From a virus: DNA of 64,000 nucleotides. The stretch lies in IMG/VR virus record IMGVR_UViG_3300012208_000003, positions 1 through 64,000 of that record; one strand, given 5' to 3'. The stretch's first letter is position 1, and every line of letters starts with the position of its first letter. Both the position numbers and the translations under genes were made by a program. This document shows positions 1 through 64,000 of this stretch, piece after piece. The notes under the pieces were generated by a model. It was not told the origin of the DNA, did no database searches, and saw nothing but the letters and a program-made list of their open reading frames with translations.

Positions 1-75
1 TGGCAGTGCAGGCGTGGCAGGTTCAGCCGTGAACGGGCAAGGTGTGTTCTAACAGTGCAGGCGTGGAAAGGAAAG
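1..75 (+). repeat. G-phased pentanucleotide (G5) segment, copy 1
   Basis: Non-coding stretch in which every fifth base is G: positions 6, 11, 16 and on to 46 are all G (9 of 9), and again 61, 66 and 71. The other four positions vary. It ends at the ribosome site of the gene at 80 and is cut by the window's left edge. It is the first of about fourteen such segments; all others lie between genes. The function is unknown. Confidence 0.8.
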
Positions 76-79
76 AAGA

Positions 80-337
80 ATGAGCTACAAGAAAATCGCG
101 CGATTGGAAATCACTTCTAACAATGGAGAAACAGCCATTTTCCGCGACTTGACAACCGGAGAAGTTGGCACCTTTGAACGTGTTTTCTGCGGCGCTACAC
201 GAAAAGAATTTCTGAAGGATCTCGCGCCTGGTTCAATCAAAGAAGCCGAAGCTACCGTAACGCGTTCCGATCGTGTAGCTCGCAAGGTATTCAATGATTT
301 ATCTGCCCTCGCTAGACAAGCCCGGAAAAAGGAATAA
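80..337 (+). CDS. Hypothetical 85-aa phage protein
   Basis: Small basic protein preceded by a purine-rich ribosome site (GGAAAGGAAAGAAGA). No known domain is recognised. The N-terminal half looks beta-rich and the C-terminus is highly charged (RQARKKE). It lies just upstream of the major tail protein, where siphophages often keep small head-tail joining or tail-completion genes, but nothing in the sequence proves such a role. Confidence 0.75.
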   Translation: MSYKKIARLEITSNNGETAIFRDLTTGEVGTFERVFCGATRKEFLKDLAPGSIKEAEATVTRSDRVARKVFNDLSALARQARKKE

Positions 338-397
338 CCCTCTCCAAAACCAGAACTTCCTGTGGAACTCGGTGCATTTACGTGGTAGCGTTTTCGT

Positions 398-490
398 GTG
401 CATACGGTCTATTTCATTGAGGATTTGACCAACGCCAAATATTACATCGGCCAGACGAGATGTACGCTTGAAGCCTGGTGGCAATATTAA
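398..490 (+). pseudogene. Remnant of a GIY-YIG endonuclease
   Basis: A GTG-initiated 30-codon frame reads VYFIEDLTNAKYYIGQTRCT and then stops after a few more codons. The VYFI...KYYIGQT pattern is the N-terminal core of GIY-YIG homing endonucleases, with the YIG-like YIGQ turn, but the catalytic Arg/Glu part is missing. It is probably a decayed homing endonuclease between two structural genes. A full-length GIY-YIG gene is present at 7372. Confidence 0.55.
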
Positions 491-508
491 CTCAGGAGGT
501 GCTTAACC

Positions 509-1279
509 TTGCGTGTACAATTTGGTACAGGACAGTTATTCGCTCTACCAGGTTCATTTTCGGGCGGCACCTTTGCCGCCTCTCCTGTCTGGTTTGCAAC
601 GCTTCAGGACGTAGACGTCACGATCGATGCCACCATCAAAGAATTGCGGGGGCAATTTCAATTCCCCGATGATACGGCCATCAGCGACAAAAAAATTACC
701 TGGAAGGCCGGCTACGGACGCTTCAACATCGATACTTGGAACAATATTTATTTTGGTGACACGATCAGTGCTGGCAGCAATGCCAGCGGCACCGGCCCAG
801 GCGGCGGCGTCCCACTAGTGCAAGAAGCAAAAACACTCAATGCGACGACTTACACGGTCACGAATTCCGCAACGTTCACGCAAGACATGGGCGTGATCTA
901 TGCTTCGAACCTGCAAGGCTTCGTAAAAGTTACCGGAGTTCCAACCGTTGGCCAATACAACGTAAGCGCCGGTGTGTATGGTTTCAACGTCTCCGACAAC
1001 AACAAAGCTGTCCTGGTTTCCTATCGCTACAGCATTTCGACCGGCCGCGTGCTAGTCGTACAAAATCACGTTCAAGGCTGGGGCCCGCAATTCGAGATGT
1101 TGCTCTCTCAGCCTTATCAGCAATTGACTGCGAACATTCCGAACTACCTCGATCTCTACGCCTGCAAGTGCGGGAAACTTACCATGCCTTTGAAGCGCGT
1201 CGATTACTTGATTTCCGACCTTGAAGGGCAAGCGTTTGCAAATTCGGCTGGCTACATTATGGAAGCCTACGAAGATTAG
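509..1279 (+). CDS. Major tail (tube) protein
   Basis: 256 aa. The start is TTG at 509, chosen because a strong AGGAGGT lies 9-16 bases upstream. Size, position directly before the tail-assembly chaperones and tape measure, and the N-terminal 'VRVQFGTGQLFA...GGTFA' beta-rich style fit phage tail-tube subunits. Residues about 110-180 hold a module (VTNSATF..D.GV...GQYNVS.GVYGF....Y.YS) that also appears, twice, in the tail-tip protein at 8504. The module may be an Ig-like or adhesive insertion. The assignment is from context and style, not a database match. Confidence 0.75.
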   Translation: MRVQFGTGQLFALPGSFSGGTFAASPVWFATLQDVDVTIDATIKELRGQFQFPDDTAISDKKITWKAGYGRFNIDTWNNIYFGDTISAGSNASGTGPGGGVPLVQEAKTLNATTYTVTNSATFTQDMGVIYASNLQGFVKVTGVPTVGQYNVSAGVYGFNVSDNNKAVLVSYRYSISTGRVLVVQNHVQGWGPQFEMLLSQPYQQLTANIPNYLDLYACKCGKLTMPLKRVDYLISDLEGQAFANSAGYIMEAYED

Positions 1280-1296
1280 TTAATCACAATTCTTCC

Positions 1297-1325
1297 TTGA
1301 CATCGCTCGTCGACCAAATTAGGAT
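1297..1325 (+). promoter_or_regulatory. Sigma70-type promoter
   Basis: TTGACA at 1297-1302, a 17-base spacer, then TAGGAT at 1320-1325, lying in the 218-base gap after the tail-tube gene and before the tail-assembly chaperones. The rest of the gap holds an inverted repeat (GGTGGGC at 1373 with GCCCACC at about 1400). Confidence 0.65.
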
Positions 1326-1497
1326 TCCGTGCAGAGATGATGGGAATAGCCTTCTCATTGTTTCTCCCTTCGGTGGGCGCGGCTCGTTGATTTGGCGTGC
1401 CCACCACTAAAACTTCAGTAGTTCAAGGCAGCACGGCCGTTCAAGGGCATTCGCTCACTGGCCGCAATCCAAAACAATTCAAAATGGAAGGCGAATT

Positions 1498-1857
1498 ATG
1501 CCGCGCGTACGTGAAATCAAACTTGACAGCCTCTCTTTGAAAATTGCTCCACTGAGCTGGGATGAAGCCGAGGAGTACATCAAAGAAGGCCGGGAAATGC
1601 TGCAGCGCGATCCGAAGCCTTCAGACGAGGAATGGGGCCGACGCACACTCGATTCCGTCGTCAAAGCCTTGAATAAAGGCGCAGGAACGGCGAATGGCAA
1701 TGGAAATGCGCGCTGGGACGCCAAGAAACTGACTTCGGAACTCGATATCGTCACGATCCATCAGCTTTATGAAGAAATCATGAAGATGAGCGGGCTCTTG
1801 ACCGTTCCGCGGACGGCTGCCTCGGGGGAAGCGCCGGCGACATCGACTTTGGCCTGA
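1498..1857 (+). CDS. Tail assembly chaperone, first frame (lambda G-like)
   Basis: 119 aa, acidic and helical, between the tail-tube protein and the tape measure: the standard place of the first tail-assembly chaperone, which coats the tape measure during tail assembly. It opens MPRVREIKLDSLSLKIAPLS and has no catalytic motif. The ATG at 1498 follows GGAAGGCG. The next coding frame (1872-2231) is in -1 relative to this one and stays open back to 1773, inside this gene, so a G-T type -1 fusion is likely. Confidence 0.65.
   Translation: MPRVREIKLDSLSLKIAPLSWDEAEEYIKEGREMLQRDPKPSDEEWGRRTLDSVVKALNKGAGTANGNGNARWDAKKLTSELDIVTIHQLYEEIMKMSGLLTVPRTAASGEAPATSTLA
1824..1830 (+). promoter_or_regulatory. 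Possible -1 programmed frameshift site (GGGGGAA)
   Basis: A run of five G followed by AA sits 30 bases before the stop of the first chaperone frame. The -1 frame is open from 1773 and continues into the second chaperone gene. Lambda and many siphophages join G and T this way at GGGAAAG-like heptamers. The heptamer here is not canonical, because the A-site codon GAA would re-pair with GGA, so this is a candidate only. Confidence 0.4.
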
Positions 1858-1871
1858 TTCGATGCCGCATC

Positions 1872-2231
1872 GTGACAGAGCTCGGGCTTACTCCGGATGA
1901 AGTTGGCGCAATGGATTTTCCGTTTGTGGCGGAGCTATTGGAATACTGGACGAACTTTCCGCCGACCCATGTATTGCTTCGATGGTTTTCGGGATACAAA
2001 GGAACAGAAGGGCGGCGCCAGAGCAATTGGCGTTCACGAAGAGCCGAGGAAATGGGCGATCACGATTACCAGCCGGAAAAACAGGTTCCAGAAATGACCG
2101 AAAAAGATTCCCGGATTGCCGCGGAATTCATGACCGGTGCGCGGCATTTGGATTGCGCGGCACCGCATATTCAGCAAGCCGTTGAGCGATTCAAAAAAGG
2201 CGAGCATTTGCTGATTCCGAAGCCGGAATAG
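1872..2231 (+). CDS. Tail assembly chaperone, second frame (lambda T-like)
   Basis: Read from GTG at 1872 it is 119 aa (LGLTPDEVGAMDFPFVAELL...YW), charged and helical, ending just before the tape-measure leader. There is no convincing ribosome site at 1872. The frame is open upstream to 1773 and lies in -1 relative to the preceding gene, so it is more likely made as the C-terminal half of a frameshift fusion (G-T type) than from its own start. It ends at 2231. Confidence 0.55.
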   Translation: MTELGLTPDEVGAMDFPFVAELLEYWTNFPPTHVLLRWFSGYKGTEGRRQSNWRSRRAEEMGDHDYQPEKQVPEMTEKDSRIAAEFMTGARHLDCAAPHIQQAVERFKKGEHLLIPKPE

Positions 2232-2255
2232 ATATGGTGGAACTTACAAACAAAT

Positions 2256-2392
2256 CCGTGCCTGCACTGCCGAGCCAATTCGCTCCCCGTCTTGTCCAAC
2301 CATATCCATCCCAATTGCTCCGTGCCTGCCGTGCCCTGTTCGAACCCCGCCAGATCCCGTCATACCAGTCCGCATCCCGCCTTCCCGTGCCA
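2256..2392 (-). repeat. G5 segment, minus-strand orientation
   Basis: On the + strand a C falls at every fifth base from 2256 to 2391 (23 of 28 positions), so the phased G is on the minus strand. It fills the gap between the chaperone and tape-measure genes. A good minus-strand promoter at 2398-2426 would transcribe it leftward, giving an RNA antisense to the chaperone gene. Confidence 0.75.
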
Positions 2393-2397
2393 CAAAC

Positions 2398-2426
2398 ATT
2401 ATATACCCTAAGTTTCAAGGAAGCAA
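2398..2426 (-). promoter_or_regulatory. Minus-strand sigma70-type promoter
   Basis: On the minus strand: TTGCTT (complement of 2421-2426), a 17-base spacer, TATAAT (complement of 2398-2403). Transcription would begin near 2391 and run straight into the minus-oriented G5 segment. The -35 box overlaps the AAGGAAG ribosome site of the tape measure gene on the + strand. Confidence 0.6.
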
Positions 2427-2432
2427 GACGAC

Positions 2433-4829
2433 ATGCCTGACAATCCATTACGCATTGGAGTCGAAGTAAATGTTGGAGAAGTAGGTAAGCTCGCCGAAGC
2501 TTCCAGGCAAGTTGCCCGCAGTACCGCCACGATGGGCGAGCAGTTCCGGGAAACAGGGAACGCCGCTACCGATATGGCCGCACGCTTTTTAAGAAGCGGC
2601 ATGGATGTCGAAACAGTAAAAGGCGCGCTTGTTGGCCTAGGAAGTACTGCAAAACAAGCCGCCGCCATCATGGTTGAACTCGGTGTTGCCACTGCTACAA
2701 CCGGCACCGAGATGGCCGCAACAACCACAAAGGTCGATGCATTCACCCGCCAATTAGCAAATTCTGCGATACGAATTGCGGCCAGCGAAACCGGCATGGG
2801 CCAATTGGGTTTTGCCTTCGGCCGTTTGGGCGCGATGAGTTCGACCCTGGCGCCGATTTTAGCTTCCACGTTTACAGTGTTTGCCGTCGTTGCTTTTGTG
2901 GAGATGATCGAACGCGCAGTTGAAGCCTACGAAAAATGGGTTCACTTGGGCGAAAAGACAGTTCATAAGATCGACGACCAGACGCTTTCACTCGCGATGC
3001 AGGGCGACCAACTCGATATCGTCAATATCCGCATTGAAAATCAAATCGCCAAGCTGGAACACAAGCCCGAGAACTTCCTGGGCCTGGCTTTGGCCGAGAA
3101 CAAACTCAGGGCTGATGAACTTGCCAAGTCGCTTGAAGACGCTATTCAGAAAACCGTTACGTTATTGAAAGCCGGCCCGGGGCTGGGTTCTGCCATGTTT
3201 CTGGGTACTGCCAATATTGCGGCAGTGGGCAAATTGATCGAGCCGCTCGAACGCGAATTACAGCTTGCGCGGATGGCCAACGATCAACAGGCTGAAAAAA
3301 GTGTTCTGCTCAAAGAACAAATTATCTTGCAGAAAGCTTTGGCCGAAGAGTTGAGCCAGCAGGTAGCGCCGGACACTGGTGCCGGAGACTTGGGGTTGAC
3401 AGGCGTAATCGGCAGAGCGCCCGATCCGGATGCTCTAAATACTTACAAATCGGCTCTTCAAGGCGTTCAAAATCAACTTGACAACATGGCGAGAACAGAG
3501 AAATCCAATGCAGATGAGATAAAATTAGCCGCTGAACAGAAAGCAGCCGAAGCCAGAAGGTTTGCCGAGCAGGACGACAAACTTTATCAGGAAAATATCA
3601 AGAACAGCGAAAAGCTTGCCAAGGCCGATCTTGAAGCCATCACCAAACGAATGAAGCTTGAAGACGAAGCGCAACGCCGTCTCGATATCGATATAAAAAG
3701 AAATGAGGCAGAGGGAATAAAAGCCGCCAGGCAAGCCGAAGAGGCATGGCAGCGCGCCGCAGAAGTGCGCATCCGCGGGGAAGAAGAAGCCTTGCGCGTT
3801 TCCGAGCACGCTTCGGAGAACCGCATCCGCGATATTAAGGCCCAGGAAGGCATCAGCGCTGCCGGAATCAGCAAAGGACCGATCACTGCCGTTTTTGAGC
3901 AGGAATCGCTTAGGCAACAGACGATTGTCGCTGCCGAGGCCATGCAAGAAGCGAAAGCTGCTGCGGCCAGTTATGAAGCTGAACTCGATATCGTCAAGAA
4001 TGTAATGCTCGAGGTAAATCAGAACTCCGAAGAGGGTGTCAGGCAGTTCAGGGATCTCGAAAGGCAGATGCAGCAGTTGCAACATCTGATGGACAACGCC
4101 ACCGCTTCCGCCGATCGCTGGGGTTCAACGCTGAAACAGATTGCCGCTCAGCAGCGCGACTTGGGCATCAGCATGACCAACATCAAGATCGCAACGGAAA
4201 ACGCCGCGCACGCCGGTTTCGAGAGTTTCAATTCCGCTTTTCTTAGAATGGCTGCAGGCGGTGCAAGTTTTGCGCATGTCATGCAAAGTCTGTGGACCGG
4301 CATCGCGAACAGTTTCATAACTTCCGTTCTCAAGATGGCCGAGGAATGGATTGCCAAAAAACTGATCATGATAGCAATAGAAAGAGCATTCGGGGCATCG
4401 GCCGCGGCAACAGCAACGGCAAGTATTGGCTTAAAAGAAGTGGACCGGCAGGCAGCGATCGGTGATGCAGCTGCCACGGCTGCGATTGCAGCGGCCTGGT
4501 TCGGCCCAGAAGCAGCAATTGCTGCGGCCGCTGAGGTCGAAGCCGCACTGCAGGGAATTACTGCTTTTGAAAAAGGCGGCCTTGTGAAAGCTGGTTTGCA
4601 TGAAGGAGAAATGGTCTTGCCGGCACATATCGCAAGTTTTGTGCTACAAAGTGCCAGTGCTGCTGGCGGAGTTGGTGGGCCAGGTGGCCCGGGCGGACCA
4701 GGCGGAGCCGCCGGTCGGACAGTGAACAATAATATTCATCTCGAAATACATCATGGAGGGACGATTGGTCAAGGCGATATAACTAATGCCGTAAAACGCG
4801 CACTTCGCCAAGGTTCCTATTCGGTATGA
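2433..4829 (+). CDS. Tail tape measure protein
   Basis: 798 aa, the longest helical protein in the tail module. The N-terminal half is Ala-rich and helical with one hydrophobic stretch (about residues 130-160, LAPILASTFTVFAVVAFVEMI) typical of tape measures. The middle (about 360-560) is long charged coiled coil, and the C-terminus has a Gly/Pro-rich segment (GGPGGPGGPGG). AAGGAAG precedes the ATG. It sets tail length and is injected with the DNA. It follows the two chaperone frames as expected. Confidence 0.88.
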   Translation: MPDNPLRIGVEVNVGEVGKLAEASRQVARSTATMGEQFRETGNAATDMAARFLRSGMDVETVKGALVGLGSTAKQAAAIMVELGVATATTGTEMAATTTKVDAFTRQLANSAIRIAASETGMGQLGFAFGRLGAMSSTLAPILASTFTVFAVVAFVEMIERAVEAYEKWVHLGEKTVHKIDDQTLSLAMQGDQLDIVNIRIENQIAKLEHKPENFLGLALAENKLRADELAKSLEDAIQKTVTLLKAGPGLGSAMFLGTANIAAVGKLIEPLERELQLARMANDQQAEKSVLLKEQIILQKALAEELSQQVAPDTGAGDLGLTGVIGRAPDPDALNTYKSALQGVQNQLDNMARTEKSNADEIKLAAEQKAAEARRFAEQDDKLYQENIKNSEKLAKADLEAITKRMKLEDEAQRRLDIDIKRNEAEGIKAARQAEEAWQRAAEVRIRGEEEALRVSEHASENRIRDIKAQEGISAAGISKGPITAVFEQESLRQQTIVAAEAMQEAKAAAASYEAELDIVKNVMLEVNQNSEEGVRQFRDLERQMQQLQHLMDNATASADRWGSTLKQIAAQQRDLGISMTNIKIATENAAHAGFESFNSAFLRMAAGGASFAHVMQSLWTGIANSFITSVLKMAEEWIAKKLIMIAIERAFGASAAATATASIGLKEVDRQAAIGDAAATAAIAAAWFGPEAAIAAAAEVEAALQGITAFEKGGLVKAGLHEGEMVLPAHIASFVLQSASAAGGVGGPGGPGGPGGAAGRTVNNNIHLEIHHGGTIGQGDITNAVKRALRQGSYSV

Positions 4830-4853
4830 TGCGATCATAGGGGCAAGTATAAA

Positions 4854-6002
4854 GTGTCAAATCTTCTTCTTCCAAATCTCCGTCAGCCTCGTAATCTCAG
4901 CTGGGGTTGGCCGGTTAAAAAGACGCCGAGCTATTCAACGATCGTGCAAACTCCCGCCAGTCGCCGCGGCGAAGTCCGGATTTCCTTGACGCCCAATCCC
5001 GTTTGGAATTTCGAGATTGATCTGACTTATATTTACGGTGATTTGCAAACGGCCAATTCGGCAATCAAAAGTTTACTGGGATTCTATAATACCGTGAAGG
5101 GAGCCAGCGATGATTGGCTGTTTCTCGATCCTTACGACAATCTTCTGACGGGCGAGTTACTCGGATATGGCGATGGTGTCACGACACAATTTCAATTTTG
5201 TCGCACTCTTGGATTCGGTGGATTCGAGATGATGCAAACCGTTTTTCCAACGGCGCTCTACATTAACAGTGTTGCTGTGCCGGCTGGCCCACAGCCTAGC
5301 GGGAATCAATGGTATTGCGGCCTCGAGAACTTATTGAACTATTCGCAGGACTTTTCGCAATCAGCCTATTGGGTCAACAGCCTCAGTGTCGTAGTCACAC
5401 CTAATAATCAGACAGCGCCAGATGGTACTATGACCGCCGATACTCTCGCATTTCCGGCCACTGCTTTCGCGAACCTAAAGCAGAATGCTTCGATCTATTC
5501 CTCGCCTGGATTGACGGTAACTTTCAGCGTTTGGCTGAAAGCAGCAGCCCCGGTTAACGGGCCGATTTATATGGCACTAGGGCACGGTCCAGGACCATTA
5601 CAGGAAAGCAATTTAATTCCTTCGATTACTACCGCGTGGCAGAGATTCTCGCTCACTAAGACATTTCCCTTTGGCCCAGGAGGGCAAGGCATTCCTTCCC
5701 CCATATACGGAGCCATTGTCCTCAATTCAGGCCAGCCTGCAACGACAATTTATGCGTGGGGCGCGCAACTCGAACGTTGGTCATCGGCAACATCTTATGT
5801 CGTTTCTACCAATAATGCTCCCGTGCAACCACTAGGATTGGCGAGTTTCAATATCGCGCCGGCATCCTCGTTATCCATATCCGCCGATTTCAATTACTAC
5901 TATCGCTGCCGCTTTTTGGAAGATGAATGGACCGACTTATCTGAGTTTCTCTTTCAATTGTGGGAACTCAAGGCGTTGAAATTCAGGAGTTTGATCATTT
6001 GA
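4854..6002 (+). CDS. DUF2460-type distal tail protein with inserted module
   Basis: 382 aa from GTG at 4854. N-terminus (PKTPSYSTIVQTPASRRGEVR-like, then TPNPVWNFEIDL, FYNTVKGASDDWLFLDPYD) matches the DUF2460 family found next to tape measures in GTA-like and Rhizobium/Burkholderia-type siphophages. About residues 155-325 are extra: NLLNYSQDFSQSAYW...WQRFSLTKTF...AWGAQLERW, a carbohydrate-binding-like jelly-roll style module. DUF2460 sequence (DFNYYYRCRFLEDEWTDLSEF) resumes after it. The same kind of module is inserted in the next protein. Confidence 0.75.
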   Translation: MSNLLLPNLRQPRNLSWGWPVKKTPSYSTIVQTPASRRGEVRISLTPNPVWNFEIDLTYIYGDLQTANSAIKSLLGFYNTVKGASDDWLFLDPYDNLLTGELLGYGDGVTTQFQFCRTLGFGGFEMMQTVFPTALYINSVAVPAGPQPSGNQWYCGLENLLNYSQDFSQSAYWVNSLSVVVTPNNQTAPDGTMTADTLAFPATAFANLKQNASIYSSPGLTVTFSVWLKAAAPVNGPIYMALGHGPGPLQESNLIPSITTAWQRFSLTKTFPFGPGGQGIPSPIYGAIVLNSGQPATTIYAWGAQLERWSSATSYVVSTNNAPVQPLGLASFNIAPASSLSISADFNYYYRCRFLEDEWTDLSEFLFQLWELKALKFRSLII

Positions 6003-7372
6003 AAAATTTTTCCACGGGCCTTTTGGCTTTCCTGAAAACCACAAGGAGCTACAATCGCGCGGACCTGTTTTCCATTACGCCGATCCCGCAGAATCTTTTA
6101 TTGTGGTCGCAATCTTTCAATAATGCGGCCTGGAATTACAACCAAATCACTCGGCCGGTATCTGCAACGATTTCAGCTCCGAACGGAACTTTAACTGCTA
6201 GTGCATTAGTCCCCACAGGTGGCGCGACAGATGCCTATGCGTACCAGAATGTGAATCTTATAATTGGCCAGACCTATACCTTTTCGATTTGGTTAAAAGT
6301 TCCATCCGGCTCTAAGTCTATAAATATATACATCAGCGATGGCATCAGTAATTCAACTATTTCTGCGGCCTTGACGACGTCATGGCAGCGATTTTCAGTC
6401 AGCAGAAGTTTGGCCGGGACAAACGGTGTATTTCAAATTGGTGGTGGCGGAACTTGGACAACGGGCGAAGTAGATGCGTGGGGCGCGCAATTGGAATGGT
6501 CTTCAGTAATCGGTCCCTATGTCGCAACGCAATCAGTTCCCATCGGTCCTTACGGTCCGCGCCCGCCATCGATCAATGCGACTTCCTCACAATTTGACAT
6601 CAGCTATCAGGGTGTCACCTATTCCAGTTCGAAGTTTGGCACTTGGGAACGCGGGAAAATCACGTCGGAAACATCCTTCGATTTGAAGGCCAATGATATG
6701 ACGCTAAGCGTGCTCGCGCCCGGGGAACTGGTATATCCGAATACGAGTGTCACTATGATGGGAGCAGCGCAACTAGGTTTATTCGATGCCGCCCTCGTGC
6801 AGGTCTTTACTGCCTATTGGCCCATCGGGCAGATGCCGAATCCCTATATCACTTCATGGGGCATCGAAACAAAATTTATCGGCTATATCAAGCCGAACGG
6901 CTCGATCAGCAGAAGCAGACTCGAATTCGAAGTTGCTGACGCGCTCTACCTGCTCAATCAAAAATTGCCCCGCAACATCATCCAAGCAAGCTGCCGGCAT
7001 ACGCTCTACGATGCTAATTGCACCATGGTCGCGACAAATTTCAAGTCGGCTACTATGACCGTTGCCTCCGGGAGCACTCGGCAAAGCATCAATACCACTG
7101 CAACACTTGGACAATCGCCACCATATTTCACCCAGGGCTACATCACGTTCTTGACCGGCCAGAATGCCGGATTGAGTTTCACCGTCAAGCAGCAGACAAG
7201 TACTACAAACCTTCTATTGGCTGCCGCTGTGCCTCTACCATTGGCGCTTGGCGATACGCTGACAGTATTCGCGGGGTGCGACAAAACCGAAGCAACCTGT
7301 AATGGAAAATTCAGTAACTTAATCCACATAGGGGCTACCCCGTTCGTTCCGAATCCCGAGGTTGCTATCTAA
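5999..7372 (+). CDS. BR0599/DUF2163-type baseplate hub protein with inserted module
   Basis: 457 aa. The start is TTG at 5999, overlapping the previous stop (TTGA) with CAGGAG about 10 bases upstream. It opens KNFSTGLLAFLKTTRSYNRADLF. The C-terminal part (CRHTLYDANCTM...., then CDKTEATCNGKF) has the paired cysteines typical of the phage BR0599 family, which sits between the DUF2460 and NlpC proteins. Residues about 30-175 are an inserted module (NLLLWSQSFNNAAWNYN...TSWQRFSVSRS...DAWGAQLEWS) homologous in pattern to the one in the upstream gene. Confidence 0.75.
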   Translation: MKNFSTGLLAFLKTTRSYNRADLFSITPIPQNLLLWSQSFNNAAWNYNQITRPVSATISAPNGTLTASALVPTGGATDAYAYQNVNLIIGQTYTFSIWLKVPSGSKSINIYISDGISNSTISAALTTSWQRFSVSRSLAGTNGVFQIGGGGTWTTGEVDAWGAQLEWSSVIGPYVATQSVPIGPYGPRPPSINATSSQFDISYQGVTYSSSKFGTWERGKITSETSFDLKANDMTLSVLAPGELVYPNTSVTMMGAAQLGLFDAALVQVFTAYWPIGQMPNPYITSWGIETKFIGYIKPNGSISRSRLEFEVADALYLLNQKLPRNIIQASCRHTLYDANCTMVATNFKSATMTVASGSTRQSINTTATLGQSPPYFTQGYITFLTGQNAGLSFTVKQQTSTTNLLLAAAVPLPLALGDTLTVFAGCDKTEATCNGKFSNLIHIGATPFVPNPEVAI

Positions 7373-8049
7373 TGAGTAAATACACAAGATGGTTTATATA
7401 TGGATTAATGGAAAACAGTATTGTATTTTATGTCGGAAAGACCAGGAATATTTATCGTCGAATGAAAGAACATCGACAAGCACTTGGCTATTGGCCAGAA
7501 TTTTGTATTCTCGAATCAGGTACAACGTTTGCATGGTGGATTGCTGAGCGAAAATGGATTAGAAAACTTCATCCGCAATTGAAAAACATATCTCCCGGTG
7601 GTCATGGCCGCGATTTTCTTCCTGAATCTAGCCGTCGCAAAATTTCACTTGCGAATAAAGGACGGCCTAAACCGCCCAGTTTCCTGCGGAAACTCAAGAG
7701 AAACTGGCGCCTTGGTATCTACGCAGAGCGTATTGTTGCAAAGAATGCTGGGCAATTTCGTAAAGGTCAAAAGAGCGCCTTCGCCGGTTATAGACATCAC
7801 GAAAAAACAAAACTTATTTTGAGTGAAATCAGCAGCAAAAATCTAATCGGCAATAAGCGACGCCTCGGAATCCCATTCACTCCAGAGCAACGTGCGCGTC
7901 TATCTGAAATTGGCAAGAGAAATCCGAACGGAAATCCTAAACTTATGGCCCAGCGCGCCAAAATGTTTTGGAGCAATCTGAAAGGGAAGAAACGCAAATT
8001 GTTTCTCGCTCATCGAGAAGCCGCACGGCAGAAGGCGCTCAATTCATGA
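7372..8049 (+). CDS. GIY-YIG endonuclease with NUMOD-like repeats
   Basis: 225 aa. N-terminus WFIYGLMENSIVFYVGKTRN carries the GIY...YVG variant of the GIY-YIG motif; the Arg (RRMKEH) and Glu (AERKWI) of the catalytic core follow. Downstream are three basic DNA-binding repeats (RRKISLANKGRPK, TKLILSEIS, RARLSEIGKRNPNG) of NUMOD3 type. It is inserted between BR0599 and NlpC genes with stop/start overlaps on both sides (CTAATGAG; TTCATGAC), as expected for a free-standing homing endonuclease. Confidence 0.85.
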   Translation: MSKYTRWFIYGLMENSIVFYVGKTRNIYRRMKEHRQALGYWPEFCILESGTTFAWWIAERKWIRKLHPQLKNISPGGHGRDFLPESSRRKISLANKGRPKPPSFLRKLKRNWRLGIYAERIVAKNAGQFRKGQKSAFAGYRHHEKTKLILSEISSKNLIGNKRRLGIPFTPEQRARLSEIGKRNPNGNPKLMAQRAKMFWSNLKGKKRKLFLAHREAARQKALNS

Positions 8050-8504
8050 CTGAATCCGACCATCGCGCTCAAATCATAGCCATTGCACGATCCTGGCTCA
8101 ACACACCCTTCATTGATTCGCAATCTTGCAAGGGTTTCGGGGTCGATTGTGCCTACTTCCTATCTGCAGTTGCTACTGAAGCCGGCGTAGTCGAGCACGT
8201 TGAAATACCTCCCTATTCACCGCAAATCTATCTGCACAAGAAAGCAGATGGAACCTGGGACAATACCTATGAACAAATCATTCGTCAGTACGCGCATGAA
8301 ATTTCAGAAGCCCAGGTCAAACCAGGCGACATAGTTCTTTACAAAATTGCTCACTCCTACACCCATGGTGGCATCATCGAATCCTGGCCGGATAAAATCA
8401 TTCATCCGATTCGTCCTCATGGCGTGATCTATTCATCGGCAAATGAAGGTTTCGTGCGGCAGCGCGAGCATCGTTTCTTTTCCGTGTTCACGGAGAACAA
8501 GTAA
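8046..8504 (+). CDS. NlpC/P60-family tail protein (lambda K-like)
   Basis: 152 aa, ATG overlapping the previous stop. Residues 1-40 give the family signature: ARSWLNTPFIDSQSCKGFGV followed by the catalytic Cys35 in VDCAYF. The catalytic His is in SYTHGGII at about residue 105. Family members cleave peptidoglycan stem peptides or act as tail-tip assembly factors. This is the usual order before the tail-tip protein. Confidence 0.85.
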   Translation: MTESDHRAQIIAIARSWLNTPFIDSQSCKGFGVDCAYFLSAVATEAGVVEHVEIPPYSPQIYLHKKADGTWDNTYEQIIRQYAHEISEAQVKPGDIVLYKIAHSYTHGGIIESWPDKIIHPIRPHGVIYSSANEGFVRQREHRFFSVFTENK

Positions 8505-11500
8505 TGGGTTTACTGGGCGGTGGAGGCGGAAACCGTACGCAAAAGTACAATGCCGTTCGGACTAACAACTCGATTCTTGGCATCACCATCCCCATTCTTT
8601 TCGGCCAGAACCGTATTGCTGCGCGCTTGATCGATTACAACGATTTCACGGTCAACAAGGCCAAACAGCAAGGCGGCAAAGGACTTGGCAAAGGCGGCAC
8701 ACAATATGTCTATACCGCTTCGATTATCGCTCTCCTCGCTCAAGGCCCTATCAACGCGCTTTTGAACCTTTGGGATTCTACTGGCCGTTTCGTGCTTCTC
8801 AACTCTTCTGAGAATCATACAATCCCGGGTGGCGGCGGCACATTCACGCCGGCAAATGCTGCTATTTTCGGCAACGATCAGGGCGTTTATGTTGCGACAA
8901 GTTATTCCGTAGGTCCTTTTACGGATTACGGGTCTCCTGGGCCGGTAACGCTCACCGGAACACATAACATACCGATGGTTCAAGTCCCATCATCGCCTGG
9001 CGCCGGACAGTACAGCGTGAATCCAACAACTGGCGTTTACAGTTTTGCCGCTGCCGACGCCGGAAAAATTACTACCGTAAATTATTCTTATTACCGCTAC
9101 CAGATCATCACCCAGGAAATCACGGTCGTGCCATTCTCCGGCCCTTATACGGTTACGGTAGACAATTCGACGAATTTCGTTGCGGATATCGGCGTGAGCT
9201 TCTATCCAAGCGGGACAGCATTGATCAGGGTAGGCAGCTCGCCGGCCGCAGGGCACTATTCGGAATCCGGAGGAACCTATACTTTCAACTCCGCCGATAC
9301 CGGACTAGGCATCGTCATTCACTATCAATATAAAGATACCAATACAAGCACGAATGCCCCAACAACATTGAATCTCATGCTTGTCAGCGGTTTGCTTGGT
9401 CAGTCTCCGCTTTCCTACATGACCGGGAAGCACCCCTCAAAGGCTCTCGGTTATTCGCAACTGGCCTACATTTTTTCTTCGGGCCTCTATTTAGGTTTCA
9501 CTCCGGAATTGCCCAATTATTCGTACGAAGTTGCCGGCAATTATCAGTTTGGCGCCGGCATTCTCGATGCGAATCCCGCCGATTGCATTCTTGCCTTGCT
9601 GACCGATCCAGCCTTCGGCATCGGTTTTCCGATCAATGGCATAAGCGGTCTTGATCGTGCGTCTCTTACGCGCAATTGCTGGACAGCGAATTCTTTTTTC
9701 ATTTCGCCGATCATCGAGAATCAAACGCCTTGCGCCCACATCATTGGTCCTTGGCTCGAAGCTGGCATGGTCGGTGCATTTTGGAGCGAAGGATTGCTCA
9801 AATTCGTTGCTTATAGCGATACTACGGCAGTTGGAAATGGTGTCACCTATTCGCCATCGACGACGCCGATTGTGAATATTACCGATGACAATTACATTCT
9901 TCCGAAAGACAAGGCCGAGGATCCCGTAAAAATTACGCGATCTGCCTGGCAGGATGCCTACAACCGCGTGCAAGTCACCTATCAGGCGCGCATAAACGAT
10001 TACAACCCGGAAGTTGTCTACGAACAAGATGAAGCATCGATCGGGCGGTACGGTTTGCGCATCGAGGATCCGCAGCAATATGATTTCGTCACTACGCTTG
10101 TGGCCGCGCAATACGCGGCTTCGATGCGCGTGCAGCGCAAGTCTTATATCCGGAACGAATACACTTTCAAACTTCCTGACACATTTTCGTATTTGGAGCC
10201 GATGGATGTCGTTACGATCAACGATGTTGTCCTTGGACTCTCAGGAACTCCTGTTCGAATCACAAAAATCGAAGATGATCCACAAGAAGGTTTGAGCATT
10301 ACCGCAGAGGATTTCATCTGGGGCACTGCGCAGCCCGCTTACAATCCGAAAGGCGTCAACGCGCCGTATATTTTGGAGCTTGGCCAGCAGGATCCCGGGA
10401 CTATCCAGACACCGATTATTTTCGAGGCCAATCATCGAGTAACGCAAGGACTTGGTTATCAGATTTGGATTGGCGCGGCAGGACTGAATACCAATTGGGG
10501 TGGCTGCCATGTGTGGGTTAGCCGGGATAATACGAACTTCCTCCAAGTGCAGGATATCTATGGCAATCAAGCACTCAACTCTCCTGCGCGCATGGGCCTG
10601 GCCACAACTACGCTTCCATTTGGCGCCGACCCCGATACCACGAATTCCGTAACAGTGAATTTGAGTCAGAGCAATGCCACATTGGCCTCGGGCACGGCCG
10701 CGGATGCGGATAACCTCGTTACCCTCTGCCTGATCGATTCAGAATTGATTTCCTATCAGACGGCTACACTCGTGGGATCGAGCCTATATACGCTCGGAAC
10801 CCGGCTACGCCGTGGCGTTTTAGGAACGCCGATTGCTCCCCACGCCATCAATGCGCCATTCTTACGGATTGACGCGAATGTTTTCAAGTTTGCGCTTGAT
10901 CCGTTATTTGTTGCCCAAACACTCTATTTCAAGTTCACTTCCTTCAATTTGCTCGGCAATCAGGAGCAATCACTCGACGCCGTATCGAGTTACACTTTCT
11001 CACCAATGGGAATCAAAATACCGGTCGTTGGAACGGCGCCGGCGAACGTTTTGTCCTATACTGCCAAAACCAACGCAGCTGCTTCCGCCTTGATTACATT
11101 TAGCTGGAGTACCTTCAATATCACCAGAAGCGATGGTAGCTTGATCGTCGTTCCTGCCAGTTCATCGTTGCCTGTTCCGGGCACTCCCACGCTTGGACAA
11201 GTTGCTGGCGGATCCTTGGCTTCGCGAACACGGTATGTGCGCATCGGCTATATGCGCAACGCTATGATCTGCGGCATTTCCGCTGAGAGCTCTTTCGCGG
11301 TCAGCGCCAACAACCTTTTGACAGTGACGTCACCTACGGCCCTTGCTGGCTATGATGGTTGGATCCCGCTGGTCGGCACGGCAGCTAACGGCGAATACCC
11401 AAACACAGTTGGCACCAACGGCATGATCGCTTTCGGCACTACGTTCACGGAACCAACAGCAGGGTTCGCTATGTCCGGCAGCCAATATTCCGACGATGCG

Positions 11501-11785
11501 AATGGCCAGAGAGCTGTGCGGGCACTTGATTTGACAGCGTCGACTACCTATTATTTTTATCCTTACTACAATACGAATAGCGGAGCGGTAGAATTTGCTC
11601 TCGGCGCTAATACCGCTATTAGTTTGGCTGCTTCGACCATACAAATTGCTGATGGTAATGTAGGTATGACTACAGGGCCCGTAGCTGGTGGGATTGCTAC
11701 GCCGGCGGCAGGCGGTAGTGGTGGTGGCAGCGGCGGCGGCGGCGGCGGCGGTAGTGGCGGTGGCGGCGGCCATAATATTCTATGA
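8504..11785 (+). CDS. Tail tip / host-specificity protein (lambda J- or GTA-like)
   Basis: 1093 aa, starting inside the previous stop (TAATG). The N-terminal GGGGGNRTQKYNAVRTNNSI and the central 'LTDPAFGIGFPI', 'VKITRSAWQDAYNRVQVTY' and 'YTFKLPDTFSYLEPMDVV' segments fit large phage central tip proteins that carry receptor binding. Two copies of the GQY/GHY...Y.F..AD.G module (about residues 155-205 and 215-275) match one in the major tail protein. The C-terminus is almost pure Gly/Ser (about residues 1065-1090). Confidence 0.8.
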   Translation: MGLLGGGGGNRTQKYNAVRTNNSILGITIPILFGQNRIAARLIDYNDFTVNKAKQQGGKGLGKGGTQYVYTASIIALLAQGPINALLNLWDSTGRFVLLNSSENHTIPGGGGTFTPANAAIFGNDQGVYVATSYSVGPFTDYGSPGPVTLTGTHNIPMVQVPSSPGAGQYSVNPTTGVYSFAAADAGKITTVNYSYYRYQIITQEITVVPFSGPYTVTVDNSTNFVADIGVSFYPSGTALIRVGSSPAAGHYSESGGTYTFNSADTGLGIVIHYQYKDTNTSTNAPTTLNLMLVSGLLGQSPLSYMTGKHPSKALGYSQLAYIFSSGLYLGFTPELPNYSYEVAGNYQFGAGILDANPADCILALLTDPAFGIGFPINGISGLDRASLTRNCWTANSFFISPIIENQTPCAHIIGPWLEAGMVGAFWSEGLLKFVAYSDTTAVGNGVTYSPSTTPIVNITDDNYILPKDKAEDPVKITRSAWQDAYNRVQVTYQARINDYNPEVVYEQDEASIGRYGLRIEDPQQYDFVTTLVAAQYAASMRVQRKSYIRNEYTFKLPDTFSYLEPMDVVTINDVVLGLSGTPVRITKIEDDPQEGLSITAEDFIWGTAQPAYNPKGVNAPYILELGQQDPGTIQTPIIFEANHRVTQGLGYQIWIGAAGLNTNWGGCHVWVSRDNTNFLQVQDIYGNQALNSPARMGLATTTLPFGADPDTTNSVTVNLSQSNATLASGTAADADNLVTLCLIDSELISYQTATLVGSSLYTLGTRLRRGVLGTPIAPHAINAPFLRIDANVFKFALDPLFVAQTLYFKFTSFNLLGNQEQSLDAVSSYTFSPMGIKIPVVGTAPANVLSYTAKTNAAASALITFSWSTFNITRSDGSLIVVPASSSLPVPGTPTLGQVAGGSLASRTRYVRIGYMRNAMICGISAESSFAVSANNLLTVTSPTALAGYDGWIPLVGTAANGEYPNTVGTNGMIAFGTTFTEPTAGFAMSGSQYSDDANGQRAVRALDLTASTTYYFYPYYNTNSGAVEFALGANTAISLAASTIQIADGNVGMTTGPVAGGIATPAAGGSGGGSGGGGGGGSGGGGGHNIL

Positions 11786-12090
11786 AGCGATGGCTGATCA
11801 TCCCGATGGCCAATATCTCCAGTATCCCTGGAGAATGGCATTCCGTTCATTTAGCCGATGATCTGGCTTTTATTGGTGCAGCCGACCTCCAGCCACATGA
11901 CATTACTGCATTGCAGGCGATTCCAAACGTCATCATTCTGCCGGCTATCAACTCCAGGACCGTGGTGGGAACGCAGGTCGCTAGCATCCTCACTGATTGC
12001 GGTGTCTTGGATACCGACACGACCTACGATATTCTCGAGAAAGTGATTGCCACCACCGGACTTCACCAGGTGGGATTGCGTGAAACATGA
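11782..12090 (+). CDS. Hypothetical 102-aa protein
   Basis: ATG overlaps the stop of the tail-tip gene, so it is translationally coupled to it. It begins KRWLIIPMANISSIPGEWHS and contains no motif I recognise. Position after the tip protein suggests a virion accessory or lysis-related protein; this is inference from context only. Confidence 0.7.
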   Translation: MKRWLIIPMANISSIPGEWHSVHLADDLAFIGAADLQPHDITALQAIPNVIILPAINSRTVVGTQVASILTDCGVLDTDTTYDILEKVIATTGLHQVGLRET

Positions 12091-12623
12091 TGGACAAAAA
12101 TTCTGAGGCCCGGTTGCTCGATCTTCATCCAAAGCTCGCGCAAAAAATCCGCACACTTGCAGAAACGCTCCTCCAGGAAGGAATCGAAATCCGCGTGACG
12201 CAGGGATTCCGGAGCTGGGCCCAGCAACATGCTCTGTGGCTACAAGGCCGGGCTCCGGTAGACGATGTGAATGCCTGCCGGCTCAATTGCGGGATGCAAA
12301 TTATTCCTGAACATCAGAACCGGCGCGTCACAAAAGCCAATAGCGGACAATCGTGGCATTGCTACGGAATGGCAACAGACGTTGCACCATTCCGAAATGG
12401 CTTGCCAATTTGGGACGAAACGGATCCCGCCTGGGCCCGCATCATTACGGTTGGAGAAGCCCTCGGAATGCGAAGCGGAACCTCCTGGGGCGACGAACCT
12501 CACCTAGAGCTAACGGGGAAATGGGGTCCCGTCCCTGGTCCGGAAGTTATCCAGCTCTATCAAGACGCCAATGTCAACGGCTCTGGCACCCAGGCCGTAT
12601 GGGATGCCGCTGAGATTGCCTGA
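12087..12623 (+). CDS. M15-family peptidase (endolysin, L-Ala-D-Glu/D-Ala-D-Ala type)
   Basis: 178 aa, start overlapping the preceding stop. Motifs: TQGFRSWAQQHALW (residues about 38-50), then SWHCYGMATDVAP with the zinc ligands His and Asp at about 90-97, and the last ligand in EPHLEL at about 138. This is the VanY/M15C endopeptidase pattern of many phage endolysins, which cut peptidoglycan stem peptides. It could serve as the lysis enzyme or be carried at the tail tip. Confidence 0.85.
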   Translation: MMDKNSEARLLDLHPKLAQKIRTLAETLLQEGIEIRVTQGFRSWAQQHALWLQGRAPVDDVNACRLNCGMQIIPEHQNRRVTKANSGQSWHCYGMATDVAPFRNGLPIWDETDPAWARIITVGEALGMRSGTSWGDEPHLELTGKWGPVPGPEVIQLYQDANVNGSGTQAVWDAAEIA

Positions 12624-12648
12624 TCTGTGGAAATCTCCCAAGCAAGGC

Positions 12649-12678
12649 TTGACATCCGCAATATATTATTATTATTAT
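12649..12678 (+). promoter_or_regulatory. Sigma70-type promoter before the recombination operon
   Basis: TTGACA at 12649-12654, an 18-base AT-rich spacer and TATTAT at 12673-12678, in the only intergenic gap between the tail operon and RecT. It would drive the zinc-ribbon, RecT and nuclease genes. Confidence 0.55.
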
Positions 12679-12687
12679 TCGCGAACC

Positions 12688-12834
12688 ATGAAACGTTTGG
12701 TTTGTTCAAAATGTGGCGCGCGTTGGGTCCCAAGAACCAAAAATCCAATTCAGTGTCCACGATGCAAATCTGTAAAGTGGAAAGGCGATGGTCATCATGG
12801 CCGAACAAGCAACCAAGAAAACAGCGGAACCTAA
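12688..12834 (+). CDS. Small zinc-ribbon protein
   Basis: 48 aa: MKRLVCSKCGARWVPRTK, then CPRC within 20 residues, so two CxxC pairs form a rubredoxin-like zinc ribbon. It directly follows the promoter and overlaps the RecT start. No clear ribosome site is present, so the start at 12688 is the first Met after the promoter and might be leaderless or weakly translated. The role is unknown. Confidence 0.6.
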   Translation: MKRLVCSKCGARWVPRTKNPIQCPRCKSVKWKGDGHHGRTSNQENSGT

Positions 12835-13915
12835 AAAAACAGATAACCCTGTCGTAGCAATGATTCACCAGGCTAAGCCGAATCTGATTGCACGGCTGCC
12901 GCAAGGCATTGACCGGGACCGTTTCTTTCTCGGCATCCTAACGGCGATCCAGAAAAGCAAAGCGAATTCAAAAGAGGGGCAAAGTTTAGCCGATTGCGAT
13001 CCGAACAGCGTCTTGCTGGCCGCTTATGATGCGGCCGAAGTCGGCTGCAGCCTCAGTCCTTCATTGCAGCTCGGCTGGCTGATCAACTACGGCGGCCAAG
13101 CGCAGTTCCAGCCGTCCTACCGTTTCTTTATCCAGAAAGCTTACGAGACCGGGGAAGTGAAAACTTTCTATGCCGAGTGCGTGTATGCATGCGACAAATT
13201 CGAACGCCAATTCGCCCCTAAACGGAATCTATTTCACGCGCCAGGCGACGGCGAACGATCGAGAAAAACGATTATCGGCGCCTACTCCTTTATCGAATTT
13301 ACCGATGGCACGGTCGATTGGGAATATCTTACGACCGAACAGATCGAACGGCATCGGAACCATTCAAAGCAACCCAACAGCATGAAATGGGTGGCCTTTT
13401 TTGAGGAAGGTTTCCGGATCACTCCGATCAGAGTAATTGCCAAGCGCTTGCCGCTCAAGAACCGCAATCTCGAAGGGCTGGTCGAAATCGTCAATCGCGA
13501 CGCCGAGCGCGACCTCGATATCCCGATAGATCAAATCTTGGAGCCTTCCATCCCGCGCCGAGTATCTGAAACGCCTGCGGAAAAGACCGTCATCACCGCT
13601 GCAACTGAAGAGTCAGCAAGCGAAAAGGCCAAAGAAGAACCGAAGCCTGCCAGCAAAGAAGCGGAAACGGCTGCTGCTACTTCCGCTACAACGAATGCTG
13701 CACCGGCAGGTTCCATGTTCGCCGAAGGCGACCAAGACCCCTATGTAACGCCCGCGGAGATACAAGACTTCTGGAATAAAGCCTTTGGTGCCAACTGGAA
13801 GAAAAACGAAGTCGTCAAGTTCATCAAGGAAACTTACAAAGTTGAAGCGCTGAAGGACATGCGGAAATCACAGCTTGCCAGCGCGTTGGACAGCATCACG
13901 CAAGCGAGGGAATAG
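12788..13915 (+). CDS. recT: RecT-family single-strand annealing protein
   Basis: 375 aa (start 12788, or ATG 12797). Core motifs LQLGWLINYGGQAQFQPSYR and RFFIQKAYETGEVKTFYAE are RecT-like, with the family's usual glycine-rich strand. The C-terminal 130 residues are an Ala/Glu/Lys-rich linker and a helical tail. RecT anneals complementary single strands and works with a 5'-3' exonuclease; the next gene encodes a likely one. Confidence 0.9.
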   Translation: MVIMAEQATKKTAEPKKTDNPVVAMIHQAKPNLIARLPQGIDRDRFFLGILTAIQKSKANSKEGQSLADCDPNSVLLAAYDAAEVGCSLSPSLQLGWLINYGGQAQFQPSYRFFIQKAYETGEVKTFYAECVYACDKFERQFAPKRNLFHAPGDGERSRKTIIGAYSFIEFTDGTVDWEYLTTEQIERHRNHSKQPNSMKWVAFFEEGFRITPIRVIAKRLPLKNRNLEGLVEIVNRDAERDLDIPIDQILEPSIPRRVSETPAEKTVITAATEESASEKAKEEPKPASKEAETAAATSATTNAAPAGSMFAEGDQDPYVTPAEIQDFWNKAFGANWKKNEVVKFIKETYKVEALKDMRKSQLASALDSITQARE

Positions 13916-14578
13916 GTGCTGGCGCGGGGTTGCAATTTTGATGAGGCCACCCATGCCTACACCATGGATGGCCGGATCGTTCCAAGCTGCACTCGGGCTT
14001 TGGACCACGCAGGGCTTATTAGTTACGAGATGGTGCGTAAAGAAATCCTTGAGCGCAAGTCCACAATTGGGACGCTCGTTCATCTTGGAAGCCACTACTA
14101 CGATGAAGGAACGCTCGACTGGAAGTCTTTCAAAGAAGATAATCCTGCCGATCAGGATACCAAAGGCCGTATCGAGGCCTGGGCCAATTTCCGCAGCGAT
14201 ACCGGGTTTGTCCCACGTTTGATTGAAGAACCATACATTGCCACGATCAATGGCATGACGTATGGGCTAAAAATTGATCGCGAAGGATTGATGCGTGGGC
14301 AAGAAGCTATCATTGAAATCAAGAATAGCGCGAACGTCGAACCCTTCTGGGCGATCCAGCTCGCCGGCTATGCGCTTGGCGTGCCGGACGGAAAGCATAC
14401 TTCAGCAAGAGCTTTATTTGCGCGCCGGCGCCGCATCGCTGTTCAATTGTTCCCTGATGGACGGTATCGAAAGCATGACTTCACGGACTTCCAGGACGCT
14501 GAGATTTTCATTTCGACGCTCCATATAACGACCTGGAAATTAAATCACAGCAGCCCATTGCGGAAAATAGAGGAGTGA
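13916..14578 (+). CDS. PD-(D/E)XK exonuclease, RecT partner
   Basis: 220 aa from GTG right after the RecT stop. GLKIDREG (about residue 118) and AIIEIKNS (about 132) supply the D...ExK active site of the lambda-exonuclease/RecB-like fold, followed by a QLAGYAL helix like that of other phage exonucleases. It would resect double-stranded ends so that RecT can load. Confidence 0.8.
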   Translation: MLARGCNFDEATHAYTMDGRIVPSCTRALDHAGLISYEMVRKEILERKSTIGTLVHLGSHYYDEGTLDWKSFKEDNPADQDTKGRIEAWANFRSDTGFVPRLIEEPYIATINGMTYGLKIDREGLMRGQEAIIEIKNSANVEPFWAIQLAGYALGVPDGKHTSARALFARRRRIAVQLFPDGRYRKHDFTDFQDAEIFISTLHITTWKLNHSSPLRKIEE

Positions 14579-14580
14579 TA

Positions 14581-15276
14581 ATGGCCGACCAGATGCCTGT
14601 TGTTGTCTTTGATAGCAAAAAAGTTCAAGAAATACAGGCCAGCATTCCGAAACTCGTAGCCCAGGCCAAGGATTTCGAAGTACTGGCGAACAACGACGAT
14701 TATCTGGCGAGTGGAAGTTTACTGGACGTCATTGTCGCGCGGCAGAAAAAGATTACCGAGTTTTTCGAAGAGCCCGCAAAGCAGGCCAACAGCGTCCATA
14801 AATTCATCACCTCGTTGCGGGCGACATTGCTGATGCCATTACAACAGGCCGAAAACCTGATAAAGCGGAGCCGGTTAGACTTCCGTGCCGAAAAAGAACG
14901 CGAGAGACTAGAGAAGGAAGAAGCCGACCGCAAAGCGGCCAAGGCCGAAGCGGAGCAGCAAGCTTTGCAGGAAGCCGCAAGGATGGAAGAAATCGGCGAA
15001 ACCGAAGCCGCCAACACGATCATAGAACGAGCGGCAATTGCGCCACCGCCGCCCGTGATCGTTCCGAGCACCATCCCAAAAGAGCAAGGCCATTCTATCC
15101 GCAAGGTTTATAGATACCGGGTCATGAATCCAGCCCTCCACAAGAGAGAATTCTTGATCCTGGATGAATCAAAGGCTCAGGCCATCGTAACGAAGCTAGG
15201 TCCCGACGCCGCTGGCATCATCGGCGGAATCGAAGTATTCCAGGAAGAAGTTGAGACTGTCAGGAAAAGAGCATGA
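14581..15276 (+). CDS. Coiled-coil protein of the RecT operon
   Basis: 231 aa; ATG 14581 is preferred over GTG 14575 because AGAGGAG is better spaced. Residues about 20-150 form a long charged coiled coil (RAEKERERLEKEEADRK), followed by a Pro-rich hinge (APPPPV) and a compact C-terminal domain. Similar proteins of unknown function accompany RecT in many siphophages. A structural or annealing accessory role is plausible. Confidence 0.7.
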   Translation: MADQMPVVVFDSKKVQEIQASIPKLVAQAKDFEVLANNDDYLASGSLLDVIVARQKKITEFFEEPAKQANSVHKFITSLRATLLMPLQQAENLIKRSRLDFRAEKERERLEKEEADRKAAKAEAEQQALQEAARMEEIGETEAANTIIERAAIAPPPPVIVPSTIPKEQGHSIRKVYRYRVMNPALHKREFLILDESKAQAIVTKLGPDAAGIIGGIEVFQEEVETVRKRA

Positions 15277-15280
15277 GCAA

Positions 15281-15646
15281 ATGACCGAAGAAAAATGCCC
15301 TGAATGCTTTGGCTTTCGCGGATTGCCTAAAATTCTGCATGACCAGGAAGAGCCACGGGAATGCGCTAACGACTTTCACAAGTCCATGGCTCCAATTGTG
15401 GAATTCCCGACACCGGAGATTCAGCAACCGGAAGAAGTGCCGGCACAACCGGCCATGCAACAAACGATTCGCAAGCCAATTTGCCCCTACTGCGGCACGG
15501 ACGGGAAAATTTGCGGTTCGCTGACGGACCTCGGGCCGTTTAAAATCATGGTCGTAAGTTGTGGCAACAATGATTGCCGGAAATTCCTTGGAGTATTCCA
15601 ACCGCTGGGGCTAGAAATGGTGCAAACGCCGGGAGTGACGCATTAA
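15281..15646 (+). CDS. Zinc-ribbon protein
   Basis: 121 aa with CPECFGF at the start, CPYCGTDGKIC in the middle and CGNNDCRKF near the end: three cysteine clusters of zinc-binding type. The start is ATG 15281, which directly precedes TEEKCPECFG. Context is the recombination operon; the function is unknown. Confidence 0.65.
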   Translation: MTEEKCPECFGFRGLPKILHDQEEPRECANDFHKSMAPIVEFPTPEIQQPEEVPAQPAMQQTIRKPICPYCGTDGKICGSLTDLGPFKIMVVSCGNNDCRKFLGVFQPLGLEMVQTPGVTH

Positions 15647-15655
15647 GAGGATTAT

Positions 15656-16309
15656 ATGGCCGTACGTGGCAAAGACATGTCGCCGCTGAATCCTGTCGAT
15701 GATTTCTCGCAACCGACTACTGTCCCGGGTTCTCCTGCCGAAGAACAAGTCGGTGCAGAGTTTGAAGTTGGGCCTGCAGAGTTTGAAGTTGGGTCTGAGC
15801 CTGAACAGCCAGCGCTCGGATTAGAAGGTCCGCCACAGCCGGCCGAGCCCAAGGCTATTCGCAACGGCAAGATGCTTGCCCAATTCGTGCGGCCACATTT
15901 TGAGAAAGAAGAATCCGGGGATCGTTTCGTTGGATTTGAATTCGCATTTCCGCTAACCAAGGAACACGAAGAGAACGGGCATCTCCCGGCTGAAGTCCTG
16001 GCCGAATGGAAGCACATGCGCAAAGGCAATGTAAAGCGCACGGAAGTCGAGAGCGTCGCGCAACAGACGATTGCTGTCGGGCTTGTGCCCGATGATCCGG
16101 AGAACGATCTGGTGCTTGTGGCAGCAATGATCGAGCATCCGGTTCTTGCTAGCATTGAAGAGAAAGGCTCGGGAAAGTTGCAAAAAGTCATTCGGTTTTC
16201 TTTCCGCGCGGTAGTTGACCAAGTGGAACAGATTGCGCGATTTGCCGTCGACCATCACGGCGATCCGGTTTGGATTAGCTTGCAAAGAGCACAAGACAAT
16301 TTGTTCTGA
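15656..16309 (+). CDS. Hypothetical 217-aa protein of the recombination operon
   Basis: The first 65 residues are acidic and disordered, with a tandem repeat of VGPAEFEVGS-like units (AEFEVG appears twice). The rest is a compact domain (LAQFVRPHFEKEESGDRFVG) without a motif I recognise. AAGAGGATTAT precedes the ATG. It sits between a zinc protein and the HerA-like ATPase. Confidence 0.7.
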   Translation: MAVRGKDMSPLNPVDDFSQPTTVPGSPAEEQVGAEFEVGPAEFEVGSEPEQPALGLEGPPQPAEPKAIRNGKMLAQFVRPHFEKEESGDRFVGFEFAFPLTKEHEENGHLPAEVLAEWKHMRKGNVKRTEVESVAQQTIAVGLVPDDPENDLVLVAAMIEHPVLASIEEKGSGKLQKVIRFSFRAVVDQVEQIARFAVDHHGDPVWISLQRAQDNLF

Positions 16310-16332
16310 TAATGGTTTTCGATGATGTTGTT

Positions 16333-16419
16333 GGCGTGGCACGGAAGTAAAGGACTGGCGAGTCGCGATGCGTCGTGATAAGACGAGGCGCGGTTTTGCC
16401 GGCACGGAGGTCTGGAGCG
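16333..16419 (+). repeat. G5 segment before the HerA-like gene
   Basis: G at every fifth base in the phase 16352, 16357 and on to 16392 (9 of 9), then 16402 and 16407, with a shifted phase (16333, 16338, 16343) before it. It occupies the whole gap in front of the ATPase and ends at its GGAGG ribosome site (16406-16410). Confidence 0.7.
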
Positions 16420-18234
16420 GTGCATATTGTAATTGGAAAATCCGAGGGCAAGAACGTTTCCTTGGATGTAAAGGCACTGCTCCGGACCCATCTTCTAATT
16501 TGGGCGAGCACGGGAGGCGGAAAATCGTTTTTGATTCGTCGCATGGTTGAGCAATTGTTCGGGAAAACGCCAATTTTGATCATCGATCGCGAAGGCGAAT
16601 TTCAAACCCTGCGCGAAAAATTTGGGTTCGTGCTCGTAGGACAAAATGGCGAAACGCCAGCCGATCCAAGGTCAGCCAAAATCGTAGCTGAGCGACTCCT
16701 CGAGATGCGCGCGTCGGCCGTGTGCGATCTATTCGAACTGAGCCATGAGGCACGTCATGAATGGGTAAGGAATTTTTATCTTGCACTGATCAATGCTCCG
16801 AAGCGACTTTGGGGACCCACAACAGTTTGGTTGGACGAGGCCCATTCCTTCGCTCCTGAGAAAGGGCAAGGTGAATCGATCGCCTACGGCGCCGTGACCG
16901 ACTTCAATGGCGTTGCCCGTAAACGAGGTTTTGGAAGCATCTTCGCCACACAACGCCTAGCCAAACTCAGCAAGAATGCCACAGCCGAAATGTACAACCA
17001 GGCAGCTGGTCCAACAGCGCAGCAATCCGATAGGGACCGTGCGGCCTACGAGATGGGCATTAGCGGGAAGGCGGCGGTGACGGAATTTTCTGACGCTTTA
17101 CGTACGCTTGACCCTGGGAATTTCTTCTTTCAGGGCCGTGCTATTTCGATGGACAAGGTTCTCGTCAAGGTTGGTCCAATCCAGACTTCCCATGGAACTG
17201 AAACAACTGGCAAGGCCGCCGCCAAGGCACCGCCAACGCCAGAAGAAGTTAAGAAGATGCTGCCGAAACTAGCCGATCTTCCGAAAGTAGCCGAGGAGCG
17301 AGCCAGGAGTGAAGCCGATCTACGTAAAGAAATCCGCGAATTGAAGCAACAGTTGCGAGCCCAACCGGCCATGACAACAAAAGTTGTCACCGCCCACAAA
17401 CCCATCAAAGCTTCCGCTGCGGAGATTCGCCATATACTTCAGGCAGAACTCGATCCATGGCGCAAATTCGCCCAGGATGTGCGTCGCCGGCTGGTTGACT
17501 CGATGGAATTGATCAACAAGTTTGGCAGCATGTCGTTGGATTTCGCCAATAAGGCAGGTGACTACCTCAAAGAGTATGGCCCGATCCCCAACTATCCAGT
17601 TCTGCATCCTGACTTCAAGGCATTGAAAACAAAGGTGATTGCCCATGGAACCTTACCAGTATTACGCCATGACGAAAATCCTGTCGCGCATCGAACGGAA
17701 ACTCAACCGCATCCAGCGCAACTTAACCGCGCGCGAGCAGCTCCGGGCGCTGGCGAGCGTTCCACATGGAACGGCGACCTCCCGCAAGGCGAGAAAGAAA
17801 TCCTGATTGCCATTGCTCGCTATCAGGAAGGCGTCGAACGGAACCAACTCACCGTCCTAACTTCATATAAGCGATCGACCAGGGACGCTTATATTGCCAG
17901 GCTCAAGCCTAAAGGCCTGATCGAACTGCGCGGCGATCGGATCCTTGCGACCGAAGCCGGCATTGCAGCCCTGGGCAGCGACTATACGCCTCAACCTGCC
18001 ACTGGCGAGGAATTGCAGCGATACTGGATGTCGGAACTTCCCGAGGGCGAGAAGAAAATCCTCCAATTGCTGATTGCTGCAGGCGGGGAGCCCGTAGACA
18101 GGGAGAAATTGGACGAAGCCACGGGATTTGCCAGGTCCAGCAGGGATGCTTATCTAAGCCGCCTGGGTGCCAAACGCTTAGTGCATGCGATTGGCCGCGG
18201 TCAAGTGCAGGCTTCTCAAAGTTTGTTCACATAG
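16420..18234 (+). CDS. HerA/FtsK-type ATPase with two winged-helix repeats
   Basis: 604 aa from GTG 16420 (GGAGG 9 bases upstream; a longer in-frame start at 16375 would run into the G5 segment). Walker A is ASTGGGKSF at residues 29-37; Walker B is TTVWLDEAHS at about 132-141; a Gln-rich sensor follows (FATQRLAKLS). This is a hexameric DNA-pumping ATPase of the HerA/DUF87 class, which works with nucleases in end resection. The C-terminus has a tandem duplication of about 65 residues (LPQGEKEIL..STRDAYIARLKPKGL and LPEGEKKIL..SSRDAYLSRLGAKRL), each a winged-helix DNA-binding unit. Confidence 0.8.
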   Translation: MHIVIGKSEGKNVSLDVKALLRTHLLIWASTGGGKSFLIRRMVEQLFGKTPILIIDREGEFQTLREKFGFVLVGQNGETPADPRSAKIVAERLLEMRASAVCDLFELSHEARHEWVRNFYLALINAPKRLWGPTTVWLDEAHSFAPEKGQGESIAYGAVTDFNGVARKRGFGSIFATQRLAKLSKNATAEMYNQAAGPTAQQSDRDRAAYEMGISGKAAVTEFSDALRTLDPGNFFFQGRAISMDKVLVKVGPIQTSHGTETTGKAAAKAPPTPEEVKKMLPKLADLPKVAEERARSEADLRKEIRELKQQLRAQPAMTTKVVTAHKPIKASAAEIRHILQAELDPWRKFAQDVRRRLVDSMELINKFGSMSLDFANKAGDYLKEYGPIPNYPVLHPDFKALKTKVIAHGTLPVLRHDENPVAHRTETQPHPAQLNRARAAPGAGERSTWNGDLPQGEKEILIAIARYQEGVERNQLTVLTSYKRSTRDAYIARLKPKGLIELRGDRILATEAGIAALGSDYTPQPATGEELQRYWMSELPEGEKKILQLLIAAGGEPVDREKLDEATGFARSSRDAYLSRLGAKRLVHAIGRGQVQASQSLFT

Positions 18235-18246
18235 GAGGCAGTGCCG

Positions 18247-18290
18247 ATGGGCGATTATAATCTTCAGGCCGGGACAAGGTTTTGGTGAGG
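18247..18290 (+). pseudogene. Decayed duplicate of the start of the gene at 18448
   Basis: GATGGGCGATTATAATCTTC and the bases after it match the ribosome site and first codons at 18445-18492 (SDYSFQAGDKVLV), but one base is missing (GGGAC for GGAGAC), so the frame stops after 13 codons. A 5' partial duplication that lost its frame is the simplest reading. Confidence 0.55.
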
Positions 18291-18447
18291 TGACCACTCC
18301 TCTCCCGGCGGGAGAAGCTTCTCAGGCTACGCATGAGTTTGAAACCTCTACGTTAACGCCTGAAGGCCCGATCCGGGCCCACTGTCCTTGCGGACCGAAG
18401 GAGACTATAGCAATGCCTTATCAAAAGCAAGCACTAGGGAGGACGAT
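18291..18447 (+). other. Non-coding gap with palindromes
   Basis: Between the decayed duplicate and the gene at 18448. It holds several short inverted repeats: CTCCCGGCGGGAG at about 18303, the perfect 12-base palindrome GAGAAGCTTCTC just after it and GGCCCGATCCGGGCC at about 18365. No promoter or gene is seen. Confidence 0.4.
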
Positions 18448-18831
18448 GTGAGCGATTATAGTTTCCAGGCCGGAGACAAGGTATTGGTCAGTTCGTCGAT
18501 CAGTAGCATCGATGCTGAAACGGGCCGCGTACAGGTCAGTTTGATACCGGGCGTGACGATTGCCATGAACAAGAATGTTTTGATCCCCGCCAATCGCATC
18601 CTGGAACTGGAAGGACAAGTGGCTACCGTTGCAAAGGAAGCAGCTGCTCTTCAGAACGAACGCGATTACGCTCTTGCGGAATGGCACAAATGCGCGCAAT
18701 TCGCAGACAAGTGCCATGCTCTGCTCGATGAAACCGCGAAGGAATGCTTGGTGACGAAATCATTCGTTGAAAAAATAGAACAAGCGCGCCAGGGTGGCCC
18801 GCCAACGACTTGGCTTGGAGAAAAGAGTTAG
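18448..18831 (+). CDS. Hypothetical 127-aa protein, small beta domain plus helix
   Basis: GTG 18448 with AGGGAGGA upstream. N-terminal SDYSFQAGDKVLVSSSISSI...GRVQV looks like a small SH3-like beta barrel; the C-terminal two thirds is a charged helix (NERDYALAEWHKC). No known function. A broken copy of its 5' end lies 200 bases upstream. Confidence 0.65.
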   Translation: MSDYSFQAGDKVLVSSSISSIDAETGRVQVSLIPGVTIAMNKNVLIPANRILELEGQVATVAKEAAALQNERDYALAEWHKCAQFADKCHALLDETAKECLVTKSFVEKIEQARQGGPPTTWLGEKS

Positions 18832-18833
18832 AT

Positions 18834-19031
18834 ATGGAAAAACAACTTATCCCCGAAGTAAGTATACAGCAACTGATCGACGCCGGGTTCAACGCTTTCG
18901 GGTTGCAACTTTTCGCCGAATCCGTCGCCGGCAAGACGGATGCCAAGACGTTTGAGCCGTTCACGTTCAAGTTCCGGAATATCAAGATAACCCTAGCTCC
19001 GGATGGCGAAGTGGATACCAGCCATCACTGA
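18834..19031 (+). CDS. Hypothetical 65-aa protein
   Basis: MEKQLIPEVSIQQLIDAGFN; the ATG is 3 bases after the previous stop, with GGAGAAAAG overlapping the end of that gene. Small and acidic. No domain recognised. Confidence 0.6.
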   Translation: MEKQLIPEVSIQQLIDAGFNAFGLQLFAESVAGKTDAKTFEPFTFKFRNIKITLAPDGEVDTSHH

Positions 19032-19039
19032 TCAAAAAT

Positions 19040-19786
19040 ATGACCGAAGACCAACAGACGGAAATCCTGTATCGCTGCACGGTGGATGAAGCCGAGCAGA
19101 ATCATGCCCAGATTGCCGCCAAGGCTGGCGCAATCCTCGCGCGGGATACCGATTCGCTTGCGCGGTCGGTAATCGATAGCCGCGAGACTCTGACTCTTGG
19201 TCTATATCCCTTGATTATGAGGAAGGAATTTGGCGACACGCTTTGCCTGCTGGCCTATGCCTGCGAACACCCGACGCGCAGAAAGAAGAGGACACCGATG
19301 GACGTCGATGAAATGGTTGAAAAGTGGATCCCACTGATCCGAGAATTGGCCGTGGCCCACGATATCGACAAAAAGGATGCTGCCAGTGCAGCACTTGACG
19401 ATCACCTATTGCCGGTCATCGCCGCGCCAGTGGCGCAGATTCGCGAATTCTACAGAAAGCTGACCGCTGAACTGAAGGCGGATGAAACCATTCCTTGGGC
19501 AATTTGGCGCTTATTCGACTTCTGGGGATCTTCCGTTTTAGATAAAATTGGCGCAGAGCAGGAACTGCAACTCAAGACCGAAATCGCTAAACGCATCGCC
19601 GAGAATTCCATGGCATTGATTTCGCGGGAAGATTGGCTGAATTCCATGATCGGCGCGCTGCAATGGCGGTCGCCAGAAAAACTTGCTCAAATCGAGAAGA
19701 AACTCGAAGAAGGGCACAAACCGAAGATCAAGGGCCGGGAGTCCTGTTTATTCTTGGTGGTTGATGAATGCGAGGTGATGTTATGA
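19040..19786 (+). CDS. Hypothetical 248-aa helical protein
   Basis: Rich in helices (TVDEAEQNHAQIAAKAGAIL..., SVLDKIGAEQELQLKTEIAK) with no catalytic motif that I can see. It overlaps the next small gene by ATGA, so the two are coupled. Unknown function within the recombination/replication operon. Confidence 0.7.
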   Translation: MTEDQQTEILYRCTVDEAEQNHAQIAAKAGAILARDTDSLARSVIDSRETLTLGLYPLIMRKEFGDTLCLLAYACEHPTRRKKRTPMDVDEMVEKWIPLIRELAVAHDIDKKDAASAALDDHLLPVIAAPVAQIREFYRKLTAELKADETIPWAIWRLFDFWGSSVLDKIGAEQELQLKTEIAKRIAENSMALISREDWLNSMIGALQWRSPEKLAQIEKKLEEGHKPKIKGRESCLFLVVDECEVML

Positions 19787-19935
19787 AAAAACGAAAGGCT
19801 ACACGATTCAAGAGTGGCATTTGCAGATTTTGTTCTTGCACTGAGTCCAACGCCTGCATCATCAACGGAATCGGTTGCCATTGGATCGACAAAGCCAGAA
19901 CGATTTGCTCGGGATGCATCCAAAAACGCCCATGA
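19783..19935 (+). CDS. Small cysteine-rich zinc protein
   Basis: 50 aa with the spacing CRFCSC...AC...GCHW...CSGC, a zinc-binding pattern seen in many small phage proteins. ATG overlaps the preceding stop (ATGA), and its own stop overlaps the next start. Function unknown. Confidence 0.7.
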   Translation: MKKRKATRFKSGICRFCSCTESNACIINGIGCHWIDKARTICSGCIQKRP

Positions 19936-20318
19936 AGATTTATGAAGTCACGCGCAGCACTTCCGGCCAGATCGGCGTGCTCGTGAAAACCGGCAAAAGA
20001 AATGCAACGCTTCTCAAGCATTGCGCTTTACATTCACCTACGGGCATGGAGACCGGTTACAACGGGAGTGGCCCAGGTGACCTATCGGCCTCGATCCTGG
20101 CCGATTATTTCGGCGTCAGTCCCAAGCGCGTAATCAACGTATGGAAGAAATCTTGGGGTCTTGACGATAGCTTGGCTCTCAAAGTCATCCAGCTTCATCA
20201 CCCGTTTACGAGGCATTTCGTCTCCGCTCACCGGCTGGACCCAGGCGAATCGTATGAAATTTCCGACAGTGAAATCGCCATATGGTTAAATGATCAGCAT
20301 GACTTTTCCGCCGCTTGA
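19932..20318 (+). CDS. DUF6166-like protein
   Basis: 128 aa. The central LHSPTGMETGYNGSGPGDLSA resembles the HSPxGFEWGYGGSGPxxLA motif I associate with the phage/plasmid DUF6166 family. ATG overlaps the previous stop. Molecular role unknown. Confidence 0.6.
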   Translation: MKIYEVTRSTSGQIGVLVKTGKRNATLLKHCALHSPTGMETGYNGSGPGDLSASILADYFGVSPKRVINVWKKSWGLDDSLALKVIQLHHPFTRHFVSAHRLDPGESYEISDSEIAIWLNDQHDFSAA

Positions 20319-20790
20319 GCCTCCGCGCATATTGTTGCACGTCACGATTCCCGGCCAGCCGCATGTACAGCAACGCGCCAGGGTCAGCGGTACTATCTGG
20401 AGCAAAAAAGGCAAACGATTTGTCCCTCGTTTCTATGATCCGAACAGCGAAGAGAAGAAAACTTTCCAGTGGCAGTTGAAAGCTGCCTGCCCAACATTAA
20501 AACCGGAACTTCATGCTCGCATCGGGATACGACTTGATATCTGGACCGCGAAACATAATGCGGCGAAAGAAGATTGCGACAATTTCCTAAAATTCGTAAT
20601 GGACGCATTATCGCCGCCGAAACCGAAACGCAAAAGAAAAAAGGGAGAACCACCGATCGATCTGAGCAAATACTTTGCCGCCTGGGGCAATGACAATCAA
20701 GTAGACGAAGCATATGTTCGGATCTGGCGCGGCGCACTGAACCCCAAAGTAGAGATATTCGTCTACGAACTTCCGGAAGGAGAATTTTAA
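20290..20790 (+). CDS. rusA: RusA-family Holliday junction resolvase
   Basis: 166 aa from ATG 20290 (or 20299), overlapping the preceding gene. Metal-binding acids lie in EDCDNFLKFVMDAL (about residue 95) and WGNDNQVDE (about residue 133), the RusA signature. It would cut four-way junctions left by RecT/exonuclease recombination or replication. The Lys-rich insertion KPKRKRKKGEPP between the motifs fits the family's variable loop. Confidence 0.9.
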   Translation: MISMTFPPLEPPRILLHVTIPGQPHVQQRARVSGTIWSKKGKRFVPRFYDPNSEEKKTFQWQLKAACPTLKPELHARIGIRLDIWTAKHNAAKEDCDNFLKFVMDALSPPKPKRKRKKGEPPIDLSKYFAAWGNDNQVDEAYVRIWRGALNPKVEIFVYELPEGEF

Positions 20791-21257
20791 TGCAGTCGCT
20801 GCAAATCCGTTTCGTTTCCGGCAAAGGCTGGGACAGCAAATTCATTGAATGGTGCTCAAGATGTATGTTTTCGCACGTTGAGCTGCTCTTCGGCGACCGC
20901 ACATTCGGCGCACAACTGAAAGGCGGCGTTCGCTGGCGCAAAACCAATGACCATTGTTATCGAAAAGCAGTTGCGGCCGAGGTATGGCAAATACCGATCA
21001 CGGACGAGCAACAAGCCTTGCTAAAGAAACTCATCGCCGACGCCGAAGGCGCGCCTTACGATTGGCTGGCGATCCTGTCATTCGCGCTCGGTTCTCATCG
21101 GTTTCATCTTGCCGGAGCATGGATTTGCTCGGGGTATTTGGCTGCGCTTATTGACTCGCTGAACCTATTTACCATGGTATTTGATCCGGAGAATTATTCT
21201 CCGCGGGATGTTTATATGTTAGTGCCCAATATACCTGGAGCCACTAGACTCGCCTAG
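20790..21257 (+). CDS. Permuted papain-like (YiiX/NlpC-superfamily) protein
   Basis: 155 aa, TAATG-coupled to rusA. The order is His first and Cys later: SRCMFSHVELLFGDR (His at about residue 31) and APYDWLAIL...AGAWICSGYLAAL (Cys at about residue 111), as in the circularly permuted NlpC/P60 families. Such proteins are amidases or peptidases of the cell envelope. The substrate is unknown. Confidence 0.65.
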   Translation: MQSLQIRFVSGKGWDSKFIEWCSRCMFSHVELLFGDRTFGAQLKGGVRWRKTNDHCYRKAVAAEVWQIPITDEQQALLKKLIADAEGAPYDWLAILSFALGSHRFHLAGAWICSGYLAALIDSLNLFTMVFDPENYSPRDVYMLVPNIPGATRLA

Positions 21258-21296
21258 GAACTGGACGTACACTTTCAAACAGGAGAATCTCACGAC

Positions 21297-21893
21297 ATGT
21301 TAAGCCGCAAACACCTTACCAAAGGGGCCCTTGCTGTCGTATTGTCGTCCATGCTCGTTGTCAACGGCTGTTGGGTTAAGTCGCAGTGGATCCAGACTGC
21401 GATCAACGATCTTCCGACGCTTATTCAAATTGTTACCTCTCTTATCAGCATCGCCAGTGCCGCGCAGGGAAAAGCGCAGATCGATGCTTCCATGGCCGCT
21501 CAGATTCAATCAGTCGGGAGCCAGGTGCAATCCGATTTGCAGCTTCTGCAGAATCTTGTGAACACTTATCAATCGGCCGACGCTGCCACCAAGCCAGGAT
21601 TATTGAACAAAATCGATACCAGCCTTGCTACGGTTCAGACGAATTTGACGGGATTGCTAGCGGCTTTCCACGTGAACAATACTGCCCTGCAGGCCACGAT
21701 CGCAGCCTCTATTAGCTTGGCCATGACAACTATTCTCGCGATCCAATCTCTCGTCCCGCCTCCTCCTGCGGCAACGGCGGCTCGCAGAGCTATTTCGGCA
21801 AGCCCCATCAAGCCAATGTCGTCTCACGACTTGAAGGCGGCATTCAACGGCGTCGTCAATTCAAACGGTTATGGCCAGTTCGCCATCAACTAG
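21297..21893 (+). CDS. Putative phage lipoprotein
   Basis: 198 aa; CAGGAGAATC upstream. The N-terminus is basic, then hydrophobic (LAVVLSSMLVVNGC), ending in a lipobox-like VNGC with the modified Cys at about residue 25. The rest is helical with a Pro-rich tail. It would be exported and lipid-anchored: possibly an outer spanin or a superinfection-exclusion protein. It precedes a papain-like protease and small membrane proteins. Confidence 0.6.
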   Translation: MLSRKHLTKGALAVVLSSMLVVNGCWVKSQWIQTAINDLPTLIQIVTSLISIASAAQGKAQIDASMAAQIQSVGSQVQSDLQLLQNLVNTYQSADAATKPGLLNKIDTSLATVQTNLTGLLAAFHVNNTALQATIAASISLAMTTILAIQSLVPPPPAATAARRAISASPIKPMSSHDLKAAFNGVVNSNGYGQFAIN

Positions 21894-21900
21894 GATAACG

Positions 21901-22686
21901 ATGCCACCACTGAAAGTTTCTCCATCGGGACGGCGCTGGGGCTATTTACGCGATGTGCACGATCATCGGGATCTTGGCATTGCCAGTTTTCTAAATCTTG
22001 CACGCGATCCGCATCCGCCGGCTGTTGACCTGGAATCTTTTTGCGGTCCCGTTCGCGATCAACAAAACTTGGGTTCTTGCACCGCTCATGCCGGGGTTGG
22101 TATGCGTGAATTCCTGGCGCGCAAGTATCAGTCGCAGACGCCTATCTTGTCGCCTTCATTCCTTTATTATCAGGAACGGCTGCTCGATGGCTCGCTCGAT
22201 CAGGGCGATTGCGGGTCGTACGGTCGTACCGTCTGCCGCGCGCTTAATCAGTTCGGCGTGTGCACTCTTGGTGAAGAACCTTACATCACGGCAGAGTTCG
22301 CGACAGCACCTAACCAAACCCAACTTACCGATGGCCTCACCTGGAAAGGCGGCGCCTACCATCGCATCGCCAACGTGCAGGACATGAAATCCTGTCTTGC
22401 CAGCGGTTATGTGTTTGCGATCGGCTTCACCGTTTATGAATCGTTCGAAGCTGTTCGTTCAGATGGCTTGTGGAATCCGGATACTAACGAGCAAATTATG
22501 GGCGGGCACGAAGTTTTGGCAATCGGCTATAACGATTCTGTCAACGGTGGGTCGTTTAAAGTTCGCAATAGCTGGGGTCCTGGATGGGCATCCTCCGGAA
22601 ATTTTTGGATGCGCTATAAAGATGCTGCCAATCCCAATATTCTGCAAGATGCGTGGATTCTTCATCTCGGCAAGAGCTGGGGATAG
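21901..22686 (+). CDS. C1 papain-family cysteine protease
   Basis: 261 aa; ATG 21901 with AGGATAACG. Catalytic set in order: Gln and Cys in QQNLGSCTAHA (about residues 55-62), His in MGGHEVLAIGY (about 201), Asn in VRNSWGPGW (about 222). No signal peptide is seen. Papain-fold proteases are uncommon in phages; possible roles are processing of a virion protein or attack on host proteins. Confidence 0.85.
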   Translation: MPPLKVSPSGRRWGYLRDVHDHRDLGIASFLNLARDPHPPAVDLESFCGPVRDQQNLGSCTAHAGVGMREFLARKYQSQTPILSPSFLYYQERLLDGSLDQGDCGSYGRTVCRALNQFGVCTLGEEPYITAEFATAPNQTQLTDGLTWKGGAYHRIANVQDMKSCLASGYVFAIGFTVYESFEAVRSDGLWNPDTNEQIMGGHEVLAIGYNDSVNGGSFKVRNSWGPGWASSGNFWMRYKDAANPNILQDAWILHLGKSWG

Positions 22687-22843
22687 AACACCAAAACAAA
22701 TGCATCGTTGACCGCCCAGCATATGCAGCATAGCCTGTTCATAAGGGACGGAAAGGCCGACTCCCTCCAGAGCACATCTTGAGAGAGAACATCCCGCTGG
22801 TTGGCAACCGTCCCTCTCTGGAGAAAAATAAAGGAGAGTCTGC
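22687..22843 (+). other. Gap with long inverted repeats
   Basis: 157 bases without a gene. GGGACGG (about 22746) can pair with CCGTCCC (about 22806), and CTCCAGAG (about 22766) with CTCTGGAG (about 22814), so an extended structured RNA is possible ahead of the ribosome site AAAGGAGAG for the gene at 22844. Confidence 0.35.
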
Positions 22844-23089
22844 GTGACTACTCTTATCGCTGTCATAACGGTTGCGGGTATGTGGGCTTGGGCAGTGGCG
22901 CACCAACTTGTCATTTATTATTTCTGCTCCGTTGCCATCGACCAGCTTCCCAAACCTTCCGGGAATAATCCCTTCTACACTTGGTTCTTCGGAATGCTTC
23001 ATCTCGTCGCGGCAAATTGGAACCGGGCTAAGATGGGTGTTATGACGAAGCCCGATATAATCAAGGTCGACCCTGTTCCAAAAGCATGA
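22844..23089 (+). CDS. Small membrane protein, holin candidate
   Basis: 81 aa from GTG with AAAGGAG upstream. The first 30 residues form one hydrophobic helix (LIAVITVAGMWAWAVAHQLV), and a second aromatic hydrophobic patch (YTWFFGMLHLVA) follows. Size and neighbours (lipoprotein, protease) fit a holin-like protein, but only topology supports this. Confidence 0.55.
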   Translation: MTTLIAVITVAGMWAWAVAHQLVIYYFCSVAIDQLPKPSGNNPFYTWFFGMLHLVAANWNRAKMGVMTKPDIIKVDPVPKA

Positions 23090-23589
23090 AACGCCTTCTG
23101 ATTTTTTTCCTGCTCACTACTGCCGCTAACGCAGGACCAAAGCATTTTGTTAAATCCGTTGGTTCACAGTTCAAGCGCACTTTCTATACTGATGTCAAAG
23201 CACACCCACTGGCCTGGGGAGTGCCATTGGCACTGCAATTTGCAATTGTTTTCTCGGATGCCGGAAGTTCCTGTGCCTTGCCAGAAAGAATGCAGGAAGT
23301 CGGATTATCTCGATATTTCATTGGAAGATATCCCAAGTGTCATAAATACGTCTTATGGACGGCTGCCTCGATGACGGTTCATGCCACGGCCGAAAATTGG
23401 CTAGCGAATAAGTTCACTGATGCGTGCCTGACCGATGCTGTAGACAGAGGCAGCATATGGTGGAAGGTTCCAGCTCATACACACGATCCATCAGACTGTT
23501 TCAAGTGGGTACCAATTACTGACACGATTGCCATTGGAGCTCGTGAGATTCCGGCAATTAAGGGCAACGTGAATCTTCTTCAAAAGTGA
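23086..23589 (+). CDS. Hypothetical exported protein
   Basis: 167 aa with a signal peptide (KRLLIFFLLTTAANA, cleavage near residue 16), a hydrophobic segment (WGVPLALQFAIVF) and several Cys residues. Starts inside the preceding stop (ATGA). Unknown role in the envelope/lysis region. Confidence 0.65.
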   Translation: MKRLLIFFLLTTAANAGPKHFVKSVGSQFKRTFYTDVKAHPLAWGVPLALQFAIVFSDAGSSCALPERMQEVGLSRYFIGRYPKCHKYVLWTAASMTVHATAENWLANKFTDACLTDAVDRGSIWWKVPAHTHDPSDCFKWVPITDTIAIGAREIPAIKGNVNLLQK

Positions 23590-23735
23590 TGAAATATAGC
23601 AATTTGATCGGGCGGTTTGCACTCTCACTACGCAGGTGGTGGACGAGAAAACGCGCTTGTCCAACCTGCAAAGTAACGGTCGATGGTCATGGCGACGCGC
23701 ATCACCAACCCGGCTGCAAGAACGCACCAGATTGA
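23589..23735 (+). CDS. Small 48-aa protein with Cys/His cluster
   Basis: ATG overlaps the previous stop. The sequence begins MKYSNLIGRFALSLRRWW and has CPTC, a His-rich stretch (HGDAHHQPGC) and one more Cys, suggesting a single metal site. No known function. Confidence 0.5.
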   Translation: MKYSNLIGRFALSLRRWWTRKRACPTCKVTVDGHGDAHHQPGCKNAPD

Positions 23736-23755
23736 AACTTAGTGCTTAAGTTTAG

Positions 23756-23784
23756 TTGACACGGCTTCAAAGCAAGACTATCCT
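23756..23784 (+). promoter_or_regulatory. Sigma70-type promoter
   Basis: TTGACA at 23756-23761, a 17-base spacer, TATCCT at 23779-23784, ending 9 bases before the gene at 23794. Spacing is ideal. The transcript's leader would be very short. Confidence 0.7.
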
Positions 23785-23793
23785 CAGAGAATT

Positions 23794-24168
23794 ATGTCAG
23801 TTGAAGAAACGATGAAAGTCGTTGAACTGGTTCGTCGCGGCCTGATTTCAACAGACGACGCTCGCAGGATGCTCGGTTTCGTGGACAAAGTTACTCCGCC
23901 AGTTCTTACAACAAACCATACAAATTTTCTTGGCGAGAGTTACATTCCTGCCTGGCCGTCCGATTGGTCCTTCACGGTCGATACAGTAACGGTAACGAAT
24001 ACTACAGTACCTAACGGTTCTTCTAATTCTCCCGCACCGGTCGACTTCGAAAAATGGAAAGAAGACTTTGGGGCTCAGTTTATCCGGGAGAAAGCCTTGC
24101 CAAAGTCCGATCCGGAACCGGAAATTCTTCCGCTTCATGCAAAGCGTAAAATCACGCTGGAAACATGA
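23794..24168 (+). CDS. Hypothetical 124-aa protein with C-terminal KRKITLET tag
   Basis: First gene after a strong promoter. It begins MSVEETMKVVELVRRGLIST, a small helical domain like bacteriophage portal-scaffold-type 'LVRRGLIS.DDAR', followed by a Thr-rich linker. The last residues (HAKRKITLET) resemble the C-terminus of the SWIM protein at 48241 (KKRKITLKD). Function unknown. Confidence 0.6.
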   Translation: MSVEETMKVVELVRRGLISTDDARRMLGFVDKVTPPVLTTNHTNFLGESYIPAWPSDWSFTVDTVTVTNTTVPNGSSNSPAPVDFEKWKEDFGAQFIREKALPKSDPEPEILPLHAKRKITLET

Positions 24169-24437
24169 AAAAGAAAAAATTAAAGAAGCTTCTCCGGCAA
24201 GCATTGGAGAAATCTAAGCCGGCCCCCAAACGTGCCCGCCGCAAGGCGCCAGCAAAACCATTCCAGCATTCCAAAGACGTGCTTTCTCTCATGCAAAAAG
24301 TGAAACGACAGCTCGAAGATCTCAAGAAACCCGTCTGGCCGCGCATCGATACTTCCTGGCAACCTACTGCCGCTGAATATCGCGCCATGGACCGCACCCT
24401 GTCGATGATGGAAGTCGACCCGCGGCTATATTCTTAG
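24165..24437 (+). CDS. Basic 90-aa protein
   Basis: ATGA-coupled to the previous gene. The first 40 residues are extremely basic (KKKKLKKLLRQALEK, KRARRKAPAK), suggesting nucleic-acid binding; the rest is helical. Its 3' end overlaps the convergent minus-strand gene by about 74 bases. Confidence 0.6.
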   Translation: MKKKKLKKLLRQALEKSKPAPKRARRKAPAKPFQHSKDVLSLMQKVKRQLEDLKKPVWPRIDTSWQPTAAEYRAMDRTLSMMEVDPRLYS

Positions 24438-31348: not shown

Positions 31349-31657
31349 ATGCTCAATGCGTTGAAATCTTATAGCCCTCAAAGACTAGATACTGAAGAGT
31401 TAATTGAACTCGCAGGATTTGGTCGATTGCTTGAGGCAGAATTCACTTTGTTGAGTGTTGAAATTCCCGAATGGATTGGCAATCAATTAAAGGCCATTAG
31501 ACGGGAAATCAAAATGCGTAACGCCGATGCTATCGCGAACAAACTTCGCGCCGCAAAGGCCCGCCTTTCAACGCTCGCAACAGTAGATGAAAAAAGAGCC
31601 GCAGTTGCAGCCGAAATCGCTCAACTTGAAGAACTGGCAAAGGCCGCAAGCGCCTAA
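31349..31657 (+). CDS. Hypothetical 102-aa helical protein
   Basis: GAAAGGAGGACAAGAGC precedes the ATG. Contains coiled-coil-like helices (IANKLRAAKARLSTLATVDE, AEIAQLEELAKAASA). No known family. It follows the double G5 segment. Confidence 0.65.
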   Translation: MLNALKSYSPQRLDTEELIELAGFGRLLEAEFTLLSVEIPEWIGNQLKAIRREIKMRNADAIANKLRAAKARLSTLATVDEKRAAVAAEIAQLEELAKAASA

Positions 31658-31796
31658 GCAACGGCGATCCTGTGCATGTGGGTGCGGACGCAAGTTTTCC
31701 CCACGCGTCCGCACCCAACTTTATTTCTCGGTCCGGTGCAAGAACCGGGCGGCGCAGACACGCTGGCGAAAGAACGGGAATGGACGAGCACATTGA
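31587..31796 (+). CDS. Small zinc and basic DNA-binding-type protein
   Basis: Up to 69 aa; the start (ATG 31587 or TTG 31626) is uncertain because it overlaps the previous gene and lacks a ribosome site. CACGCGRKFSPRVRTQLYF...RCKNRAAQTRWRKN matches the C-terminal domain of the minus-strand protein at 24364 (CLWCNKVFVPRIEQQTYCC...RWRRK). Probably a nucleic-acid-binding zinc unit. Confidence 0.5.
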   Translation: MKKEPQLQPKSLNLKNWQRPQAPKQRRSCACGCGRKFSPRVRTQLYFSVRCKNRAAQTRWRKNGNGRAH

Positions 31797-32112
31797 ATGC
31801 CGGCTGGCACCAGAAACCGCAAACGAAACTATTGCCTGGCGCGACATCCGCAGGCGGACATTGCGCGAAATGGGCTATATCAAATGCGGCCATCCGTATC
31901 ATCGGATTGTTCCATTAAGTCCTTCCAGGGCAACTGGCCTTCAGTACGTACAGGTTACATGCGCATCTTGTTCGGCAGAATTATCAGATGGTTCTATCCC
32001 GCGTGATCCAGCGGGCACTTGGATTGGTGGCACGATTGATGCCGGAATTGATTGGGAAACCATAGACGGATTGTGGCCGAAGCAGGCGGAAGAGCGGAAA
32101 CGCAAAGCATGA
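31780..32112 (+). CDS. Hypothetical 110-aa zinc-type protein
   Basis: ATG 31780 after AGAACGGGA. Has CGHPYHRIVPL and CASCSAELSDG, which could bind one zinc. ATGA-coupled to the next gene. Unknown function. Confidence 0.6.
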   Translation: MDEHIECRLAPETANETIAWRDIRRRTLREMGYIKCGHPYHRIVPLSPSRATGLQYVQVTCASCSAELSDGSIPRDPAGTWIGGTIDAGIDWETIDGLWPKQAEERKRKA

Positions 32113-32273
32113 ATAAACTCGACAAGCGGATCGAGCAAGTCCGTGAGGCTTTGCATGAAGCTGGCCATGGATTGCCCGTTGCCGACTGGACGAGATTGCT
32201 TGAAGAAATCGCTGCCGACATTGAAGGCCATTTAGACGCAATCAGAGAAGAACAGTTAGACGATGAAAGTTGA
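32109..32273 (+). CDS. Hypothetical 54-aa helical protein
   Basis: MNKLDKRIEQVREALHEAGH; start overlaps the previous stop. Acidic C-terminus. No domain recognised. Confidence 0.55.
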   Translation: MNKLDKRIEQVREALHEAGHGLPVADWTRLLEEIAADIEGHLDAIREEQLDDES

Positions 32274-32451
32274 ACTCAACGAAGAAGGTCGTCAGTTGAT
32301 TCTCTTGGCGCTTGCCGAACTGGCCCTATCGCGTCCCGGATTTGATTATGCCCTACGGCAACTGGCGTTGCTTTTCTTTGGCGAAGAGATGTTCGATCAT
32401 TTCAAAAAACTTAATGCGGATCGCGTAAAAGAATCGCGTAGCCTGGTATGA
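32263..32451 (+). CDS. Hypothetical 62-aa protein
   Basis: MKVELNEEGRQLILLALAEL, overlapping the preceding gene by 11 bases and the next by 4. A helical, Leu-rich small protein typical of coupled phage operons. Unknown role. Confidence 0.55.
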   Translation: MKVELNEEGRQLILLALAELALSRPGFDYALRQLALLFFGEEMFDHFKKLNADRVKESRSLV

Positions 32452-32960
32452 ATCCTCCCGGCATCATCCTGATCAATCCTCGTTTCCCTCACAATGTGGC
32501 GGCGACGATCCGCGCGTGTTCCTGCTTCGGGGTCCCTTCCTTGTTCTGGACCGGCTGGCGAGTGGATCCGACGCAATACGATCGTTTACCGCGCGAAGAA
32601 CGCATGAAGGGATATCGGGACGTCACCTGGCGGCACAGCGACCGGCCATTCGATCATTTTAAGAATGCTATCCCGGTCTGCATCGAGATTCATCCGGACT
32701 CAATTGCCCTGCCTGATTTTGTCCATCCCGACAATGCGGTGTATGTATTCGGTCCGGAGGATGGCAGCGTCCCGCAAGTAATTCGCCGTCTTTGTTATTC
32801 CTTTGTGCATATTCCATCGTTTCACTGCTTGAATCTTTCGGCAGCGGTCAATGTTGTGCTGTACGATCGGGCCATGAAAGAGCATCCGGCAGCCGGCATG
32901 AGCGTCGCCAAACATGAAGTCCGCGGGGAGATCCCGGTACCGGGATGGGATGGACGATGA
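32448..32960 (+). CDS. SpoU/TrmH-family RNA 2'-O-methyltransferase
   Basis: 170 aa. SPOUT motifs in order: INPRFPHNVAATIRACSCFG (motif 1, with the conserved Asn), VYVFGPEDGSVP (motif 2), IPSFHCLNLSAAVNVVLYDR (motif 3, the knot). It covers the catalytic SPOUT domain only. The family methylates ribose in tRNA or rRNA; with the phage's own tRNAs and an RNA-binding Ro protein nearby, a tRNA target is plausible. Confidence 0.8.
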   Translation: MNPPGIILINPRFPHNVAATIRACSCFGVPSLFWTGWRVDPTQYDRLPREERMKGYRDVTWRHSDRPFDHFKNAIPVCIEIHPDSIALPDFVHPDNAVYVFGPEDGSVPQVIRRLCYSFVHIPSFHCLNLSAAVNVVLYDRAMKEHPAAGMSVAKHEVRGEIPVPGWDGR

Positions 32961-33190
32961 GCCGCATAGAACTCGAGAAGCAGGACAATGGCTGGCTTGT
33001 CCGATACGGAGAATTCTGGGAAGACCACCTGTGCCTTGATGAGGCTTTAGGTTGCGTGGCCTCGATCATGTTCACGGGCCATGCACCATACCTCAAAAAC
33101 GAACTTCAGCATTATCTATGGAATATCCATTACGCTCCAAATGACCTGCCGAAATTGCTTCCTGAGAGGGCTGGCCAAACATCACCATGA
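32957..33190 (+). CDS. Hypothetical 77-aa protein
   Basis: MSRIELEKQDNGWLVRYGEF; starts in the previous ATGA overlap. Small alpha/beta pattern common among phage accessory proteins; not further identified. Confidence 0.6.
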   Translation: MSRIELEKQDNGWLVRYGEFWEDHLCLDEALGCVASIMFTGHAPYLKNELQHYLWNIHYAPNDLPKLLPERAGQTSP

Positions 33191-33570
33191 TCGACCACGA
33201 AGAGAAGAAAACCTTAATCACCAACGATACCCGAATGGGAGAAGCGGAACACCGTACCTTGATGGAAGATTCCGGCATAATCGTTACGCCAGAGAAGTTG
33301 AAAGAGCTTGCCGCGCGGTCCCGCGAACGGAAGCTGGAATTTGATGTGATCGCTTGTGCCGGCATGAGCTATCAGCGCGCTCTACGGATTCGCGAACTGC
33401 GCAGCAAATTAAGTTGGCGCGGCGTAGCCCTTGAGACTTATGCCGAATGGGAAGCAGATGCGCTCTGGGAACCTTCGACGAACCAACTGGCCGGCGTGGC
33501 GCTTTGTGAAGCCGCCGCGCATGTTCTTTCAGAAGACCCTCATAAATCTCCGTGGCAAGCGATGCAATAA
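33187..33570 (+). CDS. Hypothetical 127-aa protein
   Basis: MIDHEEKKTLITNDTRMGEA; ATGA-coupled to its neighbour. Helical with no recognised motif. Confidence 0.6.
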   Translation: MIDHEEKKTLITNDTRMGEAEHRTLMEDSGIIVTPEKLKELAARSRERKLEFDVIACAGMSYQRALRIRELRSKLSWRGVALETYAEWEADALWEPSTNQLAGVALCEAAAHVLSEDPHKSPWQAMQ

Positions 33571-33837
33571 ATGGCCGAAGAACTCTGCATCACGATTCCC
33601 TGCAAGCCGGCAAAGCCTTGGACGGATGCCGATGTACGGCCGATTCATGTATTCCTCGGCAACGATTCAACCGGAGCAGCGCGAACCTGCTGGCAGTGCC
33701 CTTATTGCAAATGGCAATTCTATCGGCGCAAATCGTGCGAGAAACATATGGGCATGGTTATGAACACTCCCGCGGGCTGCCCGGTCTTGAAAGCCCAGGA
33801 TGAAGCCCGGCGCGCGGACAGAAAGAAACTGGATTGA
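33571..33837 (+). CDS. Zinc-finger protein (C2H2-like)
   Basis: 88 aa starting directly after the previous stop. CWQCPYCKWQFYRRKSCEKH contains CxxC and C..H pairs like a C2H2 finger; basic C-terminus (ARRADRKKLD). Probably nucleic-acid binding. Confidence 0.6.
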   Translation: MAEELCITIPCKPAKPWTDADVRPIHVFLGNDSTGAARTCWQCPYCKWQFYRRKSCEKHMGMVMNTPAGCPVLKAQDEARRADRKKLD

Positions 33838-33860
33838 ATTTATTTCCAATATGCTAAACT
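33834..33860 (+). promoter_or_regulatory. Weak promoter candidate
   Basis: TTGAAT at 33834-33839, a short 15-base spacer and TAAACT at 33855-33860, in the only gap before the gene at 33879 where a new operon could begin. Confidence 0.35.
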
Positions 33861-33878
33861 TTCTGCCTGGAGGTTCAC

Positions 33879-34130
33879 ATGGGGCAGAAAGTCCGCGCGA
33901 AGTTCCAAGTCCAAGGCGTGAAGAAGACATCGTGGGGCGGCACAGTCATTGAGCTTCAGCCGCAATACGATACATCGATCCCAGAAGACCAACGGTTTGC
34001 CAAAGCGACACCTTCCGGATTGATTTCCTTGACCATTGACAATCCTTTGGCGGTAGACTTTCTGCAGCTCGGGAAATTCTTTTATGTCGATTTCACGGAG
34101 GTTCCCGCGGCGATGGTAGCGGGCGGTTAA
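33879..34130 (+). CDS. Hypothetical 83-aa beta-rich protein
   Basis: MGQKVRAKFQVQGVKKTSWG with GGAGGTTCAC upstream. The pattern (KFxVxxVxxxxxGxxIxLxPxYDxxIPEDQRF) is one I have seen in many phages of unrelated hosts; function unknown, possibly virion-associated or replication-associated. Confidence 0.7.
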   Translation: MGQKVRAKFQVQGVKKTSWGGTVIELQPQYDTSIPEDQRFAKATPSGLISLTIDNPLAVDFLQLGKFFYVDFTEVPAAMVAGG

Positions 34131-34281
34131 TCAAATTTTCACTTGCAACAGATATGGGCCCACCGGAAACTGGAACAGGGGATGGAGAGAGGCGTCGGTA
34201 TTTTCCGGTACCGATCGTCTGCGGTGCCAAGAACGCTGGGCCTTGGTGCTGTCCCATCCTCCCTTTTAGCGCAGGAGGGGC

Positions 34282-34935
34282 ATGGATATTAGCGGAAAGT
34301 CGGAAGCCTCAACTAGTTCTACATTGATCGTTGGCGCTGTTGCACGAATCCAAACAATCGCCGAAAATTTCTGGCATGTCATAAACATGCGTAGGCCCGA
34401 AGGCTGTGATTGTGCCGGCTGCCGGATGCATCGCTTATTGCCGGAATCTTTGCATGCGGATGCGCAGGATCAAATCCGCTGCCTCAATGCATTCGTCGCC
34501 TGGGAAGTGGCTATTGAAAACCTGGTCACGACCGAAGGCAAAAACGATCTGCTGACAAATTATCTGAAAGGCTCGAGTTACACGGCGGCATTCTACGCGG
34601 CTCTCGTAAACAATGCATCGTTTACCGCTTATGCCGCTGGCGACACGGCCGCACAGATCAATGGCACGAATGGCTGGCTTGAAGGCGTGCCCTACTCGAA
34701 CGCTAATCGCGTAACCTGGACTGGCGGGACCGCTGCTGCCGGATCGATCGACAATTCCGCTTCCCCGGCCGTTTTCAATATCAATGCCACGCTTACCGTA
34801 CGCGGGGCTTTCTTAAGTACCAGCAACGTAAAAAATGGCACAGGCGGGAAGCTCTATGGCGAAGCCGATTTTGCCGCCGCACGATCAGTATTGAGCGGCG
34901 ACACGTTAAATTGCACAATAACTTGTACTGTATGA
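34282..34935 (+). CDS. Putative virion protein with fused N-terminal Cys domain
   Basis: 217 aa. The C-terminal 130 residues (LVTTEGKNDLLTNYLKGSSY, FYAALVNNASF, AYAAGDTAAQINGTNGWLEG) look like a phage structural protein that is usually free-standing. The first 85 residues (MRRPEGCDCAGCRMHRLLPE) hold a Cys/His cluster and appear fused on. AGGAGGGGC precedes the ATG. Confidence 0.6.
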   Translation: MDISGKSEASTSSTLIVGAVARIQTIAENFWHVINMRRPEGCDCAGCRMHRLLPESLHADAQDQIRCLNAFVAWEVAIENLVTTEGKNDLLTNYLKGSSYTAAFYAALVNNASFTAYAAGDTAAQINGTNGWLEGVPYSNANRVTWTGGTAAAGSIDNSASPAVFNINATLTVRGAFLSTSNVKNGTGGKLYGEADFAAARSVLSGDTLNCTITCTV

Positions 34936-35582
34936 TAAATGATATAACAGGGAATAGATTCGGTAGGCTTGCCGTTATACGCAGGGCCGGTTCAACTCCA
35001 TATACTCCTTCTGGCGGTAGACGTTCATTATGGCTGTGTCGCTGTGATTGCGGTAAAGAAATAACGCGGACAAAAGATGACCTTTCTAGTGGTCATACAG
35101 CTTCGTGCGGCTGTTTCAGGCGCGATGTAATGTTCAACAAAGCCTTGAAACACGGTCACAATTTACCGGGTAAGCGGACTCGAACATATGAGGCTTGGGC
35201 GTCCATGTTGGCGCGTTGCCTGAATCCTAAAAAGGAAGGATTCGCCAATTATGGGGGCAGGGGAATAATTGTTTGCGAGAGATGGCAGGAATCATTCGCG
35301 GATTTTCTTGCCGACATGGGCGAGTGTCCACCCGATTTATTTATCGACAGGGTCGATAACGACAAAGGCTATTTCAAATCCAATTGCCGATGGACAGACC
35401 GAACCACGAACAACCGCAATCAGAGGAAGAGCATCAGGGTGGATGGAGTTCCACTCGCGCAAATTGCAGAAGAGGTCAAAGTAAGCTACAGGCGTCTCAA
35501 ATATCAAGCCGTCACAAAAAAGTTACCTCTTGATCTTGCCATAGCGAACGCTAAGCAATTGGAAATCGGAATTAAAGCATGA
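34932..35582 (+). CDS. HNH/AP2-type homing endonuclease
   Basis: 216 aa, ATGA-coupled. N-terminal NRFGRLAVIRRAG and CRCDCGKEITRTKDDLSSGH with CGCF (zinc site); centre TYEAWASMLARCLNP, NYGGRGIIVCERW; then FIDRVDNDKGYFKSNCRWTD, the DxxxGY...NCRW motif of phage HNH/AP2 homing proteins. C-terminal helix-turn-helix-like LAQIAEEVKVSYRRLKYQA. It interrupts a structural gene cluster. Confidence 0.8.
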   Translation: MINDITGNRFGRLAVIRRAGSTPYTPSGGRRSLWLCRCDCGKEITRTKDDLSSGHTASCGCFRRDVMFNKALKHGHNLPGKRTRTYEAWASMLARCLNPKKEGFANYGGRGIIVCERWQESFADFLADMGECPPDLFIDRVDNDKGYFKSNCRWTDRTTNNRNQRKSIRVDGVPLAQIAEEVKVSYRRLKYQAVTKKLPLDLAIANAKQLEIGIKA

Positions 35583-36523
35583 CGCCACTTGGCTATCAAG
35601 ATCCGGCAGTTAAGACAGCGCAACTGGACACTACAACAGTAGTGCCTGCTCCCATAGGCGGCGTCGATACTGTCCGTGAAAATATTCAAGCCTATCTGCC
35701 GGCTGACATGCAAATGCTGATGATGGCGGTGAGGCAGCTCGGTGAAACTCTTTTACTTTTAGAAAAAAAGTTTAGCCTTCCGGAAGCCGCTCTTTCGGTT
35801 GCTTTGGCGGAAGGTCATCCAATCATTCCGGTTGCGATTACAGACAGTTTGGATGTTGTCGGCAATTCTTCTCGTCCGCTACGTGTGGATCCAATTGGCA
35901 CAACACCGCAACCCGTAAGCGGTACTGTGAATGTTTCATCAAGCCCCTGCTGGAGTATTGGTATCAGTTCAAGCGGAATTCCGACGCCAACTCCTATTGA
36001 TCCAATAGCTGCGCTGAGTTGCGTCATCTTGCAAGACTCTGCCGGTAAATTATGGGCTTTGGGAATCACTGCGAACGGATTGATGACCACGACGTCCATT
36101 GCGATCGGAGCTCCTGTTAGTTTATTTTTGAATGATCCAGGCGGAACTACGTCATGGAGCATCAGTGTATCTACCTCCGGGCTTTTGACGATAACCAGCA
36201 TCCCGTTCGGTAATTATCCAACCAGCTTGTCTTTGAGCAGCAGCGTGCCCCAATTGGTTGTCGGCACAGTGACTGTTGTTCAAGGGGCTTCGCCCTGGAA
36301 TGTGACCGGCACGGTCAGCGTGCAAAACCAAATTGGACCGACGAATTTCCCTGCGATCCAGGCAGTGCAATTCAACGATGGCGTAACGACTTATGATTTG
36401 CGAGGGCTGGATGCAGTACTAAGAGCTGTTCTCAGGCAATCAATCGAATCCAAAACATTTTTTGCGCTACATGCTGGTGGTTTTATGCCCGAGATGGAAA
36501 CATTGCCATTTCTAGGGGGATAA
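35579..36523 (+). CDS. Putative structural (fibre-associated) protein
   Basis: 314 aa. Helical N-terminal 80 residues, then low-complexity Ser/Thr/Gly beta repeats (SSPCWSIGISSSGIPTPTPI, TSWSISVSTSGLLTITSIP). Starts in the previous stop overlap. Likely part of a fibre or spike assembly with the genes that follow. Confidence 0.6.
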   Translation: MTPLGYQDPAVKTAQLDTTTVVPAPIGGVDTVRENIQAYLPADMQMLMMAVRQLGETLLLLEKKFSLPEAALSVALAEGHPIIPVAITDSLDVVGNSSRPLRVDPIGTTPQPVSGTVNVSSSPCWSIGISSSGIPTPTPIDPIAALSCVILQDSAGKLWALGITANGLMTTTSIAIGAPVSLFLNDPGGTTSWSISVSTSGLLTITSIPFGNYPTSLSLSSSVPQLVVGTVTVVQGASPWNVTGTVSVQNQIGPTNFPAIQAVQFNDGVTTYDLRGLDAVLRAVLRQSIESKTFFALHAGGFMPEMETLPFLGG

Positions 36524-36529
36524 AGAGCT

Positions 36530-38599
36530 TTGAAGATTTTAATCAAAATATTTTGCGGGCCCTTGTTTTTGATCTTGCTCTTCGGCATTGTCACGATCGA
36601 GCAATATTTCATGATGCCGCCTGTGGCTCGAGCTCAAGCAAACGTAGTTTGCGCAGCCAACTTGCCATGCACCATTACCAGTGCTTGGACTTTCACCGGC
36701 GCGCAGATGTTCACTCAATTAAACGGCTGCCAGTATGTCAATGCCACGCAAACATTTGCGCAAGCTCTTGCCGCAGCAGGTTCAGTAGGTTGTATCGAAG
36801 TTACTCCCGGAACTTATACGGTAAGCGCGAGTGCGCTCATCCCCTATGGCGTCACCCTGCGTTCCACCAGCGGAGGAATTCTATCAATAGCTACGGGAGT
36901 CACTTTAACTATTGCAGGGAACATCCTAGGCAGCCCTAACGGGCAAATCTTCGCTTACGTTGGGACCGGTGCAACAGTCATTGCGCAAAGCTTGGTTGAA
37001 GCTCTATGGTTTCCAGGCGCTAATCTCGGCGTGCAAATAAATAACGCCGCATTGGCCCTGAACAACGCCAAGGGCGGAGGTAACACCCACGGAGCCGGGA
37101 AAATACATATCGTGGGCGGAGCTTATTCCGTTCCACTTGGCGTCATTAATCCGCAGGCGGATGTAATCATTTCTTGCGATGAGAACCAGGCGACGGCCAT
37201 CAACTTTACCGGAGCGTCGGGGATCGCTCTGCTTTTCAACGTTGGCACGGCTGGAGGGACATATTACGAGTGGGGCCAAGGAATCGAAAACTGCCAGCTG
37301 TACGGCCCAGGCTATCCAAGCGGCTCAGGACAAGCAGGAACGGGGATTCAAATAGGCGATTCGACCCATGCAACGATAGGCTTGAAGATGGAGAACAGCT
37401 ATCTTGCCGGATTCTCAATAGGCTTAACTTGGGGGAATACCTCCGCTTGGGGAGCGAAAATAGACCACACGGTATTTACGTTGAACACTCAGGACTTTGT
37501 ATATAACCTGAATCTAGGCGGCGGCACAGAAAATATAGCACTGGACCACGTAGTTTTCGCTCCAAGCTACAACGCAATAATCGCCAACGACGTGGTGATT
37601 GGACCAGGGAATACCACCACAGATATTTTTTTTAGTAACTGTTCTTTCGACAATGGGGAACTGGTTGTCTCTAACACCTCGGCGGTTGGCTTGACAAAGC
37701 CGCATTTCGAATACAGCACCAATACGACGACACCGTTTGCCGCTATCAGCGGCGGAGCGTTCGTAACTATGTACACTCCGGTTGTGCAATACGATCCGGT
37801 CAGCGGAACCGTTCCAACATCCGTATTTTCCGTGAATAGTTCGACGCTCGATATCTACTCGCCAAAAATGAATTCCAATGTGGCCATCACGAATTATCTG
37901 AACGCTACTTCTTCGGCAACCAGGGTATGGGGGATCGAACAATTAAATGGGATCGGAGGCCCAACTTATTCCGGAGGTTGGCAGATCGAATGCGGCACAA
38001 CTACACAGACCTGCAACTATGTTCTGGGCGCAGGCGCATTTAACGTCTCAGCCACAGGCGGCATCAATCTTCAGAACAATACTGCCGTTACGGGTCTGCT
38101 TACGGCTACGGGAAACACCGCAGCTCTCACCGCCGATTGGACCTGTGGCACCGGCGGTACGGTTTCCTCCTGCGTGGCCGCGACGATCATTGGTTCTGGC
38201 GGTGGAGTGCCTCTTACCTTCACGCTTCCGCTAGTCGCACGGTCCTACACGCTCGAATGCGACGGCGTAGTGGGGCAAGCCACCGCAGTGACCGCCAATA
38301 GCTGGAATCTGCTAACAGCGACGAATGGCGCGACGAATGTTACCACATCCTACAGCATGAACACGGCAGTAACAGCCATGACTGGCGGGGCGACTACTGA
38401 TCAGGCGTCAACAACGACAACTTTCTTAATTGGTCCGACATGGACGCTTGGTGGCACAGCGACCAAGATGCCTTTTCATATCTATGCGAAGATTGAAGGC
38501 GCGTCGGCTTCAGGAACAGTGGTCAGTCTCCAATTAGTTGCTCCAACAGTCGGAGATTTGGTTACCATCTATCGCGGCACATCTTGTAGGATCTTCTAA
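36530..38599 (+). CDS. Beta-helix (pectate-lyase-like) tailspike-type protein with signal sequence
   Basis: 689 aa from TTG 36530 (GGGGG about 10 bases upstream). N-terminal hydrophobic helix ILIKIFCGPLFLILLFGIVT reads like a signal or membrane anchor, which is odd for a virion spike. Residues about 60-450 show parallel beta-helix rungs (GCIEVTPGTYTVSASALIPY, IENCQLYGPGY, ALDHVVFAPSYNAIIANDVV). The C-terminus is a Thr-rich beta domain. A depolymerase or receptor-binding spike is the best guess. Confidence 0.65.
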   Translation: MKILIKIFCGPLFLILLFGIVTIEQYFMMPPVARAQANVVCAANLPCTITSAWTFTGAQMFTQLNGCQYVNATQTFAQALAAAGSVGCIEVTPGTYTVSASALIPYGVTLRSTSGGILSIATGVTLTIAGNILGSPNGQIFAYVGTGATVIAQSLVEALWFPGANLGVQINNAALALNNAKGGGNTHGAGKIHIVGGAYSVPLGVINPQADVIISCDENQATAINFTGASGIALLFNVGTAGGTYYEWGQGIENCQLYGPGYPSGSGQAGTGIQIGDSTHATIGLKMENSYLAGFSIGLTWGNTSAWGAKIDHTVFTLNTQDFVYNLNLGGGTENIALDHVVFAPSYNAIIANDVVIGPGNTTTDIFFSNCSFDNGELVVSNTSAVGLTKPHFEYSTNTTTPFAAISGGAFVTMYTPVVQYDPVSGTVPTSVFSVNSSTLDIYSPKMNSNVAITNYLNATSSATRVWGIEQLNGIGGPTYSGGWQIECGTTTQTCNYVLGAGAFNVSATGGINLQNNTAVTGLLTATGNTAALTADWTCGTGGTVSSCVAATIIGSGGGVPLTFTLPLVARSYTLECDGVVGQATAVTANSWNLLTATNGATNVTTSYSMNTAVTAMTGGATTDQASTTTTFLIGPTWTLGGTATKMPFHIYAKIEGASASGTVVSLQLVAPTVGDLVTIYRGTSCRIF

Positions 38600-38619
38600 A
38601 GGATTAAAGGGGAATAAAA

Positions 38620-39375
38620 ATGCTTTCACCACAAGCACTTCTGAAAGTCATCATCAGCAATCTTTTGCCGGGCTTCAATGCCGACAATCCAAATCAAGAT
38701 GCTCCCCTACGTGGAGATTCTTACGGAGGATTATTCACCAACTCCATTGTGCCGACGAAGCATCTGCTGGCTGCCGAGGGTACCTATTTCACCGCGAATA
38801 ACGCACAAACTGGCCAAGCTACCGCTGCCACCGCGCCTCTTGCGTTCACGGCAACGACTCCCGCATTCATTATTTTCAATAACGCGCCTTCTGCGAGCCA
38901 GATCAAAATCTATCTCGATTATGTGCTTTGGGCCGTTTCGGTGGCTCCGACAGCCACAACCAGCGTGCAACTTGCCGTTGTGCGCGATCTTGGCAACCGT
39001 TTTTCAGCGCTTGGCACTGGCGGTGCCGCACTTACGCCGGCAAAAACAAACTCAGCCGGAAAAGGATCAAACGCTCTCGTATGGTCTGGCGGCCAGCTCG
39101 TAGCCACGGCCGCAACGTCAGCGGCAGTCACACTTGTCGGGAATCGTATTCTTCGTGGAACGATTCCGATCATCAACGACGTCTACGTCGGTCAGTTCGG
39201 TTCTGTCGATGGCGTAGTCGCTGGCGTCGCTGCAGCAGCTGTTGCGAGTCACATACTCGAACCATTGCCAGCCGCCGTCGCAAATCCTGGCGAATCGTTG
39301 CTCGTTTATCTCTGGTATCCCGCGATGTCGGCGGCACAAACAAACCTACCGGAAATCGGCTGGTGGGAGCGGTAA
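38620..39375 (+). CDS. Putative virion protein
   Basis: 251 aa; AAAGGGGAATAAAA upstream. Ala/Thr-rich beta protein (LYLDYVLWAVSVAPTATTSV-like segments, ending PEIGWWER). Lies between the spike and fibre genes; no homology recognised. Confidence 0.6.
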   Translation: MLSPQALLKVIISNLLPGFNADNPNQDAPLRGDSYGGLFTNSIVPTKHLLAAEGTYFTANNAQTGQATAATAPLAFTATTPAFIIFNNAPSASQIKIYLDYVLWAVSVAPTATTSVQLAVVRDLGNRFSALGTGGAALTPAKTNSAGKGSNALVWSGGQLVATAATSAAVTLVGNRILRGTIPIINDVYVGQFGSVDGVVAGVAAAAVASHILEPLPAAVANPGESLLVYLWYPAMSAAQTNLPEIGWWER

Positions 39376-39436
39376 AAGTGTTGTGCCGGCAGCTTTCCTA
39401 AATCAGGCAAGTACTCGTTGGGAGCATTATTTCACG

Positions 39437-40186
39437 ATGTCGCTCTCGATGGATGCTAGTGCCGACCTACAAGATTCCACGAATTTGACAGTATTCGTCC
39501 TCGAGTCGTTGATTGGTTCAGCTTCGATTGTAGATTCCTGCAGTATGACGATGCCAGTCTCCGGATTGCTTGTTGGCGCAGCCGATACCATTCCTTCCAT
39601 CGCTCTCGCGATGCCGGTATCAGCAATGCTTTCTGGAGCTACCGACATCGCAACGTCACTCATCTTGACGATCCCGGTAAGTGCAGGCTTGGATGCCAAT
39701 GCCGCACTAAGCGATTCCGCCGGCAATCTTTTTCTTAATTCCATGTCACTGACAGTTTCTGCGGATATTGCAATCATTGCCGTCGACGCGGAATCCGTAT
39801 CGATCTCACTGGATACTACGGCCATTCTGGCCGATTCCACCTCTAGCACAATGGTTGCTTCCGGAATATTTGCCGGGGCGGTCGACATTACACCTTCGAA
39901 TATCGTCAGCATGAGCGCATCGGCCGCTATTATCGGCTCCGCTGGATCCACGAGCAGCGGTGGGTTTACTTATGTCGGCGAGGTCAGTTTCAGTGGATTG
40001 GTAGCGGACCTGACAGTTTCATTCATGATTGGTGCAGCACCGCCAGTATCGCCGCGTTGGCCGGCAAATTACATACAGCCGGATTTTCGTGTTCCATCAG
40101 TCAATTCGCTCGTTGCCGATTATCCAGTAGGCGAAAACATGTTGAAATTGGATTGGCCAATTCCCAAACATGAGGAGCCAAAATAA
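39437..40186 (+). CDS. Repetitive fibre-like protein with Y-x-QP tail
   Basis: 249 aa from ATG 39437 (weak ribosome site; start uncertain). Near-repeats of about 22-33 residues (SMTMPVSGLLVGAADTIPS, LAMPVSAMLSGATDIATS, LTIPVSAGLDANAALSD) form a regular beta pattern. The last 45 residues (NYIQPDFRVPSVNSLVADYP) are homologous to the small proteins encoded next. Confidence 0.6.
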   Translation: MSLSMDASADLQDSTNLTVFVLESLIGSASIVDSCSMTMPVSGLLVGAADTIPSIALAMPVSAMLSGATDIATSLILTIPVSAGLDANAALSDSAGNLFLNSMSLTVSADIAIIAVDAESVSISLDTTAILADSTSSTMVASGIFAGAVDITPSNIVSMSASAAIIGSAGSTSSGGFTYVGEVSFSGLVADLTVSFMIGAAPPVSPRWPANYIQPDFRVPSVNSLVADYPVGENMLKLDWPIPKHEEPK

Positions 40187-40222
40187 ACACTCTTAACTAG
40201 AAACTTAGGCTGCAAGAAAGTA

Positions 40223-40251
40223 TTGACAGGGTTCGTTTAATGTGTGAGTCT
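40223..40251 (+). promoter_or_regulatory. Promoter candidate before a G5 leader
   Basis: TTGACA at 40223-40228, a 17-base spacer and GAGTCT at 40246-40251 (poor -10, similar to TAGTCT at the tRNA array). The G5 segment begins at the expected transcription start. Confidence 0.45.
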
Positions 40252-40257
40252 TTAAGT

Positions 40258-40333
40258 GCCGGGGCAAGGCGCGGCGTGACCAGTCCCGACGAGCATTGGC
40301 CGGGTACGTCCCGAACGTGGCAGGGCAGGAATG
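40258..40333 (+). repeat. G5 segment before the Y-x-QP genes
   Basis: G at 40258, 40263 and on to 40313 (12 of 12) and 15 of 16 overall to 40333, starting right after a promoter-like sequence and ending about 10 bases before the ATG of the next gene. There is no terminator-like hairpin in this copy. Confidence 0.85.
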
Positions 40334-40343
40334 GCACAGTAGA

Positions 40344-40514
40344 ATGTCTTTTAAGTTAAATCCGATGGATATTGACGGCCCAAATCGGCCTGACAATGCC
40401 ACACAGGCCGATTTTCGCGTCCCTTTCACCGATCCTGAGGTAGCTGATTATCCGGTTGGCATGAACGTATTAGATTTGAGCTGGCCAATCCCGCGATACA
40501 ATCAGCCGAACTAG
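40344..40514 (+). CDS. Small Y-x-QP family protein 1
   Basis: 56 aa (MSFKLNPMDIDGPNRPDNAT...). ADFRVPFTDPEVADYPVGMN and SWPIPRYNQPN copy the C-terminus of the protein at 39437 (PDFRVPSVNSLVADYPVGEN, DWPIPKHEEPK). Probably a split-off or duplicated tail domain of the fibre protein. Confidence 0.6.
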   Translation: MSFKLNPMDIDGPNRPDNATQADFRVPFTDPEVADYPVGMNVLDLSWPIPRYNQPN

Positions 40515-40523
40515 GAGATTCGC

Positions 40524-40796
40524 ATGGGAAATTACGTTCAGCCGGATTCTGATACGAAAAAAAATTCGCAAATAACGGTTCAGACAGGCATCAATGCGTT
40601 GATACCAGGTCCGGCACACGCCGGCAATCATACGCAAAGCGATTTTCGAAAGCCGACGATCGTGCCAACCCCGGGAACGGCAACGAAAAATCCGATCGCA
40701 TTGACATGGCCGCTGCCAGCATACGTTCAACCAAATAATGCGACGAGCGTCACCGGGTTAAAAGGTCCGATGGGAACAAGCAACAATCCTCATTAG
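40524..40796 (+). CDS. Small Y-x-QP family protein 2
   Basis: 90 aa; AGGAGATTCGC upstream. NYVQPDSDTKK, GNHTQSDFRKP and TWPLPAYVQPN show the same short repeats as its neighbours. Part of a tandem family of three small genes after the fibre gene; likely virion surface or decoration proteins. Confidence 0.6.
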   Translation: MGNYVQPDSDTKKNSQITVQTGINALIPGPAHAGNHTQSDFRKPTIVPTPGTATKNPIALTWPLPAYVQPNNATSVTGLKGPMGTSNNPH

Positions 40797-40808
40797 GAGA
40801 ATGAAAAA

Positions 40809-41063
40809 ATGCCGAACTATTCTCAACCTAACTCAGGCAATCCAGTCTTGGATTCGCGCGTCGGTGTTATCGCCGTGACTGGCAATGCTTTCGTGAATGG
40901 GCCGGTTTCGCCAGGAAATCACATCCAGCCGAACACTAGCGCTCCTCCTGCTAACCGGCATGGTGCCAATTTTGCCGTGGGCGGTAACCCGATGAATATC
41001 GGAACGGTGACACGGTATGTGCAACCAATTTCCGCCAAGGAATTCCCGTCCGGTAAAATATAA
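40809..41063 (+). CDS. Small Y-x-QP family protein 3
   Basis: 84 aa; AGGAGAATGAAAAA upstream. NYSQPNSGNPVLDSR, GNHIQPNTSAPP and RYVQPISAKEF continue the Y-x-QP pattern. Last gene before the tRNA array. Confidence 0.6.
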   Translation: MPNYSQPNSGNPVLDSRVGVIAVTGNAFVNGPVSPGNHIQPNTSAPPANRHGANFAVGGNPMNIGTVTRYVQPISAKEFPSGKI

Positions 41064-41066
41064 ACT

Positions 41067-41096
41067 TTCCCCATAAGTTTCCAGTCGTGCTAGTCT
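41067..41096 (+). promoter_or_regulatory. Promoter candidate of the tRNA array
   Basis: TTCCCC at 41067-41072, an 18-base spacer and TAGTCT at 41091-41096, seven bases before the first tRNA. Both boxes are weak. Confidence 0.4.
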
Positions 41097-41103
41097 ATTT
41101 CTC

Positions 41104-41176
41104 GGGCGCGTAGCTCACTTGGGAGAGCGCGGGCTTTGCATCCCCGAGGCAGTCGGTTCGATTCCGATCGCGTCCA
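41104..41176 (+). tRNA. tRNA-Ala(TGC)
   Basis: Acceptor GGGCGCG/CGCGTCC, D arm GCTC-ACTTGGGA-GAGC, anticodon loop TTTGCAT (TGC at 41137-41139), T arm GTCGG-TTCGATT-CCGAT. One C-C mismatch closes the anticodon stem. CCA is not encoded. Confidence 0.85.
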
Positions 41177-41187
41177 CAGATTTATAT

Positions 41188-41261
41188 GGCGTCGTAGGGA
41201 AACGGTTTAACCCGCTTGTTTTGGGTACAAGAGATTGTCGGTTCGAATCCGACCGACGCCA
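41188..41261 (+). tRNA. tRNA-Pro(TGG)
   Basis: Acceptor GGCGTCG/CGACGCC; D arm GGG...CCC; anticodon stem CTTGT/ACAAG with loop TTTGGGT (TGG at 41222-41224); T loop TTCGAAT. Confidence 0.9.
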
Positions 41262-41272
41262 CTTTTTGTGAT

Positions 41273-41406
41273 CCGCCGCGTGGCCTAGCGTTCAAGGCTC
41301 TAGGAGTGGTGGGTAGCGCGTGGTCCAACGTGAGAGCCTTCTCTGGGCTTAGTGGTTGGCTCTCGTTCGGGACGGATAAGCTTAGGCACTCCTAGAAAAA
41401 AATTTT
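41273..41406 (+). ncRNA. Unassigned structured RNA inside the tRNA array
   Basis: Starts like a tRNA (TGGCC-TAGCGTTCAA-GGC resembles the D arm of the tRNA-Tyr here) but continues into a long hairpin: TCTAGGAGTG (41299-41308) pairs perfectly with CACTCCTAGA (41387-41396), with an inner GAGAGCC/GGCTCTC helix (41332-41338 with 41358-41364), and ends AAAAAATTTT. No T arm or matching acceptor is present. It may be a tRNA with a large insertion in the anticodon stem that has lost its 3' half, or a separate small RNA. Confidence 0.45.
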
Positions 41407-41410
41407 ACGG

Positions 41411-41482
41411 CCCGCGTTAGCTCAATGGTAGAGCCCCGGCTTGAAGCACCGGTAATGTTCGGTTCGATTCCGATACGCGGGA
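41411..41482 (+). tRNA. tRNA-Phe(GAA)
   Basis: Acceptor CCCGCGT/ACGCGGG, D arm GCTC-AATGGTA-GAGC, anticodon loop TTGAAGC (GAA at 41443-41445), T loop TTCGATT. One C-A mismatch at the base of the anticodon loop, as in the Ala gene. Confidence 0.85.
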
Positions 41483-41494
41483 TCAAGAGTTTGT

Positions 41495-41567
41495 GGCCCT
41501 GTTACCGTAACGGATAGCGGTCTTGAGTTCTAATCAAGATGTGCGAGTTCGAATCTCGCCAGGGCCT
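41495..41567 (+). tRNA. tRNA-Arg(TCT)
   Basis: Acceptor GGCCCTG/CAGGGCC, anticodon stem CTTGA/TCAAG with loop GTTCTAA (TCT at 41529-41531), T loop TTCGAAT. Reads AGA codons. Confidence 0.88.
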
Positions 41568-41575
41568 CCAAGTTT

Positions 41576-41664
41576 GGAGTCGTGGCCGAGTTGACTTAGG
41601 CACCGGGCTGTAGCCCCGGAGTCCCATCGGGACCTAGACGAAGGTTAGAGCCCTTCCGACTCCA
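41576..41664 (+). tRNA. tRNA-Tyr(GTA)
   Basis: Type II tRNA: acceptor GGAGTCG/CGACTCC, anticodon stem CCGGG with loop CTGTAGC (GTA at 41610-41612), long variable arm (GTCCCATCGGGAC), T arm with TTAGAGC-type loop that is slightly unusual. Confidence 0.85.
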
Positions 41665-41672
41665 CCAGATTT

Positions 41673-41745
41673 GGGTGCGTAGCTCAGTTGGCAGAGCATT
41701 CGATTCTTAATCGACAGGTCGTGAGTTCAAAACTCACCGCACCCA
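41673..41745 (+). tRNA. tRNA-Lys(CTT)
   Basis: Acceptor GGGTGCG/CGCACCC, D arm GCTC-AGTTGGCA-GAGC, anticodon loop TTCTTAA (CTT at 41706-41708), T loop TTCAAAA. Second Lys(CTT)-type anticodon loop in the window; the first is in the permuted locus. Confidence 0.88.
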
Positions 41746-41753
41746 CCAAGTTT

Positions 41754-41826
41754 GGCTCTGTAGCTCAGCAGGAAGAGCAGCGGGCTCATAATCCGCGCGC
41801 CGTTGGTTCGAATCCAACCAGAGCCA
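41754..41826 (+). tRNA. tRNA-Met(CAT)
   Basis: Acceptor GGCTCTG/CAGAGCC, D arm GCTC-AGCAGGAA-GAGC, anticodon loop CTCATAA (CAT at 41787-41789), T arm GTTGG-TTCGAAT-CCAAC. Could be elongator Met or, if lysidine-modified, Ile2. Confidence 0.9.
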
Positions 41827-41845
41827 CCAGGTTGGACAGGTGTTC

Positions 41846-41938
41846 GGGAGGTTAGCCTCAATTGGTAAGGCAGCGGACCTGAAACCCGCCGATGGTCGGC
41901 GAACCCGGCCAATGTGAGTTCGAATCTCACACCTCCCG
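41846..41938 (+). tRNA. tRNA-Ser(TGA), with C33
   Basis: Type II tRNA: acceptor GGGAGGT/ACCTCCC, long variable arm (GATGGTCGGC...), T loop TTCGAAT. The anticodon loop reads CCTGAAA, giving anticodon TGA but C instead of the usual U at position 33, and the stem is closed by an A-C mismatch. A functional defect or modification is possible. Confidence 0.75.
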
Positions 41939-42011
41939 CCAAATTCAAGCGTAGTTATAAATTGCCATACCACCAGTTGAGGATAGTTGACATCAGAACT
42001 ACAACTGCTTG

Positions 42012-42239
42012 ATGATGGCGTTCATGGCGCAAGCAGCGCCCAACGTCAGCTTCGATATTCACCGCACGCTGGTCTCGCCGGAGAGCCAAGCTAAAATTAT
42101 CCATTTGCTGTTCGTGCAACAATTGAGTGTAGACACGGTAGCTCGCCGTTTCGGCGTTGGTCGCACTACTATTCGGAGGATTCAAACTGCTTATTGTGAG
42201 AAAATAGCGGCAGGAAGGACCGATGGCCATGGACACTGA
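42012..42239 (+). CDS. Small helix-turn-helix protein
   Basis: About 75 aa; start among several ATGs at 42012-42024, no good ribosome site. VDTVARRFGVGRTTIRRIQT is a classic helix-turn-helix. It overlaps the next gene by 17 bases. A regulator or resolvase-type DNA-binding fragment. Confidence 0.55.
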   Translation: MMAFMAQAAPNVSFDIHRTLVSPESQAKIIHLLFVQQLSVDTVARRFGVGRTTIRRIQTAYCEKIAAGRTDGHGH

Positions 42240-42822
42240 AAAACCGACAACGGTGAGAACGATTCCCATCGGCGATCTCTTGCCCGACGAGGCCAACGCA
42301 AACCGCGGAACCCCGCGAGGCCGGAAGCTCCTGAAAAATTCCATCAAGAAACTTGGCGCGGGCCGCTCGATCCTGGTCGATAAAAACTTCACAACTCTGG
42401 CAGGTAACAAGACCTTGGAGGAAGCCAAGAAACAAGGCTATACGCGCGTAACGGTTGTCGATACTGACGGTAAAACACTTGTGGCTGTGCGGCGAACCGA
42501 TCTGGACATACAGGACAAGAAAGCACAAGAATTGGCTTTGTTCGACAATCGCTCAAGTGAATTGGACCTAAGTTGGGACCCGGAAATACTAAGTCAGACA
42601 GAAGCCGACTTGACGGAATTGTTCGAGCCTTTGGAGCTCGAGAAGCTTTTGAATGAAGGAAAGAACACCCGGGAGCCCGAGGCGATCGATTTGCAGCCGC
42701 CGCCGAAAATGGTTTGGATTCTACTCGGCATTCCGTTCAACCGTTTTGATCTAGTCCGGGAAAATCTCGCGGCATTGGAAAGTGAAGCAGAAATTTCTGT
42801 GCAGTCAGCAAGAAACGAATAA
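42223..42822 (+). CDS. ParB/sulfiredoxin-like domain protein
   Basis: 199 aa. VRTIPIGDLLPDEANANRGT, LVDKNFTTLAGNKTLEEAKKQ and LALFDNRSSELDLSWD give the ParB N-terminal (nuclease/CTPase-like) fold as found in many phage proteins next to methyltransferases or terminases. No helix-turn-helix follows, so it is unlikely to be a partition protein. Confidence 0.75.
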   Translation: MAMDTEKPTTVRTIPIGDLLPDEANANRGTPRGRKLLKNSIKKLGAGRSILVDKNFTTLAGNKTLEEAKKQGYTRVTVVDTDGKTLVAVRRTDLDIQDKKAQELALFDNRSSELDLSWDPEILSQTEADLTELFEPLELEKLLNEGKNTREPEAIDLQPPPKMVWILLGIPFNRFDLVRENLAALESEAEISVQSARNE

Positions 42823-42837
42823 GATTCAGGAGGTATC

Positions 42838-43116
42838 ATGGGAACACGCTCACGTTCATTGCGGCCGCAAGATGAAGAAGAAGATTCGCCGGCCACTCCT
42901 GCTCCGGCATTACAAAAAGAAGCAGATCCAATGCTAACACCGCCATGGTCAGTGCCAGCCTCGCCACAACCGGAAGTGGTCCCCATTGTTGACCAAACTC
43001 CTGCGTCTCCACCAGCTCCAAAGGTCGGGCTATTCTGTCAAGCATGCGGCAGTTCCGCCGTAGGCATTGCTGGCGGGATGAGGCGCTGCAATCAGTGTGG
43101 CAACTCCTGGGCATAG
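42838..43116 (+). CDS. Zinc-ribbon protein with disordered N-terminus
   Basis: 92 aa; CAGGAGGTATC upstream. Sixty Pro/Ala-rich residues then FCQACGSSAVGIAGGMRRCN with a final CxxC: a C-terminal zinc ribbon. Unknown partner. Confidence 0.65.
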   Translation: MGTRSRSLRPQDEEEDSPATPAPALQKEADPMLTPPWSVPASPQPEVVPIVDQTPASPPAPKVGLFCQACGSSAVGIAGGMRRCNQCGNSWA

Positions 43117-43510
43117 ACACACAATCCAAATTAAGGGGGAATCCCAGCGTTCGAGGCTGGAATATGAACTTATGAACGCTGGGGATACTGGGGACAATAA
43201 AGAGCTCATCTTCAAGGAAATTCTTCCCGAAGAGCGTATAGCCAGGCTAGTGATGATCTTGGCAGAAACTCCCAATTTTACTGCTTTAACTATGACCGAA
43301 ATGGCCGCGGTAATATCGCCCTATGTACAACTCGAGATCCTGGATGCCCGACATCAGGAACGCGTTCTATGTCTGACGGATTTCTACAATTTGCGCGAGA
43401 AATTGATTAAAAGAGAGCGGGACTCTTTCCAAACAAAGAGCGAGCTGATCGCACAGATTCTAGCGCGCCCAGAAGCCAAGACCCTCGGCTTTCTCTACGA
43501 TAAGAGTTAA
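43097..43510 (+). CDS. Hypothetical 137-aa protein
   Basis: Start uncertain (GTG 43097, or ATG 43172; a GGGGGA lies at 43132 with no well-placed start). The core ELIFKEILPEERIARLVMIL...EILDARHQERVLCLTDFYNL is helical. No known family. Confidence 0.55.
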   Translation: MATPGHRHTIQIKGESQRSRLEYELMNAGDTGDNKELIFKEILPEERIARLVMILAETPNFTALTMTEMAAVISPYVQLEILDARHQERVLCLTDFYNLREKLIKRERDSFQTKSELIAQILARPEAKTLGFLYDKS

Positions 43511-43760
43511 GCCTTAATTTAGCCTTACTTCAGCATGGTACGCAGTTTGGTAATTCTCAAATTAGAGTACTATCTAGTTACAACTAAACACAGTTGTCAT
43601 AAACCTACCCTCTATCTACTTTCGCTTTCCCTTCTCCCGCCCTTCCTGTCTTTCCTCTTGTCTAAACCTACAGGCTAGGTTATAATAGACTCCAAAGTAA
43701 GAGTTTACCTCCACCAATGCGAGCTAGACCAAAGCATTCAGGGAGGATGGAGAAAAGAAA
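43511..43760 (+). other. Gap with strong promoter and pyrimidine tract
   Basis: 250 bases without a gene. A pyrimidine-rich run (CTTTCGCTTTCCCTTCTCCC and on) at about 43620-43657 precedes the promoter at 43658-43686. No hairpin of note. Confidence 0.5.
43658..43686 (+). promoter_or_regulatory. Strong sigma70-type promoter
   Basis: TTGTCT at 43658-43663, a 17-base spacer and a consensus TATAAT at 43681-43686. It probably drives the operon from 43761 onward. Confidence 0.75.
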
Positions 43761-44063
43761 ATGGCGATGGCAAAAAGGATTCGACGGGAATTAGGCAAGA
43801 GCCGAGAATTGCTCTGGCTTTTGCTCGATGGTAAGAAATGCTTCTTCTGCAAGAAACTGCTGCTGGAATCTCCTGGTACAAAAATTCGTTTTGGGAATTC
43901 CACTGCGCCGCCGTTGGACCTGGATATCACCTTGCACCACAAAGATGGGAACCATGCGAACAATGGCAAGTTTGGGAACCGCAAGAATGTCGATCTGTCA
44001 CATGCCTCGTGTCACAAAACGTTCCATGCGAATGAAGTATTCCGGACATGGAGGGCAGCATGA
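43761..44063 (+). CDS. HNH-like endonuclease
   Basis: 100 aa. CFFCKKLLLESPG zinc pair, then DITLHHKDGNHANN (HH of the HNH core) and LSHASCHKTFHANE with the closing Cys/His ligands. Small free-standing HNH nuclease, first gene after the strong promoter. Confidence 0.78.
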   Translation: MAMAKRIRRELGKSRELLWLLLDGKKCFFCKKLLLESPGTKIRFGNSTAPPLDLDITLHHKDGNHANNGKFGNRKNVDLSHASCHKTFHANEVFRTWRAA

Positions 44064-44272
44064 ACATCTTGCATTCGAAGCTGGAAGATGGCGTGCGCAA
44101 ATTCACGGTCCAATCCCTGAGCGATGCGCGCCGTCATTACATCATCACCCGCCGCGCAACCAATAAATGGCAGTGTTCCTGCCCACGCTGGATTTATGGC
44201 GTGAAACAAACCGATGGGACGCGCCGTCGCGAATCGTGCAAACACATCCTTGCTATCCGGGAGATGGTATGA
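44060..44272 (+). CDS. SWIM zinc-finger protein 1
   Basis: 70 aa, ATGA-coupled. WQCSCPRWIYGVKQTDGTRR followed by ESCKHILAI has the CxC...CxH spacing of a SWIM finger. One of three such short proteins here (others at 48241 and 63412). SWIM domains bind DNA or proteins. Confidence 0.72.
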   Translation: MNILHSKLEDGVRKFTVQSLSDARRHYIITRRATNKWQCSCPRWIYGVKQTDGTRRRESCKHILAIREMV

Positions 44273-44808
44273 CAAATCCTATGGTACGCAGTTTGGTTCC
44301 CCCTGAAAATATCCTCGCCAATATCCCTAAGACGAAGCAGGATACATTCTTTCTTCTCGATAGGGTACAGCGGCACCTAGAAAAGTCCGGCCGGAAGGAT
44401 TGCCAGGTGTTCGTTAGTCCACAAGAGACGAGCGCCATCATTCAGAAGTTAATCGCCAAGGTTTCGCAGAAATGGGTTCGCAACGCGAAAACTTCCAGAA
44501 AAGACTTGCAAACTTTCCGGCGCGCCAAGCGCCGCGTCCGCCGCGTCCAATACAAAGATAAAGTGCAAGTCTTTATCAAGGCGACGGTCCCTGCACTGCG
44601 GGCATCCTTGCCGAAGATACACGGCCAGGGTTTCCTCTCTAAACCCGTCGCAGTTTATCCCTACCGTCCGATGGATACATTCCTGGGCGGTCACCGCGTC
44701 AACGTCTATCGCCAGGGTTCGCGATTTGACGTGATAGACGGTCTTTGCGGAATTCCAATTCTCGCTGGGCTCACGCGCCGTGGGCTCAAGAAAGTGGTGC
44801 AATGGTGA
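44269..44808 (+). CDS. Hypothetical basic 179-aa protein
   Basis: ATG overlaps the previous stop. A central very basic segment (RKDLQTFRRAKRRVRRVQYKDK) suggests nucleic-acid contact. The rest has no recognisable motif. Confidence 0.65.
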   Translation: MTNPMVRSLVPPENILANIPKTKQDTFFLLDRVQRHLEKSGRKDCQVFVSPQETSAIIQKLIAKVSQKWVRNAKTSRKDLQTFRRAKRRVRRVQYKDKVQVFIKATVPALRASLPKIHGQGFLSKPVAVYPYRPMDTFLGGHRVNVYRQGSRFDVIDGLCGIPILAGLTRRGLKKVVQW

Positions 44809-44993
44809 GACCGACATACATTCTCTGCTATTGCGGCCTGTACCATCCGGTCGATGCTGACAAATTATTTGATTCTCCGAACCATCCGGTCACAAAGATT
44901 CCATGGTTGCGTTTTACAGCCGCAGAACTTGATGGGATGCACGGACGTGGCCAATGGGCTGTGACAAAGGAAGTGAAGCCATGCGACGAATAG
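44802..44993 (+). CDS. Hypothetical 63-aa protein
   Basis: MVRPTYILCYCGLYHPVDAD; overlaps its neighbours on both sides. Two Cys (CYC) near the start. Unknown. Confidence 0.55.
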   Translation: MVRPTYILCYCGLYHPVDADKLFDSPNHPVTKIPWLRFTAAELDGMHGRGQWAVTKEVKPCDE

Positions 44994-45448
44994 ATAAATG
45001 GAACAACCAAAAACGCAATGCGTGCCTCAGCGAATTCCGCCGCATGATCGCCGGATGCCGCGAGGCGCAAATCGAGAACGCCATAACTGCGGGCCGGTCT
45101 TTGGCGAAGCTGATGCTTGATGGCCACGTTACCATCACCGGGATCGATGGCGTTCAAATGGAGCGGTTCCGGCGCCGGTACGCAGTTGTGCCGCATCTGA
45201 AGCACGTTATGTATGCCGTGGCGACTGGCCAGCTCACTGACGATTTATTGGAACAGCGCCTGAACCGCAAATTCCCAGCCTACCGATTGCCGAGCGGACG
45301 TCTGCGCTTGGTCGCCCGATGCGCGCTTTGTTCGAAGCGCACTTGCCGGTGCGTTCCAGCCGACACCCGGCCAGCAAAACAGCGCAAGCAATCACCGGCG
45401 CATCCGTTGGTTGGCACAGTGGTTTCCGTCCGTGGTTTGAACCAGTAA
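44981..45448 (+). CDS. Hypothetical 155-aa protein
   Basis: Begins MRRIDKWNNQKRNACLSEFR. C-terminal CALCSKRTCRC cluster may bind a metal. Helical N-terminal domain. No known family. Confidence 0.6.
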   Translation: MRRIDKWNNQKRNACLSEFRRMIAGCREAQIENAITAGRSLAKLMLDGHVTITGIDGVQMERFRRRYAVVPHLKHVMYAVATGQLTDDLLEQRLNRKFPAYRLPSGRLRLVARCALCSKRTCRCVPADTRPAKQRKQSPAHPLVGTVVSVRGLNQ

Positions 45449-45460
45449 AAGGAGAAACGA

Positions 45461-45667
45461 ATGAACACATGCAAATTCTGCGAATTCACCTGGACGGAAA
45501 ACCATCCATGCGAGCGCGGGATGGACTATGAGACGGGCGAAGTCTATTACTGCGGCTTTCAAGCTTGCCCGATGTGTGGCGCATGCCAAGGCCGCAATGA
45601 CATTTCTCCCGAGTCCATCCGTTCTGCGAAACACATAAGGGCTATTCGGGAAGGGCATTCGTCATGA
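45461..45667 (+). CDS. Small zinc protein
   Basis: 68 aa; AAAAGGAGAAACGA upstream. CKFCEFTWTENHPC and CPMCGACQG clusters. ATGA-coupled to the next gene. Confidence 0.6.
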   Translation: MNTCKFCEFTWTENHPCERGMDYETGEVYYCGFQACPMCGACQGRNDISPESIRSAKHIRAIREGHSS

Positions 45668-46038
45668 AACTCAAACGGATTAGTTTTATGCGTGTCGATA
45701 ACCGCATCGGGCTTGGCGATGCTTTGCCGAATCTGGCCGACATGTTGCGCTACGATGTGGCATTTCAATGCCAGGCTGACCCGCACTTGATCGCTTTCCC
45801 GGTATTCCAGACAAAGGATGGCAACCTGGGCGGTACGATCACTCATGGCCGCTGGGCTTCCTTCGGAGTACTGGTCAAGTATTTGACGGATGCGCAAGAC
45901 GCTCTGGCCAGAGGTTATGACAAAAGCCAATGGATAACGTTTCGCCATCCGCGAATATTCGGCCAGTTAGATTACGGGAAGCTGGTTCCCATCACTCTCG
46001 AAGCCTATTGCCAAGCCAAAGACCCAAGAGACCTTTAG
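45664..46038 (+). CDS. Hypothetical 124-aa protein
   Basis: MKLKRISFMRVDNRIGLGDA; compact alpha/beta sequence ending CQAKDPRDL. No motif recognised. Confidence 0.6.
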   Translation: MKLKRISFMRVDNRIGLGDALPNLADMLRYDVAFQCQADPHLIAFPVFQTKDGNLGGTITHGRWASFGVLVKYLTDAQDALARGYDKSQWITFRHPRIFGQLDYGKLVPITLEAYCQAKDPRDL

Positions 46039-46163
46039 CCTAGCCGCGCTGTATGCGACGTTCAAAAAAAGTCACTCACTGTGCGATATTTCTGCCCAAA
46101 ACAGTATATGCAGCATTACAGCGTAGCGCATGACGCCGAACATGCGCAAAGGGAGAAACGATA

Positions 46164-46520
46164 ATGGGAAACATTCCTCCAGATGAACAGCAGATTCCAG
46201 AACCAGAGCCGGAAGAAGACCTCCGACAATTCTTCGATAGTTCAGAGCAAGTACTCGCGATGAGCATCCAGAAGACTGGCATGAAACAGTTATGGGAACG
46301 CCAGACGTTTTTCAGCACCTATGAATCGCGGCTGCAGGCGCTTGCCGTGCGGCACAATCTGGAGCCGGCCATCCTCAAAGCATTGGTCGAAGACGCCTTC
46401 GGAACGTGCGATACTCCTCCTGCCGAGCAAGAGGCTAAGTTAGCGCTGATGAAACTAGCTAAACTGAAGATCGGGCCTTGCTCCGTGAATTGGCTCTTCC
46501 AAGTCCACATTCTAAAATAG
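46164..46520 (+). CDS. Hypothetical protein sharing a segment with the AAA+ ATPase
   Basis: 118 aa; leader AAAGGGAGAAACGATAATG. Residues about 27-45 (SEQVLAMSIQKTGMKQLWER) match the downstream ATPase (AEQVCAMSIRKTGM, then QLWERK). The two probably share this helix through duplication, or interact through a common partner. Otherwise helical and acidic. Confidence 0.6.
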   Translation: MGNIPPDEQQIPEPEPEEDLRQFFDSSEQVLAMSIQKTGMKQLWERQTFFSTYESRLQALAVRHNLEPAILKALVEDAFGTCDTPPAEQEAKLALMKLAKLKIGPCSVNWLFQVHILK

Positions 46521-46528
46521 GAGCGAAG

Positions 46529-46648
46529 ATGACCGAAACCATGAATGAAATCCGCATCCGCGGCTGGCAGGTTCTTTTCGTGATGGGCGTGCTGTTGCTC
46601 GAGACCTGGTGGATTGTCAAATCGGTGGCCGATAGCATCGGCTACTAA
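46529..46648 (+). CDS. 39-aa single-span membrane peptide
   Basis: MTETMNEIRIRGWQVLFVMG continues into one transmembrane helix (LLLETWWIVKSVA). AATAGGAGCGAAG upstream. Too short for a confident function. Confidence 0.5.
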   Translation: MTETMNEIRIRGWQVLFVMGVLLLETWWIVKSVADSIGY

Positions 46649-46679
46649 AACAAAATCAAACAAAAAAGGGAGAAACAAA

Positions 46680-48239
46680 ATGGCTCTAAGTTTTATTAAA
46701 CAGTTCAATCTGGCGCGGCGCGCATCCGCTCCATTGATTGCCGTCCGGACGCCGGACATCGAGGCGACCATCAAGACGATTGCGCTCAACAAAGACAATG
46801 CCAATTCGCCGATGATTCTGCACGATTGTGTCCGCGGGTTGACGGCCGTAAACGATCAGGCCAAAGGATTAATCCGGGCACTTGGAGACCCTGCTTCTCT
46901 TGCGAACCCAGTCGAAATGCTGGTCAAGGCGATGCAGATGCCCAAAGAAGCGATTCTCTTCATGGCCAATCTGCACCGGTTCTTTCACGACCCAGCGGTC
47001 GTACAAGCCATCTGGAACCTGCGCGGAGCCTTCAAAACCAATACACGCACTTTGGTTATTGTTTGCCCGGACGTTACGCTTCCTCCGGAGATTGCCCAGG
47101 ATGTTCTTGTCCTGGACGAGCCTTTGCCGGATGCCAATCGCCTGGAAGCGATCGTAGCGGAAACCTATTCGGCGGTGAGCCAGCCAAAGCCGGCTGCCGA
47201 GACCATGTCGCGCTCTGTTGATGCGCTTTGCGGCCTGGCTGCCTTTGCCGCAGAGCAAGTTTGTGCCATGAGCATCCGGAAGACCGGCATGGACCTGGAA
47301 CAGCTCTGGGAACGAAAGAGACAACAGATTGAACAAACACCCGGCCTCAAAGTGTGGCGCGGCCAGCAACGTTTCAAGGATATTGGCGGCTGCGAGAACA
47401 TCAAGAAATTCCTGACCAGCGTGATGAATGGCAAGAACCGCCCGCGCGCCATCGTCTTTCAGGATGAAATCGAAAAGCAATTTGCGGGCGGCGAAGGCGG
47501 CGACCTGAGCGGCACAACGCAAGAGCTCCTGGGCAATCAGCTCTCTTTCATGCAGGACCACGACTCAACCGGCATCATGTCGATCGGGCATCCCGGCGTC
47601 GCCAAATCCGATATCGCCAAAGCCTTTGGAAACGAAGCTGGCGTGCCAACGATACAGTTGGATCTCGGAAATGCAAAGGGAAGTTTGGTTGGCGAATCAA
47701 ACGCCAACATGCGCGCGATTCTCAAGGTTATTGAAGCCGTCTCGCAGGGACGAGCCTTGTGGATTGCTACCTGCAATAACATTCAAGGATTGCCGGCAGA
47801 ACTACGCAGCCGGTATACCTTTGGCACGTTTTTCTATGACTTGCCGACACCTTCCGAACGCAACCTGATCTGGAACATCTATTTCGAAAAGTTCGATTTG
47901 AAGGACCGCGACAAGCCGCTCGACACCGGATGGAACGGAAGAGAAATCAAGAATTGCTGCCGGTTGGCGCATGACCTAGAAGTCCCGCTCCGGGAAGCTG
48001 CGACCTACATCGTTCCGCTATCCACCAGCGCCTCCGAGCGCATCACTTCCCTGCGCAAGGAAGCCGATGGCCGCTACATTTCCGCCGCCTATCCCGGGCC
48101 CTACAAAGCGCCCGAAGGCATGGATGAAACCGAACCCGAGAAGATGGTTGTCGCTGTCGGCATCTTGAATACCCCTAAGCGCAAAATCTCTACTGGCGGC
48201 AGTGGGTCCGGAAGCAAAGGCAGCGGAAACGTAAACTGA
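46680..48239 (+). CDS. Ycf46-like AAA+ ATPase with transposed Walker B
   Basis: 519 aa; leader AAAAAGGGAGAAACAAAATG. The ATPase core begins FKDIGGCENIKKFL, as in Ycf46-type AAA proteins. Walker A is GHPGVAKSD at about residue 302. Between GESNANMRAILKVIEAVSQG and the sensor-1 strand ALWIATCNNIQGLP, where Walker B should be, it is absent. Instead RAIVFQDEIEKQFAGGEGGD lies before Walker A, at about residue 258. The order is thus B-A-sensor1 instead of A-B-sensor1. SWIM, DUF1257 and DUF2997 genes follow, a set associated with Ycf46-like ATPases. Low-complexity Gly/Ser tail. Confidence 0.8.
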   Translation: MALSFIKQFNLARRASAPLIAVRTPDIEATIKTIALNKDNANSPMILHDCVRGLTAVNDQAKGLIRALGDPASLANPVEMLVKAMQMPKEAILFMANLHRFFHDPAVVQAIWNLRGAFKTNTRTLVIVCPDVTLPPEIAQDVLVLDEPLPDANRLEAIVAETYSAVSQPKPAAETMSRSVDALCGLAAFAAEQVCAMSIRKTGMDLEQLWERKRQQIEQTPGLKVWRGQQRFKDIGGCENIKKFLTSVMNGKNRPRAIVFQDEIEKQFAGGEGGDLSGTTQELLGNQLSFMQDHDSTGIMSIGHPGVAKSDIAKAFGNEAGVPTIQLDLGNAKGSLVGESNANMRAILKVIEAVSQGRALWIATCNNIQGLPAELRSRYTFGTFFYDLPTPSERNLIWNIYFEKFDLKDRDKPLDTGWNGREIKNCCRLAHDLEVPLREAATYIVPLSTSASERITSLRKEADGRYISAAYPGPYKAPEGMDETEPEKMVVAVGILNTPKRKISTGGSGSGSKGSGNVN

Positions 48240-48240
48240 A

Positions 48241-48615
48241 ATGTCCGTTTATCTTGAGTGGTACGTCAAGAATGTGGAGCAACAGAAAGACAGAACCGCT
48301 TTCCTGGTTGTCTCCATAAAGAATACCGCCGCCCGATTCACCGTCTATCGCAAGGGCACCGAATGGCATTGCCCTTGCGATACCACAGAGGGCGTCGCCG
48401 GCACTACTGTTTGGATTGAAGGCCCGATCGCAGGCGCTTGCACTCACATTTGCAGAGCGTTTTTTTATTACTGGAACATGCTCAAACATGCTGAGGACAT
48501 GAAACAACAAGTCAAGACCATGGCCGAGGCCTCGAAACAGACTAAAAAGGCCGTGGCCAATCCAAGCACCCCGCTGCTTGAAACCAAAAAAAGGAAGATC
48601 ACGCTCAAGGACTAA
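48241..48615 (+). CDS. SWIM zinc-finger protein 2
   Basis: 124 aa, directly after the ATPase. EWHCPCDTTEG and then ACTHICRAF give CxC...CxH. The extreme C-terminus is KKRKITLKD, like the C-terminus at 24168. It is probably an adaptor working with the ATPase. Confidence 0.72.
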   Translation: MSVYLEWYVKNVEQQKDRTAFLVVSIKNTAARFTVYRKGTEWHCPCDTTEGVAGTTVWIEGPIAGACTHICRAFFYYWNMLKHAEDMKQQVKTMAEASKQTKKAVANPSTPLLETKKRKITLKD

Positions 48616-48616
48616 T

Positions 48617-48820
48617 ATGCTCTCCTACAAAATGACGAAATTCCGGGGCATCGAAATGCCCAACGAGCCAGTGACGGAACTGATCGTCCACATCCATGCC
48701 GGCAAAACGGATGTTGTTGAATTCTGGATTCCCGGCTCGCGCTTCCCGCAAACCGCCCTGCTCGACAAGGCGCAATTTGAAAGGATGTGGCCTGGGTCAA
48801 TCAGCAATTCGCAGCGTTAG
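48617..48820 (+). CDS. Hypothetical 67-aa protein
   Basis: MLSYKMTKFRGIEMPNEPVT; small beta-rich protein beginning directly after the SWIM gene. No recognised motif. It ends the ATPase operon; a promoter lies 30 bases downstream. Confidence 0.55.
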   Translation: MLSYKMTKFRGIEMPNEPVTELIVHIHAGKTDVVEFWIPGSRFPQTALLDKAQFERMWPGSISNSQR

Positions 48821-48851
48821 AACAGCAAGTCCGGGAAATTCATTAAAAAAC

Positions 48852-48881
48852 TTGCCCTATAACTTGTTTTTGTAGTAGAAT
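48852..48881 (+). promoter_or_regulatory. Promoter leading into a G5 leader
   Basis: TTGCCC at 48852-48857, an 18-base spacer, TAGAAT at 48876-48881. The predicted start (about 48888) is where the phased G begins, so the G5 segment would be the 5' end of the transcript. Confidence 0.55.
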
Positions 48882-48892
48882 TCAGTCGGCAT

Positions 48893-48977
48893 GGCAGGCT
48901 TGGACAGTCGAGAGTTGGACCGTCCGGTCAAGCACCTGCTTGCAGTGGCGTGGAATGGCTTGGAATCGCAGGCGAAG
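48893..48977 (+). repeat. G5 segment before the DUF1257 gene
   Basis: G at 48897, 48902 and on to 48932 (8 of 8) and 15 of 17 to 48977. Flanked by a promoter on the left and a terminator-like hairpin on the right. Confidence 0.85.
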
Positions 48978-48980
48978 CTA

Positions 48981-49006
48981 AAAGGCGCATCTTCTGGTGC
49001 GCCTTT
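48981..49006 (+). terminator. Terminator or attenuator-like hairpin in the DUF1257 leader
   Basis: Perfect stem AAAGGCGCA/TGCGCCTTT (48981-48989 with 48998-49006), loop TCTTCTGG, followed by CTAATTTC. It lies between the leader promoter and the gene it precedes, so it could act as an attenuator rather than an end-of-operon terminator. Confidence 0.6.
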
Positions 49007-49035
49007 CTAATTTCAAAAACGAAAGGAAGTGCATC

Positions 49036-49473
49036 ATGTCTCATGTAAGTAAATTCGAATTACAGGTCACCGATCTCGACAGTTTAGATGCAGCCTGTAA
49101 AGAATTAGGGCTAGAGCTCGTCCGTAACCAGCAAACGTACAAATGGTATGGCCGTTCCGTTGGCGATTATCCAGTTCCACAAGGCTTCACTGAACAGGAC
49201 CTGGGAAAATGCGAACATGCAGTCAGAATCCCAGACAATCGAACCGCTTACGAAATCGGTGTTGTCAAAAGCCGCACTGGCAAAGGTTATGAATTGCTTT
49301 GGGATTTTTATGCCGGCGGCTACGGCATGGAAGCGAAGGTCGGCAAAGACGGCTGCAAGTTGAAACAGCAATACGAAGTGCAGCATGGCGCTCGCTTTTG
49401 GCGTCGCAAAGGCTACAGGGTCACAACGCAAACTCAACAAGACGGCCACATCCGCGTGAAGTGCAGTCGATAA
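49036..49473 (+). CDS. DUF1257 (Ycf35-like) protein
   Basis: 145 aa; AAAGGAAGTGCATC upstream. The N-terminus SHVSKFELQVTDLDSLDAAC, then ELGLELVRNQQTYKWYG is the DUF1257 signature. DUF1257 genes sit beside Ycf46-like ATPases and DUF2997 genes in cyanobacteria and phages; all three are present here. The molecular function of the family is not known. Confidence 0.85.
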   Translation: MSHVSKFELQVTDLDSLDAACKELGLELVRNQQTYKWYGRSVGDYPVPQGFTEQDLGKCEHAVRIPDNRTAYEIGVVKSRTGKGYELLWDFYAGGYGMEAKVGKDGCKLKQQYEVQHGARFWRRKGYRVTTQTQQDGHIRVKCSR

Positions 49474-49505
49474 GTTAAGAGTTTCAAAAAAAAAGGAGAA
49501 CAAAA

Positions 49506-49694
49506 ATGGCTCATGATATCGTCATCGACGTTGCACCGAACGGAGAAGTGAAAATTGAAGTCAAAGGATTCAAAGGCGCGGGCTGCAAGGCGCTCACAAA
49601 GGAATTCGAAGAGAGCCTAGGTAAAAAGATCAGCTCTGTTGACACAAAGGAGGTTTATGAGTCGGAACGAATTCCAGTTCGCAATCGCGCCTGA
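49506..49694 (+). CDS. DUF2997 protein
   Basis: 62 aa: HDIVIDVAPNGEVKIEVKGF, GAGCKALTKEFEESLG. This matches DUF2997, which pairs with DUF1257. Preceded by AAAAAAAAGGAGAACAAAA. Overlaps the next gene's start. Confidence 0.8.
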   Translation: MAHDIVIDVAPNGEVKIEVKGFKGAGCKALTKEFEESLGKKISSVDTKEVYESERIPVRNRA

Positions 49695-49983
49695 CGGCAT
49701 GATCACCGCGATCTACGATGATGACTTGGCCGATCTGCTTGCCGAGGCCAGCCAGGTCAAAATCGAACGGGCAAGTTTCGTCGAGCCGCATCCAGACGGC
49801 GGCTGGTTCGCAGATATGGCGCCCAGCGGCGGACCGGTTCTTGGACCTTTCCGCTTGCGCGAAGAGGCCCTTCGAGTCGAACGCAGCTGGCTCGAGAACA
49901 GACTCTTCGAAGAGCCGCCATGCACTTGCCCAGGTGAGATTCTGCCCATCCGGGCAACCTGCCCATTGCATGGTGACCGGTAA
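49657..49983 (+). CDS. Hypothetical 108-aa protein
   Basis: ATG 49657 with AAAGGAGG upstream. The opening SRNEFQFAIAPDGMITAIYD and the centre RASFVEPHPDGGWFADMAPS...GPFRLREEAL form a compact unit seen in other phages; C-terminal CTCPGEIL...CPLH may bind zinc. TAATG-coupled to the next gene. Confidence 0.6.
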   Translation: MSRNEFQFAIAPDGMITAIYDDDLADLLAEASQVKIERASFVEPHPDGGWFADMAPSGGPVLGPFRLREEALRVERSWLENRLFEEPPCTCPGEILPIRATCPLHGDR

Positions 49984-50240
49984 TGCTGAAGCAACTGCCC
50001 GATGGACGCACTGTCGAAATCATCCCATTGACCTACGGACGCGCCAGAATTGTCATAGGCCATCCTGACGATCTTTCCTACGATGATGCCTGGTGATATG
50101 ACACTCCAGAAGCTGCGGTCGCAGCTTTACTTCAATGGGACCCACTGAAAACACCTGAACCGGACGGTTGGATGCGTCATCCACATACTGGCAGGCGTCG
50201 ACCTGGCGGAGATCCCCGAAAAGAATATGTTCACCGATGA
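49983..50240 (+). CDS. Conserved small phage protein interrupted by an in-frame TGA (possible recoding)
   Basis: Reads MLKQLPDGRTVEIIPLTYGR...YDDAW, TGA at 50094-50096, then continues in the same frame for 47 codons (YDTPEAAVAALLQWDP...EPDGWMRHPHTGRRRPGGDP, ending EYVHR) to TGA at 50238. The second part carries the GW.RHP.TGRRRP.GDP..EYV motif of a widespread small phage protein family; as I recall it, the residue at the TGA is usually Cys or Trp (WCY). A perfect hairpin with a GGTC loop lies 20 bases after the TGA. Either a selenocysteine or readthrough codon, a nonsense mutation, or a sequencing error. Confidence 0.6.
50110..50127 (+). promoter_or_regulatory. SECIS-like hairpin
   Basis: AAGCTGC (50110-50116), loop GGTC, GCAGCTT (50121-50127): seven perfect pairs. 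The loop begins 20 bases after the in-frame TGA. The E. coli fdhF SECIS also presents a GGUC loop about 18 bases after its UGA. It overlaps codons, so chance palindromy cannot be excluded. Confidence 0.45.
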
Positions 50241-50252
50241 ATGGAGGCTTGA

Positions 50253-50477
50253 ATGATTACTTTCAAAGCAGGGGACATTGTGACTGTCAGCCGGCTGAAT
50301 TGCTACGACGAACCAATAACGCAAACCGTTCAGTTGATCGAACGGCAGAAGGACGGGAACGTGCCCGGGTGGTCTGCCCGGGTCCAGGCTCCACGCAAAC
50401 AGAAAGGTCGGCTCACCTGGGTAGCGGATGGCGAGATGCCAGATTTGCCGGGGCAAGAAGTGCAAACTAAGGTTTGA
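50253..50477 (+). CDS. Hypothetical 74-aa protein
   Basis: MITFKAGDIVTVSRLNCYDE; AATGGAGGCTTGA upstream. SH3-like beta-barrel style. Unknown. Confidence 0.6.
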   Translation: MITFKAGDIVTVSRLNCYDEPITQTVQLIERQKDGNVPGWSARVQAPRKQKGRLTWVADGEMPDLPGQEVQTKV

Positions 50478-50493
50478 AAAAGGGAGAAACAAA

Positions 50494-51594
50494 ATGAAAG
50501 CAGCAACAGCAGCGCAGAAGTCTATTAGACATTTGGCAGCACTGAAAGCGTGGGCCACAATGCGAGCAAGAAAAGGTCAGCCTGCGCCAGTACCAAAGCC
50601 AGTAAGACCCCGACCGAAGATGGAACCGCACAAGAAGATCGTATTGCCGAAGCAGGAACGGCCGGTATCAGCAAACGAGCTGCTTTTGCGAACCGTCGTT
50701 TTGATTTTGACTTTCAACGGCATCGGCAACCGCCGCAAAGTGCAATCCGATGAATTCCAGGCCGCCTCAACGCCGAACGCAAAGAATGACAATTGGTTCA
50801 ACACCACCAAGAAACTCCTCGATGCCGAAGAGCTCGAAAAAATTACTTCGCTGTATGGCGAGCTACACCGGTTTGTCGAGAGCCGGGCGCTGCCATCCAT
50901 GATCAAAAAAGGCGTCCATCTTCTTCCACTGGATTTCATCGAGGAAGTGAATGCCCGGCTGAAACAAGGTGAGAAAGATCTCGAGCCGCTGGTCGAGAGC
51001 ATGGTCAAGAAACTCAACACCTACATTGCCGAAGCCAAAGCCCGGCTATCGAAAGTAAAAGTGGGCGATCAGGTCAAAAACTTCTTCAACGAGGACGATT
51101 ACCCGACCGGGAAAGAATTGCGCGCCGCTTTCAAGCTGACCTGGCGATTCGTCTATGTGGACAGTGCCAAGAATCTTGAAGCGGTTTCCAAGGAGATCTA
51201 CGAAGAAGAACGCGCGAAGGCCGAGGCCGCTTGGGCCGAAACACGTGAAACCATCAAGCAACTGCTTCGTACGCAGTTATCGGAATTGGTCGATCATTTG
51301 GTTACTCGACTAACACCGGACGAAAGCGGCAAGAAGAAGATCATTCGCGATGATTCAACTAACAGGTTGCAGGAATTCTTGACGACTTTCGATTCGCGGA
51401 ACATTGTCAATGACGTACAGATGAAAATCCTTGTCGACCAGGCCAAGAATCTGCTCAAGACAGCAGACGCCGACATGCTCCGGACAGATAAGACCGTCCG
51501 CGACTACGTTAGACACGGGTTTGAAACCGTTCAAACTTTACTAAGCGGCATGGTGGTTGACAAGCCTCACCGCTCCATCAAACTCGAAGATTAG
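50494..51594 (+). CDS. Hypothetical 366-aa protein, DUF3150-like
   Basis: Leader AAAAAGGGAGAAACAAAATG. A basic Pro-rich N-terminus, then LLLRTVVLILTFNGIGNRRK, KNDNWFNTTKKLL, LPSMIKKGVHLLPLDFIEEV and a long coiled coil. The layout recalls DUF3150 proteins of phages and plasmids; I am not certain. Ends SIKLED. Confidence 0.6.
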   Translation: MKAATAAQKSIRHLAALKAWATMRARKGQPAPVPKPVRPRPKMEPHKKIVLPKQERPVSANELLLRTVVLILTFNGIGNRRKVQSDEFQAASTPNAKNDNWFNTTKKLLDAEELEKITSLYGELHRFVESRALPSMIKKGVHLLPLDFIEEVNARLKQGEKDLEPLVESMVKKLNTYIAEAKARLSKVKVGDQVKNFFNEDDYPTGKELRAAFKLTWRFVYVDSAKNLEAVSKEIYEEERAKAEAAWAETRETIKQLLRTQLSELVDHLVTRLTPDESGKKKIIRDDSTNRLQEFLTTFDSRNIVNDVQMKILVDQAKNLLKTADADMLRTDKTVRDYVRHGFETVQTLLSGMVVDKPHRSIKLED

Positions 51595-51623
51595 GCCCTA
51601 AGTTCTATGATAGACTATTTTAC

Positions 51624-51704
51624 GGCGAGGCATGGCGTGCAACGTTCAGGCCTGATGTGGTGAGGTCGGTCCTGGCACGGCCCGACGATTTGAGGCAGGG
51701 CCGG
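51624..51704 (+). repeat. G5 segment after the DUF3150-like gene
   Basis: G at 51624, 51629 and on to 51684 (13 of 13) and 16 of 17 to 51704. A strong terminator follows at once. Confidence 0.85.
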
Positions 51705-51714
51705 CACGCTTCCC

Positions 51715-51750
51715 AAAAGGCGGGAGATTCTTTTTCTCCCGCCTTTTTTA
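51715..51750 (+). terminator. Strong rho-independent terminator
   Basis: Thirteen-pair stem AAAAGGCGGGAGA/TCTCCCGCCTTTT (51715-51727 with 51735-51747), a seven-base T-rich loop, and a T run. It ends the operon and its attached G5 RNA before a new promoter. Confidence 0.88.
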
Positions 51751-51772
51751 TATCCCGCTTCGAAGATTAACC

Positions 51773-51801
51773 TTGCTATTTCATAGACCCTAAGATATAA
51801 T
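51773..51801 (+). promoter_or_regulatory. Strong sigma70-type promoter
   Basis: TTGCTA at 51773-51778, a 17-base spacer, consensus TATAAT at 51796-51801, 23 bases before the gene at 51824. Confidence 0.78.
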
Positions 51802-51823
51802 CCTAAAGGAAAAGGAGCCGGGC

Positions 51824-52144
51824 ATGTTACCAGATGGCCGTTATGCAACCCCTTGCGGACCCGGTATCTATCGGTTGATTTGGCTGAAAACCGTCGTTGG
51901 TGATTTGGGAGAAATAGACCGAGGGATGTTTGGCAAGCGCATCGTGTATTACAAATTGCGAAAGAGCAGATGGCAAGCATTTGCATTTCTGAATGATGCC
52001 GGAGAGTTGCAGATTCATCGGAAGTTCCAGCTCACTTGGACGCCAGAACAGGTGGCCGCCATCCGGTCCGCAGTTATGGCGATTCAGGAAAAGCCGGAAG
52101 CAGCGCGAGATTTGTATCTCGAAGTTGTTGCAGTAAAGCAGTAA
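51824..52144 (+). CDS. Hypothetical 106-aa protein
   Basis: First gene after a strong promoter; AAAGGAAAAGGAGCC upstream. MLPDGRYATPCGPGIYRLIW starts a compact domain of unknown function. The ku gene follows after a G5 leader. Confidence 0.65.
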   Translation: MLPDGRYATPCGPGIYRLIWLKTVVGDLGEIDRGMFGKRIVYYKLRKSRWQAFAFLNDAGELQIHRKFQLTWTPEQVAAIRSAVMAIQEKPEAARDLYLEVVAVKQ

Positions 52145-52153
52145 GGCACGGCA

Positions 52154-52228
52154 GGCGAGGAGAGATGCGTCAAGGGGAGAATTGGATAGCCGAGCAGTGC
52201 AGTGGCAAGGCAGCGCAGGAACGGCTAG
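52154..52228 (+). repeat. G5 segment of the ku leader
   Basis: Twelve consecutive phased G (52154-52209), a one-base slip, then 52213, 52218, 52223, 52228. It ends in AGGAACGGCTA, shared with the ligase leader, and leads into a hairpin with loop GCCGAAAA. Confidence 0.87.
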
Positions 52229-52251
52229 GGCGGACGCCGAAAAGTCCGCCC
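52228..52251 (+). promoter_or_regulatory. ku leader hairpin (loop GCCGAAAA)
   Basis: GGGCGGAC/GTCCGCCC, eight pairs, loop GCCGAAAA, followed by AAATTATTT. Same loop type, GCCGNNAA, as the hairpins at 58616, 59856 and 60728, although the stems differ. Terminator-like, but placed between the G5 segment and the gene. Confidence 0.7.
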
Positions 52252-52276
52252 AAATTATTTACAAGGGGAGAAACAA

Positions 52277-53113
52277 ATGGCGACTCGCACATGGAAGGGC
52301 TTCATCAGTTTCGGCCTGTTATCAATTCCAGTCGGCCTTGCAGTAGCTGCACGGGATGAACATATCTCATTGAACATGCTGCATTCAAGTTGTAAGGGCA
52401 GAATCAGAATGCCGCGAACATGCGAAATCTGCAAGACGGTTGTTCCATCGGAAGAAATCGTCAAAGCCTATCCGACCGGGAATGATGCGTATGTCGTTCT
52501 GACAGAACAAGAAATCGACGCCATTGAACCGCAATCCGGCAAGACCATAGAAATCAGTCATTGTGTTCGTGCCGCTGAAGTGGATGAAGTTTATCTTGGC
52601 GAATCTTTTTTCATTCTTCCAGAGGCTCCAGGATTGAAAGCATACGGTCTTCTGGTCCGAGCATTGAAGGATTCCGGCCGAGTGGCGCTCGCGCAAATCT
52701 GCAAAAGCAATCGCGAACATATCGTATTGCTTCGGCCGCGCGGCACCGGTCTCGTGGCGCACTTTTTGTTTTACCCAAGCGAAGTCCATAAGGTCGCCGA
52801 ATTCGATTCGATCGTATCGCCAGACCTATCAAAAAATGAAATCGCCCTAGCCCTAAAGTTGGTGGAGTCCTTGGCATCTGATTTTTGTCCAGATGAATTT
52901 GAGAATGGCTATGAAATGCGGCTCAGCCAATTGATTGCCAGCAAAATGGATAGTAAAGTCGCGGCTCCGACGCCGGTCAATGTCCCGACAAAAGTCCCGA
53001 CAATCGATATCGCTAGTGCGCTTATCGCATCGCTCGCGTCTCCGAAGCGCAAGGCCGGTACAGAAGAGGCCGCTCCGAAGGGCAAAGCCAAAAAGGGCAA
53101 GAAAGCCGCCTAA
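52277..53113 (+). CDS. ku: Ku-family DNA end-binding protein
   Basis: 278 aa; leader AAGGGGAGAAACAAATG. The N-terminus ATRTWKGFISFGLLSIPVGL is the bacterial Ku signature; CEICKTVVPSEEIVKAYPTG, ISHCVRAAEVDEVYL and YGLLVRALKDSGRVALAQIC follow in order. The C-terminus is basic and disordered (KGKAKKGKKAA), a DNA-binding tail. Ku holds double-strand ends for end joining; the phage also encodes an ATP-dependent ligase (58662) with the same kind of leader. Confidence 0.92.
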   Translation: MATRTWKGFISFGLLSIPVGLAVAARDEHISLNMLHSSCKGRIRMPRTCEICKTVVPSEEIVKAYPTGNDAYVVLTEQEIDAIEPQSGKTIEISHCVRAAEVDEVYLGESFFILPEAPGLKAYGLLVRALKDSGRVALAQICKSNREHIVLLRPRGTGLVAHFLFYPSEVHKVAEFDSIVSPDLSKNEIALALKLVESLASDFCPDEFENGYEMRLSQLIASKMDSKVAAPTPVNVPTKVPTIDIASALIASLASPKRKAGTEEAAPKGKAKKGKKAA

Positions 53114-53116
53114 CCC

Positions 53117-53320
53117 ATGCCTATTTATCGTGTGCATTTACATCTGCAAGCGGATGTCCTTTCCGACGACCCTGCAGATGCAGTTCATGATGTTTCGACG
53201 CTGGTCAAAACGCAGCTTGCCAGAATCCCTCGCAGTGTTTTCGAGTGGACCATCAAAACAATCACGGCGGAGACGCTAGAGAAGAAACCGCCACAACAGA
53301 CGACGGCGAGGAACAAATGA
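53117..53320 (+). CDS. Hypothetical 67-aa protein
   Basis: Three bases after ku. MPIYRVHLHLQADVLSDDPA, then a C-terminal charged tail. Its first half resembles the next gene's beta-alpha pattern. Unknown. Confidence 0.6.
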   Translation: MPIYRVHLHLQADVLSDDPADAVHDVSTLVKTQLARIPRSVFEWTIKTITAETLEKKPPQQTTARNK

Positions 53321-53541
53321 AAGACCGCTTCATCGTCAAAGTACAAGTCAGTCTGACGACCACGACGCCCGTTTCTCAGGTGCTGATCTACAACGAGGAT
53401 CACTCGATCATGCAACAATTCGACGCGTCGGACGAACTAGTCAGGCGCGTTGGGTCACGCATGAAGCGGTATATGTGGGCGCACCTTGACCGGTACGACC
53501 GTTTGCATCTGGACGAAGATGCGCCGACCCAGGAGTGGTGA
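53317..53541 (+). CDS. Hypothetical 74-aa protein
   Basis: MKDRFIVKVQVSLTTTTPVS, ATGA-coupled to the preceding gene. Beta-rich N-terminus, helical C-terminus (VRRVGSRMKRYMW). Unknown. Confidence 0.6.
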   Translation: MKDRFIVKVQVSLTTTTPVSQVLIYNEDHSIMQQFDASDELVRRVGSRMKRYMWAHLDRYDRLHLDEDAPTQEW

Positions 53542-53543
53542 CA

Positions 53544-53726
53544 ATGGCCGACACATTGCTTCCGCTTCACATCGTTGCCAAGCGATTATCAATCGCCTTG
53601 CCAACCATCCGTGCGTGGGTTTGGCAGCACAAGATTGAATTTGTACGCATCGGCCGGTGCGTCCGAATCCGCGAATCGGTCGTTGAAGATTTGATCAAGA
53701 AGGGAACCGTTCCAGCAAAAGAGTAA
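53544..53726 (+). CDS. Excisionase-like helix-turn-helix protein
   Basis: 60 aa. LHIVAKRLSIALPTIRAWVW, then RIGRCVRIRESVVEDLIKKG is the MerR/excisionase-type DNA-binding domain complete with its wing. A phage regulator or directionality factor. Confidence 0.72.
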   Translation: MADTLLPLHIVAKRLSIALPTIRAWVWQHKIEFVRIGRCVRIRESVVEDLIKKGTVPAKE

Positions 53727-53738
53727 AAGGGAGGAACA

Positions 53739-54467
53739 ATGTACCGCAAATTTTTGTCTCTAGGCAATTCAAAAGAACTAGGCTACGCCTTCGATTCACA
53801 GGCTTTCGATATGAAGGCACCGATGCACGACCATTTCCGCGCATTCCATACATACGGCGACGGCGCCGTGCAGCATTCCCCAGATTGGGCCGTGACTTTC
53901 GAACAACTCAGCGACTATCTGGCTTCGTTGGCCGAAGTGATGCAAACCGACGAAGAATTGCTGGACAGCGCCAAATACGCTCTGGGCAGACGGCCGTCAA
54001 CAAAGGCGATCGAATTTGCCGCTTCGGTCATCTGGAAAGCGGCAAAGGATACTGACAAAGTTTGGCGTCCCAAGTATTTCTCCGTCACGGAAATGAAAAT
54101 CTCCTCTTCGTCGGAAAAGCGGCATGACAAGCGGTATCAGGAAATCACTGACGTCCATGACGGGACGCCGGGAGCAATTTTCCGCGTTCTCATCCCTGAG
54201 CATTCCGATGGCATCGAGAAGTACTCTTATGCCTCGGCCATTCGCGATTGGGTGCTCGAGGGCGACAACCGCGGCTACATGCAGTTGCCTGGGCTCTTCC
54301 TCAAATGGTCGAAAGATCAGCAAGACGCGCAGAAATTGCGCGACGCTTACGAAGCTTGCTGGAATCTCGTTCAAGCCTACCAGTATCGCCACATGGCAAT
54401 CGGACATTTGGAAAATTACAAACGGCATTTGCCACCGCCCGATGTAGCCAAGAGCGACGCTGCCTGA
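53739..54467 (+). CDS. Hypothetical 242-aa protein
   Basis: AAAGGGAGGAACA upstream. Begins MYRKFLSLGNSKELGYAFDS; contains ALGRRPSTKAIEFAASVIWK and RDAYEACWNLVQAYQYRHMA. No recognised family; may be a replication/repair accessory in the ku operon. Confidence 0.65.
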   Translation: MYRKFLSLGNSKELGYAFDSQAFDMKAPMHDHFRAFHTYGDGAVQHSPDWAVTFEQLSDYLASLAEVMQTDEELLDSAKYALGRRPSTKAIEFAASVIWKAAKDTDKVWRPKYFSVTEMKISSSSEKRHDKRYQEITDVHDGTPGAIFRVLIPEHSDGIEKYSYASAIRDWVLEGDNRGYMQLPGLFLKWSKDQQDAQKLRDAYEACWNLVQAYQYRHMAIGHLENYKRHLPPPDVAKSDAA

Positions 54468-54476
54468 GAAACGCCA

Positions 54477-54770
54477 ATGACGAAAACGAAGGGCGTCCTG
54501 CGCGGCGTGAAATTTTCCGGCAGCCACCAGACCTACATCGAGGCGGCGCGCGCTTATTTGATCCTCTGGAAAACGCTGCCCTCGATCAGCAAAATTGCCA
54601 TCGGCATCATCGAGCCTTGCCCTCCCGGGCAGGTTCACGTCAAATACCAACTCTTTGACCATGCCATTCGCGCGCGAGTGCGTGGTCAAGCAGCCGTTCA
54701 AACATTCTGGATCTATGGCCGGAACCTGACAGCTTTACTGCAGCAACTTGAGGAAAGGGAGAAACCATGA
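54477..54770 (+). CDS. Hypothetical 97-aa protein
   Basis: MTKTKGVLRGVKFSGSHQTY; alpha/beta with basic N-terminus. ATGA-coupled to the next gene. Confidence 0.6.
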   Translation: MTKTKGVLRGVKFSGSHQTYIEAARAYLILWKTLPSISKIAIGIIEPCPPGQVHVKYQLFDHAIRARVRGQAAVQTFWIYGRNLTALLQQLEEREKP

Positions 54771-55183
54771 AAGCGAAACTGGTATTCAAAGGCTCGGAAG
54801 TACGCAAACTAATCGACGATTCAAAGAAGGCGAAGGAACGCTCGATCCCCTATGTAGGTCCAAGGAAGAACGTTCCCGTGGGCCTGCTGCTCGTCAAAGA
54901 CGATGGCGTGTATCTCATATCCAATGCCGTCACGAAACAAACTCCATCTGAATCCGGGCTCATTGCCTATGCCACCGGATATGGTCCTCCAAGCAAGCTG
55001 GTCGATCAAGATGCGCGCGGCGAGCAATATGAAAAAATACGCCGGGCCGTCGGCGGCGACGATTTTGCCGAAGCCCTGGCGATCAATCCGTCGACGGAGA
55101 AACTTATTGTCGCCGGCATGGACTTCATCGTCTATCTGACTCCCGACAAGGTAAGCATCCAAATCCGGGCGGCGGCGGCATAA
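54767..55183 (+). CDS. Hypothetical 138-aa protein
   Basis: AAAGGGAGAAACC upstream. Two similar-looking halves: LLLVKDDGVYLISNA and LIVAGMDFIVYLTPDKVSIQ strands around a helix. No family recognised. Confidence 0.6.
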   Translation: MKAKLVFKGSEVRKLIDDSKKAKERSIPYVGPRKNVPVGLLLVKDDGVYLISNAVTKQTPSESGLIAYATGYGPPSKLVDQDARGEQYEKIRRAVGGDDFAEALAINPSTEKLIVAGMDFIVYLTPDKVSIQIRAAAA

Positions 55184-55187
55184 GGCC

Positions 55188-55403
55188 ATGACTCTCGATA
55201 AAGCCCTCAATGCGTTGCCTGACATCCTATTGGCCAATGTGGACCTGGGCCACCAAAAGACTCCAGCCGATTTGCTGTTCATGGCGGAAACAGAATTAAG
55301 CCTCTTCGAAGAAGGTGAACCCGAGACGGAGATCAAAAGCGCCAAAGATGTGCGTGAAGTCAAAGCCTACATTAAGATGATGCGCAAAGAGTGCAAGCCA
55401 TGA
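55188..55403 (+). CDS. Hypothetical 71-aa protein
   Basis: MTLDKALNALPDILLANVDL; acidic helical protein, ATGA-coupled to the zinc-ribbon gene. Confidence 0.55.
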   Translation: MTLDKALNALPDILLANVDLGHQKTPADLLFMAETELSLFEEGEPETEIKSAKDVREVKAYIKMMRKECKP

Positions 55404-55618
55404 TCGAGAACGCTCAACGGCAAGCCTGCGGCAATTGCGGCAAGGGAGATTTTGCCGTTTACATCACGCGGTCGGCAATCAAAGCCTACACCAAATATAT
55501 CGTCGAATGCCTCAACTGCAAGAGCACCACCATCATTCAGCCAATGCCAGCCAAACTCGAAGCAGTTTTTGGCGAAGGCAGCGAAGGTATCCTATGCACT
55601 CTATCCACGATCGAATAA
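55400..55618 (+). CDS. Zinc-ribbon protein
   Basis: 72 aa. CGNCGKGDFAVYITRSAIKA, then VECLNCKS: two CxxC pairs. Overlaps the next gene by 25 bases. Confidence 0.62.
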   Translation: MIENAQRQACGNCGKGDFAVYITRSAIKAYTKYIVECLNCKSTTIIQPMPAKLEAVFGEGSEGILCTLSTIE

Positions 55619-56088
55619 CGATTCCGGCGTTCCTCTCGCACTTACCGGTCCATCAAGGACTCCCCGTACCGTTCACCGTGCTCTATGTGAAGGGTATCCC
55701 GGACTTCCGGGTGATCGATCCTGTCAAGCGCAGCGCCTGCGTCCTGCAGAAACTCTGCGCCATCTGCGGCCGGGCGCTTGGTGAATACGCCTGGTTCATC
55801 GGAGGCCCGAAATCCATTGAGGGTTCACACCTGTTCATGGACCCACCACAGCATGAACATTGCGCCAGGTTCGCCATCGAAATCTGCCCGTTTCTCAGTG
55901 GCAGGGTTACAGAAACCAATCGCACCAGGCCGATTCCGATTGAAAGTGGCGACGTCCCGCTAGTGACTCCCACGCGCAGCGAAAAGATTGGGATGCGCCG
56001 CACTAAGAAATACCGCCTGGTGAATTACCAGGGCTATGCGCTTATCGAAGTCATCCGCTGGTATGGCCTGCCAATCTGGTTGGCCTAG
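55594..56088 (+). CDS. Conserved phage Cys/His protein
   Basis: 164 aa. Pattern CAICGRALGEYAWFIGGPKS, FMDPPQHEHCARFAIEICPF recurs in many actinophages and proteobacterial phages; likely zinc bound by CxxC and HxxC. The exact function is not known. Confidence 0.65.
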   Translation: MHSIHDRITIPAFLSHLPVHQGLPVPFTVLYVKGIPDFRVIDPVKRSACVLQKLCAICGRALGEYAWFIGGPKSIEGSHLFMDPPQHEHCARFAIEICPFLSGRVTETNRTRPIPIESGDVPLVTPTRSEKIGMRRTKKYRLVNYQGYALIEVIRWYGLPIWLA

Positions 56089-56102
56089 AAAGGAAGGGAA
56101 CA

Positions 56103-56294
56103 ATGAAAATGCAATACGCAGCGCTTGAAAGGTTGCGCGAAGCTGAATCGTTCATCGGCAGTCCCGTGAATAGCTTGTTCATGGACGAACTGTCGGGGCG
56201 GCCGCGCCAGCAATGGCTCGATTCCGTGCGCGACATTCTACGCGCCAATGGCATCGAGCCGGAAAACCTGGAGGGACCATGGCACACATTCTGA
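56103..56294 (+). CDS. Hypothetical 63-aa protein
   Basis: MKMQYAALERLREAESFIGS; AAAGGAAGGGAAC upstream. Helical. Overlaps the next start. Confidence 0.55.
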   Translation: MKMQYAALERLREAESFIGSPVNSLFMDELSGRPRQQWLDSVRDILRANGIEPENLEGPWHTF

Positions 56295-56539
56295 AACCGC
56301 AACCAAAACACACGAAACTCAGCAAGGTAACCGGGATTCCCTACCAATGTAAATCGTGCGGGAAGATCCAAATCGATACCGGCTATCAGGGAAGCGAAAT
56401 AACCAATTGCAATCGAACCAATTGCCACGGCGACGATGTCCGGCCTGCTGGCCCATTGCAAACTTTTCGATTCATAGTCTATTCCAATGTTCGCATCAAG
56501 CGGAGGAAACGTGTGCAACTCAAAAACTCCAAACCGTGA
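56279..56539 (+). CDS. Hypothetical 86-aa zinc-type protein
   Basis: YQCKSCGKIQIDTGYQGSEI, then CNRTNCHGD: CxxC plus a Cys/His group. Basic C-terminus (RIKRRKRVQLKNS). Overlaps the small membrane gene that follows. Confidence 0.55.
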   Translation: MAHILKPQPKHTKLSKVTGIPYQCKSCGKIQIDTGYQGSEITNCNRTNCHGDDVRPAGPLQTFRFIVYSNVRIKRRKRVQLKNSKP

Positions 56540-56675
56540 TGTTAGCAAACTCGATCGCTGGGTATGGGACGTATCGATCGACCATCCAATTGCTTTCTGG
56601 CTGGCTGTCGTCGTCATTGGCTCCACGTTTGCCATTCCGCTGGCCATGTTCTTGAACTGGCTAGCTGCTCGCTGA
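56511..56675 (+). CDS. Small single-span membrane protein A
   Basis: 54 aa from GTG 56511 with GCGGAGG upstream. LDRWVWDVSIDHPIAFWLAV, then a hydrophobic helix (IGSTFAIPLAMFLNWLA). Paralog of the next gene. Confidence 0.58.
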   Translation: MCNSKTPNRDVSKLDRWVWDVSIDHPIAFWLAVVVIGSTFAIPLAMFLNWLAAR

Positions 56676-56683
56676 GGGAGATT

Positions 56684-56827
56684 ATGAAATTCAAAGAGCT
56701 CGATCGCTGGCTCCAGGATTTGCGCATCGAAGAGCCAGTGTACTTCTGGTTCCTTGCCACAGCGGCAGTTGGTTTCGTACTGGTCATCATCCCGCTGGCT
56801 ATTTTCCATTTGCTAGCCAGTTTCTAA
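56684..56827 (+). CDS. Small single-span membrane protein B
   Basis: 47 aa; GAGGGAGATT upstream. FKELDRWLQDLRIEEPVYFW, then VGFVLVIIPLAIFHLLA. Same LDRW...P..FW...IPLA(M/I)F plan as protein A: a tandem duplication. Possible holin/antiholin-like or stress peptides; unproven. Confidence 0.6.
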   Translation: MKFKELDRWLQDLRIEEPVYFWFLATAAVGFVLVIIPLAIFHLLASF

Positions 56828-56836
56828 AGGAGACCA

Positions 56837-57115
56837 ATGGTCTGCATAAAAATCATTGCCAATGCTTTGCTGATTCCAAGGCCGGAAGATGGCCAGTACA
56901 TCAAGGAGTTCCACCCGGACACCGATGAACTTGGCCTTGGAACGCTGGTCACCACGTCAAACATCACCGAGGCCATGCAGTTTGCCAATTCCGAAGAAGC
57001 GATGAAATTCTATCGGCAACAAAGCAAACGGTGCCCACTTCGCATGGATGGCATGCCAAATCGACCGCTGACAGCTTTCACGGTTCAGATTGCGAGGTTC
57101 AATGCCGCGCCCTAA
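56837..57115 (+). CDS. Hypothetical 92-aa protein
   Basis: AAAGGAGACC upstream. MVCIKIIANALLIPRPEDGQ, EAMQFANSEEAMKFYRQQSK; a compact phage protein type of unknown role. Overlaps the next gene. Confidence 0.6.
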   Translation: MVCIKIIANALLIPRPEDGQYIKEFHPDTDELGLGTLVTTSNITEAMQFANSEEAMKFYRQQSKRCPLRMDGMPNRPLTAFTVQIARFNAAP

Positions 57116-57290
57116 ACGCGCAGTTCCGATTGAACGATATACGGCCATGTCATTGGCTCAAGTATCAGAACAGCTTGGCCTGACGCCGATGCGAATTTGG
57201 CAGATCGAACAGAAGGCCCTCGAGAAAATCCGCCAGGAACTGATTGCGCGAGGGATTGTCACTCCATCTGGGAGGTGGGCAAGCCGATGA
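57102..57290 (+). CDS. Sigma70 region 4-like helix-turn-helix protein
   Basis: 62 aa. MSLAQVSEQLGLTPMRIWQI, EQKALEKIRQEL is the helix-turn-helix of sigma region 4.2 (T..EVA..LG.S..RV.QIE..AL.KLR). With only region 4 present it could bind -35 boxes or redirect host RNA polymerase, like small phage sigma-like factors. Confidence 0.65.
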   Translation: MPRPKRAVPIERYTAMSLAQVSEQLGLTPMRIWQIEQKALEKIRQELIARGIVTPSGRWASR

Positions 57291-57529
57291 TTTGTACACC
57301 TTGTCAGCAGCCACTTGAAGAAGGCCAAGCGGCCATCTTTGGCCTGGACCGCGGCGATGGCACCTTAACTTTTGGTTGGACATGTTGCCACCAGCCCGTG
57401 GGAGACGTTGCCGTAATTCTTGGCTCCATGGTCTGCACGGAGAAATGGCTAAATGGAAATCCACAGTACGTGGATGTCATCAGCATCCTGATTCAGAACC
57501 ATAAGCATGCAAGAGAGGCAAGCCGATGA
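57287..57529 (+). CDS. Hypothetical 80-aa Cys protein
   Basis: MICTPCQQPLEEGQAAIFGL; CxxC and a later CC pair. ATGA-coupled on both sides. Confidence 0.58.
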   Translation: MICTPCQQPLEEGQAAIFGLDRGDGTLTFGWTCCHQPVGDVAVILGSMVCTEKWLNGNPQYVDVISILIQNHKHAREASR

Positions 57530-58017
57530 CTCGCAAAGAATTTGGATCCGAACGCACTGTTTGTAGTTGCAAGGTTTGCAGAAAAAATTGTGAAGTGATG
57601 CCAGGTTTTTTGCTCCCAAGCGATTTAACTCGAATGGTTCCAGCCGATGCGGAACCATTCGCCTGGGCCGAAACAAATCTCTTGGCTTCACCTGGCGCTT
57701 TGGTGATGAAAGGTCGCACGCAATTTCGAATTCCAACACTTGTTCCGGCCGTCCGGGCCGATGGCAGCTGCAAGAATCTCACGCCCGAAGGTCTTTGCGC
57801 CATACACGAAATCAGCCCGTTTGGCTGTGCCTTTTTCGATTGCCATGGTGGCCCCGGGCAAGACCATCTAGCCAATATCGGCTTGCAGGCGATCTATAAA
57901 TCCATGTTTGTGGACCTACACAGTCTCTATAGGCGGCTTTGGACGCACTTGGCCGAACGCGGGCTCGTCCAACAAGCCGCGGAAGTGCTACGCGCCAAAA
58001 TGAGAAAGCAACTCTAA
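57526..58017 (+). CDS. YkgJ-like cysteine-cluster protein
   Basis: 163 aa. CSCKVCRKNCEVMPGFLLPS, then DGSCKNLTPEGLCAIHEISP and FGCAFFDCHGG: the eight-Cys layout of YkgJ-type zinc/iron-chelating domains. The role in phages is unknown. Confidence 0.68.
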   Translation: MTRKEFGSERTVCSCKVCRKNCEVMPGFLLPSDLTRMVPADAEPFAWAETNLLASPGALVMKGRTQFRIPTLVPAVRADGSCKNLTPEGLCAIHEISPFGCAFFDCHGGPGQDHLANIGLQAIYKSMFVDLHSLYRRLWTHLAERGLVQQAAEVLRAKMRKQL

Positions 58018-58517
58018 TGATCAAATGGGAACCGCTCCAGCCAGCAATTGCCGTTTCTCGCATACCGGACCAGGACATTAGAAATCGCGCAGAACAGAAA
58101 AATGCGAAGGAAGCGAAAGTTTTCAGAAACAATCTCTTCACCGTCCACAAACGCGAAAGGCCAATCGTCGATAAAGATGGAGTCGAAGTTGGGACACTAA
58201 TCCAACTCTCTATCCACGATCACGCTCGCAGCACACGCCGCGATTGGCGGCACTTCCAAAGAATCAAAAATGAATTGCTTGGCCCGGAGGAAGAAGCCGT
58301 TGAACTCTTTCCAGCCGAATCCAGATTGGTCGACACATCCAATGAATATTTTTTATGGAGCATCAAAGGCTGGAAGTGGCCAGTTGGATTTAACGAACGG
58401 TGGGTTTCAGAAGGCGGCTATGACATCGGTGCCCGGCAGCGCAAATGGGACGACGAAAGCCGGCCCGCCGATTGCCGCGATATCACAAAAAAGGATATCG
58501 AGGATTATCTGAAATGA
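58017..58517 (+). CDS. DUF7694-like protein
   Basis: 166 aa. LIQLSIHDHARSTRRDWRHF, QRIKNELLGPEEEAVELFPA, NEYFLWSIKG: pattern I associate with DUF7694 phage proteins (W..lQ.IKNELlGpE..avElyP...LVD..N.YHLW). Function unknown. TAATG-coupled. Confidence 0.58.
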   Translation: MIKWEPLQPAIAVSRIPDQDIRNRAEQKNAKEAKVFRNNLFTVHKRERPIVDKDGVEVGTLIQLSIHDHARSTRRDWRHFQRIKNELLGPEEEAVELFPAESRLVDTSNEYFLWSIKGWKWPVGFNERWVSEGGYDIGARQRKWDDESRPADCRDITKKDIEDYLK

Positions 58518-58521
58518 GTTT

Positions 58522-58617
58522 GCCGTGGCAGGAGAGGAGAGATAAGGCTCGGAGAGAAGAAGGCGAGGCTAATCCGGGCGTGGTCAGCACTGTTACGGCA
58601 AGGCAGGAACGGCTAGG
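58522..58617 (+). repeat. G5 segment of the ligase leader
   Basis: 17 of 20 phased positions from 58522 to 58617 are G, the last nine in a row. Starts with AGTTTGCCGTGGCAGG, which recurs at 59765 and, with changes, at 60621. Ends AGGAACGGCTA, as in the ku leader. Confidence 0.85.
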
Positions 58618-58637
58618 GCGACGCCGCGAAGTCGCCC
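58616..58637 (+). promoter_or_regulatory. Ligase leader hairpin (loop GCCGCGAA)
   Basis: GGGCGAC/GTCGCCC, seven pairs, loop GCCGCGAA, then ATCTTTAAAAAGGGAGAAAC with the ribosome site. Same loop family as the ku leader. Confidence 0.7.
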
Positions 58638-58661
58638 ATCTTTAAAAAGGGAGAAACAGAA

Positions 58662-59765
58662 ATGAAGGCAACGATTTTGTATTACAACGATTTGGCAACA
58701 GGCGGAAGCAGCGACAAGGAATACCGCGTTCAGATTGAGCATTTCAAAAAGGGCCAGTGGAATCCGGCACCACAATTGGAAGGCTACGTCGTGCTATTCC
58801 AGTACGGGCGCCGCGGCGGAACACTCACGGCTGGTCATAAATGCGATCCGGTTCAACTCGCAGAAGCAGAACGCATCTACGACAAATTGGTCCGCGAAAA
58901 AACTTCAAAGGGCTACGTCGGCGCGGAGGCCGGCACCGCGGCTCCGCTCGCGCCAGTCGAACCGCCAGACAATAGTACGCGGACACAGTTCCCGGTCGAG
59001 CTGCTCGAGGAAGTCACGCGGGAAGAAGCAGAACTATTGGTTAAAGATGACCGCTACCTTCTGCAAACCAAACTCGACGGGCATCGCCGTCAAATTGAAA
59101 AGACAAAGACCGGCGATTTTGTGGGTTATAACAAGAAAGGCGAGCCAGTTGCCCTCTCGGCAGAGTTGGTCAAGAGTCTCAAAGCCATCACCCTTGATTC
59201 TTTTTTCCTTGATGGCGAGATCATCGGCGACAAGTATTACGCCTTCGATATTTTCTTTGCTGATGGCACGAATATCAGAACCATGCCTTATGAAAAGCGC
59301 TGGCTGCTTCTTGATGAGAAGGCTCCGGATTTCGCGGTCGATACCTGGCATTCAACGGCTCAGAAGCAAGCCGCCCTAGCATTGCTTCTGAAACGACGCG
59401 CTGAAGGTATTTGTTTCAAACGCAAAGATGCACCTTATCGCGCAGGTCGGAACGGTCAACATAAGAAATTCAAATTCCTAAAGAGTGCTAGTTGCAAGGT
59501 CATTGGAATGGGTCACAAAGGTCACAATTCTGCGACACTCGCACTGCTCGACAAAGGCAAATGGCGCGAAGTTGGTCGTGTCAGTTTGAACGGGAAAGAT
59601 TCACGAATCAAGCTTGGCTCGATTCTTGAAATCACATTTTTATATGTCGGAAGTGGCGGCCGTTTGTATCAACCGCGCGTCAAGGAAATGCGCACAGATA
59701 TAGCCGAATCGGAATGCGTTTTCGCTCAACTCAAGAAGGCTTTCAAAGAAGGGATTGCAGCCTAA
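58662..59765 (+). CDS. lig: ATP-dependent DNA ligase with N-terminal WGR domain
   Basis: 367 aa; leader AAAAAGGGAGAAACAGAAATG. Residues 1-80 are a WGR domain (KEYRVQIEHFKKGQW, GYVVLFQYGRRGG). Residues about 105-290 form the ligase nucleotidyltransferase: motif I KLDGHRR with Lys at about 137, motif III-like FFLDGEIIG, motif IV GICFKRKDAPY, motif V KFKFLKSASC; an OB-fold follows. With Ku this forms a minimal bacterial-type end-joining pair. No primase or phosphoesterase domain is attached. Confidence 0.9.
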   Translation: MKATILYYNDLATGGSSDKEYRVQIEHFKKGQWNPAPQLEGYVVLFQYGRRGGTLTAGHKCDPVQLAEAERIYDKLVREKTSKGYVGAEAGTAAPLAPVEPPDNSTRTQFPVELLEEVTREEAELLVKDDRYLLQTKLDGHRRQIEKTKTGDFVGYNKKGEPVALSAELVKSLKAITLDSFFLDGEIIGDKYYAFDIFFADGTNIRTMPYEKRWLLLDEKAPDFAVDTWHSTAQKQAALALLLKRRAEGICFKRKDAPYRAGRNGQHKKFKFLKSASCKVIGMGHKGHNSATLALLDKGKWREVGRVSLNGKDSRIKLGSILEITFLYVGSGGRLYQPRVKEMRTDIAESECVFAQLKKAFKEGIAA

Positions 59766-59778
59766 GTTTGCCGTGGCA

Positions 59779-59854
59779 GGAATGGCCAGTCCTGGCAAGT
59801 CGAGGCAAGTCGGGACCAGAATTGGCCGGGCCAGTTGCGGCAAGGCAGGAACGG
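59779..59854 (+). repeat. G5 segment, perfect copy
   Basis: All 16 phased positions from 59779 to 59854 are G. Begins AAGTTTGCCGTGGCAGG and ends AGGAACGGC before a hairpin. Located after the ligase gene, before the small gene at 59899. Confidence 0.9.
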
Positions 59855-59855
59855 C

Positions 59856-59879
59856 AAGCGGCGGCCGACAACGCCGCTT
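59856..59879 (+). promoter_or_regulatory. Leader hairpin (loop GCCGACAA)
   Basis: AAGCGGCG/CGCCGCTT, eight pairs, loop GCCGACAA, T-rich tail TCTTTATC. Third member of the GCCGNNAA hairpin family. Confidence 0.72.
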
Positions 59880-59898
59880 TCTTTATCAGGAGAAACCA

Positions 59899-60036
59899 AT
59901 GAAAGCGATTCATCTGAAGCCACAACTTGCTGGTGGGAAGATTTTCAGCACGAAAGTGGGCCGGAAGTGGACCTACATCAAAGTGCGCCTGGCAACAAAA
60001 ACGATCAAGCGCGCAATCGCAATGGCCGGGAACTAG
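59899..60036 (+). CDS. Hypothetical basic 45-aa protein
   Basis: MKAIHLKPQLAGGKIFSTKV, then a basic tail (TKTIKRAIAMAGN). AGGAGAAACCA upstream. Has its own complete G5 leader in spite of its size. Confidence 0.6.
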   Translation: MKAIHLKPQLAGGKIFSTKVGRKWTYIKVRLATKTIKRAIAMAGN

Positions 60037-60132
60037 ATGTTAAACCGTGCTCGACAGCCAATCCGTTACTGGATTGCCCGGACATTTTTAGAAGCGCTGT
60101 GGTTCATCTGTGGACTGAACAGAAAGCAATGA
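60037..60132 (+). CDS. Very small 31-aa frame
   Basis: MLNRARQPIRYWIARTFLEA continues hydrophobic and stops after 31 codons. Starts directly after the previous stop. No ribosome site of its own; may be coupled or not expressed. Confidence 0.3.
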   Translation: MLNRARQPIRYWIARTFLEALWFICGLNRKQ

Positions 60133-60143
60133 AAGGAGAAACT

Positions 60144-60443
60144 ATGGGAGGCGAAGAATTCTTCACTGAAAGAAGGGGGAGCGATTTGGAAGCTACGTTC
60201 CGCGAAGCAGTAGAAAAAGCGCAATACGACCATGGGCACAGCGGCTACACCGGAACCATTGGCGAAAAAGTGAGTGCGATTCTTCGCGCTACCGTCGGTA
60301 CCTGGGGCGAGGCGCGCGAATTCGCCCGGAACGATTTGCGCAAGAATGGCGATGACCACGACAAGTGGGGTCCAGCCTGGGCAGTGAAAGTGACCGAACC
60401 AGGCAATGTAGGCTTCCTCTTTTACGGCGTGGCGAGTTCCTGA
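60144..60443 (+). CDS. Hypothetical 99-aa protein
   Basis: AAAGGAGAAACT upstream. DLEATFREAVEKAQYDHGHS, GYTGTIGEKV, NDKWGPAWAVKVTE-like ending: a conserved small phage protein type. Unknown function. Confidence 0.65.
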   Translation: MGGEEFFTERRGSDLEATFREAVEKAQYDHGHSGYTGTIGEKVSAILRATVGTWGEAREFARNDLRKNGDDHDKWGPAWAVKVTEPGNVGFLFYGVASS

Positions 60444-60445
60444 CC

Positions 60446-60616
60446 ATGAAGAAAAAGAAGAAGCGTGATTGGTCAAAGGTCATCGAAGAACTTTGCCTGT
60501 GCGGCCACAAAAAATCGCAGCATGGTGGAGTAGTTCATCATCTTGAGTGCTTCCAATGCGCTTGCACGCGATTCACTTGGAAAGCATTCCTCAATAAGCA
60601 AGGGAAGCAAATTTAG
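60446..60616 (+). CDS. Small Cys/His zinc protein
   Basis: 56 aa. MKKKKKRDWSK, then CLCGHKKSQHGG and CFQCACTRF: the CxCGH....H...CxxCxCxxF motif of many tiny phage proteins. Unknown role. Confidence 0.65.
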   Translation: MKKKKKRDWSKVIEELCLCGHKKSQHGGVVHHLECFQCACTRFTWKAFLNKQGKQI

Positions 60617-60639
60617 ACAAAGTTTGCCATGTCAAGGCA

Positions 60640-60715
60640 GGTAGGGCATGGCGCGGCGCGGCTTGGTTGGCCATGGAATGGCTTGGCAGGCAGCGGCGCC
60701 GCAGGCATGGCAAAG
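60640..60715 (+). repeat. G5 segment of the parB leader
   Basis: Twelve consecutive phased G from 60640 to 60695 and 15 of 16 to 60715. Preceded by AAGTTTGCCATG; followed by a GCCGNNAA hairpin. Confidence 0.86.
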
Positions 60716-60727
60716 AAGGACGGCAAA

Positions 60728-60751
60728 GCCGGAGAGCCGCGAATCTCCGGC
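60728..60751 (+). promoter_or_regulatory. parB leader hairpin (loop GCCGCGAA)
   Basis: GCCGGAGA/TCTCCGGC, eight pairs, loop GCCGCGAA identical to that in the ligase leader although the stem shares nothing with it. Followed by AAAAGGGAGAAACGAAAATG. Confidence 0.72.
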
Positions 60752-60775
60752 ACTAACTAAAAGGGAGAAACGAAA

Positions 60776-64000: not shown

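Follow-up and report, generated by a model that had tools for sequence, protein, structure and literature searches.

Walker B ahead of Walker A: exchanged blocks in the catalytic core of a Ycf46-like AAA+ ATPase of bacterial viruses

The locus and its rearranged ATPase gene

The window, a stretch of 64,000 nucleotides that forms part of a 65,208-base IMG/VR virus record, codes on its plus strand for an ATPase of 519 residues, translated here from the ATG at 46680. The program-made reading frame opens further upstream, at a TTG at 46614; the orthologues at loci L001 and L002 start at the methionine of ATG 46680. The Pfam AAA match of the protein (8.9e-10) spans only the P-loop block, residues 301-352, and phrog_8638 matches it (E 1.2e-37) in four stretches. 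The features of the gene and its operon partners are as follows.

46680..48239 (+): block-swapped Ycf46-like AAA+ ATPase, 519 aa (translation; Pfam AAA; orthologue starts)
46680..47342 (+): N-terminal domain, residues 1-221, P-loop-less and AAA-like (no P-loop; DSSP of the model; VIA comparison with p97 D1)
47343..47444 (+): linker and helix alpha0 (FKDIGGCENIKKFLTSVMNGKNRPR), joined to the following strand by a short connector (end of HMM block 1: residue 247)
47445..47567 (+): moved block beta3-alpha3, residues 256-296, with Walker B IVFQDEIEK (D262, E263) and the SGTTQELLGNQLSFMQD helix (HMM 332-373)
47568..47747 (+): beta1-P-loop-alpha1-beta2-pore loop-alpha2 block, residues 297-356, with Walker A at 47586-47609 (HMM 273-332)
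47748..48095 (+): beta4 (sensor 1 ATCN, N366), putative arginine-finger region (R378), beta5 and lid, residues 357-472 (HMM 372-505)
49033..49473 (+): DUF1257 (Ycf35-like) operon partner (Pfam PF06868, 1.2e-4, above the cut-off)
49506..49694 (+): DUF2997 operon partner (Pfam PF11211, 4.9e-13)
50476..51594 (+): DUF3150-like operon partner (Pfam PF11348, E 0.0039, below the cut-off)

Across the core, the translation reads ...FKDIGGCENIKKFLTSVMNGKNRPRA-IVFQDEIEKQFAGGEGGDLSGTTQELLGNQLSFMQD-HDST-GIMSIGHPGVAKSDIAKAFGNEAGVPTIQLDLGNAKGSLVGESNANMRAILKVIEAVSQG-RALWIATCNNIQGLPAELRSRY..., and the Walker B segment AIVFQDEIEKQFAGGEGGDLSGTTQELLGNQLSFMQD (residues 257-293) lies N-terminal to the P-loop GHPGVAKS. 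The sequence DEIEK occupies residues 262-266 (nucleotides 47463-47477), the P-loop residues 303-310 (47586-47609) and the sensor 1 motif ATCN, which comes after the GES helix and a short turn, residues 363-366 (47766-47777), so that all three fall within 47370-47850. In the predicted model, the moved block holds a strand at 257-261 and a helix at 278-293.

The same order emerges from a comparison with a canonical HMM, built from 76 non-redundant homologues of canonical order (from one scan and four phage records). It matches the ATPase with a total E of 2.2e-70, in four blocks that follow one another in the order A-C-B-D: HMM 12-255 at residues 7-247 (independent E 1e-34), HMM 332-373 at residues 256-296 (9e-8), HMM 273-332 at residues 297-356 (1.5e-18) and HMM 372-505 at residues 356-472 (3.5e-10). 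The canonical connector from helix alpha0 to beta1 (HMM 256-272) is also absent from the protein. The first-pass annotation had read the Walker B block as preceding the P-loop, with its canonical place closed up, and both the translation and the four-block match bear this out.

Just upstream of the ATPase gene, a 118-aa ORF at 46164-46520 (+), also present in L001 and L002, contains a partial copy (EQVLAMSIQKTGMKQLWER) of ATPase residues 192-212. At the DNA level, 46243-46283 and 47251-47291 are 83% identical over 41 nt. The ORF is possibly a small paralogous fragment, either a regulatory mimic or a relic of recombination.

Distribution and descent of the exchanged order

The non-collinear A-C-B-D pattern appears in 80/80 non-redundant relatives, among them the ATPase of Tunturi_3, as the alignment to phage homologues proposed with the first annotation reveals, and in 0/76 canonical proteins. 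In every one of the latter, P-loop and Walker B lie in one collinear block, in keeping with the order of P-loop, Walker B and sensor that had been taken as typical of Ycf46. Since the relatives were gathered by motifs of the N-domain or of the lid, both outside the swapped region, the block order was not selected for. A further scan with the lid motif gave 80 loci, all of them swapped, and 111 distinct domain sequences were collected altogether. The profile of the moved block matches the window protein with an E of 9e-8, and the swapped relatives with a median of 2e-9. The Tunturi_3 ATPase, gp103, shares about 40% identity with that of the window, and its source is an isolated podovirus of an acidobacterium (PMC11924767).

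Circular permutation, one of the two routes suggested at the outset, was rejected: the N-domain, the linker and the C-terminal sensor-lid block are in their old places and only the two middle blocks exchange, nor are there new termini inside the domain with the old ones joined, as in a circularly permuted P-loop NTPase. The other route, a segment transposition, describes the change from A-B-C-D to A-C-B-D, and the rearrangement is thus an exchange of adjacent internal blocks. The linear order Walker A, Walker B, sensor 1 is broken by the Walker B block in all 80 relatives, and the ATPase is therefore filed as a rearranged AAA+ descendant and not as a standard member. In relation to the Ycf46-like family PHROG 8638, the profile similarity extends over the full length of the protein but the match is not collinear.

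Among bacterial genome contigs, one swapped copy was encountered, at L023 (5025-6548) on the Patescibacteria-binned contig JAGWWT010000007.1, next to genes for DUF1257, DUF2997 and DUF3150. No further swapped copy was detected among 286 Patescibacteria genomes, so that the L023 contig may stem from a phage and have been binned together with the host. The plasmid loci L272-L274, which look nearly collinear in tblastn, have the canonical order on inspection.

The swapped order has a single origin. For tree building, the homologous blocks were rearranged to a common order; a 69-row tree, whose bootstrap had not fully settled, sets the swapped proteins apart by a branch with bootstrap/SH-aLRT values of 100/100, and in a larger tree of 109 rows, calculated at quick level, they form a clade with SH-aLRT of 100. 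A sister subfamily of canonical order has a short connector, with 26-30 residues from IGG to the P-loop as against 36-38, and many of its members carry the compact W[ST]GAEI lid of the swapped proteins. It includes the Candidatus Manganitrophus plasmid protein WDT82709.1 and contigs L276-L301. Together, this subfamily and the swapped clade are set off from the long-connector proteins by a branch that likewise has 100/100. Because the sisters possess the short connector and the compact lid, the swap probably came last, with shortening as the earlier step if the tree is rooted within the long-connector group. A single swap event would thus have taken place in a lineage in which the alpha0-beta1 connector and the lid were already shortened, and its route may have been a tandem duplication of the two blocks with subsequent loss of the first and last copies. 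An intermediate with both copies of a block was not seen among 80 swapped, 76 canonical and 30 sister or other canonical sequences.

Predicted fold, catalytic residues and rival readings

The full-length AlphaFold2 model (pLDDT 82, pTM 0.69) was compared in VIA with p97, and its residues 3-466 align to p97 210-763 with a Z of 18.9 and an rmsd of 5.8 over 391 residues. In this alignment the P-loop-less N-domain corresponds to p97 D1. The Ycf46-type N-domain looks like a degenerate AAA domain that has no P-loop and matches D1, in which case Ycf46-like proteins would be tandem AAA proteins.

The AAA+ module, modelled alone from a 70-row alignment, reached a pLDDT of 94.8 and a pTM of 0.90, with five core strands in the chain order b3-b1-b2-b4-b5. 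Its VIA comparison with Vps4 gave a Z of 17.2 and an rmsd of 2.6 with 205/255 residues aligned, and that with p97 D2 a Z of 16.6 with 199 aligned; the approximately 50 residues left out by the sequential aligner equal the moved block plus loops in size. The absence of a family from the structure-search lists excludes no family. An AAA+ alpha-beta fold with lid, as found in the model, is strongly predicted for the swapped module, and the structure prediction and fold comparison that had been recommended for it thus yielded a confident AAA+ fold; AlphaFold2 may be biased towards the canonical form of this fold. DSSP of the module model assigns both beta2 and beta3 as strands, and since the sole open slot beside beta2 is that of beta3, the moved strand would sit in the normal beta3 place. 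Coevolution gave weak signals: with 80 sequences the beta2-beta3 pair ranked first, and with 111 sequences the best strand pairs were b1-b4, b3-b4 and b1-b5, with b3-b2 fifth.

The strand order of AAA+ sheets is 5-1-4-3-2, and from this order a geometry for the exchange can be proposed. Two neighbouring blocks, beta1-alpha1-beta2-alpha2 (Walker A) and beta3-alpha3 (Walker B), would change places through three cuts, each at the passage from a helix to a strand on the bottom side of the sheet, far from the nucleotide. In place of the links alpha0-beta1, alpha2-beta3 and alpha3-beta4 there would be alpha0-beta3, alpha3-beta1 and alpha2-beta4, while all strands would remain parallel and the handedness of the crossovers would be unchanged. 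As the re-made links would lie opposite the nucleotide and the crossovers would keep their direction, the fold could survive, with Walker A, Walker B, sensor 1 and the arginine finger still converging on one site.

The retention of every motif, as claimed in the first-pass annotation, holds throughout the swapped proteins. The P-loop lysine (K309), the Walker B glutamate (E263) and the sensor-1 asparagine (N366) are each invariant in 80/80, and the first acidic residue of Walker B is D in 76/80 and E in 4/80. In the window protein, Walker B conforms to hhhhDE (IVFQDE), Walker A (GHPGVAKS) is followed in kind by all 80 proteins with S or T after the lysine, and a polar sensor 1 residue is joined by R378, invariant in 17 aligned members and probably the arginine finger. 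The residue before the P-loop lysine is more variable, being G in 47/80 swapped proteins and Ala or Ser in the other 33/80, as against 0/76 canonical proteins with Ala or Ser. A P-loop of the type GxxGxAKS instead of GxxGxGKS could lower ATPase activity. The change from Gly to Ala or Ser goes with the swap, as a relaxed or a compensatory change. Between the window and L001, dN/dS is 0.105 for the whole gene and 0.014 for the moved block, the lowest of the segments measured.

Several other readings of the rearranged core were weighed. The protein might be a pseudo-ATPase or pure nucleotide switch, a nucleotide-gated scaffold that binds ATP and has lost efficient hydrolysis; the A or S before the P-loop lysine in about 40% of members and a first AAA-like domain without a P-loop agree with such a state. 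However, dead AAA domains usually lose the Walker B glutamate, the sensor-1 asparagine and the Walker B aspartate, whereas here the first two are kept in 80/80 and the third is D or E in all, and the moved block is under strong purifying selection, which makes the loss of catalysis unlikely. It has also to be considered that the upstream DEIEK is a decoy, away from the nucleotide, with another residue acting as Walker B, given that its place before the P-loop is, to our knowledge, unprecedented. Yet the block is homologous to the canonical Walker B-alpha3 segment by the profile matches given above, its acidic residues are conserved, and the alignment of relatives contains no acidic pair between helix alpha2 and sensor 1. 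An alternative acidic pair serving as Walker B, named in the first annotation as the finding that would speak against it, was thus looked for in vain, as was a duplicate or decoy Walker B in the canonical position, and the decoy reading is hardly credible.

Slightly less far-fetched, though still very improbable, is a swap of the beta3-alpha3 block between protomers, so that it would complete the core of the neighbouring subunit in a ring. Such swaps are known in other proteins, and the block is flanked by two connectors; these connectors, however, span just a few residues, and AlphaFold2 models the single chain with confidence. As the window comes from a metagenome-derived viral contig, one might suspect an artefact of assembly, frameshift or sequencing confined to that contig, but the isolated phage Tunturi_3 and over 100 distinct sequences have the same order with intact reading frames. 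Assembly error is therefore excluded and the artefact refuted. The evidence as a whole is best explained by a phage Ycf46-like tandem AAA protein with a competent block-exchanged module of one-event origin, which would form a client-remodelling ring and work with its DUF partners, and this explanation is considered likely.

Operon partners, related systems and proposed role

The ATPase shares its operon with the DUF1257, DUF2997 and DUF3150-like genes listed above. Within the flanks that were read, DUF3150 accompanies 70/80 swapped loci, DUF1257 43/80 and DUF2997 40/80, in all cases on the same strand; for the canonical loci, with shorter flanks read, the corresponding numbers are 18/80, 33/80 and 31/80. 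The DUF1257 and DUF2997 neighbours typical of the Ycf46-like family are thus present in the window by their Pfam matches. On the Manganitrophus plasmid, the cassette runs ATPase-DUF1257-DUF2997-DUF3150 in a row, with DUF3150 annotated there, and in Synechocystis DUF2997, DUF1257 (ycf35) and the ferredoxin fed7 form one cluster (PMC4284462).

The occurrence of the swapped enzyme in the same cassette as the canonical ones argues for the same job. We infer that it is a working p97-like tandem AAA remodelling ATPase, in which the first, P-loop-less and AAA-like domain would be followed by a catalytically competent AAA+ module. Its most likely role, put forward tentatively, would be to remodel, at the expense of ATP, a client that the DUF3150, DUF1257 and DUF2997 partners deliver, with the ATPase acting as a ring; the ring state and the client are guesses drawn from the family. 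A role in defence was rejected: PADLOC gave no match for the swapped protein, and a canonical relative had only an AAA-level match to IetA.

The canonical Ycf46-like ATPases of phages and plasmids (PHROG 8638; Rhizobium phage RHph_I4, Agrobacterium phage JP1) have the N-domain and motifs in common with the swapped protein, can be aligned to it block by block over the whole length, and share the DUF1257 and DUF2997 neighbours and sometimes DUF3150. They differ in that Walker B comes 58-60 residues after Walker A and in their longer alpha0-beta1 connector and lid. The short-connector sisters resemble the swapped proteins in the connector, often in the lid and in the plasmid cassette, but have the canonical order; in a tree rooted within the long-connector group, they would stand closest to the swapped clade. 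Further afield, p97/Cdc48 D2, Vps4 and spastin are alike in the predicted fold of the AAA+ module (Z 16-17), and the full-length model can be likened to the tandem D1-D2 layout of p97 (Z 18.9); all of these have the canonical order, and the first domain of p97 has a P-loop.

The TRAFAC GTPases RsgA/YjeQ and RbgA/YlqF are circularly permuted. The term 'circularly permuted' occurs in PMC6912228, which deals with TRAFAC GTPases. RsgA/YjeQ and RbgA/YlqF too are P-loop NTPases with a changed order of motifs along the chain, yet they belong to another P-loop class, and the swapped ATPase, unlike them, keeps both termini of its module. These GTPases are the nearest precedent, although for a different kind of change, and no description of a block-exchanged AAA+ core was found among the open-access papers searched. 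The swapped proteins are likely to represent a functional AAA+ lineage that arose by a one-event, non-circular exchange of two adjacent secondary-structure blocks, is widespread in bacterial viruses, has an extant pre-swap sister lineage and may be the first known case of re-threading of this kind among AAA+ proteins.

Such a lineage would be a rare natural rewiring of a very common enzyme fold, in a family of bacterial viruses. AAA+ motors are much-studied machines, and the order Walker A, Walker B, sensor 1 is part of their definition and is built into the search profiles; the Pfam AAA model sees only the P-loop block of the swapped ATPase and misses Walker B. Collinear profile searches may thus undercount rearranged enzymes in viral dark matter. 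A non-circular exchange in the catalytic core would imply that both the fold and the coupled chemistry of the ring survive re-threading. Since the short connector and lid occur in the closest canonical relatives too, the order of the steps can be worked out and put to the test. It may be asked whether the short connector makes the swap tolerable, and whether the new connectivity changes the relay of ATP hydrolysis to the pore loop and the neighbouring subunit.

Other genes of the window and of Tunturi_3 were also recorded. The window codes for a Ku protein at 52277-53113 (+) (Pfam Ku, 7e-38) and a WGR-bearing ATP-dependent DNA ligase at 58662-59765 (+), a possible phage-borne non-homologous end-joining pair. 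A RecT recombinase, a HerA/DUF87-type ATPase and a ParB protein are encoded at 12788-13915, 16375-18234 and 60776-62260 (all +), respectively. The 501-aa protein at 29509-31014 (+) has a C-terminal VWA-like domain with a weak CoxE-type match and resembles TROVE/Ro60 by eye, and in Tunturi_3 an RNA 2'-phosphotransferase is encoded near the ATPase of that phage.
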